This document shows positions 1 through 64,000 of a DNA stretch of 64,000 bases, in pieces. Numbering within the stretch: position 1 is the stretch's first letter; each line of letters begins with the position of its first letter. Both the position numbers and the translations under genes were made by a program. Below the pieces are notes generated by a model. It was not told the origin of the DNA, made no database searches, and saw nothing but the letters and a program-made list of their open reading frames with translations. Source of the stretch: an uncultured Opitutaceae bacterium (GTDB taxonomy: Bacteria > Verrucomicrobiota > Verrucomicrobiia > Opitutales > Opitutaceae). Where the stretch lies: positions 31,976-95,975 of the forward strand of contig CAITEC010000036.1 in NCBI GenBank assembly GCA_903891325.1. The letters are read 5' to 3'.

Positions 1-1461
1 GGTGATCGGGGCCGACACGAGCAGGAACAGGGCGCCGGTGGCGGCCGCACCGGCGAACTTGGCGATGCGGACCCGGCGGGATTCCGCGGCCGAGAGGAGA
101 ACGCAGGCCCCCGAGAAATTCAGGCTGAGGATCATCATGTACGCCTCCTTCACGGTCCCGGTGTTCATCAGCGCGAAGTTGGCCGCCAGGAGGCCCGCGC
201 ACCAGGCGATCGCGGAGCGGGGCCGGCCCGCCTGGGCCAGGCCGATCCAGCAGAGCAGGGGCCAGGGCGCGTAGCAGAAGCTGAAAAACGCCGGGTGGTT
301 GATCCGGTAGACAAAGAAACCGGCAAAGGGGGCGGCCAGGCTGATGATCGCCGCCGAATGCGCATGCTTGGTTGCCGCCAGGACGAGCAGGCCGGCGCCG
401 AACGCGAGCAGCGCCTTGGCAATCAGGTAGCGCAGGTCCCAGGCCCAGGCGGCGCTGTTCGCAAGCACCGGCAGGAAATGGAGGGGATCCCCGAACATCG
501 AGTAGCCCTGGGCCAGCAGCGGGGTTCCCGCGGAATTCCAGCGGTTCCATAAAGGAATCTCATGGTCGCGCAGGAGCGCGCGGTGCTGGCCTGCGGCATA
601 GGGCACGAATCCCCAGAGGGTCGATCCGACGTCGGATCCGTGGACGTCCAGCTTTCGGTCGTCGGCATATCCGGGCAGGGTCGGATAACTCCCATAGAGC
701 AGCGTTGTCCCGAGGTTGGGCGACACGTAGCTGCGGCCGAGGAAAACGACCGGGTAGGCGCTGGCGATCGCCGCAACGGCCGACACGAGCGCAAGCCCCC
801 GGCGCGGGTGCGCGGCAAGCGCGCGGACCCAGGCGGCGGGGTCGGGCGGCAGGCGGAGAGCCCGTGCAACTCCGTAAAGGAGGATGAGGGCGGCGAAGAC
901 AACGAGGGCCCGAAGCGCCCAATCCGCCGCGATCCCCGCCGGGGTTATCCTCAGCTCCAGGGGAGTGTCGAACTGGATGATCAACTGGGGATCGTCGGCG
1001 TGCGCTTCGGTTTCGACCACCAGGCGCCCGGCCTCCCTGCGCAGGGACCCGATCTGGTGCGCCGCGCTGAAGGCTTCCAGCGGGACCGACCGCACGGTGT
1101 TTCCCCTGTCATCGACGATCCGGACCCGCTCAATCGTCACGGTGCCGTCGCGATCGATCGGGTCGAAGCGCAGCGCGGAGAACTTTCCGCAGGGCAAATC
1201 GAGCCGGTACGGCTCCGGGACGGCGGAGCGACCGAGGGTCGCGGTGGCGGACTCGTCCTCCCGAAACAGGTTGTTCTCGTCGTGGTACACCTGGACATGC
1301 CCCTGCCGGGTCGAGGTCATCCACGCCTCGATGGCAAAGCCGCTCGCCCCGTCGTGGGCGATCGTGAGGAAGGGGATGACGACAACGGCGCTGAACAGGG
1401 CCGCGGCCAGGAGCGCGGCGATGGAAGAGGTCCGGGCGGGCGGCATCGGGGACCGGGTCAT
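1..1461 (-). CDS. GT-C/YfhO-like polytopic membrane protein, 3' end outside window
   Basis: The reverse strand is open from an ATG at 1461 to the window edge (about 487 codons, no stop seen). The product has an N-terminal hydrophobic segment (residues about 9-30), a large soluble domain rich in beta-type sequence (about 30-180), then repeated hydrophobic segments. The stretch NSAGTPLLAQGYSMFGDP and the later HPAFFSF resemble YfhO/GT-C-type membrane glycosyltransferases; this is a family-level resemblance and the substrate is unknown. The start overlaps the stop of the upstream gene by 4 bp (ATGA), so the two are probably translationally coupled in one leftward operon. The real C-terminus cannot be described. 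Confidence 0.72.
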   Translation of the reverse strand, partial: MTRSPMPPARTSSIAALLAAALFSAVVVIPFLTIAHDGASGFAIEAWMTSTRQGHVQVYHDENNLFREDESATATLGRSAVPEPYRLDLPCGKFSALRFDPIDRDGTVTIERVRIVDDRGNTVRSVPLEAFSAAHQIGSLRREAGRLVVETEAHADDPQLIIQFDTPLELRITPAGIAADWALRALVVFAALILLYGVARALRLPPDPAAWVRALAAHPRRGLALVSAVAAIASAYPVVFLGRSYVSPNLGTTLLYGSYPTLPGYADDRKLDVHGSDVGSTLWGFVPYAAGQHRALLRDHEIPLWNRWNSAGTPLLAQGYSMFGDPLHFLPVLANSAAWAWDLRYLIAKALLAFGAGLLVLAATKHAHSAAIISLAAPFAGFFVYRINHPAFFSFCYAPWPLLCWIGLAQAGRPRSAIAWCAGLLAANFALMNTGTVKEAYMMILSLNFSGACVLLSAAESRRVRIAKFAGAAATGALFLLVSAPIT

Positions 1462-3347
1462 GGGATGTCCGCGGCCGTCCGCCTCCGCCCGCCCGCGATC
1501 CAGAGGAAGACCGCGGCGCCCGCGGCGATTTCCGCGATCAGCGCACCGTGCCTGACGGCACACCACGCCCAGTGTGAGCCCCGGGCCATCTCGGCGGGTT
1601 CGCTGAACGCAAACCAGCGGGAGGGATCGGCCCGGGTCGCGGCGATAACGAAGGGCCGGTCCGGGGCGCGCACGTAGGCCGGACGCCACGTTTCGCCCGG
1701 AACCCGGTCCGGTCGAACCGAGGCAAGGAGCGCATCGGTCCGCGCGTCCCTCAGCTCAAGGGCGAGCCCGGGCTCACCCAACTCGCCGGCGACGACAAAC
1801 TTCAGCCACCCGGGGCGGCGAATCGACATCGGGCGGCTTCGCCAGGTGGATGATCCCTCCCCGGGGGTGCCGAATGACCCCCAGGTCACGTAGTCGGTAA
1901 AGCGATAGGTTCCCGGGGAAAAGCCCGTCGGGCCCAGCGCGGGGTAGGATGCCGGCACGGCCTCCCTCGCCTGGCGGCCGCGGGAGTCATACCGAATGAA
2001 GGCGCCGCCGCCGGCCCCGACCACGGCGTCGGGTTCCCTCGCGCTCGCCGGAAGAATGGCCCGAAGTTCGGGAACAGCGAGGCGCACGAGGAGCGAGTCG
2101 GAGCCCGGATAGGGAATTTCCTCGTGCTGAAGGTAGGCCGGGTCCCCGGTGGCGACGTAACGCCGGACGTTCTGCTCGCAGTAGGTATGGTAGAACCTCA
2201 GGTAGGGGAGCTCCAGGGTGATGTTCTGCCAGGCGAAGCGGCCGGCCCCGGCCGCGAAGGCGGCCGTCCACCCGATACCCAGCAGCGTGAGCAGGGTGCG
2301 GCTCTCGGGCAGCTTGGCGCCGTTCGCCCACAGCCAGCCGAGCGCCAGTGCGTTTGCGACGGACCCGGCCAGGAGGGTGTCAAGGTAGCGCGATGCGGGC
2401 TCCGGCGCTCCGGCGCCCCTGGCGTAGGCGGTTGCCACGATCTGGAGGAGCGCCCACCCGCCAAATCCGGCCAATGTCATACCCCAGGCGCGGGTCGCCG
2501 GGTCGCCGCAAAGGATCACCCGCCCGGTGAGCCATGCCCAGGGCAGCCAGAGAAGGACCGCCGCCCATCCGGTCGAGACGACCGGCCACCGGAGGTTCCG
2601 GACCAGGGTCATCAGGAAATCGTGCGCGTCCTGGGCCTTGAGGAATTCGTGGTAGTCGACAAAGACCCGGGTGAACCAGCCGACGGCCACCACGATCGCG
2701 CAAAGCACCAGGGTCGGGCCCGCCTTCGCAAGCGACGACTCGCCCCTGATCCACCGGAGCGCGACCAGGCCGAGCACGACGGCCGCGGCGAAAAACCCGG
2801 ACGCCAGGGTCCCGAGGGCGAGGACGGCGCAGGCGGCGCCCAGCCACCAGGGCCCTGTTCCGGGATCGGACCGGGGCAGCAGGCCGATCGCACCGAAGGA
2901 CAGGCCGATCAGGAGAAACTGCGGCGAATGAAATCCGCCCAGGACATTCTGCCAACCCAGCGGCAGCGAATAGGCAGCGGCGATGATGACAAAGGCAAAC
3001 GGGTGCCACCTCCTGCCCATGTTGCCGCTGGCGAAGGCGAACAGGCCGGCGGCTATCAGGGCCGGGAAGAGGGCGTTGATCGCCGCCTCGAGCCGCTGGT
3101 CCCACTGGCCGTTGGCGAGTGTCAGCGTGAAATTGAGGGCCTGGGTGAGCACGATCCGGTGCTCGTTCTGGGGCGCGAGGAACGCGCCGGGTGCCAGGCG
3201 GTGCTGGAACCAGGGTGCCAGGAGCTTCAATCCCTCCGCGTCCCACTGGTCCCACTCCGGAACGTCCGTGGCGGCATAGTTGACCGTCGCCCAGCGCGAG
3301 CCAAGGACGATGAAGAACAGGCACGCTGCCAGGGCGAGGCGTTTCAC
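1458..3347 (-). CDS. Polytopic membrane protein, GT-C-like, function unknown
   Basis: A protein of 629 residues. It starts with a membrane segment (KRLALAACLFFIVLGS), then a periplasm-type loop with VPEWDQWDAEG and PQNEHRIVLTQ, then about ten hydrophobic segments, and ends in a soluble beta-rich domain and a final membrane helix near the C-terminus. Acidic residues in the first loop followed by an EHR motif are common in bacterial GT-C-like integral membrane glycosyltransferases, so a role in sugar transfer from a lipid donor is inferred. I chose a GTG start at 3347, which overlaps the upstream radical SAM stop by 4 bp; a longer GTG start at 3440 would overlap that gene by about 97 bp and adds an unlikely Arg/Pro-rich leader. 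Confidence 0.75.
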   Translation of the reverse strand: MKRLALAACLFFIVLGSRWATVNYAATDVPEWDQWDAEGLKLLAPWFQHRLAPGAFLAPQNEHRIVLTQALNFTLTLANGQWDQRLEAAINALFPALIAAGLFAFASGNMGRRWHPFAFVIIAAAYSLPLGWQNVLGGFHSPQFLLIGLSFGAIGLLPRSDPGTGPWWLGAACAVLALGTLASGFFAAAVVLGLVALRWIRGESSLAKAGPTLVLCAIVVAVGWFTRVFVDYHEFLKAQDAHDFLMTLVRNLRWPVVSTGWAAVLLWLPWAWLTGRVILCGDPATRAWGMTLAGFGGWALLQIVATAYARGAGAPEPASRYLDTLLAGSVANALALGWLWANGAKLPESRTLLTLLGIGWTAAFAAGAGRFAWQNITLELPYLRFYHTYCEQNVRRYVATGDPAYLQHEEIPYPGSDSLLVRLAVPELRAILPASAREPDAVVGAGGGAFIRYDSRGRQAREAVPASYPALGPTGFSPGTYRFTDYVTWGSFGTPGEGSSTWRSRPMSIRRPGWLKFVVAGELGEPGLALELRDARTDALLASVRPDRVPGETWRPAYVRAPDRPFVIAATRADPSRWFAFSEPAEMARGSHWAWCAVRHGALIAEIAAGAAVFLWIAGGRRRTAADIP

Positions 3348-4972
3348 GTGTTCAACGACTGGCCGGCCGGGGCGGGGCGGGCGCCGGAGCCGAGTAGCTG
3401 GGTCGGCAGCCGGTTCGCCTTGATCGGGCACTCGCTGCACCCGGGGGCGCCGCCCGGATCGAGCATGGCCCGCCGCACCGCCTGGAATTCGGGCCCGAGG
3501 AAGATCTCGTCCAGGCCGGCGCCGCCCTCAAGGATCCCCATCCTGTCCTTGTACCAGGCACACGGATACACGTCGCGCTGCTCGCGGATCATGACCTCGG
3601 TGAAGGGCCGGTCGCAGAAGCAGAACTCGGCCTCGGCCGGACGGTCGGGCCGGCCTGCGGGCCGGCGGGCGGCCGCCGGGGCAGACCCGGCATCAGCGGG
3701 CGGGACCAGGGCATCGAACTCGCCGAGCGTGACGGCCGGGTCGCCGGAGGGATCGTGCGCGCCGGCATCCGCGATCTCCGGGGGAATGTAGATGTCCATG
3801 CCGAGCGCGGCGGCGGCGGCGACGATCAGCCGGCGGTAGTGGTTGAATTTCCCGGGACGCCTCTCGAGCATCTCGTGGGCGATGTCGTAGGTGTCCATCG
3901 GGACCACGTGGCGAAAGTCGATGGTCTCCCCGCCGAGCCGCCGGGCCATCTCAACGAAGAGGGGAGCCTCGTGGATATTGCTGTCCATCATCACGTAGTT
4001 GAAAACGAACGCCGGCACGCCGCCGCCGGCGCGCTCGCGCGCCTCCCTGAGGCCGACGATGTTGCCGACGATGCGGCCGAAGTCCGAGCCGACCCGGATC
4101 CGGTGCAGGGTCCCGCTCGTGACCCCGTCGAAGGAGAACATGATCCGGTGGACCCGCGCGGCGACGATCGCCGCGGAGATCCGCGCGTTCATCAGCATGC
4201 CGTTTGTGCAGAAGACAATCCTCACCGCCGGATCGCGGGTGGCCAGCTCGCGGAGGATGGCCTCGAAATGCGGCGACATGAGCGGCTCGTCGCCGCAGGA
4301 GAGGACCACCTCCCTGACCATCGGGGCGATCGGGGCGAAGAACGCCGCGAACTGCTCCGGGGTGATGCGCTGGGCGGGCCGGCCGGCGATGGCCTCGTTG
4401 GAGTAATGGCACATGACGCAGCGCAGGTTGCACTTGTTGATCAGGTCCAGGCGCAGCGTCAGTCGCCGCTCCCGGGCCATCGTCGCAAGCAGGCGATCCT
4501 CGAGCAGCGCGCCCGCCTCCGCCCCGGGAATTTCACTCAATTCGGGAGCCGGGGACAGGAGGGTATCCGGCCCGAGCGGCACGCGGACGGTCGCTCCGGG
4601 CGACGGCTCGATCGCGAAGCCGTGCCAGGCGCCATTGGCGCTTACAGTAAACGAAAGCGGCCCGGGACCGATGGCCAGGCTCGCGGGCAGCACCGCGCAG
4701 AACCCGGCGGGCGTGGCATCGCCCGTCCCGCCCTCCACATTCGCCCGGTAAAAGGGATAGGGAAGGCGCACATGGGAACCGCCGACCCGCAGGCCGATTG
4801 AGCCGATCCTCAGGCCGGCACCGGGGGCGATCCAACCGGTCAGGCAGGCGAGGGTGACCGAGCCCGGGTGCCGGTCGACGGTGTCGAGATGAAGGGAGAT
4901 CGTCGGGTCTGCGGGAAGGGACGAGGTCACGAGGGTGCCGGATACGCTGGCCCGGCCCCGTGCAAGCGTCAA
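3344..4972 (-). CDS. Radical SAM/SPASM protein with N-terminal beta-sandwich domain
   Basis: A protein of 542 residues. The 4Fe-4S/SAM motif is CNLRCVMC (Cys181, Cys185, Cys188), followed by a TIM-barrel-like region (GDEPLMSP, FCTNG, FSFDG). A Cys-rich SPASM-type tail lies at about residues 445-525 (CFCDRPF, YPCAWYKD, CSECPIKANR) and would bind auxiliary clusters. Residues about 20-135 form a beta-rich domain with a GW...GF...LP pattern that resembles the module in four other proteins of this locus. Radical SAM/SPASM enzymes modify peptides, sugars or lipids; the substrate here is unknown, but glycan modification fits the context. The start is a TTG at 4972, and GTG codons slightly downstream are possible. 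It is the first gene of a leftward operon, divergent from the DUF1800 gene. Confidence 0.82.
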   Translation of the reverse strand: MTLARGRASVSGTLVTSSLPADPTISLHLDTVDRHPGSVTLACLTGWIAPGAGLRIGSIGLRVGGSHVRLPYPFYRANVEGGTGDATPAGFCAVLPASLAIGPGPLSFTVSANGAWHGFAIEPSPGATVRVPLGPDTLLSPAPELSEIPGAEAGALLEDRLLATMARERRLTLRLDLINKCNLRCVMCHYSNEAIAGRPAQRITPEQFAAFFAPIAPMVREVVLSCGDEPLMSPHFEAILRELATRDPAVRIVFCTNGMLMNARISAAIVAARVHRIMFSFDGVTSGTLHRIRVGSDFGRIVGNIVGLREARERAGGGVPAFVFNYVMMDSNIHEAPLFVEMARRLGGETIDFRHVVPMDTYDIAHEMLERRPGKFNHYRRLIVAAAAALGMDIYIPPEIADAGAHDPSGDPAVTLGEFDALVPPADAGSAPAAARRPAGRPDRPAEAEFCFCDRPFTEVMIREQRDVYPCAWYKDRMGILEGGAGLDEIFLGPEFQAVRRAMLDPGGAPGCSECPIKANRLPTQLLGSGARPAPAGQSLNT

Positions 4973-5028
4973 CGATCATGCCCGGCCTTGATTTGTTGGC
5001 CGTAATGGAAAATCATGGCCGCTCGCAC

Positions 5029-6579
5029 ATGCCTACGAAACAGACAGCGGCCCGATTCCTGATGCAGGCGACCCTCGGGGCGGGATCCGGCGACATCGAA
5101 AGGGCCTGTTCGGCGGGGCTGGAGGGCTGGATTGAGGAGCAATTCCAGGTCGCGCCGAGCGTCACGCACGAGGAAGTCCACCGGCACCGGGCCGCGGGCG
5201 AGCATTACGAGATGCACCACGCCTGGTGGCGGCAGGTCCTGACGGCCGACGACCTTCTGCGGCAGCGGATCGCGGTGGCGCTGACGGAGGTGTTCGTGGT
5301 CTCGGAGATGTCCATCGAGTTCGTCCCCTGGGAGATGATGAAGTATTACGACGACCTCGGCCGGCTGGCGTTCGGGAACTGGCGGGACATCCTCCGGATG
5401 GTGTCGCTGAGCCCGCTGACAGGCTACTACCTCAGCCACCTGCGGAATCGAAAGGCCTACCCGGCGCTCCAGCGGTACCCGGACGAGAACTACGCCCGGG
5501 AGATCATGCAGCTTTTCAGCATCGGGCTCTGGGAGCTGGAGCAGGACGGGACGCGGCGGCGGGACGCGGAGGGGCGGGAGATTCCCACCTACGGCAACGC
5601 GGACGTGATGAATTTCGCCCGGGTCTTCACGGGCCTGGCCTACGGGGGACCGCTCGCCGACACGTCCCGGCCGGCGGACTTCATGGACGCGCCGGCGGAT
5701 TTCGGCAACCCGATGAAGCTCTGGGAGGAGGAGCACGACCGGGACGCGAAGCGGCTCCTGCGGGGCTTCCGGACACCGTCCTTTGCGGATGCCCCGGGCC
5801 GCCGGGGAATCGACGACATCGAGGACGCGCTGGACAACCTTTTCTACCATCCCAACGTCGGGCCCTTCTTCGGGCGGCTCCTCATCCAGAGGCTGGTCAC
5901 CTCGAATCCCTCCGCCGGTTTCGTCGGGCGGGTCGCCGCCGCCTTCGAGAACAACGGCAGGGCCGTGCGCGGCGACATGAAGGCGGTGATCAAGGCCGTC
6001 CTCCTGGACGAGGAGGCGGTCAATCCGCCGGCGGACCGCTCCCGGTCCGGCCGGCTCCACGAGCCCTACCTGCGCTACGTCCGGCTTGCGCGGACGTTCA
6101 ACGCCCGGTCGGCGGACGGATCCTTCCGGGTGAGCGATCACGATACACTCGAGTCGATGAACCAGATCCTCCTCAACGCGCCGAGCGTGTTCAATTTCTT
6201 CCTTCCCGACTACCGGCCGCCCGGCGCGCTCGCCGAGGCGGGGCTGTGCGCGCCGGAATTCCAGATCATGACCTCCTCGACGGCGGTCACCTCGCTCAAC
6301 CATTACGCGCGGATGGTCTCCGGCGGATTCGGGGATGATCCGGCCGGGCCGGGTGCGATGCGGCTCGACTTCAGCGAGGAGTTGGCAGTGGCCGGCGACC
6401 CGGACGCGCTGATCGGGCTGCTCGACCTCAAGCTTGCCTGCGGGGCGCTCGGCGAGGAGACAAGGGCCGTTCTCCGGGCGGCGTACGCGGAGATGCCCGA
6501 AGGCAGCACGGCCGAGGACCGGGTGCGGGCGATGGTCCAGCTCGTCGCGATCTCGCCGGACTGCGCCGTGATGGAATGA
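5029..6579 (+). CDS. DUF1800 domain-containing protein
   Basis: About 516 residues that read throughout as a DUF1800 protein: AARFLMQATLGAGSGDIERA at the start, then YPDENYAREIMQLFSIGLWE, FARVFTGLAY, FFGRLLIQRLVTSNPS and NAPSVFNFF. The family has no firm biochemical role. It almost always sits beside a DUF1501 gene, as here (13 bp apart), and is abundant in Planctomycetes and Verrucomicrobia, where it is usually regarded as exported. No clear signal peptide is visible from this start. Upstream in-frame ATGs at 5005 and 4978 and a GTG at 4960 are possible; none has a good ribosome binding site, so the start is uncertain. Confidence 0.88.
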   Translation: MPTKQTAARFLMQATLGAGSGDIERACSAGLEGWIEEQFQVAPSVTHEEVHRHRAAGEHYEMHHAWWRQVLTADDLLRQRIAVALTEVFVVSEMSIEFVPWEMMKYYDDLGRLAFGNWRDILRMVSLSPLTGYYLSHLRNRKAYPALQRYPDENYAREIMQLFSIGLWELEQDGTRRRDAEGREIPTYGNADVMNFARVFTGLAYGGPLADTSRPADFMDAPADFGNPMKLWEEEHDRDAKRLLRGFRTPSFADAPGRRGIDDIEDALDNLFYHPNVGPFFGRLLIQRLVTSNPSAGFVGRVAAAFENNGRAVRGDMKAVIKAVLLDEEAVNPPADRSRSGRLHEPYLRYVRLARTFNARSADGSFRVSDHDTLESMNQILLNAPSVFNFFLPDYRPPGALAEAGLCAPEFQIMTSSTAVTSLNHYARMVSGGFGDDPAGPGAMRLDFSEELAVAGDPDALIGLLDLKLACGALGEETRAVLRAAYAEMPEGSTAEDRVRAMVQLVAISPDCAVME

Positions 6580-6592
6580 ACCGGGCAGGATC

Positions 6593-7990
6593 ATGAGCAA
6601 CATCGATAAAATGGAGGGGGCCGGGAACGCCGGAGAGCAGGCGAATTGCGAGGGAGTGGGTTCGACGACGGTAAACTCGCTCCTCCTGAACCTGGCGGTG
6701 GCGGGCGGGGCCTCCGCGCCGTCGCCGGGGCGCGGCTACAAGGCGCTTGTCTGCCTCTTCCTCGACGGGGGTAACGACTCCTTCAACATGCTGGTTCCGA
6801 CCGAGCCGGGGGAATTCGCCCGGTATCGGGCGGCGCGGGGAGACCTCGCGCTGCCGCGGGAGGGACTGCTTGGGCTCCGCGGAGCCGCCGGGGCGGATGC
6901 GGCGCGCAGCTTCGGCCTGCATCCCTCCCTGCCGCGGGTGCGGGATCTCCACGACCAGGGAAGGCTGTCCTTCGTGTGCAACGTGGGCACCCTGGTCGAG
7001 CCGACCGACCTTGCGGGCCTCAACGGCGCCCGGGCCCGCCTGCCGCTCGGGCTTTATTCCCACGCCGACCAGGTCATGCACTGGCAGACCTCGATCCCCG
7101 ACTCCCGCGCGAGCGTGGGCTGGGCGGGCCGTGCCGCGGAGATCCTGCAGTCGATGAACCGTGACAATGGGATTTCGATGAACGTCTCGCTCTCCGGAAC
7201 GAACGTGTTCCAGTCCGGCCGCAGTCTCGTTCCCTATTCGATCACCCCGGACGGCGCCGCGCTGCTCGACGGCTACTCCGACCCGGCGCGGCCCTTCTTC
7301 GCGAAGGCGGTGGACAGCCTGCTCGGCCAGCGGTACCCGAATGTCCTCAAGCAGGCGTACGCGGGACTGACGCGCGACTCCATCAAGTCGGCCGGATATT
7401 TCCTGGACGCGTGGCGGCGCGCGCCGCGGGTCGCGACCGCGTTTCCCGGCACCCGGCTTGGAAAAAGCCTGCGGGGCGTGGCCCAGGGCATCGCCGCCCG
7501 CGACAACCTGGGCGCCCGGCGCCAGACCTACTTTGTGAAGGCGCCCGGCTGGGACCACCACGACGAGGTCCTGGCCAGCCAGGCGGCGATGCTGGCGGAC
7601 GTCGATGCGTCGGTCGCCGCCTTCTGGACGGCGATGGGCGAACTCGGCCTGCAGGACGACGTGCTGCTTTTCACCGCGTCGGATTTCGGCCGGACGCTCT
7701 CCAGCAACGGGAAGGGTTCCGACCACGGCTGGGGGGGCAACCAGTTCATCCTCGGGGGGGCCCACCGCGGCGGCCGGCTGTACGGGAGCTATCCCGACGA
7801 CCTCTCGCTGGGCAACGGGTTGGACACCGGTCGCGGTCGGCTGATCCCGACGCTTTCCGTGGACGCCTTTTTCTGCGAGCTGGCGCTCTGGCTCGGCGTC
7901 GGGAAAGGGGATATTCCCGCGGTTCTCCCGAACATTGGCCGCTTTCACGACCTCAACGGGGCGGCGGCCCCGCTGGGCTTCCTCAACTGA
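6593..7990 (+). CDS. DUF1501 domain-containing protein
   Basis: A 465-residue DUF1501 protein. The hallmark core is ALVCLFLDGGNDSFNMLVP (residues about 51-69), followed by LHPSLP, YSHADQVMHWQTS, AAEILQ, WDHHDEVL, LFTASDFGRTLSSNGKGSDH and GWGGNQFILGG. The family has a sulfatase/alkaline-phosphatase-like fold, and the Asp and His motifs look like a metal site, but no reaction is established. The usual twin-arginine leader is not evident; only the end of such a leader, SLLLNLAVAGGASA, is recognisable. ATG at 6593 is 13 bp after the DUF1800 stop, so the two are one transcription unit, probably with the two following genes. Confidence 0.9.
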   Translation: MSNIDKMEGAGNAGEQANCEGVGSTTVNSLLLNLAVAGGASAPSPGRGYKALVCLFLDGGNDSFNMLVPTEPGEFARYRAARGDLALPREGLLGLRGAAGADAARSFGLHPSLPRVRDLHDQGRLSFVCNVGTLVEPTDLAGLNGARARLPLGLYSHADQVMHWQTSIPDSRASVGWAGRAAEILQSMNRDNGISMNVSLSGTNVFQSGRSLVPYSITPDGAALLDGYSDPARPFFAKAVDSLLGQRYPNVLKQAYAGLTRDSIKSAGYFLDAWRRAPRVATAFPGTRLGKSLRGVAQGIAARDNLGARRQTYFVKAPGWDHHDEVLASQAAMLADVDASVAAFWTAMGELGLQDDVLLFTASDFGRTLSSNGKGSDHGWGGNQFILGGAHRGGRLYGSYPDDLSLGNGLDTGRGRLIPTLSVDAFFCELALWLGVGKGDIPAVLPNIGRFHDLNGAAAPLGFLN

Positions 7991-8012
7991 TGATTTGTCG
8001 CCCGAGCACCCC

Positions 8013-8657
8013 ATGAGCGAATCGGAAATCGACCGTCTCCGGATTGAGGCCGGGCGCCGCGACGCCTATGTCCACCAGCTTCACCTGGCACGGCAGGACG
8101 ACGAACGGAGGATCCGGGAGGCGCTTGCCGACCGGGAGGATTATTCGCGCTGGCTCGGCGCGGCCGAGGAGGAGAGGGACGCGCTGAAGGCCCGGCTGGC
8201 CGCCATCGAGGCGGCACGGCCCGTCGGATTTTTCGCCCGCCTGGGCTGGCTGCTCCGGGGCGGGCGGGTGGCGGCGCCCGCGCTCACCCGATGGGAAGCG
8301 GCTCCCGGCGCCCGCTTCGTCTACCACCTCACGACCTCGCCCTACAGGGTCTTTCGCGAGCCCGCGTCGATGCTCGAGGGATGGGCATTTCCTTCGGACG
8401 GAAGGCCGGTCACCGCGCTCCGGGTCCGGATCGACGCGATGGTGTATGTCGGGACCTACGGCCTGGAGTCGCCCGGGGCGATCGCGCAGCACGGGCCGCA
8501 GGCGGCCAATCCGAGGCCGGGATTCCGGATTCCCATCCTGACTCCTGAGGGCCGGCATTGGCTGGGGCTTGAGGCGCGCCTGGGGGACGGCGACTGGGTC
8601 TCGATCCTGGCGACCCCGATCTGGGTGAGGTATTCGGCCGATTCGCCGGTACACTGA
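8013..8657 (+). CDS. Coiled-coil plus beta-sandwich protein, glycan-locus accessory
   Basis: A 214-residue protein in two parts. Residues about 1-70 are charged and heptad-like (YVHQLHLARQDDERRIREAL), which suggests a coiled coil. Residues about 95-213 form a beta-rich domain with GWAFPSDGRPVTALRVRID, AIAQHGPQAANPRPGFRIP and DWVSILATPIW. The second half is clearly homologous to the C-terminal part of the protein at 9565-10239 on the opposite strand and more distantly to the middle of the giant glycosyltransferase at 10697-14485. No catalytic motif is seen; a structural or sugar-binding role is inferred. The ATG at 8013 lies 22 bp after the DUF1501 stop; a longer in-frame start at 7935 would overlap DUF1501. 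Confidence 0.78.
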   Translation: MSESEIDRLRIEAGRRDAYVHQLHLARQDDERRIREALADREDYSRWLGAAEEERDALKARLAAIEAARPVGFFARLGWLLRGGRVAAPALTRWEAAPGARFVYHLTTSPYRVFREPASMLEGWAFPSDGRPVTALRVRIDAMVYVGTYGLESPGAIAQHGPQAANPRPGFRIPILTPEGRHWLGLEARLGDGDWVSILATPIWVRYSADSPVH

Positions 8658-8670
8658 GGGTCGAGCGGCC

Positions 8671-9471
8671 ATGAAGTGGTTTTTAGCCATCAACGAGGGT
8701 TCGCCCTACTTCAGGCAGTACGGGGATATGATCCGGGTGGCCGTCCTCACGGCAGCCCGGCACACCCATCTGGAACCCCACCTCCTTTACGACGGCGAAC
8801 CCTGTGAGCTGACGCAATGGCTTGAGGGGCGGGGCGTGGTGATTATCAACCGCCGCTGGCGCCTGCTCGGCGAGTTCAACCGGGTGGCGCGGGAGTGCGG
8901 GCGCACGGAATTGATGGGGTACGCCGGGGGAATCTTCCTTCGGATGGAAGTCCCCCGGGTATGCGCGGAGCGTGGCTGGGCGGACGAGGAGGTGCTCTAC
9001 ACCGACTGCGACATCATGTTCATGGGCGATCCGCAGCCGCTCTTTCCGGACCTGCGCGGCGCGTTTTTTGGCGTCGGGCCGGAGTCTGACCCGGAGGATC
9101 CCGCCCACATGAACTCGGGTGTAATGTTGATGCGTTTGCCGGCGCTGGCGGCCCTCGACGGCAGTTTTGAGGAATTTGTCCGGATCGCGATGGCCGATTG
9201 CGCGCGGTACACCGACCAGTTCGCCTACGACGTGTATTTCCGCCACGGATGGAGGGCGCTGCCGCCGGAACTGAACTGGAAGCCCTACTGGGGGGAGAAC
9301 CCCGCCGCCCGGATTGTCCATTTCCACGGGCCCAAGCCTTTTATCCGCGCCGCGCTCGAGGCGGGAATGGCGGGAACCCAGACCCAGCGGGACATGGCCC
9401 GCGGGGCATACGCACATTATTCCGAGGTATGGGAGTCGGTGCTGAGGACGGGGGGTGAAATTAGTAATTAG
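8671..9471 (+). CDS. GT8-like nucleotide-diphospho-sugar transferase
   Basis: A 266-residue soluble protein. A Rossmann-like N-terminus (MKWFLAINEGSPYF) is followed by VLYTDCDIMFM at about residues 108-118, where the D-C-D is a DxD metal/nucleotide-sugar motif. MNSGVMLMRLP follows, then a late IVHFHGPKPF stretch that matches the HxxGxxKP element of GT8 retaining glycosyltransferases. It probably adds a sugar to the surface glycan; donor and acceptor are unknown. It starts 13 bp after the beta-sandwich gene. The stop codon (TAG, 9469-9471) lies inside the left arm of an AT-rich inverted repeat, so the last residues may have been supplied by that element. Confidence 0.8.
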   Translation: MKWFLAINEGSPYFRQYGDMIRVAVLTAARHTHLEPHLLYDGEPCELTQWLEGRGVVIINRRWRLLGEFNRVARECGRTELMGYAGGIFLRMEVPRVCAERGWADEEVLYTDCDIMFMGDPQPLFPDLRGAFFGVGPESDPEDPAHMNSGVMLMRLPALAALDGSFEEFVRIAMADCARYTDQFAYDVYFRHGWRALPPELNWKPYWGENPAARIVHFHGPKPFIRAALEAGMAGTQTQRDMARGAYAHYSEVWESVLRTGGEISN

Positions 9472-9560
9472 TAAGTCATGGTTGGTAGGTGCAGGAGGGC
9501 GCGAAGCGCATTCGGCAAACCATCAATTAATAATTACTACTTACTAATTACTACTTTCCG
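9457..9560. repeat. AT-rich inverted repeat between convergent genes
   Basis: An island of AT-rich sequence in a GC-rich setting. A 14-bp perfect inverted repeat (agtaattagtaagt at 9463-9476; its complement at 9539-9552) encloses a GC hairpin (gcgcgaagcgc near 9500). The element lies between two converging genes and contains the stop codon of the GT8-like gene. A related sequence occurs at 63021-63095 with the same order: aattagtaagtcat, then a GC hairpin, then aaccatcaat. It could act as a bidirectional terminator or be a mobile miniature repeat; only the structure is seen directly. Confidence 0.75.
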
Positions 9561-9564
9561 TACC

Positions 9565-10239
9565 CTATATCTTTGAAACACACCAAATCGGCAGATTGAG
9601 GATCGATACCCATTCCTTCCCCTCAATCTGGGCCTCGATCCGCAGGCGATGTTTCCCGGCCGGCGTCTCGAAATCGATCTCGAATCCTGGATTGGAATTT
9701 TGCGCCTGCGGGCCGACCTGGGCGATCGCTTCCGGCGCCGCCAAGCCCGACCGACCTGGGAAAACCTTTTCATCCACCCGCGCCCGAACCGAGGTGACCG
9801 CCCGGCCGTCCTTGGGCACCGCCCATCCCCTGAGCGCGAAGCGACTTGAACGGTAGATCCGGTAGGGCGGTGTCTGAAAGTGATAGGTGAACGCGGCGCC
9901 GGGCAGGTCCGGCGCACCGGCCGGCGCGCCGGCGGCCGCGCCGGCCTCCTGCAGCAGCCACGTAAAAGTCTCCAGATCGGCGTGATGCGAGTGCAGGGCC
10001 TCCTGGAGGGCGATCTTCTCGAGATGGAGCTCGTGGACATAGCGGTCGCGATCCACCGCGGCGAGATTGAGCGCGTGGATCTTCGTATCGCGTTCGGCGA
10101 TGGCTTCGACTTGGGCGCGGATCTGTTCCTCGGCGGCGAGAAGCCCCCGGGCTCCCTTCAGCCGGAATTCGCCCTCTCGCTGGATCGACTCGGCGAGTTG
10201 GTTCCTGAGCCGGCTGGTCTCTTCCGGGGGGGTGTTCAT
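9565..10239 (-). CDS. Coiled-coil plus beta-sandwich protein, glycan-locus accessory
   Basis: A 224-residue protein. Residues about 5-95 are heptad-rich and charged (RLRNQLAESIQREGEFRL, DRDRYVHELHLEKIALQEAL), consistent with a coiled coil. Residues about 115-220 form the beta-sandwich: GWAVPKDGRAVTSVRARVD, AIAQVGPQAQNSNPGFEID, EWVSILNLPIWCV. This half aligns along its whole length with the protein at 8013-8657, so the two are paralogues on opposite strands around a repeat. I placed the start at ATG 10239, which overlaps the stop of the upstream coiled-coil gene by 4 bp. No enzyme motif is seen. A scaffold or glycan-binding role for neighbouring glycosyltransferases is inferred. Confidence 0.75.
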   Translation of the reverse strand: MNTPPEETSRLRNQLAESIQREGEFRLKGARGLLAAEEQIRAQVEAIAERDTKIHALNLAAVDRDRYVHELHLEKIALQEALHSHHADLETFTWLLQEAGAAAGAPAGAPDLPGAAFTYHFQTPPYRIYRSSRFALRGWAVPKDGRAVTSVRARVDEKVFPGRSGLAAPEAIAQVGPQAQNSNPGFEIDFETPAGKHRLRIEAQIEGKEWVSILNLPIWCVSKI

Positions 10240-10592
10240 CGGGAAAAAATGCGGCGGAGGGAACGCAGCGGGGCGGTCATCCGCCAGGAGACGCTCGATT
10301 CCATCGCCCGCTTTCGCGCCTCCGCCTCGCGCAGCGCGGCAATCGACTGGTCGCGCTCGGAGATGACGCGGGTCAGGTGGGCGCATTGGCCGTCGAGCTC
10401 CGAGATCCTCCGCTCGAGCGCATCCCGAAGCGCCTCGAGATTGTCGGCGTGCTGCCGGGTCAGCCGAAGGCCCTCGTCGGCCCAGGCGCCATGCGTGCGG
10501 GCCGCCTCCAGCGCCGTCTCGGCTGACGCAAGCTGAGCCCGCGCCGATTCCAGCAACCGGTCGCGGAGGTCTTGGGCGTCAGGTTCTGCCAT
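10236..10592 (-). CDS. Small coiled-coil protein with glycosyltransferase-type tail
   Basis: A 118-residue protein, almost entirely a predicted coiled coil (LTRQHADNLEALRDALERRI, ELDGQCAHLTRVISERDQSI). It ends in SVSWRMTAPLRSLRRIFSR. The same pattern occurs in the linker of the giant glycosyltransferase just upstream (LTRQHAANLEKLRKDLSRRV ... FSWRATSFLRFLRRKLL), so this looks like a free-standing copy of that linker. In known bacterial surface-glycan transferases the SWRxTxPLRxLRR stretch usually sits between coiled coil and catalytic domain and may be amphipathic and membrane-contacting. It is coupled to the downstream beta-sandwich gene by an ATGA overlap. The function is unknown. Confidence 0.7.
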   Translation of the reverse strand: MAEPDAQDLRDRLLESARAQLASAETALEAARTHGAWADEGLRLTRQHADNLEALRDALERRISELDGQCAHLTRVISERDQSIAALREAEARKRAMESSVSWRMTAPLRSLRRIFSR

Positions 10593-10643
10593 CCGGGGAT
10601 TTCTAGCATGAAGGACGGCAAGATCAAGAAGTCAGGGCTCCCA

Positions 10644-10692
10644 TGTAGCCGGCCTCCAAGAGGCCGGACCGGGGTCTTGGACCCCGGCTACA
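10644..10692. repeat. Cloverleaf-like palindromic intergenic repeat
   Basis: An outer stem, tgtagcc (10644-10650) with ggctaca (10686-10692), encloses two hairpins: ccggcctc/gaggccgg with loop caa, and ccggggtc/gaccccgg with loop ttg. The second hairpin uses part of the outer stem, so the two folds compete. It lies between two leftward genes, downstream of the giant glycosyltransferase. The same opening, tgtagccggggtc, begins again at 63988 and runs off the window, so this is an interspersed repeat rather than a one-off terminator. Confidence 0.72.
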
Positions 10693-10696
10693 ATTT

Positions 10697-13600
10697 TCAG
10701 ACCCGCGGCGGCGACGCCAGCGTGAAGTCGTTCAGTTCCAGCGTCAGGTTCGGATTATAGGCCGGATCCCCCGTCAGCAGCGGTCCCCAGCGCAGGAGCA
10801 TCAGCTCCACCTCCCGGCGGAAACGCTCGGCCTTCTCGGGCGTGTCGTCGGATCCGCGGCTGGCGCTCTCGTGGTGGTAGAACTCGGCAAAGGGGGTCCA
10901 CAGGTTGAGATAGCCGGCCTCGCGCACCTTCAGGCAGAAGTCCACGTCGTTGAAGGCGACCGCCAGGTCGACCTCGTCGAGCCCGCCGACCTGCTCGAAG
11001 ACCGCCTTCCTGACCACCAGGCAGGCCGCGGTGACCGCGCTGTAGTTCTGGACCAGCCGCGCCCGGTTGAACTTTCCCTCCGTCCCCCGGGGAAAGCTGA
11101 GGAAGGCGTGCCCGGCGACACCGCCCAGGCCGACGATCGACCCTGCGTGCTGGATCGTGTCGTTCGGGTAGTAGAGCATCGCCCCGACGCATCCGATCTC
11201 GGGGCGGAGCGCCTGCGACGCCATTTCGTCCAGCCAGCCTGGCGTGATCACCTCCAGGTCGTTGTTGAGCAGGGCCACGAGCTCACCGCGGGCGTCGCGG
11301 ACCGCGAGGTTGTTGATCGCCGAGTAGTTGAAGGGCTTGTCGTGCCGCAGGACCGTGACGCTGCGGGCGGCGACGCCGCGGCCGCCCCATTTCCGCGCCA
11401 GTTCCGTGAGATAGTCGAGAGCCGCCGGGTCGTCGGAGCCGTTGTCGACGATGATCATCTCGAAGCGCGGGTAGGTCGTCTTTTCGAGGATGCTTCCGAC
11501 GCAGCGGCGCAGCAGTTCAAGACCGTTTCGGGTCGGGATGATGATCGAGACCAGCGGGGCGGGGTCCGGCAGGGAATAGCGGACCCGCCAGTGGTCACCG
11601 GGAACGGGGACCAGGTCCACCTTGCGGCCGGTCCTCTGGAAGTGCTCCGTGAGGGCGCGGCGTGCCGCCTCGAGCGGGTAGTTTTTCTCGCTAAGCATCA
11701 GGGCGGTCGAGCCCGGGATCGCCCGCCAGTGGTAAAGCACCTTGGGGATGTGCCGGACCCGGGAGACGTCGGTGCGCTCCCAGACCCTCAGTGCCAGGTC
11801 CCAGTCCTGGCTTCCCTCGAAGCCGGCCCGAAATCCGCCGGCCTCCCTGACGAGGGAGGTGCGATAGACGGACAGGTGCGAGGTGTAGTTCTGCGCGAGG
11901 AACAGGTCGGGGAGGAAATCGGGCTTGAAGTAAGGCTCAAAGCGCCGGTCCTCCTCGTCGATCTTGTCCTCGTCGCTGTAGATGAAATCGGCCCTGGGGT
12001 CCGAGGCGGCAATGGAGGCCACCTCGAAGAGGGCACCGGGAGCGAGCGTGTCATCGTGGTCCAGGAGCGCCACAAAGTCGCCGGTTGCGAGTTCCAGGGC
12101 GGAATTTGAGGCCGCGGAGATGTGGCCGTTCTGTGGCCGGAACACGGCCTTGATCCGGGGCTCCTCGCGCAGGTAGCGCTCGAGGATCCGGCGCACGTGG
12201 GGCTCCGGCGACGCGTCGTCGGCCACGCACAGTTCCCAGCGGGGATAGGTCTGCGCCCGGACCGATTCTATCGCCTTCACCAGGTAGACCTCGGGCGTGT
12301 TGTAGACCGGCATCACGATCGAGATCAGGGGCTGGCGGGCCAGGAGGGACGAGGCCTCGGCCTGGCGGCGGAGCTCGTCCGGCCCGGCCTTCTCGTAGGC
12401 CCGAATCCACTCCTCGTAGGAGGTGAGGTCGGGAGGGCCGCAGTCCTCCCCGACGCGGAGCGCGGTGTGGAAGAAACGATGCCAGGCGCCATCCTCGTCG
12501 GAAACCTCCAGGTCGAGCAGCGAGTCGGCGGGCGTTAGCGGCAGGTCGATTCGCCAGCCGCAGTATTCGGCCTGGGGCCTGTCCTTTACCGAGGCGTAGA
12601 CATCCAGCCGCTTCAGGCCATAGGTTCCCGAAACGACCCGGCCGGGAAGGACGGCCCGGACCCCGGTCAGCCGGGTGCCGTCCTCGGCGAAGCACCAGCC
12701 CCTCATGGACACGGTGCGGGGCCTGAAGCTCCAGCTCTGGGGATAGTCGACACTGCGCACAAAGAGCGGGTTGTCCGCCCCGTCATCGTCTGCTGCGGCC
12801 GCCGGCGCCGGGAGGATGGGATCAGCCCCGGAAACGGCCGCCGGCGCGGGAACCGCCTTTCGCGGGTCGAGGAGCTTGCGCCGCAGGAAACGAAGGAACG
12901 AGGTCGCCCGCCAGGAGAAGCTCGACTGCAGCGCCGCGATCTTCATGTCCCGCGCGCGGATCGACTCGTCGCGGGAATGGATGGTCCGGGTTAGATGGTC
13001 GCACTGCGCATCCAGCTCGCGGACGCGCCGCGAGAGGTCCTTGCGCAGCTTCTCGAGGTTTGCCGCGTGCTGGCGGGTGAGGCGGAAACCCTCCACGCTC
13101 TTCGCGAGCCGGCCCCGGACCGCCACCAGGTCCGCCTCTGCGGACCGGAGCTTGTCGCGGGTGAGCGCGGCGCCGGACTCCATGTCGGCCGCCAGGAGCG
13201 CGAGATCGGCGGCCAGCGCCGCCGTGTCGCCCCCCCCGGGGGCGAGCGTTGCGGCGAGGCCGGCGGCGGCAAGGGTGGTCTCGGTCGTGCCCGGCTTCTG
13301 GAGCCGCGCCCATCGCGCGTGCACCGGGCGGCCCATGGCGTCGGCGTAGGCGGCCTCCAGCCGGGCCGCCGCGTCCGCCAGGTCGAAATGCCGGCGCGCG
13401 AAGTCCCGGCCTCCCTGTGAAAGCCGGGCGGCGAGGGACGGGTCGGAGAAGACGGCGCCGCACGCGTCGGCGATGTCCTCGGGCGTTCCCGTGCCCAGGA
13501 AGAGCGCGTCCTCGCGGTCGCGCATGTGCGCCGCGATGTTCGACCGCGGCAGGATCACCGGCTTTCCCATGGCCAGGAACTCCGGAAGCTTGGACGGGAG

Positions 13601-14485
13601 ACGGCAATCGTTGAAGGGCCCGGGGCGGCCGGGCTGCACGAGGACGTCGGCCAGGGCGAGTAGTCGGGGCAGGAGCGCCTTGTCCACGAAGCCGAGGTCG
13701 ACCACGCACTTTTCCCAATCGAAGCCGAGCGAGGCCTTGAATGCGGGCGAATTGAAGCCGGTCCGGACGAGCCGGGTCGGCGTGCCCCGCTCGTTGAGGA
13801 GCTTCACGGCGAGGTAGAGCTCCCGCATCTCCGGCCCGTTGGCGTAGGTGTTGCTCCCGGTGAAGACGATCACCCGCTCGCCGTCGCGAATTCCCAGCTC
13901 CCGCCGGAGCTCGGGTTCGGGGCGCAGGGGCCGGTACATCGAGAAATCAACGCCGGGCGGAAGGAGGTGAACGGGAATCCCGGGCGGTGCGAAGGGACGG
14001 AGTCCCTCGACGATGATCGTGATCCCGTCGGCGGCCCGGAGCAGGTTGTGGTAGCGGAGCGGATTCACGAGCCCGTCGGGGAGGGTCTTCGCGAGCGCGG
14101 CCTCATCGAGCCCTCGGAGCTCCGCAAGCGGCCTCCCGGCGTACGCCTTCGCCAAAAAATCCTCGTTGTCCTCGAGGTGGATCAGCAGCCGGGCCGGCGA
14201 CCGGCGCTGGTGCTCGATCACGAAGCGCCGCACACCCTCCCGAGGGGTCCAGGCGTGGACAATGTCGGCGGCCGCGCCATTGGGAAAAAGCCGGGGGCGG
14301 GCGAGAACTTCCTCGTACGACGCGGCAATGAAACCGGGATCCGCGACCGCCCGGATCGTGTCCAGGCCCCCCGGCACCGCCACCACGCAGGAGTGCCCGC
14401 TCCCGGAGAGCCGGTTCGCGAACCCGCCGATATGATTGAGGCTGTTGGTCGTGAAATCGCCGTAGTTGACGAAGAGGATGTTCAC
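10697..14485 (-). CDS. Trimodular glycosyltransferase GT4-coiled coil-beta-sandwich-GT2-GT2
   Basis: A 1262-residue protein. Residues about 1-390 form a GT4-type GT-B domain (NILFVNYGDF, FTGSNTYANGPE, LPSKLPEFLAMGKPVILPRS). Residues about 400-530 are coiled coil ending in FSWRATSFLRFLRRKLL. Residues about 565-670 hold the locus beta-sandwich (GWCFAEDGTRLTGV ... GWRIDLP). From about 709 comes a first GT2 domain (ISIVMPVYNTPEVY, with LLDHDDTL near 799 as the DxD), and from about 968 a second (VSIIIPTRNGLELL, VALLNNDLEV). Proteins with stacked GT domains usually polymerise O-antigen or similar chains; linkage and sugars cannot be read. The GTG start at 14485 precedes the conserved VNILFVNYGDF; longer starts add an unlikely leader. 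Confidence 0.88.
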   Translation of the reverse strand: MNILFVNYGDFTTNSLNHIGGFANRLSGSGHSCVVAVPGGLDTIRAVADPGFIAASYEEVLARPRLFPNGAAADIVHAWTPREGVRRFVIEHQRRSPARLLIHLEDNEDFLAKAYAGRPLAELRGLDEAALAKTLPDGLVNPLRYHNLLRAADGITIIVEGLRPFAPPGIPVHLLPPGVDFSMYRPLRPEPELRRELGIRDGERVIVFTGSNTYANGPEMRELYLAVKLLNERGTPTRLVRTGFNSPAFKASLGFDWEKCVVDLGFVDKALLPRLLALADVLVQPGRPGPFNDCRLPSKLPEFLAMGKPVILPRSNIAAHMRDREDALFLGTGTPEDIADACGAVFSDPSLAARLSQGGRDFARRHFDLADAAARLEAAYADAMGRPVHARWARLQKPGTTETTLAAAGLAATLAPGGGDTAALAADLALLAADMESGAALTRDKLRSAEADLVAVRGRLAKSVEGFRLTRQHAANLEKLRKDLSRRVRELDAQCDHLTRTIHSRDESIRARDMKIAALQSSFSWRATSFLRFLRRKLLDPRKAVPAPAAVSGADPILPAPAAAADDDGADNPLFVRSVDYPQSWSFRPRTVSMRGWCFAEDGTRLTGVRAVLPGRVVSGTYGLKRLDVYASVKDRPQAEYCGWRIDLPLTPADSLLDLEVSDEDGAWHRFFHTALRVGEDCGPPDLTSYEEWIRAYEKAGPDELRRQAEASSLLARQPLISIVMPVYNTPEVYLVKAIESVRAQTYPRWELCVADDASPEPHVRRILERYLREEPRIKAVFRPQNGHISAASNSALELATGDFVALLDHDDTLAPGALFEVASIAASDPRADFIYSDEDKIDEEDRRFEPYFKPDFLPDLFLAQNYTSHLSVYRTSLVREAGGFRAGFEGSQDWDLALRVWERTDVSRVRHIPKVLYHWRAIPGSTALMLSEKNYPLEAARRALTEHFQRTGRKVDLVPVPGDHWRVRYSLPDPAPLVSIIIPTRNGLELLRRCVGSILEKTTYPRFEMIIVDNGSDDPAALDYLTELARKWGGRGVAARSVTVLRHDKPFNYSAINNLAVRDARGELVALLNNDLEVITPGWLDEMASQALRPEIGCVGAMLYYPNDTIQHAGSIVGLGGVAGHAFLSFPRGTEGKFNRARLVQNYSAVTAACLVVRKAVFEQVGGLDEVDLAVAFNDVDFCLKVREAGYLNLWTPFAEFYHHESASRGSDDTPEKAERFRREVELMLLRWGPLLTGDPAYNPNLTLELNDFTLASPPRV

Positions 14486-14954
14486 GCGGCGGTTAATTCG
14501 ATTTGAGCGGAAAGATCGGGCAGGCGTCAGTTCGGTGATTAGGCATGTGCTGGCGGAAACGTCGAGCCGAAGTGCTTCTTCGAGTCCCGGAGTCCTGCAG
14601 TTGATAGGAACGATCAATTCAGACAAGGAGGTAATGGGGCCATTGCGCGAAATCCGCGGATGACGCCGGGCGGTCGGTGCCTGCGCGCATGGAGCGAGCC
14701 GCTTCGGCATAAGGCCCCGACACTTGGCCTGCCGCCGTTGCTGGAAGCAGCCAGGGGATTGCCAGATTCGGCATTGCAGTGGCTCGGATACTTCAGCCAG
14801 AGTTTCCCGATGCCCCCGGAAATGAAGGAGGACAGTGCCCGCTGCATGGCAAAGTCTCGACGCGGTCCAGGCGATGTGCCGTCGATATCCGCCGAAGGAG
14901 CCGTGTGGCAAAGCCTGAAAGGTCGCCCGGCCCAACACTTGGCCTCTTGAAGCA
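14486..14954. other. 469-bp non-coding stretch between divergent units
   Basis: No convincing gene on either strand. Short open frames here have atypical composition (many Cys, Ser and Arg) and no recognisable motif. The stretch separates the leftward giant glycosyltransferase from a rightward unit whose first two genes are damaged, so it should contain promoters for both directions. Base composition is less GC-rich than the neighbouring genes. I see no transposase, terminal repeats or tRNA. A heavily decayed gene cannot be excluded by eye. Confidence 0.5.
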
Positions 14955-15980
14955 ATGAAAAACCTGGTAACCGGCGGTTAGGGTTTTCTCGGTTCGCGGA
15001 TCGTGCGTCGGCTCGCTGAACGCGGCGAGGAAGTCATCTCCGTCGACCTTTGGGAAGACACGGCGCGGCCCCCGGGTGTGCGGTATTGCCGATGCGACGT
15101 GCGCGATCGAGCGACACTGGACTCGCTCATGAAAGGGGTGGATGTCGTGCATCACAACGCCGCGCTAGTCCCCCTGGCAAAATCGGGAAAGGAGTTCCGG
15201 GCGGTCAACGTTGACGGTTCGCGGATCGCGGCGGAGGTTGCCGCGGCGAACCGGGTCAAGGCGTTCATCCACATGAGCTCCAGCGCGATCTTCGGGATCC
15301 CCAGCCAAGTCCCTATCACCGCAAGTACCCGCGCGCTTCCTGTCGAGGCATACGGGCGTTCGAAAATGGACGGCGAATCCGCGGTCAGCAATGCCTGCGC
15401 CCGAGGCGGCATTCCGCTGATCATCGTGCGGCCCAGGACAATCCTTGCAGAGGGAAGGCTCGGCATTTTTCAGATTCTCTTCGATTGGATCAGTGAAAGT
15501 CGATCAGTGTACGTGATTGGCAGCGGTGACTTTCCTTACCAGTTCGTCCATGCGGACGATCTTATGGATGCCTATCTCCTCGCACTCGACCTCGGTAAAC
15601 CCGGCATATACAACGTGGGCACGGACGACTACGGGACGTTGCGCGGCACTCTCGAGAGCATCATTTCCTTCGCGCATTCGAGGTCGAAAGTCAGAAGCCT
15701 GCCGGTCTGGCCGACGATCACAACCCTGGGGATTCTGGACCGGCTCGGCCTGATCCCGCTCGCTCCGTGGCACTATCTGACTTATCACAAGCCGTTCGCC
15801 TTCGATGTCGAGCCGCTCAAGAAGCTTGGCTGGAAGCCGCGATATTCCAATGACCGGATGTTTCAGTCCAGTTACATGTGGTTTCTGGAACATCGATCGG
15901 ACGTGGTTTCAGATTGCGCTTCGCCGCACCGAAAGGCGGTTAGGGAGGGCATTCTCAGGATTCTAAGGAATCTTTCCTGA
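14955..15980 (+). pseudogene. NAD-dependent epimerase/dehydratase interrupted by in-frame TAG
   Basis: From ATG 14955 the frame reads MKNLVTGG, then TAG at 14979-14981 (codon 9), then GFLGSRIVRRLAERGEE and on without interruption to a TGA at 15980 (342 codons in all). The stop sits inside the G-x-x-G-x-x-G dinucleotide-binding loop of an extended SDR (expected TGGxGFLG). Everything else looks intact: CDVRD, HHNAALV, HMSSSAIFG and the catalytic YGRSK. Restart at GTG 15003 would lose the Rossmann loop, so a truncated product should not bind NAD. The family modifies nucleotide sugars or steroids. The next gene, 1 bp downstream, is also broken by a TAG. Recent nonsense decay is the simplest reading. 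Confidence 0.8.
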
Positions 15981-15981
15981 A

Positions 15982-17886
15982 ATGGCGATCGGCGAGATCC
16001 TCAAAAAGGCAAAGGCGGACTCGCTGCCCCTGTTTCTTCTGGGCGCGGCGGTTGTAGCCGGCCCGGCGCTTTTCTTTGGACCGTGGCTTCCGTTGCTGGA
16101 CACGATCGCCTTTTCGGCGCTCAACAGCTTCCCGGCGAAACAGTCCTACGGACCGTTCCACTATTATGTTTTCGAGTTCACCTACATGCTGCCCCTGATC
16201 CTGTGCCGTGCATGCACGGACTTCGGCATCCATGTCCGGTGGCAGGTATTGTTGTTCTACCTGACCGAGGGGCTGGTCGCCTTCTTTGTGGTATGGAGGT
16301 TGATCACGCGGCTTGTTGAAAATCCGCTGGTCCGCTGCGTCGGCTGTAGCCTGGGCGCGCTGGCCTTTTGGGATGGGCTTTTCCTTTGGGGCGGCCCGTT
16401 GGCATAGTCGCTGGCGGCAGCGGCCCTGGCACTGGCGGCGGTCCTGTCGATAATGGAGGCTGAACAGGGGACGGCCGACGGGACCGGAAAGGTTGCGCTG
16501 CTGTGTGCCTTGGCGGTGGTGAGCCACCCATTCGCCGTGCCGTTTGCCCTGATCCTCGTCGCAGTGAGGCTGGTGCTTCTGAAGCGGGGGCGCCTCAGGG
16601 GCGCCGCCCTGCTTGTGACGTTGCTCGCCTATGGGGTGCTTGTCCGCATCGACAGCCCGGAGGGCGCGGGTGGGGGCGGGCTGGGCGGACTTTTTGGCGC
16701 GGTGCCGCGGCTTTCCTGGTCCCGTGCCGTCTCATTCGCGACCTGGGATTCGGCGACTGTGCTCGACGTCCTTGGGGTGAGTACGAGAAGCATCTCCCTG
16801 CTGTTTTCCACGTTCGCGGCGGTGAGGTTGGCGGGATTCGTCGCATCCCCGGTGGCCCTGTTTGTCGCGCGGCGCTCTCGTGCGATCACGATGCTCGCCG
16901 CGATGGATGGGATCGTCGCGGTCCTCTATCTCTTTGCGAACGACACTAACTTTATTTCCTACTGGCCGCAGCGGATCCTGACCTTGAATTCAAGCATCAC
17001 CTACGCCGCCGGGGTTGTGCTGCCCTACGTCGTGGTCAAATCCCTCATGGGTCGGGAACCGCTTGGCCGGCATTCGATCCCGCGTCGCACCCATCTTCTT
17101 TGCATCATCCTTCCGTTCGTCATTTCGATGGCCCTGGTCAACGTGCAGATCCCTGTAATGCGGCTGGGCCCGGCCATCAGGGTGAATTATCGCACTGCCC
17201 GCCAGGCGTTGCTTGAAATGGGATTGCACGATTCCACGGTCTACTGCGCGGGCTTCGGCAATATCCATCCAAACTATCTTCGTTGCATTCCATTCCTCCT
17301 CTTTAGCGACAGTCACGTGCTGGCCAGGAACCTTGTGCTCGTTACGGAATGGCATTCGCAGCCCAGGCACCCGTCCAGGGTCGCGGAGCGCGAGCTGGAT
17401 AAGGCCGGCTTCGGAAGCGTGCGTGTCGCCTGCGGGGTGAACTTTGCAATGAAGGACGGGATGGTGATCGCGCGGCAGGGAGATTATTCCGTGGATAGGA
17501 CCCTTAGAATCGATTCATGGTCGGGCCTGCCTAGGGGCGAAACGGGATGGCCGATTTTGACGACTGGGCACCCGGACGACGGCAATTTCGTCTATGCGGT
17601 GGCGGTCGGGCGCGGTTTGGCGGAGATACGCCTTGATCGGTGGGGTTCGCTGCCGCTTCGAAGCGCGCCGTTTTCGATCGAGGGCAACGGCGGCCACTTG
17701 GTGAGGGTACGGCTGGGTGCCGAGGCCGCAGAAGTGGACTTGGACGGAGAACGCATTCTGGGATTTGCGGGTGACCTGGGCGACCTGGCTACGCCCGAAT
17801 TCAAGGAGAATCACATCGGAGGGACGGCGGCGGTCGAATACTGGAGGGGAGGCCCGGGCGGCGGGCGCCCCGATCTTGCCCCTTGA
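15982..17886 (+). pseudogene. GT-C-like membrane protein interrupted by in-frame TAG
   Basis: One 635-codon frame from ATG 15982 to TGA 17886 is interrupted only by TAG at 16405-16407 (codon 142). The code before it (membrane segments such as LPLFLLGAAVVAGPALFFGP) and after it (SLAAAALALAAVLS, then further membrane segments and a C-terminal beta-rich domain from about residue 500) are in the same frame. No frameshift is needed. The stop falls in what would be one continuous transmembrane helix (GGPLA / SLAAAAL). A restart at ATG 16453 would lose the first helices. The intact protein would resemble the polytopic GT-C-like protein encoded next. It lies 1 bp after an epimerase with the same kind of lesion. 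Confidence 0.78.
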
Positions 17887-17922
17887 CCGGCCCAGCCGCA
17901 TCAATTTACTCCGCTCGCATCA

Positions 17923-19980
17923 ATGGAAGTCCATGGAGCACTTCCATCACCCACGCCCCCGGGAAAATCTGCGCGGCTGCGTGACGCGCTTGGGGCCGCG
18001 CTCGCCTCGGCCCTGGCGCTGGCGCACCTCCTGCAGTGCGTGATCTTCTCGGGTTTTCGCCTCGTCCCCGGCGACATCGGGGACGGGCGCTTCAACAACC
18101 TCGTCCTTGAGCATTTTCTCCAGGCTCTCCAGGGCCGCTACCCGTTCCTGTCCCCGGGCCAGTTTTTTCCGCTCACCCACACGCTCGAGTACAGCGACAA
18201 CCACTGGGGCACGGCGTGGATCTATGCCGGATTCCGCCTCCTGGGGATCGATGTGGAGGGGGCCTTTGTGGGCTGGCTGGCGGTGATCTGCGTCCTCAAT
18301 GCAACGTCCCTCTTCGTCCTGCTGCGGGAGACGGGGGTTTCGCGCTCCCTTTCCGTGCCCGTCGCCTTTTTTGGCGTGGCGTCGTGCGCCGTGCTCAGGC
18401 AGATCGACCACCCCCAGGTACTCCCTTTCTTCCCGTTCATCTGGTGCCTCTTTTTCATTTTCAGGGCGTGGCGTGACGGGGATATCCGGTATCTCGCGCC
18501 CGCCTTCCTGCTGTTTGCCTACCAGTATTACTGCTACCTCTACGAGGGCCTTTATGGGCTCGTGCTCCTGGGGCTGCTTCTCGCCTTCATACCTTTCCTG
18601 CCCTACGGGAGGCCCGAATTCGCCCGGTCGGGGCCCCGGTTCCGGACCGCGCTCCCGATCCTCGCCGCTGCCATTTTCCTCGGCACGGCCGCCCTCGTGT
18701 TCCTATTCCTCCCCTACGTTTCCCTCGTCCGGTCGCATGGCGGCGCGCATCCCATCTCGGAGCTGATCAGCATCTCTCCGCGATGGTCCTCCTGGTTCAC
18801 GGCGGACCCCAACAGCCTCCTGCACCGGAAGCAGGATTTCCTGCCGACGGAGGGGATCGCGATCGCCGAGAACGCGCTTTTCAACAGCTGGGTCCCGTGG
18901 GTGCTCGTGCCCGTGGCGGCGATCATAATCCATTCCAACCGGCGCTCCCTTTCCGATCGCTTCGAGCTGAACCTGATTCTCGCCTGCCTCCTGGTCTGGG
19001 CTTCCACGCTCTTGCTGTTCACGTGCTGGGGCCCGCAGGTGTCATCCGTCTATGTCGCCATCTGCCGGTATGTCGCCCCGCTGCGCGGGTTTCGGGCCAT
19101 CAGCCGCATCGCGTTGCTTCTTGGCGTGATCCAGGCCGTCTTTGCGGGACTCGTGCTCGAGCATCTGCGGTCCCGGCCGCGGCCGGGCGGCCTGCGCCTG
19201 CTTGCGGTCGTCGCAGCGTGGGTTCTCGCCGTCGACACGGTCTCCGTGGGCGAAATCTCCTACGACAGGGGGGCCGAGAGGGCCCGCTACCTTTCGATAG
19301 CCGCGCAGTGGCGCGAGAAGGGCCTGGGGAAGCCCCTCGTGTTCGCGCCGGGCTACACGAACCAACCCTGGTACGCGGTGCAACTCGACGCATGGTCGGC
19401 GGCGCTGGCGGTCCACGGCGCGACATTCAACGGATACACGAGCGCCGTCCCCGACGGGTACGCTTTTCCCCCGTTCCTCGCGAACTCAACCCTCCAGAAT
19501 GCGGGGGCGCTTCTCGACAGGCTGCATTTGCCCGCGAGCGGTGCGGCCATCGTGACCGACTGGGGCCCGCGAGTCGACCAGGAGCAGGGTATCCAACGGT
19601 GGAACCTGAATGCGAGCTTTGCCCCCCGGACATCCATGAGGTCCCTCCAGCTGCGCCCGTTGGAAATCGTGACAATCCCGGTGACCCTCGATTACAGGGG
19701 CGACAGGGTTCTCGACCTCGAGGCCGACAATATCTTCATATCCTACCGGCTTCTCGACGCCGTGCACCGGCACGTCGACTCGCCCCCGAGCATGCGGACG
19801 CGCCTCGCGACCTACTCCGCGCTTCGGCCCGTGACGATCCGGATGTTCATCCAGGCCCCCGGGCAACCCGGCGACTACACGGCCCACCTCTCGATGGTCC
19901 ACGAATTCGTCTCCTGGTGGGAGGACGAGGGCTTCCCCGGCGACATCGTTTCGATGACCGTGCGCCCGCCGCTGCCCTAA
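17923..19980 (+). CDS. Polytopic membrane protein, GT-C/YfhO-like
   Basis: A 685-residue protein. It has an N-terminal helix (about 25-45), then a loop with PGDIGDGRFNNLVLEHFLQAL, whose acidic pair and Arg/Asn pattern is common in GT-C-like proteins. About ten more hydrophobic segments follow up to residue 440, then a soluble C-terminal domain (about 450-685). It ends a rightward unit whose two upstream genes carry in-frame stops, yet is itself fully open. Its 3' end overlaps the convergent transaldolase gene by 4 bp. A role in surface-glycan transfer is inferred from the fold type and context; no specific family was recognised with confidence. Confidence 0.75.
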   Translation: MEVHGALPSPTPPGKSARLRDALGAALASALALAHLLQCVIFSGFRLVPGDIGDGRFNNLVLEHFLQALQGRYPFLSPGQFFPLTHTLEYSDNHWGTAWIYAGFRLLGIDVEGAFVGWLAVICVLNATSLFVLLRETGVSRSLSVPVAFFGVASCAVLRQIDHPQVLPFFPFIWCLFFIFRAWRDGDIRYLAPAFLLFAYQYYCYLYEGLYGLVLLGLLLAFIPFLPYGRPEFARSGPRFRTALPILAAAIFLGTAALVFLFLPYVSLVRSHGGAHPISELISISPRWSSWFTADPNSLLHRKQDFLPTEGIAIAENALFNSWVPWVLVPVAAIIIHSNRRSLSDRFELNLILACLLVWASTLLLFTCWGPQVSSVYVAICRYVAPLRGFRAISRIALLLGVIQAVFAGLVLEHLRSRPRPGGLRLLAVVAAWVLAVDTVSVGEISYDRGAERARYLSIAAQWREKGLGKPLVFAPGYTNQPWYAVQLDAWSAALAVHGATFNGYTSAVPDGYAFPPFLANSTLQNAGALLDRLHLPASGAAIVTDWGPRVDQEQGIQRWNLNASFAPRTSMRSLQLRPLEIVTIPVTLDYRGDRVLDLEADNIFISYRLLDAVHRHVDSPPSMRTRLATYSALRPVTIRMFIQAPGQPGDYTAHLSMVHEFVSWWEDEGFPGDIVSMTVRPPLP

Positions 19981-20696
19981 AGCTTGTAGCCGACCGAGAT
20001 CGCGTCCTTCGAGAACATCCTGACCGTGTCGAGCGACATTTCCGTCAGGTCGATGCCGATCTGCTTGGCGGCCTTCGAGAGGATGTCATGCGGGACGGTG
20101 ATGATGGCGCAGCCGCAGGCCTCGGCCTGGAAGATGTTGAGGACCTCGCGCGTGCTCGCCCAGAGGAGTTCCGCCTTGGGCTGGCCCGCGAGGAGCGGCA
20201 CATAGGACCGCATGAGCGGCATCGGGTCGACCCCGGTGTCCGCAATGCGGCCGGCAAACACGGAGACGACGGACGGGACCGCCGGGTTGAGCGCCTCGGC
20301 GACCCCGCGGACCTGGCTCTCGGTGAAGAGGGCCGTGACGTTGAGCTTCACGCCCTCCTTGCCGAGTTCGCGAATCAGGGGGAGCGAGGACTCGCCGCGG
20401 GAATTGGTAATCGGGATCTTCGTGTAAACGTTCTTTGCAAAGCCCGTGATCTTGAGCGCCTGGCGCTTCATCTCGGGAAATTCGTCGGTGAAGACCTCCA
20501 GCGAGATCGGCTTGGCGGTGACTGTCTGCAGGATGTCCTTGGCGAAGGCTTCGTAATCCTGGATCCCGGCCTTCTTCATCAGGCTGGGGTTCGTCGTCAG
20601 GCCCTTGATGTAGGGCTTTGCGTAGAGCTCGAGGATTCCGGCCTTGTCGGCGCCGTCGGCGTAAAGTTGGATTTTGAGGTCGCTGAGGGATTTCAT
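19977..20696 (-). CDS. Transaldolase, short single-domain form
   Basis: A 239-residue class I aldolase of the transaldolase family. The opening KIQLYADGADKAGILELY and GLTTNPSLM are the family's N-terminal signature. The Schiff-base lysine lies in NVYTKIPIT (about residue 93), followed by KLNVTALFTESQ, SVFAGRIADTG and IITVPHDIL. Transaldolase swaps three-carbon units between fructose 6-phosphate and erythrose 4-phosphate, giving sedoheptulose 7-phosphate. Position makes this meaningful: it is last in a leftward run of genes that turns sedoheptulose 7-phosphate into an activated heptose, 25 bp after the gmhB-like gene. Precursor supply is therefore the likely job, though a general pentose-phosphate role is equally compatible. 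Its stop is TAG. Confidence 0.88.
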   Translation of the reverse strand: MKSLSDLKIQLYADGADKAGILELYAKPYIKGLTTNPSLMKKAGIQDYEAFAKDILQTVTAKPISLEVFTDEFPEMKRQALKITGFAKNVYTKIPITNSRGESSLPLIRELGKEGVKLNVTALFTESQVRGVAEALNPAVPSVVSVFAGRIADTGVDPMPLMRSYVPLLAGQPKAELLWASTREVLNIFQAEACGCAIITVPHDILSKAAKQIGIDLTEMSLDTVRMFSKDAISVGYKL

Positions 20697-20721
20697 GGTT
20701 AAAGGATGGGTTGGTTAAAAT

Positions 20722-21282
20722 TCATTCAATTGACGTGTTCTGCAAGACGATAGCGACCGCCTCGACAAAGGAGCGCGCCGTGAAATCGGGGGCGACATCC
20801 AGCTTCTCGGCGTAGCCAAAGTCGATGAAGACGGTGCGGACTCCCGCGCGGCGGCCGCAGTCCACGTCGCGCCAGCGGTCGCCGATCATCCAGGATCGGG
20901 CCAGGTCGATGTCCAGCGCGGCGGCGGCGTCCAGGAGCATTCCCGGTTCCGGCTTTCGCCGGCGGGACGGTTCGCCCAATCCGGGGTCGTAGCACACCTC
21001 AATCCGGTCGATCTCCGGGATCAGCGAGAGCAGCTCGGCGTGCATCGCCTCGACGACCGTCCGGCTGACCCGGCCGCGGCCCACGTCGGGCTGGTTGGTG
21101 GCGACAACCAGCTCGAAGCCGGCGGCCTTGATCCGGCTGCAGGCCTCGGGCACCCCGGGGAAAAGCTCGAACTCGTCCACCGTGTCCGGAGAGAAGGGCT
21201 TCCCGTCGCGGATCGCCTGGACGTTGAGTGTGCCGTCCCGATCTACAAATACCGCGCGCTTTTTCAACGAGTCGACTCCCAC
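20722..21282 (-). CDS. gmhB: GmhB-like HAD phosphatase of heptose biosynthesis
   Basis: A HAD-superfamily protein of about 186 residues. The nucleophile motif is VFVDRDGTLN, followed by FPGVPEACSRIKAAGF, VVATNQPDVGRG, RRRKPEPGMLLDAA and WMIGDRWRDVDCGRRAG. This matches GmhB, which removes the C7 phosphate of D-glycero-D-manno-heptose 1,7-bisphosphate. Typical GmhB has a Cys/His zinc loop before KPxPG; here the loop reads VCYDPGLGEPSRRR with a single Cys, so the zinc site is absent or reshaped. The start is GTG 21282, or TTG 21267 with a 4-bp overlap of the isomerase stop. A longer start at 21786 is just the shifted frame of gmhA. Confidence 0.82.
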   Translation of the reverse strand: MGVDSLKKRAVFVDRDGTLNVQAIRDGKPFSPDTVDEFELFPGVPEACSRIKAAGFELVVATNQPDVGRGRVSRTVVEAMHAELLSLIPEIDRIEVCYDPGLGEPSRRRKPEPGMLLDAAAALDIDLARSWMIGDRWRDVDCGRRAGVRTVFIDFGYAEKLDVAPDFTARSFVEAVAIVLQNTSIE

Positions 21283-21860
21283 TTGGTCTGGTTCGCCTTG
21301 AGGTCGGGGTGGGAGACGAAGAGGTGCCAGATGACCGCCTGAAAGGCCTCGGAGTGGGGGGTCACGGTCTCGGGGTTCACGATCGGCACGATGACGCAGG
21401 CATCCGCAACCTTGGCGGTGTGGCCGCCGTCGCGTCCGACGATACCGATGATCCGGGCCCCGACCTGCTTGGCGAGCTGGAGCGCCGAGACGAGGTTTGG
21501 CGACACGTTCTTCTCCAGGTTTCCACCGCCGACGGAAAGAACGAAAACGCAATCCTTGGCGTTCAGGCGGCTGCCCCTGAGCCACTCCACGAAGACGCTC
21601 GCCCATCCCTCGTCGTTGGTCCGGGCGGTCAGTTCCGAAACGTTGTCGGTCGGCGCATAGGCCTCGATCGCGGCGATCTTCCGCAGGTCGTTCACGGCAT
21701 GGGACGCATTCGCCGCGCTGCCCCCGACCCCAAGGATAAAGAGCCGCCCACCGCGCTCCCGGACTGCGATGAGCTCCGCGACGCACTTCTCGCAGTCGGC
21801 CGGGTTGATGCGGGCGGTGATCTCAGCAGTTTCCTTCAGGTGCCGAACGGAATGGGACAT
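21264..21860 (-). CDS. gmhA: GmhA-like SIS-domain sedoheptulose 7-phosphate isomerase
   Basis: A 198-residue SIS-domain protein. Sugar-phosphate binding motifs are LFILGVGGSAANASHAVNDL (about 40-59), VFVLSVGGGNLEKN and ARIIGIVGRDGG. GmhA converts sedoheptulose 7-phosphate to D-glycero-D-manno-heptose 7-phosphate, the first step of bacterial heptose nucleotide synthesis. The identification rests on length, motif layout and neighbours (HddA-type kinase, GmhB-like phosphatase, HddC-type transferase in one run). The ATG at 21860 follows the guanylyltransferase stop by 37 bp, and the 3' end overlaps the phosphatase gene. A phosphosugar isomerase with other specificity is possible but less likely here. 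Confidence 0.83.
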   Translation of the reverse strand: MSHSVRHLKETAEITARINPADCEKCVAELIAVRERGGRLFILGVGGSAANASHAVNDLRKIAAIEAYAPTDNVSELTARTNDEGWASVFVEWLRGSRLNAKDCVFVLSVGGGNLEKNVSPNLVSALQLAKQVGARIIGIVGRDGGHTAKVADACVIVPIVNPETVTPHSEAFQAVIWHLFVSHPDLKANQTKWESTR

Positions 21861-21897
21861 GATCTTGTTCTGTTTGCGGGGTTTGTTCCTTGGCGGT

Positions 21898-22620
21898 TCA
21901 GGTGATTATTTCCGGACCCCCAGCCTTGAGAAGCCGGTCGAGTTCCGCAAGCCCGGCGGGTGAGCCGATCTCATAGAAGCGCTCGCCAATCTCCAGGCCG
22001 GCGAGTTCCCCCCGGGCGACGAGGGAACCCTGCACTTCGGCCAGATCCACGACCGCATCGCGGGAAAACCCGTCGAATGCACCGGCCCGGAACACGCCCA
22101 GTCCGTAGTCGATATGATGCATCTGGGGAATCCTTGTCTTCTTGTCGTAAACCCGGATCCGCCCGTCCTCGAACCAGACGTTGCTCGAATCGTATCGGCC
22201 GCGATTCTCGTAAACGGTCATCAGCCCGAGCTTTCCGGCCTCAAGAAACCGCTCGCCCGCCGCCCGGTAATCGATCGGCAGGTAGCTGTCTCCGTAGAGA
22301 ACATAGAACGCCCCGCCGAGGAGCGGAAGCGCCCGGATGAGCGCCCCGGCCGTCCCGAGCAGCTTGGGTCCGTCGAACGAGTATTCGATTCTTACCCCCC
22401 AGGCCGCACCGTTGCCGTATCTCTCGACGATCTGCTCCCCGAGGTGGCCGACGCAAAGGACGATCCGATCCAAACCGGCGCCCTTCAGCAGGCGGAGTTG
22501 ATGGGAGAAGAAGGGTTCCCCAGCCACCTCGACCAGGAGCTTGGGAATCGTGTCGGTGTGGGGACGCAGCCGCGTGGCCATTCCGCCGGCGAGGATCGCT
22601 ACGGGAAGCGCTGGGGACAT
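21898..22620 (-). CDS. hddC: HddC-like D-glycero-D-manno-heptose 1-phosphate guanylyltransferase
   Basis: A 240-residue nucleotidyltransferase. The signature is VAILAGGMATRLRPHTDTIP with PKLLVEVAGEPF; the metal-binding Asp lies in YVLYGDSYLPIDY, and later parts read YDSSNVWFEDGRI and YEIGSPAGLAEL. This fold joins an NTP to a sugar 1-phosphate. The neighbours make GTP plus D-glycero-D-manno-heptose 1-phosphate the likely substrates, giving GDP-heptose. From sequence alone it could also be a glucose or mannose 1-phosphate transferase. I used ATG 22620, 8 bp after the kinase stop; a longer frame would read back through the kinase gene. Confidence 0.8.
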   Translation of the reverse strand: MSPALPVAILAGGMATRLRPHTDTIPKLLVEVAGEPFFSHQLRLLKGAGLDRIVLCVGHLGEQIVERYGNGAAWGVRIEYSFDGPKLLGTAGALIRALPLLGGAFYVLYGDSYLPIDYRAAGERFLEAGKLGLMTVYENRGRYDSSNVWFEDGRIRVYDKKTRIPQMHHIDYGLGVFRAGAFDGFSRDAVVDLAEVQGSLVARGELAGLEIGERFYEIGSPAGLAELDRLLKAGGPEIIT

Positions 22621-22628
22621 CGACGGGG

Positions 22629-23612
22629 TCAGTTCTGCGCGACGACCTTCGTGCCCTCGAAGTCGAAGCGGAAACGCACCTCTTGGAGGCCCTGCTCGCG
22701 CATCGCATGGCGAAGCTTCTGCTTGTCGGCCGCGTAGAACATCAGGAAGCCACCGCCGCCCGCCCCGATCACCTTCCCGCCAATGGCACCGTTTTCCAAC
22801 GCATGGTCGTACCACCCGTTGATCGCCGGGTTGCTCATGCCGGAACTGCGCGCCTTCTTGTGCTGCCAGTGGACATCCATCAGCCGGCCAAATTCCTCCA
22901 GGTTTCCGGACTCGAGCGCCGCGAGGGACTTGAGCCCGAGCTCCTTCGTGAAATGCAGGTTGTCCAGCATCGCCTTGTCCTGCTGCTTTGACCGGTCGTT
23001 CTGGTCCTTGAGGATCGATGAGGCGCTGCGGGAATATCCGGTAAAAAAGAGCAGCAGGTTGTCCTCAAGGTTGAAGAGAGTCTCCTCGGAGATCCTGCAG
23101 GGCCGGTATTCCACCCGCCCGTCGGGGTGAAAGGTGAAGGCGGTTATGCCTCCGACCGCCGCGATGTATTGATCCTGCTTGCCGATCGGCTCGCCGAGGC
23201 GGTTGATCTCGATGTCGCAGGCCTGTTCCGCGAGCTCGGCCGGGGAGATTGGATGCCTCCGGTACGCATGCAGCGCCTTGAGCAGGGCTGTCGTGAAGCT
23301 TCCGGACGAGCCGAGCCCCGTTCCGCCCGGAATGTCGGCCATCGAGGTGAGTTCCAGATGGGGACCGATGACCCCGGTCAGCTTGAGCGCCTCGCGAATA
23401 ATCGGGTGCTGGATTTCGTCGACGGACGCCACTCGCTCCATCTTCGAGTACTTGATGATGATCTCCTCCTGGAACGTCCGGTGCTGCGTGATGTAGACGT
23501 ACTTGTCGATTGCCGCAGCGACGAGGAACCCCCCGAACTCACGGTAATAGGAGGGCAGGTCGGTGCCTCCTCCTCCCAGGGATATCCGCAGCGGTGATCG
23601 GGTGATGATCAT
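22629..23612 (-). CDS. hddA: HddA-like D-glycero-D-manno-heptose 7-phosphate kinase (GHMP)
   Basis: A 327-residue GHMP-family kinase. It begins MIITRSPLRISLGGGGTDLP, the opening typical of HddA-type kinases. The ATP loop is PGGTGLGSSGSFTTALLKAL, and the third motif GGKVIGAGGGGFLMFY lies near the C-terminus. HddA phosphorylates D-glycero-D-manno-heptose 7-phosphate at C1. Pairing with a GmhA-like isomerase, GmhB-like phosphatase and HddC-like transferase completes the GDP-heptose route. The start is ATG 23612, overlapping the stop of the oxidoreductase by 4 bp. Fucose/L-glycero kinases share the fold, so exact specificity is inferred from context. Confidence 0.86.
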   Translation of the reverse strand: MIITRSPLRISLGGGGTDLPSYYREFGGFLVAAAIDKYVYITQHRTFQEEIIIKYSKMERVASVDEIQHPIIREALKLTGVIGPHLELTSMADIPGGTGLGSSGSFTTALLKALHAYRRHPISPAELAEQACDIEINRLGEPIGKQDQYIAAVGGITAFTFHPDGRVEYRPCRISEETLFNLEDNLLLFFTGYSRSASSILKDQNDRSKQQDKAMLDNLHFTKELGLKSLAALESGNLEEFGRLMDVHWQHKKARSSGMSNPAINGWYDHALENGAIGGKVIGAGGGGFLMFYAADKQKLRHAMREQGLQEVRFRFDFEGTKVVAQN

Positions 23613-24610
23613 GGCTTTATGTAGCCGCTTTTCCGGTAGATTGTCTCTACAATTTCGAGGACGCGGATCCCGTTGGCCAGGGAGACACCCGATTTGCGAT
23701 CCAGCCGGATGTCTTCGGCGAAGGCCTCCATTTCCAGCCTCCACGAGCCGTCGTCTCCCGGGTATTCCCAAGTCGTCGCCTCCGGTGGGCCCATCTCGGG
23801 GAGCATGCGATAAAACGTGAGGCGCTCGACGCCGTAGCTCCCCCCGAGGCCGTCGATTGCGATCTTTCCGTTCCTCCCGTAGATCTCCAGGGAGAAGAGG
23901 TTCTTCCACTCCGTGCAGCTTACGTGCAGCCAGGCTGTCTGGCCGGCGGCGGTCCGCAGGCTGAGGAACGCGTTGTCATCGACCTTCATGTCCCAGTAGC
24001 TTGTCGTCGCGTGGCCCTCGATGGTCGGAAGGTCGCCCAGGAACCAGCCGGCGAGGTCGATCAGGTGGACCCCCTGGTCGATCAATTCCCCTCCACCGGA
24101 GAGCGCGGGATCGGCGCGCCACTCACGATCGTAGCCCTTCCGCCCGCCGTGCCCGTAGCGGGCGCGGAGAAAGAGGAGGGGGCCGAGATTCCCGGCATCG
24201 ACGAGTTCGCGTGCCTTCCGGATTCCGGGATGAAGCCGGTGATTATAGCTGACATGGACCCGCACGCCCGCCTTTGCGGCCTCTGCGTCGAGGATCCGGA
24301 GCTGGCCGGCGTTCAGTCCGCCGGGTTTCTCGATCAGCACGTGCTTGCCGGCGCGGACGGCGGCGAGCGCGACCGGGGCCAGCGTCGAATTCGGTGTCGA
24401 GACGATCACGACCTGGACCCGCGGGTCGGCGAGGACCTCGCCGACCCCCGCGACGGCGATGCACCCGGGCGCCAGGGCCGCGACAGCGGCCGCCCTCGTG
24501 CGGTCGGTATCGCAGGCGTAGCGAAGAACGGAGCCGGGCAGGGTGGCCAGCGCGGCGGCGCGCTTCCGCCCGATTAGGCCGCAGCCGACCTGGGCGAAGG
24601 AAATCTGCAT
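23609..24610 (-). CDS. Gfo/Idh/MocA-family oxidoreductase
   Basis: About 333 residues. The N-terminal Rossmann domain has QVGCGLIGRKRAAAL, VIVSTPNSTLAPVA and HVLIEKPGGLN, where EKP is the family signature Lys. The C-terminal domain has SYNHRLHPGIRKA and ELIDQGVHLIDLAGWFLGD, whose D-x-x-x-H pattern supplies catalytic residues. These enzymes oxidise or reduce sugars or nucleotide sugars with NAD(P). It is the first gene of the leftward heptose operon and overlaps the kinase by 4 bp, so it probably acts on the heptose or a derivative; that is inference. ATG 24610 starts just before the Rossmann strand; ATG 24631 in the same frame is an alternative. Confidence 0.85.
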   Translation of the reverse strand: MQISFAQVGCGLIGRKRAAALATLPGSVLRYACDTDRTRAAAVAALAPGCIAVAGVGEVLADPRVQVVIVSTPNSTLAPVALAAVRAGKHVLIEKPGGLNAGQLRILDAEAAKAGVRVHVSYNHRLHPGIRKARELVDAGNLGPLLFLRARYGHGGRKGYDREWRADPALSGGGELIDQGVHLIDLAGWFLGDLPTIEGHATTSYWDMKVDDNAFLSLRTAAGQTAWLHVSCTEWKNLFSLEIYGRNGKIAIDGLGGSYGVERLTFYRMLPEMGPPEATTWEYPGDDGSWRLEMEAFAEDIRLDRKSGVSLANGIRVLEIVETIYRKSGYIKP

Positions 24611-24748
24611 TGTCAGTTCAACGGCGGCCATGGTCGGGGATGGGAGAGGGAAGGCTCCCTTCGCGCGGGAAGCTGCGCAAGCCCGTTCTGGACGCGCGGC
24701 CGGGCCGGAAGTTCCCTTTCTTCGTGACCTTCAGGGGTATCCTGTCCA

Positions 24749-25174
24749 ATGAAGCTCTCGGAGAAACGCCCAATTTACATGCTGACCCAGAAAACCCGAG
24801 ACCGATTTCTCAAGTTTGTCGTCGTGGGCGGCATCGGCTTCCTCGTGCAGACAGGAGGCGTGAAATTCTTCAAGGGATTCCTGCCGGCCCGGCTGGCCTT
24901 TTCCCTCGGGTTTGGGCTTTCGGTGGTCAGCCACTACACCCTGAACCGGTTCTGGGCGCTTAAAAGCACCCGTCGCGACGGGGCGAAACAACTCGTCGAA
25001 TACCTCGGCACCGTCTGCGTCAGCTACCTTGTCAGCTTCACAGCATTCAATTTTTTCTTCAGCGTCGCGAAATTGAGCGTCATGTGGTCGACGGTCCTCT
25101 CTGTCCCGCCCTCGACGCTGGTCGTCTTCCTGCTGCTCAACTACCGGGTATTCCGTCACAAGCACGAACGCTGA
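24749..25174 (+). CDS. GtrA-family membrane protein
   Basis: A 141-residue protein with four hydrophobic segments and the GtrA pattern RFLKFVVVGGIGFLVQTGGV near the N-terminus, then VSHYTLNRFWALKS between the second and third segments and NYRVFRH at the end. GtrA proteins are small membrane proteins that help flip undecaprenyl-linked sugars and usually pair with a GtrB (DPM-like) GT2. A suitable GtrB-type partner is encoded about 4 kb away on the other strand (28727-29677). The gene stands alone on the plus strand, divergent from the heptose operon with 138 bp between. Confidence 0.85.
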   Translation: MKLSEKRPIYMLTQKTRDRFLKFVVVGGIGFLVQTGGVKFFKGFLPARLAFSLGFGLSVVSHYTLNRFWALKSTRRDGAKQLVEYLGTVCVSYLVSFTAFNFFFSVAKLSVMWSTVLSVPPSTLVVFLLLNYRVFRHKHER

Positions 25175-25269
25175 CCGAAGGACCGGATGCATGGAAGTCG
25201 GGGTCAACCCGGCGAGGGAAATGTGCGGTTGCTATTGTATGAGAATGCACACGTTCCCGGTAGTTCACG

Positions 25270-25290
25270 AAGTTCCCAAAATGGGAACTT
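25270..25290. promoter_or_regulatory. Palindromic operator upstream of higBA
   Basis: A perfect inverted repeat: aagttccca (25270-25278), spacer aaa, tgggaactt (25282-25290). A further half-site-like gttccc lies about 20 bp upstream. The palindrome ends 35 bp before the HigB start in the AT-richer promoter stretch. HigA antitoxins repress their own operon by binding such palindromes, so autoregulation is the natural reading. Only the palindrome itself is seen directly. Confidence 0.72.
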
Positions 25291-25325
25291 TATTCTTGAT
25301 TTAATGCCGGTCGGCGTTCACTTCT

Positions 25326-25619
25326 ATGCGCATCCACTCTCGCAAGACCCTCAAACTCTTCTGGGAGGCGCATGCCGATTCGGAGGGACCGCTAAAGTCG
25401 TGGTTTCATGAGGCTAAAGCGTCACGCTGGAAGTCCTTCAATGACATCAAAAATCACTACCGTTCGGCCGATCAAATTCCCGGTAGCCGCGTTGTGTTCA
25501 ACATCAAGGGCAACGACTACCGTCTCGTCGTAAAAATTCATTACAACACAGGGGTGATTTTCATCCGCTTTGTCGGCACCCATGCCGAATACGACCGAAT
25601 CGACGCCGCGTCCGCCTAA
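25326..25619 (+). CDS. higB: HigB-type toxin (mRNA interferase)
   Basis: A 97-residue protein with the HigB pattern: LKLFWEAHADSEGPLKSWFH, WKSFNDIKNHYRSADQIPGS, RVVFNIKGNDYRLVVKIHY and FIRFVGTHAEYDRID. HigB toxins are ribosome-dependent mRNA endonucleases of the RelE superfamily. Toxin-first order with a helix-turn-helix antitoxin 7 bp downstream is the usual HigBA layout. The gene sits in the middle of the polysaccharide locus and may help stabilise it; that is inference. Base composition is less GC-rich than the neighbours, suggesting acquisition by transfer. Confidence 0.88.
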   Translation: MRIHSRKTLKLFWEAHADSEGPLKSWFHEAKASRWKSFNDIKNHYRSADQIPGSRVVFNIKGNDYRLVVKIHYNTGVIFIRFVGTHAEYDRIDAASA

Positions 25620-25626
25620 CTCCGCC

Positions 25627-26016
25627 ATGAAACCCAAAGTTATTAAATCCAGTAAGGACCATGAATCCGCACTCTCCCGAATCGCCCAGCTCATGGATGC
25701 CGCTCCCGGTTCGGCGGCGGAGGAGGAATTGGAGCTTTGGTCACTTCTGGTTGAGAAATATGAGGAGGATAATTTCCCCATCGACCTGCCGGATCCAATC
25801 GAGGCGATCCGGTTTCGCATGGAGCAGGACGGGCTTCGCCCGGTTGATTTGAAGCCATTTCTTCGGAGCAAGAGCCGGATTTCAGAGGTACTGAACCACA
25901 AGCGCCCCCTGAGCCTGGCGATGATCCGGTCGCTTAGCGCGGGCCTGAAGATTCCCGCGGAGGTACTTGTGCGCGAAACACAGGCTGAATATGGCCGAAA
26001 AGGTGCCCGTCCATGA
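25627..26016 (+). CDS. higA: HigA-type antitoxin, Xre-like HTH
   Basis: A 129-residue protein. The N-terminal half is acidic and helical (AAEEELELWSLLVEKYEEDN), suited to toxin binding. The C-terminal helix-turn-helix reads LKPFLRSKSRISEVLNHKRP with LSLAMIRSLSAGLKIPAEVL (about residues 77-115), a pattern typical of HigA transcription regulators. It is expected to neutralise HigB and repress the operon through the palindrome at 25270-25290. The ATG at 25627 is chosen because it leaves a 7-bp gap after higB; an in-frame start at 25570 would overlap higB. Confidence 0.88.
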   Translation: MKPKVIKSSKDHESALSRIAQLMDAAPGSAAEEELELWSLLVEKYEEDNFPIDLPDPIEAIRFRMEQDGLRPVDLKPFLRSKSRISEVLNHKRPLSLAMIRSLSAGLKIPAEVLVRETQAEYGRKGARP

Positions 26017-26100
26017 TTCGGGAAGAAAAGAGCATCGAGTATCGACTGTGCCGGCACGTAACAGTGTTGCACTTTATCCTGCGCCCCTGACAGTTGCGCG

Positions 26101-26775
26101 ATGAGTCAAGGGATCAAGGACCCGGGAGAACTGCAGAACATCTACCGGCGCCGGTTCGACAGGAACACGGCCTATCGGAAGCTCCTTTGGAGGGAGCTCA
26201 ACGCATCATTTTTCCAGCGCCTGATCGCACCGGATGCGGCGGTTCTCGACCTGGGTTGCGGCTACGGGGAGTTCATCAACGACATTCGCTGCGGCAGAAA
26301 GTTTGGGATGGACCTGAATCCGTCGTCACGGGCGCACCTCGACCCCGATGTGACCCACCTCTCCCAGGACTCGTCGATGCCCTGGCCTATTCCCGAGGAA
26401 TCGCTCGACGTCGTGTTCACGAGCAATTTCTTCGAGCACCTTCCCGACAAACTGGCGATTCGGAATACCCTGACAGAGGCGCGGCGGGCCTTAAAGCCAG
26501 GGGGGCGGCTGATCGCGCTTGGGCCCAACATCAAGTATGTTCCCGGTGCCTACTGGGACTTCTGGGATCATTTCCTCTGCCTGACTGAAATGTCCCTTGG
26601 CGAGGCCTTCGAGAACAACGGGTTCAGGGTCACCGTGAGCCATGGTCGCTTCCTTCCCTACACGACGGTCAACATGCCGCAGTTTCCCGCTGCGATCATA
26701 AGGCTCTACCTGGCCATCCCGTTTCTCTGGCGAATCTTCGGAAGGCAGTTCCTGGTCGTCGCCGAGCGTGTTTGA
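26101..26775 (+). CDS. Class I SAM-dependent methyltransferase
   Basis: A 224-residue protein. The SAM-binding loop is AAVLDLGCGYGEFIND (about residues 46-61), followed by FGMDLNPSS (acidic loop II) and VVFTSNFFEHLPD. ALKPGGRLIALGPN is the usual post-core motif. The C-terminal part is hydrophobic (IIRLYLAIPFLWRIFG), suggesting a membrane-associated end. Methyltransferases in such loci cap or modify sugars or lipid carriers; the target is unknown. It follows the toxin-antitoxin pair and converges on the epimerase gene 20 bp away. Confidence 0.84.
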   Translation: MSQGIKDPGELQNIYRRRFDRNTAYRKLLWRELNASFFQRLIAPDAAVLDLGCGYGEFINDIRCGRKFGMDLNPSSRAHLDPDVTHLSQDSSMPWPIPEESLDVVFTSNFFEHLPDKLAIRNTLTEARRALKPGGRLIALGPNIKYVPGAYWDFWDHFLCLTEMSLGEAFENNGFRVTVSHGRFLPYTTVNMPQFPAAIIRLYLAIPFLWRIFGRQFLVVAERV

Positions 26776-26795
26776 GCGACCGGCCGGTAACCGGT

Positions 26796-27767
26796 TCAGG
26801 CCGACCGCTCGTAGACCCAGCGGTTCGCCGCGAGCCAGCGGAGGGTCTTCACGATGCCCTGCTCGATGGTCAGCTTCGGTTTCCAGCCAGTCGCCTGGAT
26901 TTTTTTTGTCTCAAGGAAGATGAATGGGTTGTCCCCGATCCAGCCGCGGTCGCCACCGGCAAAACGGAGTTCGGGACTCAAGCCTAGCGCCGCGCAGATG
27001 ATTCGTATGCTGTCCTTGACCTGTACGTACTCCGGCGTCCCTAGGTTGTAGATCTGGGTATGGTGCGGCGCTTTCGCCGCCGTGCCCAGGCCAGCGACAT
27101 GGAGGATGGCGTCGATGCAGTCCTGGACGTACAGGTAACTTTTCCGCTGTGTCCCGTCGCCGAGGACCCGGAGCCAGGTCGGATGCTCCGTCAGTTGCCG
27201 ATGAAAGTCGAAGATGTGGCCGTGCGTGTAACGCTCGCCCAGGATCGAGACGAAGCGGAAAATGTAGGCTTCGAAGCCGAATGCCTCGCCGTATGCCGAA
27301 ATGAGCCCCTCGCAGGCGGATTTTGAGGCCCCGTACAGGGATGTCTGGACGGGAAATGGAGCGTCCTCCGGTGTGGGAATAATGGCTGCCTCCCCGTAGA
27401 CTGATCCGGTGGAGGAAAACACCAGGCGCCGGATCTTGTTCGACCGCATGGCCTCAAGCACGTTGAAGGTAGCAATCGTATTCTGCTCGAGGTCTTTTCC
27501 CGTGTGTTCCGGGCCGAAACGCACATCCGCGTTCGCCGCCAGGTGAAAGACCAGCTCGCAACCGTGCATGGCGGCGGTCAGGGCGGAAACGTCGAGATTG
27601 TCGCCGCGAGCGAGGCGGAATCCGGGATGGGTGACCGCTCCTTCGAGAAACCGTGCGTCCCCGGTCGAAAAATTATCCCAGCCAACAACCTCGGCGCCGG
27701 CGAGGAGCAGCCGGTCTACGAGGTTGGAGCCGATGAATCCGGCGGCCCCGGTCACGAAATATTTCAT
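26796..27767 (-). CDS. NAD-dependent epimerase/dehydratase (UDP-glucose 4-epimerase-like)
   Basis: A 323-residue extended SDR. The cofactor loop is FVTGAAGFIGSNLVDRLL (Gly7, Gly10, Gly13), then WDNFSTGDARFL, HLAANADVRFG, FSSTGSVYGEAA and the catalytic YGASK. The C-terminal half carries sugar-nucleotide-binding features (RFVSILGERYTHGHIFDFHR). The likely job is epimerisation or dehydration of a nucleotide sugar for the surface glycan; the exact sugar is not readable. The start is ATG 27767, overlapping the upstream methyltransferase stop by 4 bp. A longer start at 27971 would read inside that gene. Confidence 0.88.
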   Translation of the reverse strand: MKYFVTGAAGFIGSNLVDRLLLAGAEVVGWDNFSTGDARFLEGAVTHPGFRLARGDNLDVSALTAAMHGCELVFHLAANADVRFGPEHTGKDLEQNTIATFNVLEAMRSNKIRRLVFSSTGSVYGEAAIIPTPEDAPFPVQTSLYGASKSACEGLISAYGEAFGFEAYIFRFVSILGERYTHGHIFDFHRQLTEHPTWLRVLGDGTQRKSYLYVQDCIDAILHVAGLGTAAKAPHHTQIYNLGTPEYVQVKDSIRIICAALGLSPELRFAGGDRGWIGDNPFIFLETKKIQATGWKPKLTIEQGIVKTLRWLAANRWVYERSA

Positions 27768-28708
27768 GGGAGCTGCCTCGTTTCCTTGCCCAGTACCAGG
27801 ACGCATCGAATCCCGCAGGGGTAGGACAGCAGAGAGCTGAAGGCGGCTTCCAGCCGCATGACCAGAGAAAAGAGCGGGCTGGCCCTGGTGTTTCGGATCT
27901 GCCGCAGCACGACCCTCGATTTTTCGTCCTCTGGGGCCGACAGCTTCCGGCGATTCCACTTCTTCACGCACCAGAAGGCGGGGTAGGGCAGGAACCCGAG
28001 ATGCGTCGCCTTTTTCACCGTGAAACCGGCCGCAATTGCAAGCGCCCTGATCTCGGAAAGGCGATAGCGGCGGTAGTGCATCAGGTGCTCGTCGTATATG
28101 TCGTGGAGGGCGGGGTTTGACGGAACCTCGATGTGGGCGATCCCCCCGGGCTTGAGTATCCGGTGCATATGCGCAAGCGCGGAGGCGTCGTCGTCAATGT
28201 GCTCGAGGACGTTCAGGCAGGTGATTCCGTCGACGCACGAATCGGGCAGGGGACACTTTCGGAGGTCGAATTGCAGAAGTGGAAGCCCGGGCATCTGCCC
28301 AGCCATCTTCTCAAGGGGGCCGGGAAGGTAGTCGGCGCCGATCATGTCCGCTTCCGGCAGCGCCCGGGAAAGGTCCTCGAAGATGAAACCGGAGGCGCAC
28401 CCGGCGTCGAGGATCCGGAGCGGGCGGCGGGCGGCCAGCCTTAGCATGCTGCGCACGGCGAGCCGGCGGGACTCCCGGCCGATCGGGTGTTCACGGCCGG
28501 CCTCGATCTCATTCATGTCGGAAAGCCGGTCGTTCCAGTGGCTGTCCGTCGCGTCGTAGGCCAAAACGCGAACCTGCCCTGAATCCAGCTCGAACGAGCC
28601 GCCAGTCCAGCGCGGTCGCGCGGCGGATCCGGGGGGCGCCGGCCAGGGGAAGTCGTCCCCGGAAAAAAATCCCCGGCGCCGTTCGTCAACCTGCAATCCC
28701 GAAGTCAT
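27764..28708 (-). CDS. Class I SAM-dependent methyltransferase
   Basis: A 314-residue protein. The N-terminal 95 residues contain WNDRLSDMNEIEAGREHPIG, then the SAM fold begins at LRILDAGCASGFIFEDLSRA, followed by MIGADYLPGPLEK, GITCLNVLEHIDDDASALAH and ILKPGGIAHIEVPS. A hydrophobic C-terminus (LFSLVMRLEAAFSSLLSY) may contact the membrane. This layout is shared by methyltransferases found beside GtrB-type transferases, which probably act on lipid-linked sugars. It is coupled to the downstream epimerase by ATGA and starts 18 bp after the GT2 stop. Confidence 0.85.
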   Translation of the reverse strand: MTSGLQVDERRRGFFSGDDFPWPAPPGSAARPRWTGGSFELDSGQVRVLAYDATDSHWNDRLSDMNEIEAGREHPIGRESRRLAVRSMLRLAARRPLRILDAGCASGFIFEDLSRALPEADMIGADYLPGPLEKMAGQMPGLPLLQFDLRKCPLPDSCVDGITCLNVLEHIDDDASALAHMHRILKPGGIAHIEVPSNPALHDIYDEHLMHYRRYRLSEIRALAIAAGFTVKKATHLGFLPYPAFWCVKKWNRRKLSAPEDEKSRVVLRQIRNTRASPLFSLVMRLEAAFSSLLSYPCGIRCVLVLGKETRQLP

Positions 28709-28726
28709 CTGGCGGCGAAGGCCATT

Positions 28727-29677
28727 TCAGGGTCCCATTGGGGGAGGCGGCTTGATCCCCTCGGCGCGCTCGACGATGAATTTCGGCCGCGCCCGTACCT
28801 CCTCATAGATCCTGCCGATGTATTCGCCCAATATCCCGACGCTGATGAGCTGAACCCCGCTCAGGAAGGCCACGAGGATGACCAGCGTTGGGTTGCCCCA
28901 GACAATCGGCCAGCTCATGACCTTGAAAAGGAAATATACGGCCATAAGTAGGAAGGAGCCTCCAGCAATCACGAATCCGGCCTTGGTGGCGAGAGTCAAA
29001 GCGTAGGTTGAAAAGCAGAATACCCCGTTGAACCCGATCCGCAGGGATCCGAAAAAACGATTATAGTTGGTGTCCCCTGAAAAACGCGCCGGACGGTCGA
29101 AGGGAAGCAGGCACTGGCGGAATCCAACCAGCGCAACCAGGCCGCGCAGAAATCCGTGGCATTCCTTGAGTTTGAGAATCTCCGTCACGACCCTCCGGGA
29201 CATGAGGCGATAATCACCGGTATTCGGGGGAATCGCCACTTCCGCGACGCGATTTATGATTTTGTAGCCGGTCCCGGCCACGAGCCTCTTGATCCAGGGC
29301 TCCCCGGCACGATTACGCCGCTGGGCCAGCACCACATCGTACCCTTCTTTCCATTTGCCCATCATTCCGGCGATGAGCTCGGGCGGGTCCTGCAGGTCCA
29401 CGTCCATCACTATCACGGCCTCTCCGGAGGAATATTGCATCCCTGCAATCGTGGCCATGGGCTGCCCGAAGCGGCGCGAGAATTTGAGGAGCTTGATTCT
29501 TTCATCCAGGCCGCGGTGCTCGAGAATCACCTCCTCGGTGCGGTCGCGGGAAGGGTCGAGCGAAAAAATGACCTCGTAGTCCTCGGTTAACCCTCCCAAA
29601 ATCGATTGGACGCGCCGAAGAAACTCGGCGATATTTTTCTCCTCGCAGTAAACGGGAACGACGATCGAAAGGATCAT
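28727..29677 (-). CDS. DPM/GtrB-like GT2 glycosyltransferase, membrane-anchored
   Basis: A 316-residue protein. The GT2 catalytic domain begins SIVVPVYCEEKNIAEFLRRV, with MDVDLQDPPELI as the DxD region and GDYRLMSRRVV and FLRGLVALVGFRQ behind. Two C-terminal membrane segments (about 235-260 and 270-295) end in VGILGEYIGRIYEEVRARPK, a hallmark of polyprenyl-phosphate glucosyl/mannosyl transferases of the GtrB/DPM type. It probably loads one sugar onto undecaprenyl phosphate, which the GtrA protein at 24749 could flip. ATG 29677 is chosen; an in-frame GTG at 29713 adds 12 residues. Confidence 0.88.
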   Translation of the reverse strand: MILSIVVPVYCEEKNIAEFLRRVQSILGGLTEDYEVIFSLDPSRDRTEEVILEHRGLDERIKLLKFSRRFGQPMATIAGMQYSSGEAVIVMDVDLQDPPELIAGMMGKWKEGYDVVLAQRRNRAGEPWIKRLVAGTGYKIINRVAEVAIPPNTGDYRLMSRRVVTEILKLKECHGFLRGLVALVGFRQCLLPFDRPARFSGDTNYNRFFGSLRIGFNGVFCFSTYALTLATKAGFVIAGGSFLLMAVYFLFKVMSWPIVWGNPTLVILVAFLSGVQLISVGILGEYIGRIYEEVRARPKFIVERAEGIKPPPPMGP

Positions 29678-29801
29678 GGACTGGGATGGGGGCGCAGTTT
29701 TCTCCGGCGACACGCCTGAATGGCGGAATGCCCGGCCTACGGCATGAGCTCATGCGGCCCATTCTCTGGCAAGTATTTATTAAAAATTAGCGCGGCCTTC
29801 A

Positions 29802-32054
29802 TCAGGGACCCTCGGTATCGGCGCGGCGAATCTCGACCTCCTGGATTCGAACCATGAGTTTGCGGGCATCGCCGGCGAGATGCACAAGCCACTGGTTCGG
29901 GCTATCGACCGCCAACCTGAAGAGATTGGATCCGGGATTGAGAAACACTGGAAAGTCGATAAAGGCGTCGTTGTCGAAATCGCGGTGCTGCGGCCTGCCG
30001 GTTCGCTCGTCGGTCAGCGTGACTGCCCGATGGGGGGGCGGATTTGCCGGACCACTTAGGGCATGAAATAGCAGGTGGTAGCGCCCCGCGCCGGAACCGA
30101 AATCGACGATTTCAATCTGCATTTGATCGCCTACCCAACACCAGGTCAGAATGCCGTCGCGTTCAATCCCTTGCGGGTTGCGAAGAATGAGTTCGGGGCT
30201 TGCCTCGCGATTGCCATAGAACGCGATTCGTTCACCGGTTACGAGCCAGCTGTCAGCAATGTGGGCCGGCAGCCGTCGAAAAGCGAACTGGTCCTGCGGC
30301 ACGGGCCGATCCCCTATCGCGCTGGTGTCGGCATACATGTCGGAATGACGGCCGTGGTATGCGAGCCAGGCGTTCACGATCGGATGCTGCTCCTTGATCA
30401 CATAACGCCTATCGGGATGGCTATCCAATTCGCGATACACTGCCCGCGCGCCGGGCGAGTTCACCGCCGCCAGTATTTCAGCGTTGTCGAGGACCTGTTT
30501 TTCAAGGTTCCACGATCCCATCCCGGCGCTCGCGACCAGCAGGCATAGAGCAAGTGTTCCGCCGAACGCTACTCGGCGGTTCCGCCCGGCCGACGCGCTC
30601 GCGCGGACCGGGTGCGTCCAATTCCGGTGCGGCAGGAAATGCGCGGCAATCTGCATGCGCCGCAATCCCAGGGTGATCAGCAAAACTTCCAACGGAAGAA
30701 AGGTAACCAGGAGCTTGTTGAATGGATAGGGGTGAAATATCGACCCGAAACGGAGCACGGCAAGGGCGGACACAGGCACCGCTGCAGCGCCGGCCAAAAG
30801 GCACGCCCGGCTCAAGCTCCGTGAAAACAGCCCCGCAGCCATGGGGAGGAGAAGGAGAATGCCCGAGAATTCTGCGACCATGCAAAGCGCGTTGTTCGCG
30901 AGGCCCGGTCCAAAGAAAAGTTCAGCCCATCCCGCCCATGTGCCTGAGTACGGCACAAGGCTGGTCAACTTAACAGACTCCATCCCTCCGGCGGCTCCGT
31001 ACTGCCCGGCGGCAAACGCCCATGCGTAACAAATGGCGTAGGGCGCTGCTGCCAGTAGCGATCCGCCTGCGGACAGCGCCATTAGTACCACACGCCGTCG
31101 GATGCTAAGCCGAAGGGACGAGAGGCAAATGAACCCGGCGACGCCCACGCCGAGGATATAGACCTCGGTGTAGGCGCATAGGAGAAAGCCGAGGAGCAAA
31201 GCTGCGCTCACACACGCCAGCCAGAACTGCCGGGGAGCGGAGAAAAGGGCGAGAAGCAGCGAAGGGACAACGAAAAGTGTCTCGGTTTGGGAGACAAAGC
31301 CATCCAAATGGGCCTTGGTGAAAGCGGGGAGGATTCCGGCCCAAATGGCGCCGAGGAAGGCTAGCCGGCGACCCGCTCCGAGGCGGAGGAGGAGCTCCAT
31401 CATGACGACCGGAACGAGCGCCAGGAAGAAGATGGTGGTCACGCCGTAGGAGCCCTGTGAATCCGTCCCGGTTGTCACTGCGAGATACCCGTCGGGCACG
31501 GCTTGGCCGATCCTTCCCGTCTTCAAGTCGATGGGCTTGACGAGCCATGGGTGAAGCCCGACGTTTCCTAGCCCGGTGGAAAAGGGCATTTCAACCAGGA
31601 ACTGGCTTAATTGCACGCTGTTGACCTGATCCTGATGGGCGTATCCGAAGTATTCAGCAGGGCCTTTGAGAAACAGGCCGCTTGATTGAAAGGCGAATGC
31701 GACCAATCCCACAGCGACCCATCGCCGGAACCGGGAGGCGCCAGGTACTGGCCGAAATTTTCCACAACAGATTCCAAGCAGGCCGGCGAGCGCGATTGCC
31801 CACCCGATCCATGAAGACCAATGCAGCCTGACGTCGAGATAGAGAAGGCCCTGCAGAAACAGCAAGTTGGCGCACCACCCGGAAATTCCCAGGAGCAGGA
31901 TATCGGACCTGACTCGCGGAGGACGCGATGGAACCAGCCTGGAAATCCAATACCCCCAACCCGCGGCCGTGAGCAGGGCGGTCGCCAACTGTGCGAGGAT
32001 GGTGATTCCGTGCGAGATCAAGTTAATTGGGGTTTCGAGCAAGCACGCGCTCAT
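29802..32054 (-). CDS. Large polytopic membrane protein, GT-C-like
   Basis: A 750-residue protein with about eleven hydrophobic segments up to residue 530 and a soluble C-terminal domain (about 540-750) that includes VKEQHPIVNAWLAYHGRHSD-type text and a beta-rich end. A large loop at about 125-205 (GPAEYFGYAHQDQVNSVQLS, HPWLVKPIDLKTG) lies where GT-C enzymes bind the lipid donor. No family was recognised firmly; polymerase or GT-C transferase are both possible. The ATG at 32054 overlaps the upstream GT4 gene by 32 bp, so a later start cannot be excluded. After its stop, 29678-29801 holds the spacer to the GT2 gene. Confidence 0.72.
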   Translation of the reverse strand: MSACLLETPINLISHGITILAQLATALLTAAGWGYWISRLVPSRPPRVRSDILLLGISGWCANLLFLQGLLYLDVRLHWSSWIGWAIALAGLLGICCGKFRPVPGASRFRRWVAVGLVAFAFQSSGLFLKGPAEYFGYAHQDQVNSVQLSQFLVEMPFSTGLGNVGLHPWLVKPIDLKTGRIGQAVPDGYLAVTTGTDSQGSYGVTTIFFLALVPVVMMELLLRLGAGRRLAFLGAIWAGILPAFTKAHLDGFVSQTETLFVVPSLLLALFSAPRQFWLACVSAALLLGFLLCAYTEVYILGVGVAGFICLSSLRLSIRRRVVLMALSAGGSLLAAAPYAICYAWAFAAGQYGAAGGMESVKLTSLVPYSGTWAGWAELFFGPGLANNALCMVAEFSGILLLLPMAAGLFSRSLSRACLLAGAAAVPVSALAVLRFGSIFHPYPFNKLLVTFLPLEVLLITLGLRRMQIAAHFLPHRNWTHPVRASASAGRNRRVAFGGTLALCLLVASAGMGSWNLEKQVLDNAEILAAVNSPGARAVYRELDSHPDRRYVIKEQHPIVNAWLAYHGRHSDMYADTSAIGDRPVPQDQFAFRRLPAHIADSWLVTGERIAFYGNREASPELILRNPQGIERDGILTWCWVGDQMQIEIVDFGSGAGRYHLLFHALSGPANPPPHRAVTLTDERTGRPQHRDFDNDAFIDFPVFLNPGSNLFRLAVDSPNQWLVHLAGDARKLMVRIQEVEIRRADTEGP

Positions 32055-33150
32055 ACAATTCCAGTGTCTCCCTCGCGGTAGACTCCCATGTAAATCCCAA
32101 GGCCCGGTCCCGGCTCGCGCGCGAAAGCCTGCTCTGCAGCTCCACGTCGGCCTCGAGCGACAGCATCGACTGTGCGATGTCCATGGGCCTGGAAGGATCG
32201 ATGGGGAGAGCGGCGTTACCCGTCACCTCCCTGAGGCTTGCTCTGTCGCTCGCGATCACCGGGCATCCAAGTGACATAGCCTCAATGACGGGAAGCCCAA
32301 AACCTTCGTACCAGCTGGGAAAAATCAAAGCCTCGGCGCCCATGTAAAGTCCGGGCATGTTTTCCTCGGGGGCATAGCCGAGATAATTGACTATTCCCCG
32401 GCGGCGGAGGCTCTCGATGCGGGTCTTGAGTCGCTCGGATTTCCAGCCTTGGCCCCCGGCGATCTGGAGTGAAAGCTTCCTCGGGCTTTGTTCCCAATAT
32501 ATCTCCATCGCATCCAGCAGCGTTTCATAATTCTTGCGGGGCTCCAGTGAGCCGACCGCCAGCCAATAGTCGCGGACTTTGGGGCGGGTGACTGCCACCG
32601 TGCGACTCTTCGGTCCGAGCGGCGTGACCGCCCACGGCTTTCGGTTGGTGTCAAGCCAGTTGGGAAGAACGCGATCAAATTCGTCCTTTGAGCTCTGTGA
32701 AATAAACACGAATCCGTCGGCATTGTGAAGGGCCCGCAAGATGCCGTCCTGACAGGCCAGGCGATTTGCTTCCGTGGCATACTCTGGGACCATCCAGAAG
32801 CTAACGTCGTAAACGGTGAAAACGAGGCTAGCCCCGTTGATTTTTGGGGCCTGGTGGGAGTTTGCGTGGACAATCTCCGGCCGGCCGAATAGCGGCTGCC
32901 CGGCGCGAACTCGGTCCCAGGCCTCGGTGGCCCGCCCGGGCGCCATTCCGCGGAAGGGATTCTCGGCAACGCCCGCCGGCAGGGCAGTCCCCTCGCTGGT
33001 GTCCTCGTTGATCCAGCGGTCAAACTGGTGGTACAGGGTGTAACTGTGGTGGGGGGCTATCCGGGCCATTTCACGGATCAGGGCGTCCGCGTACCAGCCG
33101 CATCCGGCCTTTTCGACGCAGGTTTGAGCGACATCGAAGCCAATGCGCAT
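32023..33150 (-). CDS. GT4-family glycosyltransferase
   Basis: A 375-residue GT-B-fold transferase. The N-terminal half starts RIGFDVAQTCVEKAGCGWYA, where the Gly/Trp-rich loop contacts the acceptor. The C-terminal half has WLAVGSLEPRKNYETLLDA, the standard nucleotide-sugar entry, then YLGYAPEENMPGLYMGAEAL and FPSWYEGFGLPVIEAMSLGC, the E-x7-E motif of retaining GT4 enzymes. Similar proteins add mannose or rhamnose to O-antigens; specificity is not readable. It lies in a run of four transferase genes with gaps or overlaps under 35 bp. Confidence 0.9.
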   Translation of the reverse strand: MRIGFDVAQTCVEKAGCGWYADALIREMARIAPHHSYTLYHQFDRWINEDTSEGTALPAGVAENPFRGMAPGRATEAWDRVRAGQPLFGRPEIVHANSHQAPKINGASLVFTVYDVSFWMVPEYATEANRLACQDGILRALHNADGFVFISQSSKDEFDRVLPNWLDTNRKPWAVTPLGPKSRTVAVTRPKVRDYWLAVGSLEPRKNYETLLDAMEIYWEQSPRKLSLQIAGGQGWKSERLKTRIESLRRRGIVNYLGYAPEENMPGLYMGAEALIFPSWYEGFGLPVIEAMSLGCPVIASDRASLREVTGNAALPIDPSRPMDIAQSMLSLEADVELQSRLSRASRDRALGFTWESTARETLELYERVLARNPN

Positions 33151-33154
33151 GGGT

Positions 33155-34036
33155 TTAAGCTTTCGCTCCCTTCAGGTGTCCCTCGAGTTCGGCCAGCCAC
33201 GGCGGGGTCAGCCGGACGTGAAAACGCGCGGCATTCCGGAGGACTGAGGCGACAAACTGCCGAATATAGAACGTCCGCTCCTCCGGAAGCGACGAGGCCG
33301 GGGCGGCCGCGGCCTCGGCCTCGTAATGCGCCAGGTGCTGCAGCCATCGCTTTACGGCGGCCGGCGGAGCCCCATGCCGGAGGACAACCTGGAGGATTTC
33401 GCGGTGCGCCCTGACCCGCTGGCCGAGGGTCTTTGTGTCAGCGTGCAATCGCGAGCCGGCCAGAAACTGCCCACTGAGGTGATGGAAATCTGTCAGTTTG
33501 CCGACCCGCAGCCAATAGTCGTAGTCGAGGGCAAAATGAAGGGTGTCGTCCAGCAGGCCGCATCTTTCGATGACTTCGCGCCGCCAGAAGACCGCGGGCT
33601 GGCAAAGGAAGCAGACTTCCTGCAATCGGCAGTAATTCCACGGCTCGGTGTAGTAGTCCTCCATGATGCTGCCGTCGGCATGCAGATGGTGGGCGTCGCC
33701 GTAAAGGACAAGGCAGTCGGGGTGGGCCGAAAAATACGCCGCAACCCGCCCCAGTGCGCCCGGGTAATAGATGTCGTCCGAATTGAGGTAGGCCAGCACG
33801 TCGCCGGTGGCGGCCTGGAGCCCGCGGTTGATTGCGTCGGCCTGGCCGCCGTCCAATTCCGAAACCCAGCGGAAATGGGCCGGATGACTCCGCAAGATGT
33901 CAACTGAGCCGTCAGTGCTGCCCCCGTCGTGGATCAGGACCTCGAGGTCAGGGTAGTTTTGCGCCGCCAGGCTATCCAAGGTGGCCGGGAGATAGGCGGC
34001 CTGGTTGAAGGAGGGGACAATGACCGAAATTTTCAT
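33155..34036 (-). CDS. GT2-family glycosyltransferase
   Basis: A 293-residue GT-A-fold transferase: ISVIVPSFNQAAYLPATLDS, LEVLIHDGGSTDGSVDIL, WVSELDGGQADAINRGLQAA and VLAYLNSDDIYYPGAL, where the SDD is the metal-binding motif. The later CQPAVFWRREVIERCGLLDD places the catalytic acidic residues. The C-terminal part (about 205-293) is helical and probably contacts the acceptor or membrane. It overlaps the upstream GT4 gene by 4 bp (ATGA) and ends 4 bp before the next GT4 gene. Confidence 0.9.
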   Translation of the reverse strand: MKISVIVPSFNQAAYLPATLDSLAAQNYPDLEVLIHDGGSTDGSVDILRSHPAHFRWVSELDGGQADAINRGLQAATGDVLAYLNSDDIYYPGALGRVAAYFSAHPDCLVLYGDAHHLHADGSIMEDYYTEPWNYCRLQEVCFLCQPAVFWRREVIERCGLLDDTLHFALDYDYWLRVGKLTDFHHLSGQFLAGSRLHADTKTLGQRVRAHREILQVVLRHGAPPAAVKRWLQHLAHYEAEAAAAPASSLPEERTFYIRQFVASVLRNAARFHVRLTPPWLAELEGHLKGAKA

Positions 34037-35565
34037 GGGACGAGCAGATCGGTTTCGATCCCAGCTCCATCCCGCAGGCTGAGGGATGCAATTTGGACGC
34101 CGTGAGTCCGATGGTCGGCGTCACTTAACCTGGTGGCGTCGGGGACGATCAACGTGACTGGACGACCCCGGGGGAAAACGGGAAACCGGAGGATGGGGGA
34201 TGTTGCCGGCGGCACCCGGACCTGGCCGATCAGATCCGACCCGTGGTAGACCTTCAGGCTGCGCTCCGCCTGCATCGGGCGGAGAGCCAGTTCGAGGCGT
34301 TCGCGCTGGCTGGTGTTCGGCGTGCCAAAATACGCCTTTGGCGCGGTCCAGCCGTCCGTATAATATCCCTTCGTCGTTCGCCTGGCAGGACGCCGGGCGC
34401 AGGCAAGCAATTCGTCCAGGAACCGGCGGGCGTCCCGTTCGAAAGAAAAGCTTTTCAGGCGGTCGTAACCCCGCTCCCGCAAACGGGCGCGAAGCGGCCC
34501 GTCGGAAGCGATGCGCGACAGGGCCTCGGCGAGCTCCAGCGGCTTGGTGGTGTCAGCGTATAGGCAGGCATCGCCCCCCACTTCGGGCAGGGCTCCCGCC
34601 CGGCTGCTGAGGACGGGCAAGCCGAACGCCATGGCTTCCACCAGCGGAATGCCGAATCCTTCGTGCAGGGATGGGAAAACCAGCGCTGACGCCTCGCTCC
34701 ACACCGCGCCGAAGCGATCATCGGTCAGATGGCCGAGAAAGCGCACATTCGCGCCCAGGCCGAGGGTGGAGGCGAGCGACAGCAACTCGCGCATTGCCTG
34801 GTCGTCGTGGCCGGTCAGGACAAGGTCCCATGCTCCGTCTCCCGCCTGGCTTCGGTAGATCCCGTAGGCAAGAAAGAGGACCTCGTGGTTCTTGTGTCTC
34901 CACGCGTTAGCCGGGTAAAAAAAATAGGGCCGGCCGATCCTGTCCTGGCCCGGGAGCTCAACCCTCGGCCTCAAGCGCTCGTGGATCGCTATGGGTGAGC
35001 AGAACATCCGATCCCGCGGAAAACCGTAGTGATGGGCGACGCGGGACAGGGTGAACTCGGAGATTCCCTGGATGGTGTCCGCGGTCCGCATGGTCTCCTG
35101 GAAGACGTTTTCCCTGTGGGCCGCCACATCAGGGGAGAGCGAGAACGGGTAGTCTCGGTGCAGGACGTCCACGATTGTCGCCAGCGTGGGAATGCCCGGA
35201 AAGCTCCAGGTGCATTGGCCGAACGGGCAATAGAGAATGTCAGCGCCAAGCCGGGCGGTCAGGTCGCCGGGAGCGTCGAGCCAGGACCGTTCCGACGGAG
35301 AGTGGACGGGTGTCCTGACGTCGCCGCCGCCGGATCCCCCGACCAGGCATATCAATTCATCGCCGAAACGCGCCAGGGACCGAACCTCGGCGTGGGACTC
35401 CCCGCGAGTAAGAAAAAGCAGCCTGACGGGGACATGCCGCTGGCTTCCCAGCCACTTCAAATATTCGAAAATGAAGGGCTTAACCCCTCCGTTGGTTCCA
35501 CCAGAGAGAAGGTGCGTCAGATCGACGGCGATCGTCAGGGGGCGTGCTTGGGTGAATTCAGCCAT
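34033..35565 (-). CDS. GT4-family glycosyltransferase with C-terminal beta extension
   Basis: A 510-residue protein. Residues about 1-390 form a GT4 domain: TIAVDLTHLLSGGTNGGVKP, YCPFGQCTWSFPGIP, FYPANAWRHKNHEVL and FPSLHEGFGIPLVEAMAFGL with the E-x7-E motif. A further 110 residues follow (about 400-510, with YFGTPNTSQRERLELALRPM and VYHGSDLIGQVRVPP), a beta-rich extension not usual for GT4 and possibly an acceptor- or glycan-binding domain. The start is ATG 35565, overlapping the upstream gene by 8 bp; a GTG at 35613 would add 16 residues. Confidence 0.87.
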   Translation of the reverse strand: MAEFTQARPLTIAVDLTHLLSGGTNGGVKPFIFEYLKWLGSQRHVPVRLLFLTRGESHAEVRSLARFGDELICLVGGSGGGDVRTPVHSPSERSWLDAPGDLTARLGADILYCPFGQCTWSFPGIPTLATIVDVLHRDYPFSLSPDVAAHRENVFQETMRTADTIQGISEFTLSRVAHHYGFPRDRMFCSPIAIHERLRPRVELPGQDRIGRPYFFYPANAWRHKNHEVLFLAYGIYRSQAGDGAWDLVLTGHDDQAMRELLSLASTLGLGANVRFLGHLTDDRFGAVWSEASALVFPSLHEGFGIPLVEAMAFGLPVLSSRAGALPEVGGDACLYADTTKPLELAEALSRIASDGPLRARLRERGYDRLKSFSFERDARRFLDELLACARRPARRTTKGYYTDGWTAPKAYFGTPNTSQRERLELALRPMQAERSLKVYHGSDLIGQVRVPPATSPILRFPVFPRGRPVTLIVPDATRLSDADHRTHGVQIASLSLRDGAGIETDLLVP

Positions 35566-36127
35566 GCACCGTGAGGTTTGCCGGCCGGCGGACCGAAAAA
35601 TCCGGTCCGTCAATCTGGATTGCGACGGAATAGTCGCAGCTTTTGCCCAAGGGGGAGCGCCGCCAGAGGCCCCGAAATCCGCTCAACGCAAGCCGGCTCC
35701 GGCCCGGCGACCCGGGCGGAAAAATCACGCCGAGATCCGTCTGTGCGTGGGCGGCCGCAATATCGGGCCGGACCTCTGGGTCCGGCTTTGCCAAGAATGT
35801 CGGCCCAGTCCCCTCAAGCAGGAGGCTTAGGACGGCGTTGCCACAATCGATACGCGGGCAAAATGCCCAGCCAACGATCAGGAAGAACTGGTCGCCCATT
35901 TCATGGCGGTCGATATGGAATATGATGTCGTCTCCGGTGCAGTTCGGCCTGGGCAGCCGAAGGAGCCCGGACACGCCGGCCGCAGGAATTGCATCCCCCG
36001 GGATTTGCAGGGAACCGAGGACAGCGCGGGTAAGGTTCAACTCCTGCGCCAGTCGGTCGTTTTCAACCCGGTAGGCGGAAATCTCCGATTCCATGAATTC
36101 AAGGCGTTGGTTTGTATCAAGTTCCAT
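35558..36127 (-). CDS. Coiled-coil plus beta-sandwich protein, glycan-locus accessory
   Basis: A 189-residue protein. Residues about 1-40 are heptad-like (RLEFMESEISAYRVENDRLA). Residues about 65-185 form a beta-rich domain, IIFHIDRHEMGDQFFLIVGW, followed by DLGVIFPPGSPGRSRLALSG and SVAIQIDGPDFSV. The order coiled coil then a domain opening with a GW strand matches the proteins at 8013-8657 and 9565-10239, though sequence identity is lower. It lies between a GT9 gene (11 bp overlap) and a GT4 gene (8 bp overlap), so it is translated with transferases. No enzyme motif is seen; a scaffold or glycan-binding role is inferred. Confidence 0.68.
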   Translation of the reverse strand: MELDTNQRLEFMESEISAYRVENDRLAQELNLTRAVLGSLQIPGDAIPAAGVSGLLRLPRPNCTGDDIIFHIDRHEMGDQFFLIVGWAFCPRIDCGNAVLSLLLEGTGPTFLAKPDPEVRPDIAAAHAQTDLGVIFPPGSPGRSRLALSGFRGLWRRSPLGKSCDYSVAIQIDGPDFSVRRPANLTVHG

Positions 36128-37721
36128 TATCTGATGAGGGAGGATCGGGATTGCAGCCCGGGATCATGGCCAGGGCGGTTAGGCGTTTCTGGAGGTCGGC
36201 GGCGGCCGCATTCAGGAACACGATGTCGGCCTCATTGCGATGTGCCAGTTCCGTAAGCTGGACGATCTGTTCGTAACGGGCGAGGCTCTCGCTTCGGGCC
36301 TCGGCGGCGATCGTATTCAGGGTCGCGATGTCGGCCTCATTGCGATGGCCCAGTTCCGTAAGCTGGACGATCTGTTCGTAACGGGCGAGGCTCTCGCTTC
36401 GGGCCTCGGCGGCGATCGTATTCAGGGTCACGATGTCGGCGACCTGGCGGCGGGCGATTGCGGAGAGCTCGATGATCTGGCGGGAGCGCGCGGCGCGGTC
36501 TTCCTGGAGGGTGTTGTAGCGTTCGCGGCCGAGTCGGATGCTTTCCGCTATGTCCGCTGGCAGGGGCTCCAGGGCGACGACCCGGCTTCCGTGGGCGGCC
36601 GAATCGCCTCCGGCCAGCCAGGTTTCGAGCGCGGCAATCACCTGATCCACCGCGATCAGCTTCACGCAGGGGGCATCCCCAAAATGGCAATCCCAGCCGC
36701 ATCCAAAGCAGGGCAGGGGCTTGACGATTGCGATCGATCGGGGATTGGAGGGACGAAACCATGGCCAGGTGCCCCCTCCGTAGATGCCCGCAGCCGGAGT
36801 GCCCACGGCCTCGGCCACGTGCAGGGTTGAGGTGTCGTTGCCGAAGTAACCCTTCGCGCGCGCTGCCAGGCCGGCAACTACTGGGAATTGGCCTTCTGTG
36901 CCCAGCCAAACGCGGCAGAGAGCCGACGGACCGAGGGCGGCCATCACCCGATCGACAATATCCTTTTCAGCCTGATGGGCGCAAAGGACGACAGGCAGCC
37001 GCTGCGTCGAGCCCAACCAGGTCAAAACAGCGGCGAACGAGGATGAAGACCATGCCTTTATGGGAAGGTTTGGGCTGCCTGCCGGATTGCAAATGATGAA
37101 GCCCTTTGCCGCCAGCCCCTCCGCAGCCAGCCACCGGTCGGCTTCGGCTTGTGCGTCCTTGGGAACCCGAATCGAGGGGGATAGGGTGGACGGCCCCTGG
37201 CCCCACAAATACCGGATTAGCAGAGCTTCATCTTCGAGCTTATAGGCATCGGCAGGGGCGTCGATTGTCTCGGTGAAGAAACCGCCGGGCATATCGATTG
37301 CCTGTCGGCGAAAATAGTCCTCGGTCGTGGCGTCGAATTGCACCCGCCCCAGCGATATCCTCCGAGCCGCCGGCGCCGCGGCTGCAGCCAGCCCATGGAT
37401 CCAGTTCTTCCGAAGCGCGGTAACGACAAGGACCTCGGGATCGAATTTCGCCACCGCGGCCCTCAGGGATTCTGGATCCGGCGAAACCAGTGCGAGATCG
37501 CAAGAGGGATCCGCGGGGGTGAGCACCGGAGTGATTCCCGGTGGAAGGAGCGGCAGAACGTCAGCGAAGGCCGAGCGTAGCAGCAACCCAACCCTGACTT
37601 TGGGCCGCGACTGGCGAATCCAGTCCAAAACAGGCGCAATCAAGACGAGGTCGCCGGCTGCCTCCGGAATCACGAAGAGAATGCTCCCCGGTCCCTCGCG
37701 AATGTCGCTGGCTGCGCTCAT
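36117..37721 (-). CDS. GT9 heptosyltransferase-like protein with C-terminal repeat coiled coil
   Basis: A 534-residue protein. Residues about 1-375 form a GT-B domain of the heptosyltransferase family: ILFVIPEAAGDLVLIAPVLD, FIICNPAGSPNLPIKAWSS, YFGNDTSTLHVAEAVGTPAA and a late Cys cluster CFGCGWDCHFGDAPC. GT9 enzymes move heptose (or related sugars) from ADP- or GDP-heptose, fitting the heptose operon at 20.7-24.6 kb. Residues about 390-520 are helical and include a near-exact 35-residue tandem repeat (DIATLNTIAAEARSESLARY ...), encoded by a 105-bp DNA duplication. It begins a leftward run of transferase genes. Confidence 0.85.
   Translation of the reverse strand: MSAASDIREGPGSILFVIPEAAGDLVLIAPVLDWIRQSRPKVRVGLLLRSAFADVLPLLPPGITPVLTPADPSCDLALVSPDPESLRAAVAKFDPEVLVVTALRKNWIHGLAAAAAPAARRISLGRVQFDATTEDYFRRQAIDMPGGFFTETIDAPADAYKLEDEALLIRYLWGQGPSTLSPSIRVPKDAQAEADRWLAAEGLAAKGFIICNPAGSPNLPIKAWSSSSFAAVLTWLGSTQRLPVVLCAHQAEKDIVDRVMAALGPSALCRVWLGTEGQFPVVAGLAARAKGYFGNDTSTLHVAEAVGTPAAGIYGGGTWPWFRPSNPRSIAIVKPLPCFGCGWDCHFGDAPCVKLIAVDQVIAALETWLAGGDSAAHGSRVVALEPLPADIAESIRLGRERYNTLQEDRAARSRQIIELSAIARRQVADIVTLNTIAAEARSESLARYEQIVQLTELGHRNEADIATLNTIAAEARSESLARYEQIVQLTELAHRNEADIVFLNAAAADLQKRLTALAMIPGCNPDPPSSDNGT
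36224..36433. repeat. 105-bp tandem repeat inside the GT9 gene
   Basis: Two adjacent 105-bp units, nearly identical in DNA (period 105 between gttccgtaagctgg at 36248 and 36353), with a few mismatches near the unit edges and a partial third unit beyond. Each encodes 35 residues of helical, heptad-like sequence, so the reading frame is kept. Near-identity at DNA level means the duplication is recent or homogenised. Copy number probably varies between strains. Confidence 0.85.
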
Positions 37722-37884
37722 TTTGTCTGCAGAATGACAGGGGTGTTCAACGGTGGAATGCGAATTTGCGATGGAGCAGTCCGATCATTGGGGCCCCTAC
37801 CAAGCTGGTCGAGACGATTTCCCGCCGCAGGTTCGAGGTCGGGGGCTTTACAGCTTCACGGGGTTTCTGATAGAGGTCGGCCCA

Positions 37885-39162
37885 GTGAAAATCGCGGTAC
37901 TTGGCCTTTGGCACCTGGGTTGCGTCACGGCGGCGTGCGCCGCGAGGCATTTCGACGTGGTCGGGCTCGATTTTGATCCCTCGGTGGTGGCAAAGCTCCA
38001 GAAGGGCAGGGCGCCCCTGCTCGAACCCGGCCTGGACGCGCTCCTGCAGGAGGGCCTGAAGTCCGGCCGGCTCAGCTTCACCGGCTCCCCGGCGACCGCC
38101 TGCCGTGCTGCGTCCATCCTCTGGGTCGCCCATGACACCGCCGTGGACGAGGACGACCAATCCGATGTCGAGGGCGTGCTGGCGGATATCCGGCGCTCCG
38201 TCACGGAACTTCGAAAAGGGGCGCTCGTCCTGCTTTCCTCGCAGTTGCCCGTGGGCACCTGCCGCCGGCTGGAGTCGGAGTTGGCCGGGCTCGGCCTCCG
38301 ATTCGCGTGTTCCCCGGAGAATCTCTGCCTTGGGGAAGCCATCGCCAATTTTCAGCATCCTGACCGGGTGATCATCGGCTACCGGGATGCGGCGGCCCGG
38401 ACCGAGCTCGAGGCCCTGTTCAGCCCGTTCTCAAAGAATATCGTCTGGATGAGGCCCGAGTCGGCGGAGATGACGAAGCACAGCATCAACTCGTTTCTCG
38501 CGCTCTCGATCACATTCATTAACGAGGTGGCCCGGCTTTGCGACGCGACCGGGGCCGATGCAAAGGAAGTGGAGGCGGGACTGAAGAGCGAGCGACGGAT
38601 CGGGCCCCGCGCCTATCTCTCCCCGAGCGGGGCATTTGCGGGAGGAACGCTGGCCCGGGACGTCGCCTCGTTCATCAACCTGGGTCGGACCTGCGGCGAA
38701 CCCCTCGACGTCATCAATGCGATACGGCGCAGTAACGAGCGCCACCGCCACTGGGTGCTTGAGCAGATTCGAAAGGCTTTTCCCGAGGGAGCGGGCCGCC
38801 GGATTGCGCTTCTCGGCCTCACCTACAAGCCCGGGACTAGCACGCTGCGCCGCAGCGCGGCCGTCGACCTTGCCCGGGCGCTGAAGGCCGAGGGTTTCGC
38901 GGTGAGCGCCTGCGATCCCACGCAGCCTCAGCTTCCGCCGGATCTGGGTTTCGTGAAATTGATGGCGGGTCCGGCGGAGGCGATGGACGGAGCCGATGCC
39001 GTCGTTGTCTGCACGCCGTGGCCTGAATATCTGGCTCTCGACTGGCCGGGGCTGGTCTCGCGGCTTCGCCAGCCGGTCGTGATCGATATCGGTCGATTTC
39101 TTCAGAAGAAGGTCGCCGGGTTTCCCCTGCTTCGCTATATCACAATCGGCTCCCCTTCATGA
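37885..39162 (+). CDS. UDP-glucose/GDP-mannose dehydrogenase-family protein lacking catalytic Cys
   Basis: A protein of about 425 residues from GTG 37885 (VKIAVLGLWHLGCVTAACAA, Rossmann start). The family's parts are present: SSQLPVGTCRRLE, CSPENLCLGEAI, Lys198/Asn202 in MTKHSINSFLALSITFINEV and LGLTYKPGTSTLRRSAAVDL. At the site where active enzymes have GGSCFPKD with the nucleophilic Cys, this reads GAFAGGTLARDV (about 250-261), so the Cys is missing. Two-step oxidation of a nucleotide sugar to a uronic acid needs that Cys; this protein should do something else, or nothing. It is coupled by ATGA to the following SDR. In-frame upstream starts from 37753 add 44 unlikely residues. Confidence 0.85.
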   Translation: MKIAVLGLWHLGCVTAACAARHFDVVGLDFDPSVVAKLQKGRAPLLEPGLDALLQEGLKSGRLSFTGSPATACRAASILWVAHDTAVDEDDQSDVEGVLADIRRSVTELRKGALVLLSSQLPVGTCRRLESELAGLGLRFACSPENLCLGEAIANFQHPDRVIIGYRDAAARTELEALFSPFSKNIVWMRPESAEMTKHSINSFLALSITFINEVARLCDATGADAKEVEAGLKSERRIGPRAYLSPSGAFAGGTLARDVASFINLGRTCGEPLDVINAIRRSNERHRHWVLEQIRKAFPEGAGRRIALLGLTYKPGTSTLRRSAAVDLARALKAEGFAVSACDPTQPQLPPDLGFVKLMAGPAEAMDGADAVVVCTPWPEYLALDWPGLVSRLRQPVVIDIGRFLQKKVAGFPLLRYITIGSPS

Positions 39163-40022
39163 AACTTTCCGGAATCAACGCCATCATAACCGGAGCCAGC
39201 CAGGGCCTCGGGCTCGAAATCGCACGCGCCTACCTGAGGGAGGGCGCGAGCCTGGCGCTCTGCGCCCGGGACGGGGGCAAGCTGGCGGAGGCCGCGGAGG
39301 CGCTCAGGGCCTCGGCCCCGCCCGGCCTTAAGATATTCTCCCAGCCCTGCGACGTCGCCAATCCGGCCGAGGTGGGCTCCTTCGTCGAGTCCGCGCTGGC
39401 CGCACTGGGACCGGTGCAGGTGCTCGTCAACAACGCGGGCGTCTACGGCCCGAAGGGACCCGTCGAATCCGTGGACTGGGAGGAGTGGACCCGGGCCGTG
39501 GAGATCAACCTTTACGGCACCCTGCTTCCGTGCCGCTCACTGATACCGCATTTCAAGTCCCGGGGCGGCGGCAAGATCATCAACCTTTCCGGAGGGGGTG
39601 CGACCAACCCGCTGCCCTTCATCAGCGCCTACGCGGCCTCGAAGGCCGCAGTCGTCCGCCTGAGCGAGACGCTTGCCGAGGAACTGAAGGATTTCCACGT
39701 CGACGTGAACGCGGTGGCGCCGGGGCCGCTCAACACGCGCATGCTCGAGGAGGTGCTTGAGGCGGGGCGGGATTTGGTCGGGGAGTCCAATTACAGAAAA
39801 GCTGTCGCCCAGAAGGCAAAGGGGGGGACATCTCCCGAGGTGGCGGCGGGCCTGTGCGTGTTCCTGGCCTCGCGCGCCAGCGACGGGATAACGGGCAGGC
39901 TCATCTCGGCGGTCTGGGACCCCTGGAAGGACTTGCCGGGGCGCCTCGACGAACTCGGGAAGTCGGACATCTACACCCTGCGGCGAATCGTGCCGGAGGA
40001 CCGCGGACTCAAGTGGTCGTGA
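39159..40022 (+). CDS. Short-chain dehydrogenase/reductase (SDR)
   Basis: A 287-residue classical SDR: cofactor loop TGASQGLG (11-18), NNAG (91-94), Ser144 in IINLSGGG and the catalytic YAASK (Tyr158, Lys162). The acceptor segment APGPLNTRMLEEVLE follows. It reduces or oxidises a carbonyl with NAD(P)(H); the substrate is unknown. It starts with a 4-bp overlap (ATGA) at the end of the Cys-less dehydrogenase, so the two probably act in sequence, for example on a keto-sugar. Its 3' end overlaps the convergent Wzt gene by 14 bp. Confidence 0.87.
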   Translation: MKLSGINAIITGASQGLGLEIARAYLREGASLALCARDGGKLAEAAEALRASAPPGLKIFSQPCDVANPAEVGSFVESALAALGPVQVLVNNAGVYGPKGPVESVDWEEWTRAVEINLYGTLLPCRSLIPHFKSRGGGKIINLSGGGATNPLPFISAYAASKAAVVRLSETLAEELKDFHVDVNAVAPGPLNTRMLEEVLEAGRDLVGESNYRKAVAQKAKGGTSPEVAAGLCVFLASRASDGITGRLISAVWDPWKDLPGRLDELGKSDIYTLRRIVPEDRGLKWS

Positions 40023-41385
40023 CCGGGTCCGGCCGCCCGGCCGGGCGGGTGTAGGCGATTTGGAGAGGGAGCTGGGCGATCCCGTAGAAGGGCCAGGCAT
40101 CCTGGGTCTCGTAGTGGACGGTGACCGGCCCAAGGCCCTCGATCACGTCGTGGAAGATGCCGAAGTTGGGCCCCTCGGTGCTCGGTTCGCTGCAGTCGAG
40201 GGTCAGGGTGTAAGTGCCGGGATTGACCGTGAATCCGAGTGCAAATCGGATGATCAGCTCCTCGCCCGCTCGCAGGGGGGGGAGCGCGACGCGGAGCTGC
40301 CGGGATCCGGCGGCGAAGACAAGATTGGACATCCGGTCGTGCAGGCGCAGCCCGACGATGGGCGCGCCGATGTCCGCATTTGCCCGGACAACCGCATGGA
40401 TCCGCGCGGTCCCGCCCATCCGCACATTCGGTATGCCGCGTCCCTCCTCGTTGAGGAAGGCAATCGCCTGGAACTCCATGCCGCGAAGGCCGTGCCTCGC
40501 CTTGGCCCCCGCGATGAGGTTTGCCGCCGCAACCGCCTCGCGGCCCAGTTCCAGCTTGGTCTCGGGGGCTGTCTCGACGGACGGCGCCGGCCCCCTTTCA
40601 CCCTCGAGGCTGAAATACCGGCTCGTGCACTCCTCGGGTGAGCCGCGGTAGGCCATCCTTCCCTGGCTCAGGAGGATTCCCTGGTGGCAGAGGTTCTGGA
40701 CGGCTGCCGTATCGTGGGAGACGAAGAGAAGCGTCGTGCCCTGGTCGAGGATCTCGCGGATCCGCCGGAAGCATTTCTGCTGGAAAAAGACATCCCCGAC
40801 GCTCAACGCCTCGTCGACGATCAGGATGTCGGGATTGCTGGATATCGCGACGGCGAAGGCCAGGCGCACGGCCATGCCGCTGCTGTAGGTCTTCGTGGGC
40901 TCGTCGATGAACGCGCCGATGTCCGCGAAACCGGCAATCGAGTCGAATTTCCCGTCCATCTCCTCCCGGGTGAACCCGTGGACCGCCCCGTTGAGGTAGA
41001 CGTTCTCCCTTCCCGTGAAATCCGGGTTGAAGCCGCTTCCAAGCTCGAGGAGGGCCGCCACGCGCCCGTTGATCTCCACGGTGCCGGAGGTGGGTTGGAG
41101 TGTCCCGGCGATGATCTGGAGAAGCGTGGATTTTCCCGAGCCGTTGCGCCCGATGATGCCCAGGCTTTTGCCTCGGGGCAGCTCGAAGGAGATGTCACCG
41201 AGCGCTTGAAAGTCGCGGAAGCGCGCGCCGGCGCGCGCCTTGAGCCGCGTCGCGACCGATCCGCCGGCGGGAAAGAGGCGGGCAGCCGCGGTCAACGCGG
41301 GGGATGCGAGCCGGGCGAACGGGCTTTCCCATATCCGGTAGGCCTTGGAGACGCAGTCGACGCGTATCGCTATCGAGGAATCCAT
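40009..41385 (-). CDS. wzt: Polysaccharide ABC exporter ATP-binding protein with sugar-binding C-terminus
   Basis: A 458-residue protein. The nucleotide-binding domain carries Walker A GRNGSGKST (79-87), signature YSSGM (167-171), Walker B ILIVDE (187-192) and the switch His in LLFVSHD. Residues about 300-440 form a beta-sandwich like the Wzt C-terminal domain, which recognises the modified chain end in O-antigen exporters. With the permease at 42408-43226 it would export lipid-linked polysaccharide across the inner membrane. The gene order, permease-gmd-ATPase with 10 and 28 bp gaps, is common in such loci. Confidence 0.9.
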   Translation of the reverse strand: MDSSIAIRVDCVSKAYRIWESPFARLASPALTAAARLFPAGGSVATRLKARAGARFRDFQALGDISFELPRGKSLGIIGRNGSGKSTLLQIIAGTLQPTSGTVEINGRVAALLELGSGFNPDFTGRENVYLNGAVHGFTREEMDGKFDSIAGFADIGAFIDEPTKTYSSGMAVRLAFAVAISSNPDILIVDEALSVGDVFFQQKCFRRIREILDQGTTLLFVSHDTAAVQNLCHQGILLSQGRMAYRGSPEECTSRYFSLEGERGPAPSVETAPETKLELGREAVAAANLIAGAKARHGLRGMEFQAIAFLNEEGRGIPNVRMGGTARIHAVVRANADIGAPIVGLRLHDRMSNLVFAAGSRQLRVALPPLRAGEELIIRFALGFTVNPGTYTLTLDCSEPSTEGPNFGIFHDVIEGLGPVTVHYETQDAWPFYGIAQLPLQIAYTRPAGRPDPVTTT

Positions 41386-41413
41386 TTGGCTTTTTGTTCC
41401 CGGGAGACGGAGC

Positions 41414-42397
41414 CTAGGGCAGCGAGCCCAGGTCCGCGTCGGTCATGAGCTCGGCAAGCTCCTTCATCCGGACCTTTGGTTCCCAACCGAGGTTTTTTCG
41501 GGCCTTGGAGTAGTCCCCGATCAGGAGGTCGACCTCCGCCGGCCGGAGCAGCCTTTCGTCGAACTTCACGTGATCCTTCCAGTCCAGCCCGAGCCGCCCG
41601 AACGATGCGTCGAGGAAATCGCCGATCGTGTGGGTCTCGTTGGTGGCCAGGATGTAGTCGTCGGGCTTGTCCTGCTGGAGCATCCGCCACATGCCCTCGA
41701 CGTATTCCTTTGCGTAGCCCCAGTCCCGGCGGGAATCGAGGTTGCCGAGGTGAAGCTCCTTCTGGAGGCCCTTCTTGATCCGGGCGGCGGCAATCGTGAT
41801 CTTGCGCGTGACGAAATTCTCGCCGCGTCGCGGCGACTCGTGGTTGAAGAGGATTCCGCTGCACGCAAACAGATTGTAGGACTCCCGGTAATTGACCGTC
41901 AGCCAATGGGCGAAAACCTTCGCGCAGCCATAGGGCGATCGAGGCCAGAACGGGGTCGATTCCCGCTGGGGAACGTCCTGGACCTTGCCGAACATCTCCG
42001 AGGAGGAGGCCTGGTAGAAACGGACCTTCTTGCCGATTCCCGACTCGATCACCGCCTCCAGGATGCGGGCCGCCCCGACTCCGGTGATGTCGGCGGTGTA
42101 CTCCGGGATATCGAAGCTGATCCGCACATGGCTTTGCGCAGCGAGGTTGTAAATTTCGTCGGGCTGCAGGTGGTAGAGGAGCTTGACCAGTGAAACGCTG
42201 TCGGCGAGGTCTCCGTAGTGCAGGTAAAGGCGCTGGTTCGGGCCGGATTCGTACGGACGCAGATGGTCGATCCGGGTGCGGTTGATCGTGCTGGCCCGCC
42301 GGACAAGGCCGTGGACCTCGTAGCCCTTCTCAAGGAGCAGGTCGGCGAGGTAGGAGCCATCCTGGCCCGTTATTCCGGTGATGAACGCTTTTCGCAT
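41414..42397 (-). CDS. gmd: GDP-mannose 4,6-dehydratase or GDP-heptose 4,6-dehydratase
   Basis: A 327-residue extended SDR of the GMD family: [20 protein letters not shown] (cofactor loop, Gly8-Gly11-Gly14), [37 protein letters not shown] and SPYGCAK (catalytic Tyr/Lys). [15 protein letters not shown] is also typical. GMD turns GDP-mannose into GDP-4-keto-6-deoxymannose. Close homologues instead use GDP-D-glycero-D-manno-heptose, and this window encodes a route to that sugar, so either substrate is possible. ATG 42397 starts the conserved region; upstream starts add nine residues. It lies between wzm and wzt. Confidence 0.88.
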
Positions 42398-42407
42398 TGG
42401 GTTGATC

Positions 42408-43226
42408 CTAGATAACGTCGGCAAAGGTCGGTTTCAGCTTCCTGAAAAATACGGCACCCAAAATGAATGCCGCAAATCCAAATGCATAGAGATAGGCGAG
42501 ATAGCCCAGGTCAATCGGCCGGTGCCAGAGCAGGGCGTTCCTGGAAAGCTCGACGGCATGGATGAGGGGATTGAGCCGAAGGAAAATCCAGACGGAGTGC
42601 GGCACGATCCGGTGGGAGTAGAACACGGCGCTCGCGTAGATCAGCACCTGTCCGAAGAACTGGGCAGCCTGGCCGACGTCCCGCAGGAAAACGCCGAGCG
42701 CCGAGCCGAACCAGGCCAGGCCAAACGCGATGAGGATGACGGGCAGGATGACCACGGGCATCCAAAGGGCGGACCAGGTGAGCCCGGGCCCGGCGAAGGC
42801 AACCCCGAGGATCCCCAGCGACATCGAGATGAGGAAATGGAAGACGGCCGCGCCGACGCTGGCCGCGGGCAGCACCTCAAGGGGAAAAACGACCTTCTTC
42901 ACGAAATTGGGTTGGCTGACGATCAGCAGGGGGCTGGTGGCCGTGATCTCGACCACCAGGTTGAGGATGGCCAGGCTGACGAAGAGCCCGAGCGCGTAGT
43001 CCATCCGCGTCTCGGTGGCGACCACGTTGTATTTCCCGCCGAAAATGTAGCCGAACACGAATAGGTAGAGCCCGAAGCTCAGGAGGGGGGTCAGAACGGA
43101 CCAGAGCAGCCCCAGGTGGCTGCCCTTGTGGCGAATCTCCACGTTCCGGAGGGTGAACTGCCAGATCAACTGGCGGTTTTTCCATAGGCCGGAACCGATC
43201 GATCCGGATTTACCCGAGGGTGGCAT
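42408..43226 (-). CDS. wzm: Polysaccharide ABC exporter permease
   Basis: A 272-residue protein with six hydrophobic segments. The N-terminal amphipathic entry reads [20 protein letters not shown], followed by [20 protein letters not shown], the usual opening of Wzm/ABC-2 permeases. [16 protein letters not shown] and [18 protein letters not shown] near the C-terminus are also typical. It would form the channel that exports undecaprenyl-linked polysaccharide with the ATPase at 40009-41385. I chose ATG 43226; in-frame starts at 43283 and 43310 would add up to 28 residues and overlap the divergent gene. Confidence 0.87.
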
Positions 43227-43322
43227 GATTTTGGTGGATACGGGCGTTCCGTGTTCTTCTCGGATGGCCCAGGAGTCGGCCATATGACCCAAAATTGCGG
43301 GGAGGGACAACTCACAAAGTGG

Positions 43323-45407
43323 ATGTCGGGAGATTTCGTCGTGATCTTTGGGGACTTCCCGTCAAGGGTAAATCCCGTGCTTTCCCGGATCGGACCCAAA
43401 ACGACGGCGCTGATCAAGGCGGCGGTGATCACCCTGGCGGTCGCCTTCGTTTACGGCCGGGTGATGGGAGCCGGCTGGATCTGGGACGACGCCCTCGAAA
43501 TTACCGGCAGCCATGACGTCCGCTCCCCCGGCGGGCTGTGGAGCGCCTGGTTCTCCCCCTCCGGCTTCGATTACTTTCCGCTGAAGACCGACCTGCAGTG
43601 GCTGGAGTGGCACCTCTGGCAGTCCCGCCCGGCGGGCTATCACGCCGCCAACATCGTCGTTCACCTGGCGGGCGCACTGCTTCTTTGGCGCCTCCTTGGG
43701 AAGCTGGGGGTCCGGTTCGCCTGGCTGGGCGGGCTGCTCTTCGCCATCCATCCGCTGGCGGTCGAGTCGGTGGCTTGGGTTTCCGAGTTCAAGAACGTAC
43801 TGTCGCTGGCCTTCCTGCTGCTGGCGGCGGGGGCGTTTGTCGATTTTGACTCCGCCTGTGCCACGGCCCGATTGGCCGGGCCGGGCCGCGGCAACGCCGC
43901 CCGACGCGCGTACCTGGCGGCGCTTGCCTGGTTCCTCGCAGCAATGCTCTCAAAATCCTCGGTGGTCATGTTTCCCTTCTGCCTGCTTCTCCTGGCCTGG
44001 TGGCGGCGGGGGCGGATCGGCCGGAGGGACCTCCTCGCGAGCCTTCCTTTTTTCCTCGTGTCGCTGATCCTCGGACTTGTAACGATCTCGTTCCAGGCCC
44101 AGCGCGCCATCGTCGATCCGGGAAGCGTGGTGGAGGGACTGCCCGTCCGGCTGGCCGTGGCGGGGCGGGCGCTTGTCTTCTATTTTGGCAAGTGCGCGTG
44201 GCCCTTCGGCCTGCTCCCGATCTATCCGCGCTGGGCGGCCCCCGCACTCCTGCTGCCGGGGGCCCTGTGCTGGCTTGCCGCCGGGGCGGTGGCAGCGGCG
44301 CTCCTCATCTGGAACTTCCGATCAGCGCCGGGCGATGGCCCGCGCATCCCGATTCCGCGGCACATCCTGCTCGGATTGGGATTCTTCGTCATCAACCTCA
44401 TCCCGGTGCTCGGCTTTTTTCCGATGGCCTACCAGCGCATTAGCTGGGTCGCGGACCATTTCGCGTACCTGGCCCTGGCGGGAATGGCGGGGCTGGCGGC
44501 CGGGGGCGTGGGGACACTCCTCGATTCATCAAGCCAAATTGAACAGGAAGGCCGGGAAGAGCGGGAAGGAAAGGGCCTTCTCCGAACCCTTCCCGGACTT
44601 CCCGTTCTTCCTGTTCAATTCCGGTGGATTTATCCGGTTTTTGTCTCGGTGATAATCGCCGGTCTGGCCATCCAGAGCCGGTCCTACGCGCGCGTCTTCC
44701 AGGGCGAGAAATCGCTCTGGACCTACGAGCTCGAGCGCAACAAGGAGGCTTGGATCGGCTACAACAACCTGGGAATAGCGCTCCGGAAGGAGGGGCGGCG
44801 CTCCGAGGCGATCGCCGACTACGAGCAGTCGCTTCGACTCCGGCCCAATTTCGCCGAGGCCCACAACGACCTGGGTGTCGCCCTGGCGGAGGAGGGCAGG
44901 GCGGCCGAGGCGCTGGCGCACTACGAGCGGGCGATCCTGATCAAGCCGGACTTTGCCAGCGCCTACAACAACGAGGGCAACCTCCTCCTCAGCCTCGGCA
45001 GGATTGACGATGCCGTGGGCCGCTTTTCGCTGTCGCTGCGGCTCGATCCCGATGTCCCCGAGCCGCACAACAACCTCGGGAACGCGCTCGCCCGGAAGGG
45101 CCGGCTCGCCGAGGCGATCGCCCAGTACCGCGAGGCGCTGCGCATCGCGCCTGAATTTCCGGAGGCGATCAGCAACCTGGGGGCCACCCTGGCCAACTCC
45201 GGCCGGCTGGACGAGGCCATCGCGCAATTCCGGGAGCTGCTCAGGCTCCGGCCGGACTTTGCGGAGGGTCACAACAACCTCGGCGTCGCCCTGGGCCGCG
45301 CCGGCCGGATTCCGGAGGCGATCGCGGAATATCGCCTGGCGCTTCAAATCGATCCCGGCCTCAGGGAGGCGCGCGACAACCTCAAACGGCTGGGAGCGGG
45401 AAACTGA
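43323..45407 (+). CDS. TMTC-like membrane glycosyltransferase with TPR repeats, paralogue 1
   Basis: A protein of about 694 residues. The first half is a GT-C-like membrane domain with GAGWIWDDALEIT, where the acidic pair would be catalytic, and LLFAIHPLAVESVAWVSEFK, a stretch shared with eukaryotic TMTC O-mannosyltransferases and bacterial relatives. The second half holds about seven TPRs with the NNLG pattern (for example AWIGYNNLGIALRKEGRRSE). TPRs would bind protein acceptors; protein O-glycosylation is therefore inferred. Residues encoded by 44537-44620 come from an in-frame palindromic DNA element. ATG 43323 is uncertain; starts from 43251 to 43377 are open. It begins a four-gene unit. 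Confidence 0.82.
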   Translation: MSGDFVVIFGDFPSRVNPVLSRIGPKTTALIKAAVITLAVAFVYGRVMGAGWIWDDALEITGSHDVRSPGGLWSAWFSPSGFDYFPLKTDLQWLEWHLWQSRPAGYHAANIVVHLAGALLLWRLLGKLGVRFAWLGGLLFAIHPLAVESVAWVSEFKNVLSLAFLLLAAGAFVDFDSACATARLAGPGRGNAARRAYLAALAWFLAAMLSKSSVVMFPFCLLLLAWWRRGRIGRRDLLASLPFFLVSLILGLVTISFQAQRAIVDPGSVVEGLPVRLAVAGRALVFYFGKCAWPFGLLPIYPRWAAPALLLPGALCWLAAGAVAAALLIWNFRSAPGDGPRIPIPRHILLGLGFFVINLIPVLGFFPMAYQRISWVADHFAYLALAGMAGLAAGGVGTLLDSSSQIEQEGREEREGKGLLRTLPGLPVLPVQFRWIYPVFVSVIIAGLAIQSRSYARVFQGEKSLWTYELERNKEAWIGYNNLGIALRKEGRRSEAIADYEQSLRLRPNFAEAHNDLGVALAEEGRAAEALAHYERAILIKPDFASAYNNEGNLLLSLGRIDDAVGRFSLSLRLDPDVPEPHNNLGNALARKGRLAEAIAQYREALRIAPEFPEAISNLGATLANSGRLDEAIAQFRELLRLRPDFAEGHNNLGVALGRAGRIPEAIAEYRLALQIDPGLREARDNLKRLGAGN
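44537..44620. repeat. Coding palindromic element, copy 1
   Basis: An 84-bp inverted repeat inside TMTC-like paralogue 1. The outermost 14 bp are perfect: aattgaacaggaag (44537-44550) and its complement cttcctgttcaatt (44607-44620). The inner 20 bp of each arm match at 15 of 20 positions and are built of cgggaag units. The loop (44571-44586) has its own small palindrome. The length is 28 codons, so the frame is kept, giving a Glu/Arg then Leu/Pro-rich insert just before a membrane segment. A second copy lies in paralogue 2 at the same site; paralogue 3 lacks it. Confidence 0.85.
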
Positions 45408-45410
45408 CCG

Positions 45411-47633
45411 ATGGAAACCGGCGCCAGGCCAGCATCCGAACCGATTGGGCGTGCTGCGCTCAAGGGCTGTGTCATCGCGGGAGCGACTGCCCTGGTCTAC
45501 GCGCCGGCCCTGCGCGGAACCTGGTTCTGGGACGATCCCGCCGAAATCGTCGAGAACAGGGCGCTGCACACCCTGGCCGGGCTGAGGGACATCTGGGTCG
45601 CCCCGGACACCCCCGACTACTACCCGCTGAAGACCAGCTTGCAGTGGCTCCAGTGGCATGTCTGGGGTGACTCCGTCCTGGGGTATCACCTGACCAACGT
45701 TGGGCTTCACCTGCTGGGAGCCCTCCTGCTCTGGCGGGTCCTGGGCCGGCTCGGGGTGCGGCTCGCATGGCTGGGCGGGTTGATTTTCGCGATCCATCCC
45801 CTGGCGGTCGAGTCGGTGGCGTGGATATCAGAACTCAAGAACGTCCTTTCGCTCCCCTTCATGCTCCTGTCGTTCGAGGCATGGATCCGTTTTGACGAGG
45901 TCCGGGCCGAGCCTGCCGGAAAATGGGTTGGGCCGTTCACCGTCTCGCTGGCGTGGTTCGCGGCGGCCCTGCTGTCCAAGGGCTCGGTGGTCATGCTGCC
46001 GGTGGTCCTCCTGCTCTACTGCTGGTGGAAGCGAGGCAAGGTCACCGGGGCCGACGCAAGGTCGGCTGCGCCCTTCTTCGGGCTCTCGCTCCTCCTTGGC
46101 ATTGTGACGCTCCATTTCCAGGAATCCGTCGCCATGAAGGGAATCGTCGTCGTCCAGGGCGGTCTCCTATCGCGGCTCGCCGTGGCCGGCATGGCGGTCG
46201 CGTTTTATGCGGGCAAATTCGCGTGGCCCGCCGACCTGCTGCCGATTTATCCCCGATGGGCCGCGGATCCGCCGGAATTCGCACAATTCCTGCCCTGGGC
46301 GGGGATCGCCGCCGTCGCGGTGTTCCTGTGCAGGTGGAGCGCCCTCGCCGGGCCGGGATCGCGGCTGCCGCGGCACATCGCATTCGGGCTGGGATTTTTC
46401 TTCATCAACCTGCTCCCGGTCCTCGGCTTCATCCCGATGTCCTACCTGCGGATCTCATGGGTTGCCGACCATTTCACGTATATGCCGATGATCGGGCTCA
46501 TCGGGCTGGCGGCCGCAGGAATCGGGACTGTACTCGATCCAAGACATTATTTTAAACAGGAAGATCGGGAGGGCCGGGAAGGGTCCAATAATGGCGGTAC
46601 CCTTTCCGTTCTTCCCGGTCTTCCTGTTCAAATCCGGATTTCCATTGCCCTTCTGTTGACCATCGCGATTGGCGCCCTCGGCGTTGAAAGCCGCGGGCAC
46701 GCGGCGATCTTCCGCAGCGAGAAGGATGCGTGGACCTACACGCTTTCCCGGAACCCGGACGCATGGCTCGCGCACAACAACATCAGCAACATCTACCTGA
46801 ACGAGGGGAGGGAGGCCGAGGCCATGGGGGAGATCGACGCGGCCTTGCGGATCAAGCCGGACTTCGCGGAGGCGCACAACAACCGGGGCAACATCCTGCT
46901 GAAAAACGGGAGGGCGGAGGAGGCGCGGCGCGAGTTTGAGGCCGCCGTGCGCTTCCGGCCCGACTACGCCGAGGCGATCAACGGCCTGGGCAATTATTAC
47001 CTGAAGACGGACCGCGCGGCCGAGGCGCTCGCGCTCTACCGGAAGGCGTACGGATTGAAGCCGGACTACACAAACTGCCTGGACAACGAGGGCGCGGCGC
47101 TGGAAAAACTCGGCCGCAACGACGAGGCCATCTCGGTTTATCGGAGGGTCATCGGGGATATGCCGGGCTTCGCGGGCGCCCATTACAACCTCGGGATCGC
47201 GCTGGCCAACGCGGGCCGGTACCCGGAGGCGGCTGCGCAGTACGCGGAGGCCGTCCGGCTTTCGCCCGGACTGGCCGAGGCGGAGAACAACCTGGGAAAC
47301 GCCCTCGCGGCTATGAACCGTCCCGCCGAGGCGATCGTCCACTACGAGCGTGCGATCAAGGCCAATCCCGGCTCCTTCGAGGCGCACAACAACCTGGGCA
47401 ACTCCTTCTTCAACATCCGCCGCTTCGCCGAGGCGATCGGGCAGTACCGGGAGGCGATCCGGCTCAATCCCGGATATGTCCCGGTTCGCGTCACCCTGGC
47501 GGTGACGCTGAAGGCGGTCGGTCGCGAGGGGGATGCCCGGGCGCAGCTCAGGGATGCGCTGCGGCTTGATCCGGACAATGCGTTCATCCGGGCCAGCCTG
47601 GGCCTTCCGAAGCCGGGCCCCCAAAAGCGGTGA
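45411..47633 (+). CDS. TMTC-like membrane glycosyltransferase with TPR repeats, paralogue 2
   Basis: A 740-residue paralogue of the genes on either side. The membrane half has GTWFWDDPAEIVENRAL, YYPLKTSLQWLQWHVWGDSV and LIFAIHPLAVESVAWISELK. The TPR half has about nine repeats (for example FAEAHNNRGNILLKNGRAEE, FEAHNNLGNSFFNIRRFAEA), two more than paralogue 1. The acidic WDD and HPLAVESVAW elements are kept, so it should be active if the family is. The ATG at 45411 lies 3 bp after the stop of paralogue 1, and the 3' end overlaps paralogue 3 by 4 bp. It carries the second coding palindrome at 46551-46632. Confidence 0.84.
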   Translation: METGARPASEPIGRAALKGCVIAGATALVYAPALRGTWFWDDPAEIVENRALHTLAGLRDIWVAPDTPDYYPLKTSLQWLQWHVWGDSVLGYHLTNVGLHLLGALLLWRVLGRLGVRLAWLGGLIFAIHPLAVESVAWISELKNVLSLPFMLLSFEAWIRFDEVRAEPAGKWVGPFTVSLAWFAAALLSKGSVVMLPVVLLLYCWWKRGKVTGADARSAAPFFGLSLLLGIVTLHFQESVAMKGIVVVQGGLLSRLAVAGMAVAFYAGKFAWPADLLPIYPRWAADPPEFAQFLPWAGIAAVAVFLCRWSALAGPGSRLPRHIAFGLGFFFINLLPVLGFIPMSYLRISWVADHFTYMPMIGLIGLAAAGIGTVLDPRHYFKQEDREGREGSNNGGTLSVLPGLPVQIRISIALLLTIAIGALGVESRGHAAIFRSEKDAWTYTLSRNPDAWLAHNNISNIYLNEGREAEAMGEIDAALRIKPDFAEAHNNRGNILLKNGRAEEARREFEAAVRFRPDYAEAINGLGNYYLKTDRAAEALALYRKAYGLKPDYTNCLDNEGAALEKLGRNDEAISVYRRVIGDMPGFAGAHYNLGIALANAGRYPEAAAQYAEAVRLSPGLAEAENNLGNALAAMNRPAEAIVHYERAIKANPGSFEAHNNLGNSFFNIRRFAEAIGQYREAIRLNPGYVPVRVTLAVTLKAVGREGDARAQLRDALRLDPDNAFIRASLGLPKPGPQKR
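46551..46632. repeat. Coding palindromic element, copy 2
   Basis: An inverted repeat of about 82 bp in TMTC-like paralogue 2. The outer arms are tttaaacaggaag (46551-46563) and cttcctgttcaaa (46620-46632), with 12 of 13 pairs; the inner 20 bp pair at 15 of 20. It shares the acaggaag ... cttcctgt ends and cgggaag units with copy 1 but has a different loop. It lies at the same protein position, between the last two membrane segments. The encoded insert is FKQEDREGREGSNNGG followed by TLSVLPGLPV, read in frame. Confidence 0.83.
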
Positions 47634-49666
47634 AGACACCCGCGATACCCGGCATCGGCAGGCTGCTCAAGGCGGCGGGCATCATCGGGGCGGGGTGCCT
47701 TGTGTACCTGCCCGTGCTCCACGGGGGATGGGTCTGGGACGACGATGTCGAGATCACGGGAAACACGAGCCTGCGGGCGCCGGGCGCGCTCTGGCGAATG
47801 TGGTTTCACCCCTGGCAGGCCGACTATCTCCCGGTGAAGTCCCTCCTTCAGTGGATCCAGTGGAATCTCTGGGGCGAGCATCCCTCGGGCTACCACGTGA
47901 CCAACGCCTGCCTTCACATCGTGAGCGCGCTCCTGCTCTGGCGGCTTCTGGGCAGGCTTGGGGTCCGCTTCGCCTGGCTCGGCGGGTTGATCTTCGCCGT
48001 CCATCCCCTCGCCGTCGAGTCGGTCGCATGGATTTCGGAGCTGAAAAACGCCCTGTCGCTTCCCCTCCTGCTGCTCGCCTTCGACGCGTACCTGGACTGG
48101 GACGGATCCGGGCCGGCGGCGGGGGGGCGCGCGCGGCGACGGTATGTGGCGTCGCTGCTCTGGTTCGCCGCGGCGCTGCTTTCCAAGGGCTCGGTCGTCA
48201 TGATGCCGGTCATCCTCCTGCTCTATTGCTGGTGGCGACGGGGCCGCCTGTCGTCGGGCGATTTCCGGGCCGCAGCCCCCTTCCTCGCGCTCTCCCTGGC
48301 CGCCGGCATCGTGACGATCCGCTTCCAGTTGCACCGGGCGATGGCCGGCGAGGCCATCGCGATCGGGGGCGCGGCCTCGCGGATGGCCGGGGCGGGGCTT
48401 GCGGCCGTGTTCTACCTCTGGAAATCGGTGATCCCATCCGGGCTGATGCCAATCTACCCGCGCTGGGCAATCGACCCGCCGGCCGTCTGGCAATTCTGGC
48501 CCTGGGCGGGACTCGCCGCGGCGGCGGCGATGCTCCTCGCCTGGGGGCGCACGTCGCCCGGCCGGGCGCGGACGGCGCGCACCATCGCCTTCGGCTTCGG
48601 GTTCTTCCTGGTCAATCTCCTGCCCGTCCTGGGTTTTGTCCCGATGTCGATCCTTCGGCTGACCCTGGTGGCCGACCACCTGGCCTACCTGCCCCTCGTG
48701 GGGCTGGTCGGGCTCGCGGCGGCCGGCATTGGATCCGGTGAGACCTGGCTCCGCGGGCGCGGGGCCCCGGGGAATGCCGCGGTTCCCTCGCTTTGGATCA
48801 TCGTTGCTGCGGCAATCGCCGCATTCGCGGCCGGGGCCAGGGCGTACGCGGCGGTCTATTCGGACGCGGCGCGTCTGTGGACCTACGAGGTGTCGCGCTA
48901 TCCCGCGGCGTGGGCCGCGCACAACAACCTGGGGAACGCCTTCATGGACGCGGAGCGGGTGGCCGACGCGCAGGCCCAGTATGAGACGGCGCTGAAGATC
49001 CGGCCCGACTACGTCGAGGCCTGCAACAACCTGGCGAACATCTATTCGAAAACGGGCCGGCTCGCGGAGGCCGCCGTCCTCTATCACAGGGCCCTGGGGC
49101 TGAAGCCGGACTACCCCCAGGCCCGCAACGGGCTGGGGAACCTCCTGTCCCAGGAGGGCGACCTGCGGGGCTCGATGGAGCAGCTTTCCCTGGCGATCCG
49201 ATACAGCCCGGACATGGCCGCCGCCTACAACAACATGGGAAACACCTACTGCCTGATGGGCCGTTATGCCGAGGCGGAGGGCTACATCAGGAAGGCCCTG
49301 GAGATCAGCCCCAACGAACCGGAGGCGCACAACAACCTTGGGAACGTCTATGTTCGCACGGGACGCGCCGACATCGCCATGGGAGAGTACAGGACGGCGC
49401 TGCGGCTGAAGCCGGACTTTGTCGAGGCGGTGAACAATATCGGCAACGTCCAGATGATGGCCGGCCGGCTGCAGGAGGCCTTTGACACCTTCAGCCTGGC
49501 CCTCCGGATCCGGCCGGGCTACGCCGAGGCGCTGTTCAACCGCGGACTGGTGCTCCTGGCGGCCGGCCGGCGGGATGACGCAGCCACCCAGTTCAGACAG
49601 GCGTTGCAATCGCGCCCCGACTTCGCGCAGGCTCGCGCCAAGTTGGAACTTCTTGAAAAGAAATAG
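47630..49666 (+). CDS. TMTC-like membrane glycosyltransferase with TPR repeats, paralogue 3
   Basis: A 678-residue protein with the same layout: GGWVWDDDVEITGNTSL, YLPVKSLLQWIQWNLWGEHP and LIFAVHPLAVESVAWISELK in the membrane half. About seven TPRs follow (for example AWAAHNNLGNAFMDAERVAD, NEPEAHNNLGNVYVRTGRAD). The region that holds the palindromic insert in paralogues 1 and 2 is shorter here (ETWLRGRGAPGNAAVPSLW) and has no palindrome. GTG 47630 overlaps the stop of paralogue 2 by 4 bp. One base separates its TAG stop from the GTG of the GH63-type gene, which suggests coupled translation. Confidence 0.84.
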   Translation: MKTPAIPGIGRLLKAAGIIGAGCLVYLPVLHGGWVWDDDVEITGNTSLRAPGALWRMWFHPWQADYLPVKSLLQWIQWNLWGEHPSGYHVTNACLHIVSALLLWRLLGRLGVRFAWLGGLIFAVHPLAVESVAWISELKNALSLPLLLLAFDAYLDWDGSGPAAGGRARRRYVASLLWFAAALLSKGSVVMMPVILLLYCWWRRGRLSSGDFRAAAPFLALSLAAGIVTIRFQLHRAMAGEAIAIGGAASRMAGAGLAAVFYLWKSVIPSGLMPIYPRWAIDPPAVWQFWPWAGLAAAAAMLLAWGRTSPGRARTARTIAFGFGFFLVNLLPVLGFVPMSILRLTLVADHLAYLPLVGLVGLAAAGIGSGETWLRGRGAPGNAAVPSLWIIVAAAIAAFAAGARAYAAVYSDAARLWTYEVSRYPAAWAAHNNLGNAFMDAERVADAQAQYETALKIRPDYVEACNNLANIYSKTGRLAEAAVLYHRALGLKPDYPQARNGLGNLLSQEGDLRGSMEQLSLAIRYSPDMAAAYNNMGNTYCLMGRYAEAEGYIRKALEISPNEPEAHNNLGNVYVRTGRADIAMGEYRTALRLKPDFVEAVNNIGNVQMMAGRLQEAFDTFSLALRIRPGYAEALFNRGLVLLAAGRRDDAATQFRQALQSRPDFAQARAKLELLEKK

Positions 49667-49667
49667 C

Positions 49668-52358
49668 GTGGCCAAGGCGAGTCCAGCATCCCGGAACCCG
49701 GAGGCGGCGCGGCTGGCGGAGGACGCGCGGCGCGTCAGCAACTGGAAGCGCTGGGGGCCCTACCTTCCGGAACGCCAGTGGGGCACCGTCCGCGAGGACT
49801 ATTCGGCCGACGGCGAGAGCTGGAACTACCTCACGCACGACCAGTCCCGCTCGCGCGCGTACCGCTGGGGTGAGGACGGGCTGCTCGGGTTCACGGACCG
49901 CGAGTGCCGGCTCTGCTTTGCGCTCGCGCTCTGGAACGGTCGCGATCCCTTCCTGAAGGAAAGGCTCTACGGGCTGAACGGTTTCGAGGGAAACCACGGC
50001 GAGGACGTGAAGGAATGCTATTTCTACGTGGACGGGACGCCGACCCATTCCTGGCAGCGGGCCCTCTACAAGTACCCGCAGGCGGCCTTTCCCTACGAGC
50101 GCCTGCGCGAGGAGAACCGGCGGCGCGGCCGGAACGAGCCGGAGTTTGAGATCCTCGACACGGGCGTCTTCGACGAGGGCAGGTATTTCGACGTTCGGGT
50201 CGACTACGCGAAGGCCGGCCCGAACGACCTGTGCATCGAGGTCACGGTCGCAAACCGCGGGCCGGATCCGGCCCCTCTTCACGTCCTGCCGACCCTCTGG
50301 TACCGGAACTCGTGGTCGTGGGGCTGCCGCCACGAGGGCTGCGAGGTCAAGCCCCGGATGGCGGCGCTCTCGGACACCCGCGTGCAGTGCGACCATGTCT
50401 CGCTCGGGCGCTTCTTCCTGGAGGTCGAGGCGCCCGGCGGAGCGGCCGCCCCCCTCCTGTTCACCGAAAACGAGACCAACGCGGCCCGGCTCTTTGGCGC
50501 GCCGGCCGTCCCGGGGTATTTCAAGGACGCCTTCCACGAGGCGGTGGTCAACGGGCGGGCCGGCGCCGTGAATCCGCGGCGGACGGGGACGAAGTGCGCG
50601 GCCCACCACGCCCTCGAGCTGGCGCCGGGGGAGGAGCGGGTGATTCGCCTGCGGCTTTACGCCGAGGATGAGAAGCCGGCGGCTTGCTTCGGGAGCGCGT
50701 TTTCGGCCGTCCTCCGGAAGCGCGCGGCGGAGGCCGACGTCTTCTACCGGGGCCTGGCGGACGGGCGTGGGCTCGGCGCGTCCGTGGATTGCGGGCAGGC
50801 GCTGCTGGTTGCGCGCCAGGCATACGCGGGGCTCCTCTGGTCAAAGCAGTTTTACCACTACGTGGTCGAGGACTGGCTGGAGGGCGACCCGGAGCAGCCG
50901 CCCCCGCCGGCCGGGCGGGCGGCCACGGCCCGGAACCGCGACTGGCCGCATTTCTTCGCCCGCGACGTGCTCTCCATGCCGGACAAGTGGGAGTATCCCT
51001 GGTTCGCCGCCTGGGACCTGGCCTTCCACATGATCCCCTTCGCGCGCCTGGACCCGGAGTTCACGAAGGGCCAGCTCAACCTGCTCCTGCGGGAGTGGTA
51101 CATGCACCCCAATGGCGAGATCCCCGCCTACGAGTGGAATTTCTCGGACGTGAACCCGCCGGTGCACGCCTGGGCGTCCTGGCGCGTCTACAAGATGACC
51201 GGGGCCCGCGGGGCCCGCGACCGCGATTTCCTCGCGCGGGTTTTCCAGAAGCTGCTCCTCAATTTCACCTGGTGGGTGAACCGGAAGGACCCGGGCGGGC
51301 GCCACCTGTTCAGCGGGGGCTTCCTGGGCCTGGACAATGTCGGGGTCTTCGATCGCTCCAAGCCCCTTCCCGGGGGCGGATCGCTTGAGCAGGCCGACGG
51401 GACGGCATGGATGGCCTTCTACTGCGGGACCATGCTGTCCATGGCCCTTGAGCTCGCGGAGACCGACCCGATCTACGAGGACATCGCCTCCAAGTTCTTC
51501 GAGCACTTCGTGGCGATCGCCGACGCGATGAACACCCTCGGGGGCACCGGGCTCTGGCACGAGGAGGACGGCTTCTACTACGACCAGCTCCTGTGCGGCG
51601 GCGAGAGCCGGCCCCTGCGGATCCGCTCGATCGTGGGGATCATCCCGCTCTTCGCGGTGGAGTTCATCGAGGAGGAGACGCTGCGCAAGCTGCCCGGCTT
51701 CGCGAAGCGCACGCGCTGGTTCCTGAAGCACCGCGGCGACCTGGCCGCCCAGATCTCCTACATGGCCGGGGACGGGCAGGAGACCGGCCGGCGGCTGCTG
51801 GCGATCCCCTCCCGCGCGAGGCTTGAGCGCGTGCTCCGGTATGTCTTTGACGAGAACGAATTCCTGTCCCCGCACGGGATCCGTTCGCTGTCGGCCGCCT
51901 ACCGGGACCATCCCTTCGTCCTGGACGTCGACGGCGGGCAGCAGCGGGTGAGTTACGAGCCGGGGGAGTCGCAGACGCCTCTCTTCGGCGGGAACTCGAA
52001 CTGGCGGGGCCCGGTCTGGTTTCCGGTCAACTACCTCCTGATCGAGGCCCTCGAGCGCTACCACCACTTCTACGGCGACGACTTCACGATGGAGTTCCCG
52101 ACCGGAAGCGGAATTCGGATGAACCTCCAGCAGATTGCCCGCGAGCTGTCGCGCCGCCTCACCTCGCTTTTCCTGCCCAACGGCGGCGGCCGTCGGCCGT
52201 CGCTGGGGATGGAGGCCCGCTTCGTGAACGACCCGCACTGGAAGGACCTGGTGCTCTTCCACGAGTACTTCCACGGGGACACCGGCGCGGGCCTGGGCGC
52301 CAGCCACCAGACCGGGTGGACCGCGCTGGTCACCCGGCTGATCGAGGCTTACGTTTAG
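49668..52358 (+). CDS. GH63-type (MGH1-like) glycoside hydrolase
   Basis: An 896-residue protein matching bacterial GH63 'glucosidase' proteins from end to end: WKRWGPYLPERQWGTVREDY, WNYLTHDQSRSRAYRWGEDG, NHGEDVKECYFYVDGTPTHS, LDTGVFDEGRYFDV and LHVLPTLWYRNSWSWG. The alpha/alpha-barrel part has YPWFAAWDLAFHMIPFARLD, NSNWRGPVWFPVNYLLIEAL and HEYFHGDTGAGLGASHQTGW; the acidic residues in WDLAFH and HEYFHGD probably include the catalytic pair. No signal peptide is seen, so a cytoplasmic role is likely. GH63 enzymes cleave alpha-glucosyl or related links; trimming of the TMTC-linked glycan, or unrelated storage sugar use, are both possible. The GTG start follows the preceding stop by 1 bp. Confidence 0.88.
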   Translation: MAKASPASRNPEAARLAEDARRVSNWKRWGPYLPERQWGTVREDYSADGESWNYLTHDQSRSRAYRWGEDGLLGFTDRECRLCFALALWNGRDPFLKERLYGLNGFEGNHGEDVKECYFYVDGTPTHSWQRALYKYPQAAFPYERLREENRRRGRNEPEFEILDTGVFDEGRYFDVRVDYAKAGPNDLCIEVTVANRGPDPAPLHVLPTLWYRNSWSWGCRHEGCEVKPRMAALSDTRVQCDHVSLGRFFLEVEAPGGAAAPLLFTENETNAARLFGAPAVPGYFKDAFHEAVVNGRAGAVNPRRTGTKCAAHHALELAPGEERVIRLRLYAEDEKPAACFGSAFSAVLRKRAAEADVFYRGLADGRGLGASVDCGQALLVARQAYAGLLWSKQFYHYVVEDWLEGDPEQPPPPAGRAATARNRDWPHFFARDVLSMPDKWEYPWFAAWDLAFHMIPFARLDPEFTKGQLNLLLREWYMHPNGEIPAYEWNFSDVNPPVHAWASWRVYKMTGARGARDRDFLARVFQKLLLNFTWWVNRKDPGGRHLFSGGFLGLDNVGVFDRSKPLPGGGSLEQADGTAWMAFYCGTMLSMALELAETDPIYEDIASKFFEHFVAIADAMNTLGGTGLWHEEDGFYYDQLLCGGESRPLRIRSIVGIIPLFAVEFIEEETLRKLPGFAKRTRWFLKHRGDLAAQISYMAGDGQETGRRLLAIPSRARLERVLRYVFDENEFLSPHGIRSLSAAYRDHPFVLDVDGGQQRVSYEPGESQTPLFGGNSNWRGPVWFPVNYLLIEALERYHHFYGDDFTMEFPTGSGIRMNLQQIARELSRRLTSLFLPNGGGRRPSLGMEARFVNDPHWKDLVLFHEYFHGDTGAGLGASHQTGWTALVTRLIEAYV

Positions 52359-52398
52359 CTTGCGGGCCGGCGAGGGCCGGGGCTAATACGCTCGCGCC

Positions 52399-53076
52399 AT
52401 GCGAATCCTTGTGGTCGAAGACGAGCGCGAGCTGGCGCGCCATATCGCGCGCGCGCTCACCCGCCACGGCCACATCGCCGGCCAGCAGCACGACGGCGCG
52501 GAAGCCCTGCGCTGCGCTGCGGCGGAGCCGCCGGACCTCATCGTCCTCGACCTGAATCTTCCGGGGCTTGACGGCCTCTCGGTGCTCGCGCGCCTCAAGC
52601 AGGCCGGCTGCCCGGCCCGGGTGCTTATCCTCACCGCGCGCGGCGCGGTGGAGGACCGGGTGAAGGGGCTGAAGGCCGGCGCGGACGACTACCTGGCAAA
52701 GCCATTCTCGATGGACGAGCTCGTCGCGCGGATCGAGGCGCTTGGGCGGCGCGGGGCGACGCCGACTGCGGTCGACCTGCTCGCGGTGGGCGACCTGCAC
52801 CTGGATGTCCACCGCCGCCGGGTGACCCGGGGCGACCGGGTGATCGAGCTTTCGCCCCGGGAATTCGACCTTCTCCAGGTGCTGATGCAGGAGCCGGGGA
52901 GGTTTTTTTCCCGGACGGAGCTCTGCGAGCTGATCTGGCGGCGCGACCACCTTTACGGGACGCGGACCGTCGAGATTTTCGTCACCCGCCTGCGGAAGAA
53001 GGTGGACTCCGGCTTCGCCGTTCCGCTTATCCAGACCCTGCGGACGGTCGGCTACACGATCCGCCCCCCCTCATGA
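52399..53076 (+). CDS. OmpR/PhoB-family response regulator
   Basis: A 225-residue protein. The receiver domain has Glu7/Asp8, phospho-acceptor Asp51 (LIVLDLNLPG), Thr79 and Lys101 (DDYLAKPFSM). The winged-helix DNA-binding domain covers about 130-225 (ELSPREFDLLQVLMQEPGR, RTVEIFVTRLRKKVD, IQTLRTVGYTI). It would be phosphorylated by the kinase at 53714-55486 and control the downstream genes, perhaps through the palindrome at 56740-56755. It overlaps the next gene by 4 bp (ATGA), so regulator, cupredoxin-like protein and kinase are co-translated. Confidence 0.93.
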   Translation: MRILVVEDERELARHIARALTRHGHIAGQQHDGAEALRCAAAEPPDLIVLDLNLPGLDGLSVLARLKQAGCPARVLILTARGAVEDRVKGLKAGADDYLAKPFSMDELVARIEALGRRGATPTAVDLLAVGDLHLDVHRRRVTRGDRVIELSPREFDLLQVLMQEPGRFFSRTELCELIWRRDHLYGTRTVEIFVTRLRKKVDSGFAVPLIQTLRTVGYTIRPPS

Positions 53077-53717
53077 ATCCCCTGCGCCCGTCCGCCGCCC
53101 TGCTGCTTTTCGCCCTGCTGGCCGCGGCCTGCGGCGCCCAGACGATCGTGGAGGGCCGGGTGGCGCTCCCCAAGCCCCGGGCCGCCCCCGTGATGAACAA
53201 GCGCTACGGCATCGTGACGGAGGGAGGGATCCTCTCGACCTATCCGCCGACCGCCGTCGTTTACCTCGCCGGGGTGTTCCCGCGGCCGGCCAGCCTGCCG
53301 GTCAGGCAGATGGCGCAGAAGGACCTGGCCTTCTTCCCGATGCTGCTCCCCGTCCAGGTCGGAACGCGGGTGGAGTTCCCGAATTTCGACGACACCTACC
53401 ACAACATCTTCTCCTATTCGCCGGCGAAGCGATTCGACCTGGGGCGCTACCTTTCCGACGAGCGGCCCATCCCCTCGGAGGTCTTCGACGTGCCCGGACT
53501 GGTTACGCTGCACTGCGAGATCCACGAGCACATGCGCGCCCTCATTCTGGTGCTCGACACGCCCTACTTCGTGATGACCGACACCGACGGCCGCTACCTG
53601 CTGAGCGGGCTGCCCGCGGGAAAATACGTGCTCAAGGCGTGGCTGGACAGCCGGACGACGCTTGAGCGCCCCGTGGAGCTGATCGGCAACTCCACGCTGG
53701 AAGCGGACTTCCCGTGA
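53073..53717 (+). CDS. Cupredoxin-like periplasmic protein between regulator and kinase
   Basis: A 214-residue exported protein. The leader SAALLLFALLAAACGAQ may be cut by signal peptidase I or, at Cys20, by the lipoprotein peptidase. The core resembles methylamine-utilisation-type cupredoxin-like proteins: LPVQVGTRVEFPNFDDTYHN followed by VTLHCEIHEHMRALILVLD. His110, Cys148, His151/153 and Met154 could ligate copper. A C-terminal CarboxypepD-regulatory-like part (YLLSGLPAGKYVLKAWLDS) follows. It is embedded between response regulator and kinase with 4-bp overlaps at both ends, which suggests it senses or presents the signal; that is inference. Confidence 0.82.
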   Translation: MNPLRPSAALLLFALLAAACGAQTIVEGRVALPKPRAAPVMNKRYGIVTEGGILSTYPPTAVVYLAGVFPRPASLPVRQMAQKDLAFFPMLLPVQVGTRVEFPNFDDTYHNIFSYSPAKRFDLGRYLSDERPIPSEVFDVPGLVTLHCEIHEHMRALILVLDTPYFVMTDTDGRYLLSGLPAGKYVLKAWLDSRTTLERPVELIGNSTLEADFP

Positions 53718-55486
53718 GCCTGCCGCCGGAGCCGATGCCCCCGGGGTTTGCGCGGTTTCGCGCCCGGCTCCTGGTCGCCATGATGCTGGTTGTGACGGCG
53801 GTGACGGGAGCCGGCCTTTGGTTTGCACAGCGCAGCGCCGCGCAGGACGCCGCGCGGGAGTTCCAGCGCGAATTCCAGGACGAGCTGGCCTCGCTGCACG
53901 CGGTCCACGAGGAGAGGGACGCGCTGCTCGCCGAGCGCGGTCGATCGCTCGCCCGCAGGCCGCGCCTGGTGGCCGCGCTGGAGGACAACGCGCTGGACCT
54001 CCTCTATCCGAGCGCCGCCGACGAGCTGGCCGATGTCATGGAGCGCCGCCCCGGTTCGGCCCAGGAATCGGCGGCCTATGGACTGAACGCGCGGTTCTAC
54101 CGCTTCCTCGACGGCAAGGGGGCGGTGATCCCGCCCGTGGAGGCGAAGAACGTCGGGGAACTGGGCCCGGCCGACGAGGCGCGGCTGGCCCTGCGGGCCG
54201 TGCCCGACGAACCCCAGACCGGTTATCTCTGGAGGCGCCTCAGGTCGGGCGCGGAGACGGTGGACGAGGTCATCGCCATGCCGATCGTCTCGACGGAGGC
54301 AAACGAGGCGATCGCCGCGATTGTGCTTGGGCTGAAGCCGGTCGAGCCCGGGGGAGGACGCGCGGCCGCGATCCGGAGCGGGATCTGGACGGGTGGCCGG
54401 CTCTTCCTCCCGTCCCTGGGAACGCCTCCCCCGGCCGCCCTGGCGGAAGCCGTGGCCCGGGCCGTTGGCGCGCCCGAGGCCGGGGAGGGCGGTTTCGAGA
54501 CGCGGGTCGCCGGGACGCCCCACCTGCTGTTCTGGAAAAGGCTGAACCCCGGATCGCTCTACCCGGCCGCCTACGAGGTGAGCCTCTATCCGCTCGCCGG
54601 TCTGACGGCACGGCGGATCCAGCTCGCCTGGCAGTTTGCCGGGGCGGGTGCTCTCCTGCTCCTGGCGGCCTTCGGCGCGAGCCGGATCATCGCCGTCCGG
54701 CTATCCGAGCCCGTCGAAAAGCTGGCGGTGGACTCCGAGGATGACCGGGCGCGGAGGCGCCGCGCGGAGGCGTCGCTCGAGCTCACCAGCCAGGAGTTGC
54801 AGAAGTCGGCGCGGTTTTCCGCCGACGCCTCGCACCAGCTCAAGACCCCGCTGGCGGTCCTTCGCGCCGGCCTCGAGGAACTGCTCGCCCGCGAGGCCCT
54901 TTCGGCCGAGGCGAGGGAGGAGGTCTCGGCGCTCATGCACCAGACCTTCCGCCTCACCTGCATCATCGAGGACCTGCTTCTGCTCTCCCGGATGGACGCC
55001 GGGCGGCTGCAGATCGAATTTGGCCCCGTGAACCTCACGCCGCTGGTCGAGGCCTGGCTGGACGACCTGAGCGCGCGGCCGGATGCGGCCGGGGTTGCCG
55101 TCGAGTCGGACCTGCCCCCGGTCGTTTCAGTCGAGGGCGAGGAACGCTACACGAGGATCATCCTGGAGAACCTGCTGGAGAACGCGCTGAAGTACAACCG
55201 GCCCGGCGGCCGGATCCGCATCGCGGCCGCCGCGGACGGCGGGTGGACGGTGCTCTCCGTCGGAAACACGGGGAGCCCGATTCCGACCTCCTCGCAGGAG
55301 CACATCTTCGAGCGCTTTCACCGCGGCGCCGTCGGCGAGAACATACCCGGATACGGGCTCGGGCTGAACCTCGCCCGCGAACTCGCCCGGCTCCACCGGG
55401 GCGAGCTGCGCCTCGCCCGCTCGGGGGGCGACTGGACGGAATTCGAGCTGCGCTTCCGCTCCGACCCAGCCGGGGTGGCGCGCTGA
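53714..55486 (+). CDS. Two-component sensor histidine kinase
   Basis: A 590-residue membrane kinase. Membrane segments lie at about 17-38 and 302-322, around a periplasmic sensor of about 260 residues. The dimerisation/phosphorylation site is FSADASHQLKTPL with His374. The ATP domain has ENLLENALKYNRPG (N box), VSVGNTGSPI-type D/G boxes and a GYGLGLNLARELARLHRGEL G2 box. It would autophosphorylate and pass phosphate to the regulator at 52399. The GTG start overlaps the cupredoxin-like gene by 4 bp. The order regulator-cupredoxin-kinase and the shared overlaps tie the signal to a metal or redox cue. Confidence 0.92.
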   Translation: MSLPPEPMPPGFARFRARLLVAMMLVVTAVTGAGLWFAQRSAAQDAAREFQREFQDELASLHAVHEERDALLAERGRSLARRPRLVAALEDNALDLLYPSAADELADVMERRPGSAQESAAYGLNARFYRFLDGKGAVIPPVEAKNVGELGPADEARLALRAVPDEPQTGYLWRRLRSGAETVDEVIAMPIVSTEANEAIAAIVLGLKPVEPGGGRAAAIRSGIWTGGRLFLPSLGTPPPAALAEAVARAVGAPEAGEGGFETRVAGTPHLLFWKRLNPGSLYPAAYEVSLYPLAGLTARRIQLAWQFAGAGALLLLAAFGASRIIAVRLSEPVEKLAVDSEDDRARRRRAEASLELTSQELQKSARFSADASHQLKTPLAVLRAGLEELLAREALSAEAREEVSALMHQTFRLTCIIEDLLLLSRMDAGRLQIEFGPVNLTPLVEAWLDDLSARPDAAGVAVESDLPPVVSVEGEERYTRIILENLLENALKYNRPGGRIRIAAAADGGWTVLSVGNTGSPIPTSSQEHIFERFHRGAVGENIPGYGLGLNLARELARLHRGELRLARSGGDWTEFELRFRSDPAGVAR

Positions 55487-55491
55487 TCGCG

Positions 55492-56736
55492 ATGAAGGCA
55501 ATCCGCGCCGCCGCCGTCCTGCTGGCACTCCTCGCAGCGACCCTGCGCGGCGCCGACGACTTCATCGACACGGTTGACGACGCCCTGTCGGTCAGCGCGT
55601 GGCAGGACAACCTCCGGGCGCGGCTCAGCGGCTCGGTGGACGTGGAGGGCTACCGCTTCCAGCAGCCCGCTCCCAGCCTCTATCTTTCGGGCGGGGACAG
55701 CCTCTTCAACCCCCGGCTGAGCCTTTTTCTGGACGCGCAGGCCGGGGCGCACGTTTACGTGTTCGCTCAGGCGCGGGCGGACCGGCGATTCGACCCGGCC
55801 AATTCGGGCGCGGAATTCCGCCTCGACGAGTACGCCCTTCGCCTCACGCCCTGGGACGACGGGCGCTTCAACCTGCAGATTGGCCAGTTCGCAACGGTCG
55901 TCGGAAATTGGACGCTGCGCCACGACTCGTGGGACAATCCGCTGGTCACCGCCCCGCTCCTCTACGAGAACCTCACGGGGATCTGGGACATCGAGGCCGT
56001 CCATTCGTGCGGCACGCTTCTCCTTTGGGCCAACGTGGGGCCGAGGCCGTCGGCGGCCTTCCCGAACAAGACCCGGGGCGTCCCGATCATCTGGGGCCCG
56101 AGCTACGGCACGGGCGCGTCCGCCTCGGGAGTGGTCGGGAAGTTCGCGTACGCCGCGGAGATCAAGAACACGTCGCTGTCCTCGCGGCCGGAAACCTGGA
56201 GCGTGGCCGAAACCCAGTGGAGCAATCCGACCTTCAGCGGCCGGGTCGGCTTCATGCCCGACGGCCGCTGGAACCTCGGGTTCTCCGCCAGCACCGGCGC
56301 CTACCTCCAGCCGGCGGCCCAGCCCTCGGTTGCGCCGGGATCGCGGCTGGGCGCCTACCGGGAAACCCTCTTCGGCCAGGATGCGAGCTTCGCCTGGCAC
56401 CACCTCCAGCTCTGGAGCGAGGTCTATGCGGCGCGCTTTGCGATCCCGCGGGTGGGGGACGCCGACACCCTCGGCTACTATGTCGAGGGGAAGTTCAAAT
56501 TCACCCCCCAGCTTTTCGGCGCGCTGCGCTGGAACCAGCAGCGATTCTCGACCGTCCTTCTTGCGGCGGGAGGCTCGGGAAGGTGGGGGAGCGACATCTG
56601 GCGCATCGACGCGGGGCCCGGTTTCCGCTTCACCCCGCACACGCAACTCAAGCTGCAGTACAGCATCCAGGACCAGGATTCGACCCTGCGAAACCGCAGC
56701 GGCATCCTGGCGGTCCAGTTCACCGCGAGGTTCTGA
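55492..56736 (+). CDS. Outer-membrane beta-barrel (porin-like) protein
   Basis: A 414-residue protein with a signal peptide (AIRAAAVLLALLAATLRGA). The body alternates polar and aromatic residues in the way of beta-strands: ARLSGSVDVEGYRFQQ, AHVYVFAQARADRRFD, EYALRLTPWDDGRFNLQIGQ. It ends in a strand with terminal Phe (ILAVQFTARF), the outer-membrane assembly signal. It probably forms a barrel that passes a small solute; the family was not recognised exactly. The ATG at 55492 follows the kinase stop by 5 bp. A frame open from 55243 lies inside the kinase gene. Confidence 0.8.
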   Translation: MKAIRAAAVLLALLAATLRGADDFIDTVDDALSVSAWQDNLRARLSGSVDVEGYRFQQPAPSLYLSGGDSLFNPRLSLFLDAQAGAHVYVFAQARADRRFDPANSGAEFRLDEYALRLTPWDDGRFNLQIGQFATVVGNWTLRHDSWDNPLVTAPLLYENLTGIWDIEAVHSCGTLLLWANVGPRPSAAFPNKTRGVPIIWGPSYGTGASASGVVGKFAYAAEIKNTSLSSRPETWSVAETQWSNPTFSGRVGFMPDGRWNLGFSASTGAYLQPAAQPSVAPGSRLGAYRETLFGQDASFAWHHLQLWSEVYAARFAIPRVGDADTLGYYVEGKFKFTPQLFGALRWNQQRFSTVLLAAGGSGRWGSDIWRIDAGPGFRFTPHTQLKLQYSIQDQDSTLRNRSGILAVQFTARF

Positions 56737-56739
56737 CCT

Positions 56740-56755
56740 GTAACAGGGCTGTTAC
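56740..56755. promoter_or_regulatory. Short palindrome between porin and DUF3570 genes
   Basis: gtaacag (56740-56746), spacer gg, ctgttac (56749-56755): a perfect inverted repeat 3 bp after the porin stop and about 65 bp before the DUF3570 start. It could bind the local response regulator, or be the stem of a weak terminator; no T-run follows, which argues against a terminator. Seen once only, so chance is possible. Confidence 0.4.
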
Positions 56756-56820
56756 GGTAAGCTTCTTTCTCCGGCGGCCCGGAGGGCCAACCTTGTGCAA
56801 CGCATGAATGCGATGCACTG

Positions 56821-57981
56821 ATGACCCGAGTTCCGACCCATCCCAAGAGCCCGGCCGCACTGGCGGCCCTGGTGGCGCTTTTGCTTTTTCGGATACCGGC
56901 GCGGGCCGAGGACTCGCTCGCCTACAAGTTTGAAAATTACCGCGAGGCCGACGGCCGGATCACGGTGCAGACCCAGAGTTCGGCGGCGGACCAGGACCTC
57001 GGGCAGGACATGCACCTCCACCTGACCGGCACGATCGATGCGATCACGGGCGCAACGCCGACGGGTGCACCGGCCCCGGCCGGAAGCGACCAGGTTCCGC
57101 TCACCCACATGGTCGACCGGCGCAAGGCATGGGCCGGCGACCTCTCCCGCCAGTTTGGCAGGGTCGGCGTGGACGCGGGCTTTGCGGACAGCCGCGAGAG
57201 CGACTACGTCTCCAACGGCTGGTCGGTCAATACCCAGACCGACTTCAACCAGAAGAATACGACGCTCCTCCTCGGGGTGGCGGGAACCTCGGACCGGGTC
57301 GAGGCCTACTTCGAGCCGGGCAATCTTCCGAAGCACTCGGCGAGCGCAATTGCGGGGGTCACCCAGCTGATCAACCCGCTCACGTTTGTCACCGTCGACC
57401 TGTCGTGGGACCAGAGCAAGGGGTTCCTGAACGACCAGCACAAGTTGGTTGAGAAGACCGTGCAGATTATTCCCGGGGTCTCCCTCGCGGAGGCCTTTGC
57501 GGAGAACCGCCCGGCCGAGCGGAAGAAGGAAACGGGTTTTGTCTCGGTCAACCGGGCGTTTCCGGGAGCGCACGGCGCCATGGAGGCGGGCTACCGCTAT
57601 TACCAGGACACCTTTGGGGTGACCGCGCATACGCTCGAGGTGGCGTGGATCCAGCACCTGGGCACCCGTTTCCGCCTGGAGCCTTCCGTTCGCGCCTACC
57701 GGCAGGGCGCGGCCGACTTTTATTTCTACGACCTCGACCAGACGGCGATCAAGCCGGTCAGGATCCCCCACGGCGTCGCGCCCTATTATTCCTCGGACTA
57801 TCGCCTCTCCGAGATGGACAGCCTGGCACTTGGGCTGAAGGCGACCTGGGTGGCGGGCGATCACGTCCAGTTCGAGGTCGCCTACCAGGACTACCACATG
57901 CGGGGACGCGACGGTGTCACCCCGGAAAGCGCCTATCCCCGCGCCGGCATCACGACCGCCGGCGCCAAGATCATCTGGTAG
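56821..57981 (+). CDS. DUF3570 outer-membrane beta-barrel protein
   Basis: A 386-residue protein with a signal peptide (LAALVALLLFRIPARA). DUF3570 features: EDSLAYKFENYREADGRI near the start, FADSRESDYVSNGWSVN, VDLSWDQSKGFLNDQHKLV and YRYYQDTFGVTAHTLEVAW. Barrel-like strands run through to a C-terminal Trp. DUF3570 proteins go with a TlpA-type thioredoxin and a DUF4266 lipoprotein, as here; the set is usually linked to extracytoplasmic redox or flavin-type modification, but its chemistry is not settled. The stop is TAG, 2 bp before tlpA. Confidence 0.85.
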   Translation: MTRVPTHPKSPAALAALVALLLFRIPARAEDSLAYKFENYREADGRITVQTQSSAADQDLGQDMHLHLTGTIDAITGATPTGAPAPAGSDQVPLTHMVDRRKAWAGDLSRQFGRVGVDAGFADSRESDYVSNGWSVNTQTDFNQKNTTLLLGVAGTSDRVEAYFEPGNLPKHSASAIAGVTQLINPLTFVTVDLSWDQSKGFLNDQHKLVEKTVQIIPGVSLAEAFAENRPAERKKETGFVSVNRAFPGAHGAMEAGYRYYQDTFGVTAHTLEVAWIQHLGTRFRLEPSVRAYRQGAADFYFYDLDQTAIKPVRIPHGVAPYYSSDYRLSEMDSLALGLKATWVAGDHVQFEVAYQDYHMRGRDGVTPESAYPRAGITTAGAKIIW

Positions 57982-57983
57982 CC

Positions 57984-58487
57984 ATGGCGCACCCCATCCA
58001 ATCCCCTCGATTCGGAGCCCTGGCAGCCCTGGCACTGGCCTTGGCCTTGTCGCCGTCCGCGAGGGCGGAGGTAAGGCCCGGCGACCCGTTTCCCCAGCTT
58101 CCGGCCGGCGCGGGTCGCCCGGCTGCAAGGGTCCTGCTCGTCGACTTCTGGGCCTCCTGGTGCGCGCCGTGCAAATCGTCCTTTTTCTCCTACGACCGGC
58201 TCCAGGCCGATTTCGGCTCCCGCGGGCTGGCCATTGTGGCGGTGAGCGTCGACGAGGACCCGGCGGCCTACGCGGCCTTCGTCGCGCGGATGAAGCCGAC
58301 CTTTACGACCGTCATGGACCCGGGGCAGGGTCTCGTGGAGGCGGTCGGGGTGCCGGCGATGCCGACGAGCTTCCTCCTGGACCGGTCCGGAAAGGTGCGC
58401 TTCATGCACGCCGGCTTCCGGGGCGCGGAGACCGCCGGGGAGATACGCCGCGAGGTGGAGGGGCTGCTGGAGGAACCCGCGCGATGA
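57984..58487 (+). CDS. TlpA-like thioredoxin-fold protein
   Basis: A 167-residue exported protein (leader FGALAALALALALSPSARA). The redox centre is WASWCAPCKSS (Cys60, Cys63), with VAVSVDEDPAAYAAF and MPTSFLLDRSGKVRFMHAGF behind, where the cis-Pro lies in MPT. TlpA/ResA-like proteins reduce or pass electrons to periplasmic disulfides. It sits between DUF3570 and DUF4266 genes and overlaps the latter by 4 bp, so it probably serves the maturation or reduction of those proteins. A frame open from 57645 runs inside the DUF3570 gene. Confidence 0.88.
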   Translation: MAHPIQSPRFGALAALALALALSPSARAEVRPGDPFPQLPAGAGRPAARVLLVDFWASWCAPCKSSFFSYDRLQADFGSRGLAIVAVSVDEDPAAYAAFVARMKPTFTTVMDPGQGLVEAVGVPAMPTSFLLDRSGKVRFMHAGFRGAETAGEIRREVEGLLEEPAR

Positions 58488-58732
58488 CGACCTCCGCTAC
58501 CCGCCGAATTCCCGCCGTCCTCGCCTGCGGCCTGCTGGTCGCGCTCCTGGGCGGATGCGCCGGCGCGGTCGCCGTGCGCGTGAAGCCGTGGCAGAGGGCG
58601 GCCCTCGCCGATGTTTCCATGAACCCGAACCGGGACCCGCTCGGTGCGGCGATGGCCGATCACGTCTATTTTTCCCGCGAGACCGCCAACGGCGGTCGCG
58701 GCGTCGGGGGCGCCGGCTGCGGATGCAATTGA
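58484..58732 (+). CDS. DUF4266 small lipoprotein
   Basis: An 82-residue lipoprotein. The lipobox is LLGGC with Cys25. The mature part carries the family pattern VKPWQRAALADVSM, DPLGAAMADHVYFSRE and ends GGRGVGGAGCGCN. The HVYFSRE stretch and the Cys pair near the C-terminus are the conserved points and could hold a cofactor or be a modification site. It is coupled by ATGA to the thioredoxin gene. No ApbE-type flavin transferase is present nearby, unlike many relatives. Confidence 0.85.
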   Translation: MTTSATRRIPAVLACGLLVALLGGCAGAVAVRVKPWQRAALADVSMNPNRDPLGAAMADHVYFSRETANGGRGVGGAGCGCN

Positions 58733-58747
58733 ACCGTCACAATCACC

Positions 58748-60745
58748 ATGAAAACGCTCGCACGATTCCACCACCGGTTTTCCCGGTTTAACATCCCAGC
58801 GGCGACCCTGATCGCCCTCCTGCAACGCACGCCCGTCGTTCGCATCGCTGCAATCGCCGACGAGTACGTGGCCTCCTCCCCGCTCGGCGCGATCCTGAAG
58901 TCGGCGGTCGCTGCGATTGGGGCCCTGGGCGCCATCGACTCCCTCGCCGGGGCCACGACGCTCTCGGCCTCGCAGAACAGCCCGGTCAGCGCCACGGCGG
59001 GCACGCCGATCACGTCGATTGCGTTCACGGTCACCAACACGATCAACATCGGTTCCTGGGCGATTGGCGGCTCGCTGCCCCCCGGCTTGAGCTTCATGGC
59101 GGCGGAGGGCGGCGCCGCGCTGTCCGCCCCGGGCACGCTCGATGCCACGACACCCGGGACGGACGACGGCTACGGGAATACGTCCGGGGGAATTTCAACG
59201 ACGACCCCGGTCCTGCAGGGGACTCCGACCACGCCGGGCAACTACACGATCACGCTGCGGGCCTACGAGTACGGCTCCGGCGATGGGGGAGCCCTGAGCG
59301 GCCTGGCCTCAAACACCTTCTCCTATACCGTGAACGTCGTGGCCAACACCAGTGCGGCTCCGTCCTTCACGACGCAGCCCTCGAGCCAGACCGTGACCAC
59401 CGGCTCCAGCGTGACGTTCACGGTTGTCGCGGCGGGGAGCCCGACGCCGACCTACCAGTGGAAATTCAATGCAAACGTGATTTCCGGTGCCACCTCAGCG
59501 TCGTACACGATAGCCTCGGCCACCTCCGCCAACGCCGGCACCTACACCTGCGTGGCCACCAATTCAATTGGGAACCTCACCAGCGCCGGTGCCACGCTGA
59601 CGGTGAACGCGGCGCCGGTGGCGCCCACCTTCACGCTCACGGCAAGCCCGGCCACGACCACGGTGGCGAGCGGCCGGACGGTCGTCTTCAATGCGATCGC
59701 GACCGGGAGCCCCGCGCCCACCTACCAGTGGACCTTCAACGGAAGTCCGACGATCCCCGGCGCATCCGTCACGAACGATCCCATCCTGATGGTGACCGGA
59801 ACGACCTCGGGCAGCGCGGGAACCTACACGTGCACAGCGACCAATATCGGCGGCACGGCCACCACATCGGCCACACTCAGCATCGTCACCTCGTCCAACC
59901 CTGGGTACCTCAACAACGTCTCCGCGCTCGGCTACGTGGGGGCGGGGGCGGGGATCCTGATCGGCGGCTTCAATATCGTCGGCACGGGGGGCAAGGAGAT
60001 CCTCGTGCGCGGGATCGGCCCGGGGCTCAACACGACGTTCGGGCTCAGCGGGTACGTGGTTAATCCCTATGCGGAGCTGTTCTCGGGCAACAGCCCCGTT
60101 CAGATCGGGGGCAGCCCCGTGCAAAACGATGACTGGGGCACTCCTGACTACCCGGGCGCGCCGGTTCTCGCGACGGTCACGACGGCGATGGCCACGCTGG
60201 GCGCCTATTCCCTGCCGCCCGCGTCCACCGACGCGGCGATACTGGTCAACCTGCCGAACACCGGCGGCTACACGGTTCAGGTTTCCGGGGTCGGCGGCGG
60301 GACGGGGACCGGCGTGGTCGAGATCTACGACGCGGACTCCGGAGCCCCGGGCGTCCGGCTGAACAATCTCTCGGCCCGCGACCTGGTCGAGACCGGGCAG
60401 AACATCCTGATCGGCGGCTTCTCGATCGCCGGCGGCACGGACGAGACGGTGCTCATCCGCGCGGTGGGCCCCGGGCTCAATTCGACCTTTGGGTTGACGG
60501 GGATCCTGGCGCAGCCGGTCCTGACCCTGTTCCACGGTCCCACGCAGATCTACGCGAACACGGCCTGGGGCGGAGACCCGATCCTGACGGCGGCCCAGGC
60601 AACCGTCGGCGCCTACCCCCTCGTTCCGTCCTCCGCGGATTCGCTCCTGCTGGTGACGCTTCCCCCGGGAGGCTACACTGCGCAGGTCACAGGCCTGAAC
60701 AGCACGATCGGCATCGCCGTGGTCGAGGTCTACGAGGTGCAGTAG
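58748..60745 (+). CDS. Secreted Ig-domain protein with duplicated C-terminal repeat
   Basis: A 665-residue protein. After a poorly defined N-terminal leader (to about residue 68) come a putative Ig-like domain (about 72-200), then two I-set-like Ig domains (PSFTTQPSSQTVTTGSSVTF with NAGTYTCVATN, and ASPATTTVASGRTVVFNAIA with SAGTYTCTATN). The last 285 residues hold two copies of a repeat: LIGGFNIVGTGGKEILVRGI and LIGGFSIAGGTDETVLIRAV, each followed by GPGLN(T/S)TFGL. This repeat is a common end of surface proteins in Verrucomicrobia and supports that assignment. A cell-surface adhesion or matrix role is inferred. The gene starts 15 bp after DUF4266. Confidence 0.83.
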   Translation: MKTLARFHHRFSRFNIPAATLIALLQRTPVVRIAAIADEYVASSPLGAILKSAVAAIGALGAIDSLAGATTLSASQNSPVSATAGTPITSIAFTVTNTINIGSWAIGGSLPPGLSFMAAEGGAALSAPGTLDATTPGTDDGYGNTSGGISTTTPVLQGTPTTPGNYTITLRAYEYGSGDGGALSGLASNTFSYTVNVVANTSAAPSFTTQPSSQTVTTGSSVTFTVVAAGSPTPTYQWKFNANVISGATSASYTIASATSANAGTYTCVATNSIGNLTSAGATLTVNAAPVAPTFTLTASPATTTVASGRTVVFNAIATGSPAPTYQWTFNGSPTIPGASVTNDPILMVTGTTSGSAGTYTCTATNIGGTATTSATLSIVTSSNPGYLNNVSALGYVGAGAGILIGGFNIVGTGGKEILVRGIGPGLNTTFGLSGYVVNPYAELFSGNSPVQIGGSPVQNDDWGTPDYPGAPVLATVTTAMATLGAYSLPPASTDAAILVNLPNTGGYTVQVSGVGGGTGTGVVEIYDADSGAPGVRLNNLSARDLVETGQNILIGGFSIAGGTDETVLIRAVGPGLNSTFGLTGILAQPVLTLFHGPTQIYANTAWGGDPILTAAQATVGAYPLVPSSADSLLLVTLPPGGYTAQVTGLNSTIGIAVVEVYEVQ

Positions 60746-60776
60746 CCCTCCCGAGTCGAACGCTCCCCCCCTGCCG

Positions 60777-61796
60777 CTAGTCCAGGAACGACGCCTGCTT
60801 GGGCGGGGGAGGGGCGGCGGCGGCGACGCCCGGCTCGGTATTCAGGTGGCGGGGCGGCCGGGTCGAGCGCTGGGCGACGGCCAACTCCCGGTCGGCCACG
60901 ATCCGGTCGGCAATCGACTGGATCTGCAGCTTGAGCCAATTGGAGGTGTTGCTGGCTGGCGAGTAGTCGGCCGGCCCGTAGTGGTCGATCCGCCCGGACT
61001 GCCTCAGCAGGTCGTTCTGGGCAAATTCGTCGGCGCGATCGGCGTTGTAAACCGCGTAGGCCTTGCCGCCGTTGCCCTTGACGACCGCGAAGCTGGGCAC
61101 GTCGCTCGGGCCGTCCGCGATGTAGATCATGTTCTGGAAGGGGACGCGCCGGTCCTCCGGCTTCACGGTCGCATTCACATCGATCGCCGCGTTCTTGTTT
61201 GTGCCCTTGTTGATCTCGAAAAGGGCGCGGGTCTTTGTCGTGTTGTCGATCATCATGCCGATCTGCGCGATCTCGGCCTCCGCGGATATCGCCAGCTCCT
61301 TCTGGAGGAGGAACCCGGGCTGGAGGGGGTTCTCGATGAATTCGCAGCCCCAGACCCCGTCGACGTGGGGGGCGATCGCGCTGCCGCGGATCATTTCGGC
61401 CAGGCCGGTGCTGACAATGTAGTGCTCGAGCTGGATCTCGTGCTTGCGGTAGTCGGGCTTCTCCGCAACCCACGCCCGGGAGTGGTTGAAGAATTCCGGC
61501 AGCCCGGGATAGAACCGGATGTCGGCGCCGGAGGCGAAGAGCGCCTTGTTGTTGAGCCCGGCCATCGGCCCGGCGAGCACGTAGGTGAGAAGGTGATTGA
61601 GGTAGCCGAGCTCCCCGGAGAGCCGGTATCCGCGCTTGCGGTACTGCTCGACCAGGGCGTTGGTCTCCGCCCAGAACACGGGCTCGTTCACGCCGTATTT
61701 CCGGAAAAGCGGCGACTGCATGTAGTCGGGGATCAGCGTCTTGTCGAAGTCCCAGATGCAGGCGATGATTCGCTGGGTGAACAGGGGGGCGGGCAT
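60777..61796 (-). CDS. HAD-superfamily phosphatase
   Basis: A protein of about 339 residues. The nucleophile motif is CIWDFDKTLIPDYMQ (DxDxT), and IYIADGPSDVPSFAVVKGNG is motif IV with the Asp pair; FYPGLPEFFNHSRA and EHYIVSTGLAEMIRG lie between. This fits a phosphoserine-phosphatase-like HAD enzyme, but the substrate is unknown. The C-terminus has a Pro/Ala-rich tail. The start is ATG 61796 (or 61811), just before the conserved strand; a frame from 61925 would include a half-copy of the locus palindrome and overlap prfA. It is divergent from prfA. Confidence 0.83.
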   Translation of the reverse strand: MPAPLFTQRIIACIWDFDKTLIPDYMQSPLFRKYGVNEPVFWAETNALVEQYRKRGYRLSGELGYLNHLLTYVLAGPMAGLNNKALFASGADIRFYPGLPEFFNHSRAWVAEKPDYRKHEIQLEHYIVSTGLAEMIRGSAIAPHVDGVWGCEFIENPLQPGFLLQKELAISAEAEIAQIGMMIDNTTKTRALFEINKGTNKNAAIDVNATVKPEDRRVPFQNMIYIADGPSDVPSFAVVKGNGGKAYAVYNADRADEFAQNDLLRQSGRIDHYGPADYSPASNTSNWLKLQIQSIADRIVADRELAVAQRSTRPPRHLNTEPGVAAAAPPPPKQASFLD

Positions 61797-61900
61797 TCTG
61801 TGGCGCAGCATGGGCGGGGCCGGCCGGAATCTCCAGTCTCTTTTCGGGCCGTCGATCTTCCTGTTCAAGCTCGCGGGGACGTTGCTAGTGTCGACGGACT

Positions 61901-63013
61901 TTGGACGAACTTCCCGAAATAACACCCTTCAGGCGACGCCTCGAGGAGCTCGACGCGCGGATTTCGGAGCCGTCGTTCTACGGCAACCAGCGCGCGGCGG
62001 CCGAGGTTGTCCGCGAGCACCAGAAGCTCCAGAGGCTCGTCGCCGACCACGAGGCCCACGAGCGCGTGGCCCTTGAGATCCGGCAGGCCGCGGCCATGGC
62101 CCGGGACGCGGCCGGAGACCCGGCGATGCGCGAGATGGCCGAGGCCGAGCTCGGCGACCTTGAGCGCCGGGAGGCCGCGCTCAGGCAGTCGGTGCTCCTC
62201 TGCATGATCCCGCCGGAGCCGACCGACTCCCGCAATACGGTCATGGAGATTCGCGCCGGCACCGGGGGAGAGGAGGCCGCCCTTTTCGCCGCGGAACTGG
62301 CGCGCGCCTACCAGAAGTACGCCGACGCGCGGGGCTGGAAGGTCCAGCCGATGAGCAGCAGCGTCTCCGAGCGCGGCGGCTTCAAGGAAGTCATCTCGCT
62401 GATCACAGGGACGGAGGTCTACCGGCAGCTCAAGTTTGAGAGCGGCGTCCACCGCGTGCAGCGGATCCCGGTCACGGAGGCGAACGGCCGGGTCCACACC
62501 TCCACGGTCACGGTTGCCGTCCTGCCGGAGGCGGAGGAGGTTGACGTCCATGTCGACCCGGCCGACCTCGAGATCACGGTGAGCCGGGCGAGCGGCCCGG
62601 GCGGGCAGGGCGTGAACACGACCGACTCGGCGGTCCAGATCCTCCACAAGCCCACGGGGCTCATCGTCTCCTGCGCCGACGAGCGCTCGCAGATCAAGAA
62701 CAAGGCCCGAGCGATGACCGTCCTTCGTTCCCGGCTGCTCAAGCTGAAGGAGGACGAGGAGCGTGCCCGCTACGCGGCCCAGCGAAAGGGCCAGATCGGT
62801 TCCGGCGACCGCAGCGAGCGGATCCGCACCTACAGTTTCCCCCAAAACCGCGTGACCGACCACCGGATCGGCCTGACGCTTTACAACCTTCCCCAGGTGA
62901 TGGAGGGCGACCTCGATGCGATCGTCGAGGGCCTGCAGAAGGCCGACTATGAGGAGAAGCTTGCCGCCCTGACAGGCCAGCCCTACGTGCGGACTGTTAA
63001 GGAGGAAGAGTAA
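61901..63013 (+). CDS. prfA: Peptide chain release factor 1
   Basis: A 370-residue RF1. The stop-codon recognition tripeptide PVT (190-192) lies in RIPVTEANGRVHTSTVTVAV, and the GGQ motif (234-236) in SRASGPGGQGVNTTDSAVQ, which triggers peptide release. PVT is the RF1 form, reading UAA and UAG. The protein is complete, so UAG is being read as stop in this organism; that bears on the two amber-broken genes at 14.9-17.9 kb. The start is TTG 61901, with no in-frame ATG nearby. prmC, whose product methylates the GGQ glutamine, lies next. Confidence 0.95.
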   Translation: MDELPEITPFRRRLEELDARISEPSFYGNQRAAAEVVREHQKLQRLVADHEAHERVALEIRQAAAMARDAAGDPAMREMAEAELGDLERREAALRQSVLLCMIPPEPTDSRNTVMEIRAGTGGEEAALFAAELARAYQKYADARGWKVQPMSSSVSERGGFKEVISLITGTEVYRQLKFESGVHRVQRIPVTEANGRVHTSTVTVAVLPEAEEVDVHVDPADLEITVSRASGPGGQGVNTTDSAVQILHKPTGLIVSCADERSQIKNKARAMTVLRSRLLKLKEDEERARYAAQRKGQIGSGDRSERIRTYSFPQNRVTDHRIGLTLYNLPQVMEGDLDAIVEGLQKADYEEKLAALTGQPYVRTVKEEE

Positions 63014-63020
63014 GCCGAAA

Positions 63021-63095
63021 GTGGAAATTAGTAAGTGGAAATTAGTAAGTCATCAGTTGAGTGCCTCCTTCGGAGGATTTCTCCCAACCATCAAT
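63021..63095. repeat. AT-rich repeat, second copy, between prfA and prmC
   Basis: gtggaaattagtaa is present twice in tandem (63021-63048), then gtcatc, a GC hairpin cctcc-ttc-ggagg (63064-63076) and ccaaccatcaat up to 63095. The order aattagtaagtcat, hairpin, aaccatcaat matches the copy at 9457-9560. Here the right arm is not AT-rich, so the long inverted repeat is lost. It could be a terminator or a decayed mobile repeat. Confidence 0.65.
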
Positions 63096-63129
63096 CTCAC
63101 GCACTTCTGCCGTCCCAATTGATTTCGAT

Positions 63130-63975
63130 ATGACTCTTCTGGAGGTTATCAAGAAGACGGGGGATTTCTTCGATGCGAAGGGCATCCAGAACGGGCGGCT
63201 CAACGCCGAGCACCTGGTGGGCAGCGCGCTCAAGCTGAAGCGGATGCAGCTCTACCTCCAGTTCGAGCGCACGCTCTCGGACGAGGAGCTGGACCGGATC
63301 CGGCAGATGGCCAAGCGGCGCGGGCAGCGGGAACCCCTGCAGCACATCGTCGGCGAGGTCGATTTCCACGGGCTGAAGCTGAAGGTGGACCGCCGGGCGC
63401 TGATCCCTCGCCCGGAGACGGAGCGGCTGGTTGAGATACTCATCGAACGCTGCGCCGATCCGGTGCCGGCTCGCGTTTTGGACCTGGGAACCGGCGGCGG
63501 CGCCATTGCGCTGGCGCTGGCCGCGGCGTGGACCTCGGCGGCGTTCACGGCGGTAGACCTCAGCGAGGAGGCACTGGCCCTGGCGCGCGAAAACGCGGCG
63601 GCAGCCGGGCACGGCGACCGTGTGAATTTTATCTGCTCGGACTGGTTCGCCCAGGTCGAGCCCGCTGCCCGCTTCGACCTGGTCGTCGCCAACCCGCCCT
63701 ACCTCACGTCTGAGGAAACCGCGGAGTCCGAGCCCGAGGTGCGAGCCCACGAACCCGCGCTTGCGCTGACGGCCGGGGAGGGCGGGATGGCGGCCCTGGC
63801 CGCGATCATCCGCGCAGCCCCCGATTTTCTCGCACCCGGGGGCCTGGTTGCCCTGGAAACGGGAATCGGCCACCACGCCGCGCTGCTAAAGCTTGCGGCG
63901 GAAAGCGGCTTCAAGCGGAGCGAGTCGCTGAAGGACCTGACCGGCCGTGACCGGTTCCTGCTGGCATGGGTTTAG
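63130..63975 (+). CDS. prmC: Peptide chain release factor N5-glutamine methyltransferase
   Basis: A 281-residue protein. The N-terminal helical domain has QHIVGEVDFHGLKLKVDRRA and LIPRPETERLVE, the PrmC hallmark. The SAM domain has VLDLGTGGGAIALALA and the catalytic NPPY (188-191) in FDLVVANPPYLTSEE. PrmC methylates the Gln of GGQ in release factors and raises their activity. ATG 63130 is chosen to give the usual length; a frame from 63061 would start in the repeat. It follows prfA, the common order in bacteria. Confidence 0.92.
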   Translation: MTLLEVIKKTGDFFDAKGIQNGRLNAEHLVGSALKLKRMQLYLQFERTLSDEELDRIRQMAKRRGQREPLQHIVGEVDFHGLKLKVDRRALIPRPETERLVEILIERCADPVPARVLDLGTGGGAIALALAAAWTSAAFTAVDLSEEALALARENAAAAGHGDRVNFICSDWFAQVEPAARFDLVVANPPYLTSEETAESEPEVRAHEPALALTAGEGGMAALAAIIRAAPDFLAPGGLVALETGIGHHAALLKLAAESGFKRSESLKDLTGRDRFLLAWV

Positions 63976-63987
63976 GCGATTCCGAAT

Positions 63988-64000
63988 TGTAGCCGGGGTC
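63988..64000. repeat. Start of second palindromic intergenic repeat, cut by window end
   Basis: tgtagccggggtc is identical to parts of the element at 10644-10692: the outer stem tgtagcc joined directly to the ccggggtc hairpin arm. It lies 12 bp after the prmC stop. The rest is outside the window, so the full structure cannot be checked. Confidence 0.55.

Follow-up and report, generated by a model that had tools for sequence, protein, structure and literature searches.

A dispersed palindromic repeat, probably mobile, that likely inserted separately and in frame into one loop of TPR proteins in an Opitutaceae bacterium

Introduction

That palindromic repeats can lie in frame within bacterial genes is established for Rickettsia and O. 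terrae. The Rickettsia RPE and Wolbachia WPE are reported as palindromic repeats that lie in exposed regions within ORFs that stay unbroken (PMC3767692, PMC10969869), and different palindromes are reported in the same gene region (PMC3767692). A survey of GTAG repeats describes in-frame REPs in O. terrae, where the majority of inserts are dimers or groups coding for 20-30 residues, and names this species as having the most intragenic GTAG repeats among those surveyed (PMC3733652). Intragenic small repeats have also been reported in enterobacteria (PMC2759123).

Here we describe a repeat family in an uncultured Opitutaceae bacterium, starting from two palindromes in a window of 64,000 nucleotides (C36:31976-95975 of genome G000, 3.29 Mb in 140 contigs). 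An earlier note on this DNA had likened them to the Rickettsia elements, and the likeness holds for behaviour: 5 of the 46 catalogued sites are palindromic repeats read in frame within genes that remain unbroken. Unlike RPE, which occupy many unrelated genes, all five in-gene sites fall in one protein family, and the full in-gene copies span 72-75 nt (from ACAG to CTGT) in contrast to about 100-150 nt for RPE. The O. terrae REPs carry GTAG at one end and enter varied genes such as uvrA, whereas the present family is tag-less and confined, within genes, to a single gene family. With the REPIN/RAYT system, as described (PMC3116915), it shares an inverted doublet that forms a hairpin and is dispersed and mostly extragenic; it differs in that no RAYT partner was found and in that its arm is composed of 9-nt units with free spacers. 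None of the matches listed in our literature searches is a paper on this repeat. What is new is a tag-less family of 9-nt units, concentrated in one gene family at recurrent loops, together with insert-free sister genes and an insert-free orthologue for comparison, and an IS110-family element that targets the repeat at a fixed point.

Results

Two palindromes in tandem TPR paralogues

Three tandem genes on the forward strand encode related proteins: paralogue 1 (43251..45407), whose database copy P0010 starts 11 residues later, paralogue 2 (45411..47633) and paralogue 3 (47630..49666). All three combine a membrane domain with TPR repeats, and paralogues 1 and 2 carry the insert. TPR repeats follow the membrane domain according to Pfam and the AlphaFold2 model of paralogue 2, and the membrane domain was judged from the model and hydrophobic stretches. 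Searches of solved structures returned TPR or other helical-repeat chains among the best 60 of 342 matches by sequence and the best 50 of 1512 by fold. Pfam gave no match to a glycosyltransferase domain in the three window proteins; PF13231, which we take to be a PMT-type domain, is precomputed for some homologues, and some carry the source name 'protein O-mannosyl-transferase'.

As the earlier note had claimed, both palindromes are translated in frame in the stretch that separates the last two predicted membrane helices, with limits 1-2 nt inside those first given; their hosts are two tandem TPR proteins. Palindromic element 1 (44539..44618, 80 nt, no strand assigned) reads TTGAACAGG...CCTGTTCAA and encodes approximately EQEGREEREGKGLLRTLPGLPVLPVQ in paralogue 1. 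Its left arm (44539..44569, plus strand) has the form ACAGGAAG NN CGGGAAG NN CGGGAAG, that is, 7-nt units with 2 free nucleotides between them, and its right arm (44588..44618, minus strand) is inverted. Palindromic element 2 (46552..46631, 80 nt, no strand assigned) reads TTAAACAGG...CCTGTTCAA and encodes approximately KQEDREGREGSNNGGTLSVLPGLPVQ in paralogue 2. The distance from ACAG to CTGT is 72 nt in both, the limits of the inserts being approximate at a protein identity of about 50%. The two elements are only 79% identical, align best on the reverse strand and have different centres. Their arms are 47 and 34 nt long, with 79% and 82% complementarity. When folded in silico as single-stranded DNA, they gave -27.6 and -25.6 kcal/mol (z -5.98 and -6.19), and none of 200 dinucleotide shuffles of either folded as well. 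The block ACAGGAAG occurs 6 times in the window against 0.97 expected, and 4 of the 6 occurrences lie within elements 1 and 2. Rfam found nothing in the window at gathering score; two sub-threshold Rfam microRNA models in 5 loci were taken as chance hairpin matches.

The open frames that hold elements 1 and 2 run for 718 and 740 codons, and under a codon model both inserts score unlike coding DNA of their own genome. Paralogue 3 lacks the palindrome, as had been claimed, and its loop is indeed shorter, by 20 residues (30 versus 50 in paralogues 1 and 2) rather than the 18 or so first estimated. In the AlphaFold2 model of paralogue 2, residues 383-405 form a coil between helices 377-382 and 406-435, after which the TPR part begins; pLDDT falls below 50 at residues 391-399 against a mean of 92.8. 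The likely effect of the insert is a longer loop in a protein that stays intact. Its predicted disorder aside, it probably adds no new functional part and serves as near-neutral filler.

Copies of the repeat in its own genome

The earlier note had proposed a search of the full genome for further copies, and these were found. The arm pattern gave 126 matches at two or fewer mismatches, against 50 for the reversed pattern, and 78 against 2 at one or none. From the matches listed, those with at most one mismatch were catalogued and L093 was dropped as likely chance, leaving 46 sites, 32 of them with both ends intact; degenerate copies may be missing from this catalogue. Intact copies range from 71 to 149 nt, clustering at 139-149, 99-112 and 71-75 nt. 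The arm consensus is ACAGGAAG NN CGGGAAG NN CGG(A/G)AAG, in which conservation per position is 94-100% in the first two blocks and 50-94% in the third, the dinucleotides between blocks are freer, and conservation beyond the ends fades after about 10-15 nt. The first dinucleotide was equal in both arms of a copy in 5 of 32 cases, against 6.9 expected if the two were independent, indicating that base pairing does not constrain these positions. In silico folding of six copies as hairpins gave z values from -2.4 to -8.4. The left 32 nt of the paralogue 1 element are identical to those of a copy at C21.

Like MITEs, the repeat has terminal inverted repeats. Flank words of the 32 intact copies, compared at offsets 0-7, showed no excess of matches over shuffled pairs that would suggest a target-site duplication. 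By eye, some copies (at L086, L204 and L211) have a second, unrelated inverted repeat inside or beside them and look as if other elements land in the hairpin.

Copies inside and outside genes

A count of copies inside and outside genes, also proposed in the earlier note, gave 5 against 41. The in-gene sites comprise three full copies, namely the two in the window and one of 75 nt in the same loop of a paralogue on C65, and two half copies, which are single arms in paralogues on C75. All five lie in two loops of one paralogous family (28 genes examined) and share one frame. The membrane/TPR family is greatly expanded in this genome and in some others of the same genus, often in tandem. If 2,050 nt per gene is assumed, the 28 paralogues make up about 1.7% of the genome, and at least 5 of 46 sites would fall there with P 0.0012. 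The full in-gene copies are 72, 72 and 75 nt long, whereas a length of at most 75 nt is found in only 4 of the 32 copies with intact ends (P 0.0008, a value that would rise slightly with L078, a fifth short copy of 67 nt outside genes that has one end altered and is not among the 32). The notion of a mobile element tolerated at coding sites thus stands in a narrow sense: such sites are occupied, at 5 of 46 positions, in one protein family, and the three full copies belong to the shortest size class.

Copies were judged to lie outside genes when none of the frames through them resembled a gene that is coding both before and after the copy. Pfam was used for gene calling because opposite-strand shadow frames confuse codon models, and it was run on some of the 41 sites. 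It gave no match in 10 open frames through other copies of this genome, including that of L067, where a long open frame scores as coding on both sides under the codon model; this may be a sixth in-gene copy. Of 20 frames through copies in other genomes, 11 had no Pfam match and 7 had the copy upstream of the first domain. In the remaining two (L212 and L213) the copy lies inside or among Pfam domains, and these, from genomes with a single match, were taken as chance. Several copies were seen by eye just upstream of starts that we take to resemble those of secA, rfbA and others. On the assumption that about 88% of the genome is genic, random insertion at 46 sites would strike a gene some 40 times, so that copies appear to be kept out of genes by selection or targeting.

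Distribution across genomes

Of the 252 genomes in the family, 12 have exact matches to the core: 56 in the genome studied, 51 in G312 (g117), 1-33 in each of nine g7 genomes (33, 28, 13 and 12 in four of them) and one in a single further genome. None was found in the 12 same-genus genomes searched. A slightly shorter pattern with at most one mismatch gave 0-4 matches in each of these (1-4 in 10 of the 12), against 0-6 for the reversed pattern; one of these matches, in G004, is exact but single-armed. Across the order, with at most one mismatch, 12 of 273 genomes matched, namely our own, nine of one other family (f20), and two with a single match that was taken as chance. This patchy distribution suggests horizontal spread or repeated loss.

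In other carriers of the same family, 12 of the 13 distinct two-armed copies read were 60-76 nt long and one was 189 nt; f20 copies read ranged from 60 to 252 nt. By these lengths the short class, which is the one seen in genes, has the look of the core form, and the 148-nt class that of a derivative that arose locally. At L289 (G489:C146, in another genome of Opitutaceae type), a stretch of 19 kb contains ten copies, all in the same orientation and some in longer repeated units, and the small genes between them resemble toxin-antitoxin pairs by eye.

Carriers and their insert-free relatives

A tree was calculated from membrane domains (70 of 77 found) cut before the insert, in an analysis whose bootstrap had not settled. 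In it the full carriers fall into three separate clades, and each has an insert-free gene as its sister: paralogue 2 with paralogue 3 (98/82) and the C65 gene with a C15 gene (100/95), both starred, and paralogue 1 with a C40 gene (93/87), below the tool's starred level. The comparison of orthologues with and without the insert, another check named earlier, was made at the protein level. P0043, an orthologue of paralogue 1 (80.6% identical), has a loop of 21 rather than 50 residues and no arm-coded peptide, judging from the protein only. P0007, 82% identical to paralogue 3, has no insert, and P0001, an orthologue of paralogue 2 (93% identical), has it (again as seen in the protein). P0046, from another organism, contains LNRKGGKNGK...SFPFFPPFLFN at the same loop, which corresponds, at the protein level, to the repeat read in the other open frame. 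In six carrier genomes searched, the best match to P0046 had E 1.3e-52.

Separate insertions fit better than one ancestral insertion because the carriers lie in different clades and P0043 lacks the insert. The earlier note had left two options. The dispersed family, its patchy spread and the three carrier clades with insert-free sisters support the first, a mobile element tolerated in coding sequence; an insert predating the duplication and lost in paralogue 3 runs against those same clades and against P0043.

Recurrent landing loops

Among 263 family proteins we found 48 inserts of at least 14 residues, all at exactly three positions of a seven-sequence profile: 161 (26 inserts), 310 (9) and 379 (13). 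Two rows of this survey are duplicate entries of our own genes, and one of the profile sequences carries an insert of its own at 161. The full copies lie in the loop at position 379, and the C75 half copies in that at 161. Other homologues carry unrelated repeat-like peptides in the same three loops. Different loops have 76 six-residue peptides in common, compared with a mean of 35.4 and a maximum of 56 in 200 shuffles, many of the 76 being plain hydrophobic words. Common runs that are not of this plain kind include RWSELP...FPMKRI...GNPLHLQS (161, 310), GTPALLW (161, 379) and EQEGRE (161, 379). EQEGRE is the only one of the three traced here to a palindromic repeat; we infer that the RWSELP and GTPALLW runs are repeat-derived. 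The peptide RWSELP..FGSD..FPMKRI.GNPLHLQS..ARSG.HAPP occurs in loops of three homologues (P0002, P0044 and P0026), two of which contain it twice; it resembles a further repeat read in frame.

Discussion

On the reading that we consider probable, the two window palindromes are copies of a dispersed repeat with a predicted hairpin fold, likely mobile but non-autonomous, and each likely entered the loop between the final two predicted membrane helices of its TPR protein by a separate insertion, adding about 24-27 residues in frame. We infer movement of the repeat from its distribution. It would be moved in trans by some enzyme, probably by way of the folded DNA hairpin, and might insert more or less anywhere, with selection acting afterwards. 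Copies that break genes would likely be removed, leaving most survivors between genes, and survival within a gene would likely need a kept frame, a frame free of stops and a flexible loop. The core repeat suits in-gene survival because its 9-nt units (7 fixed and 2 free nucleotides) equal three codons. Points against this account are that neither a target-site duplication nor a mover was found, that two of the five in-gene copies are single arms, and that chance alone would seldom give one common frame in all five.

The shared position of the inserts could have another origin. A single insertion that predates the split of the paralogues, and that three genes retained while the others lost it, would place three full copies at the same loop and in the same frame of one gene family. 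We consider this quite improbable: with carriers in three clades beside insert-free sisters it needs at least three losses, the arms still match the genome-wide family (the 32 nt identical to C21) though the proteins are about 50% identical, the stretches between the arms are unlike, and P0043 is 81% identical and free of the insert. Gene conversion, by which one insertion would have been copied between paralogues, draws on the adjacency of paralogues 1 and 2 and on a family that is large and partly tandem. It is nevertheless unlikely in view of the 79% identity of elements 1 and 2, best on the reverse strand, and of their differing centres; moreover, the third carrier (C65) is on another contig and the tree built from pre-insert sequence separates all three. 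That the inserts are kept because the added peptide is useful would agree with the single frame in all five own copies and with an insert peptide that is the same in paralogue 2 and P0001, proteins which differ by 7% overall. P0046, however, reads another frame and so has a different peptide, the insert is predicted to be disordered, and unrelated peptides occupy that loop in other homologues, all of which makes usefulness an improbable reason.

As for the nature of the repeat, its inverted arms, predicted hairpin and mostly intergenic copies are also those of a REPIN, a pair of inverted REPs that a RAYT transposase moves. There are 6 Y1_Tnp genes in the genome, one of which, when scanned against NCBIfam, scored 50.7 of 80 bits with the REP-transposase model, below the cut-off. 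Yet only 1 of the 6 Y1 loci has an arm nearby (at two or fewer mismatches), in a truncated copy, with a 3-mismatch match at another; in f20, 0 of 22 Y1_Tnp loci have an arm at two or fewer mismatches and 1 of 22 at three. G077 and G062 have 32 and 5 arm matches and no Y1_Tnp gene at E 0.001. Since, in addition, the arm consensus starts TTGAACAGG and neither it nor the flank consensus has a GTAG or CGTC tag, a REPIN is an unlikely identification. Integron attC sites were considered on account of the AAC...GTT ends and the repeat array in G489; the hairpin form and variable centre would also agree, and G312 encodes an integron integrase (353.6 bits; G312:C11, above the curated cut-off). The boxes of attC read RYYYAAC and GTTRRRY, and none of the 32 intact copies fits these rules at either end. 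Three integrase-type loci scanned (L294, L295 and L301) have no arm at three or fewer mismatches, and in the genome studied the 46 sites are dispersed and none of 10 integron integrase matches exceeds the curated cut-off. An attC origin is thus hardly credible.

Returning to a dispersed repeat with separate insertions, we tentatively entertain a broader possibility, which we hold at somewhat under even chances. The family might represent an undescribed class of hairpin mobile DNA, made of 9-nt, three-codon units and spreading without RAYT between Opitutales lineages, which together with unrelated repeats keeps entering the same three loops in a single expanded family of membrane-glycosyltransferase-like proteins. 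If so, mobile DNA would repeatedly gain access to protein sequence through those three loops. One loop took the same repeat in three paralogues and, by protein, in another organism, in two frames, and took unrelated repeat-like peptides in other homologues. Insert-free sisters, a close orthologue likewise without the insert, and repeated hits at one site make a natural experiment on mobile DNA becoming protein.

Transposase and integrase genes, or pieces of them, were also noted in these genomes. On C110 of the genome studied (L061), an arm at 1347-1364 belongs to a truncated repeat copy that is followed, about 100 nt on, by a Y1_Tnp gene (1468-2463); ahead of this gene lie two AAAAGGGGTCA motifs, which may be a REP of its own. 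In G106, pieces matching integron integrase lie in separate frames at C4:585382-586180 and C5:567071-567618. A simple word search for an IS110 guide match to the palindrome gave one 7-nt word, not above shuffles. At positions 1-1254 of C52 (L246), an IS110-family element (NF033542, 185 bits) interrupts the repeat at CTT^CCTGTTCA. Its left junction recurs in repeat copies at four contig ends (L105, L085, L089 and L101), and on C52 the right junction is followed by CCTGTTCA. The IS110-family element thus sits at one fixed point in these palindromes, as IS621 is reported to do in REP elements (PMC11208160), the difference being that the target here is the present repeat.
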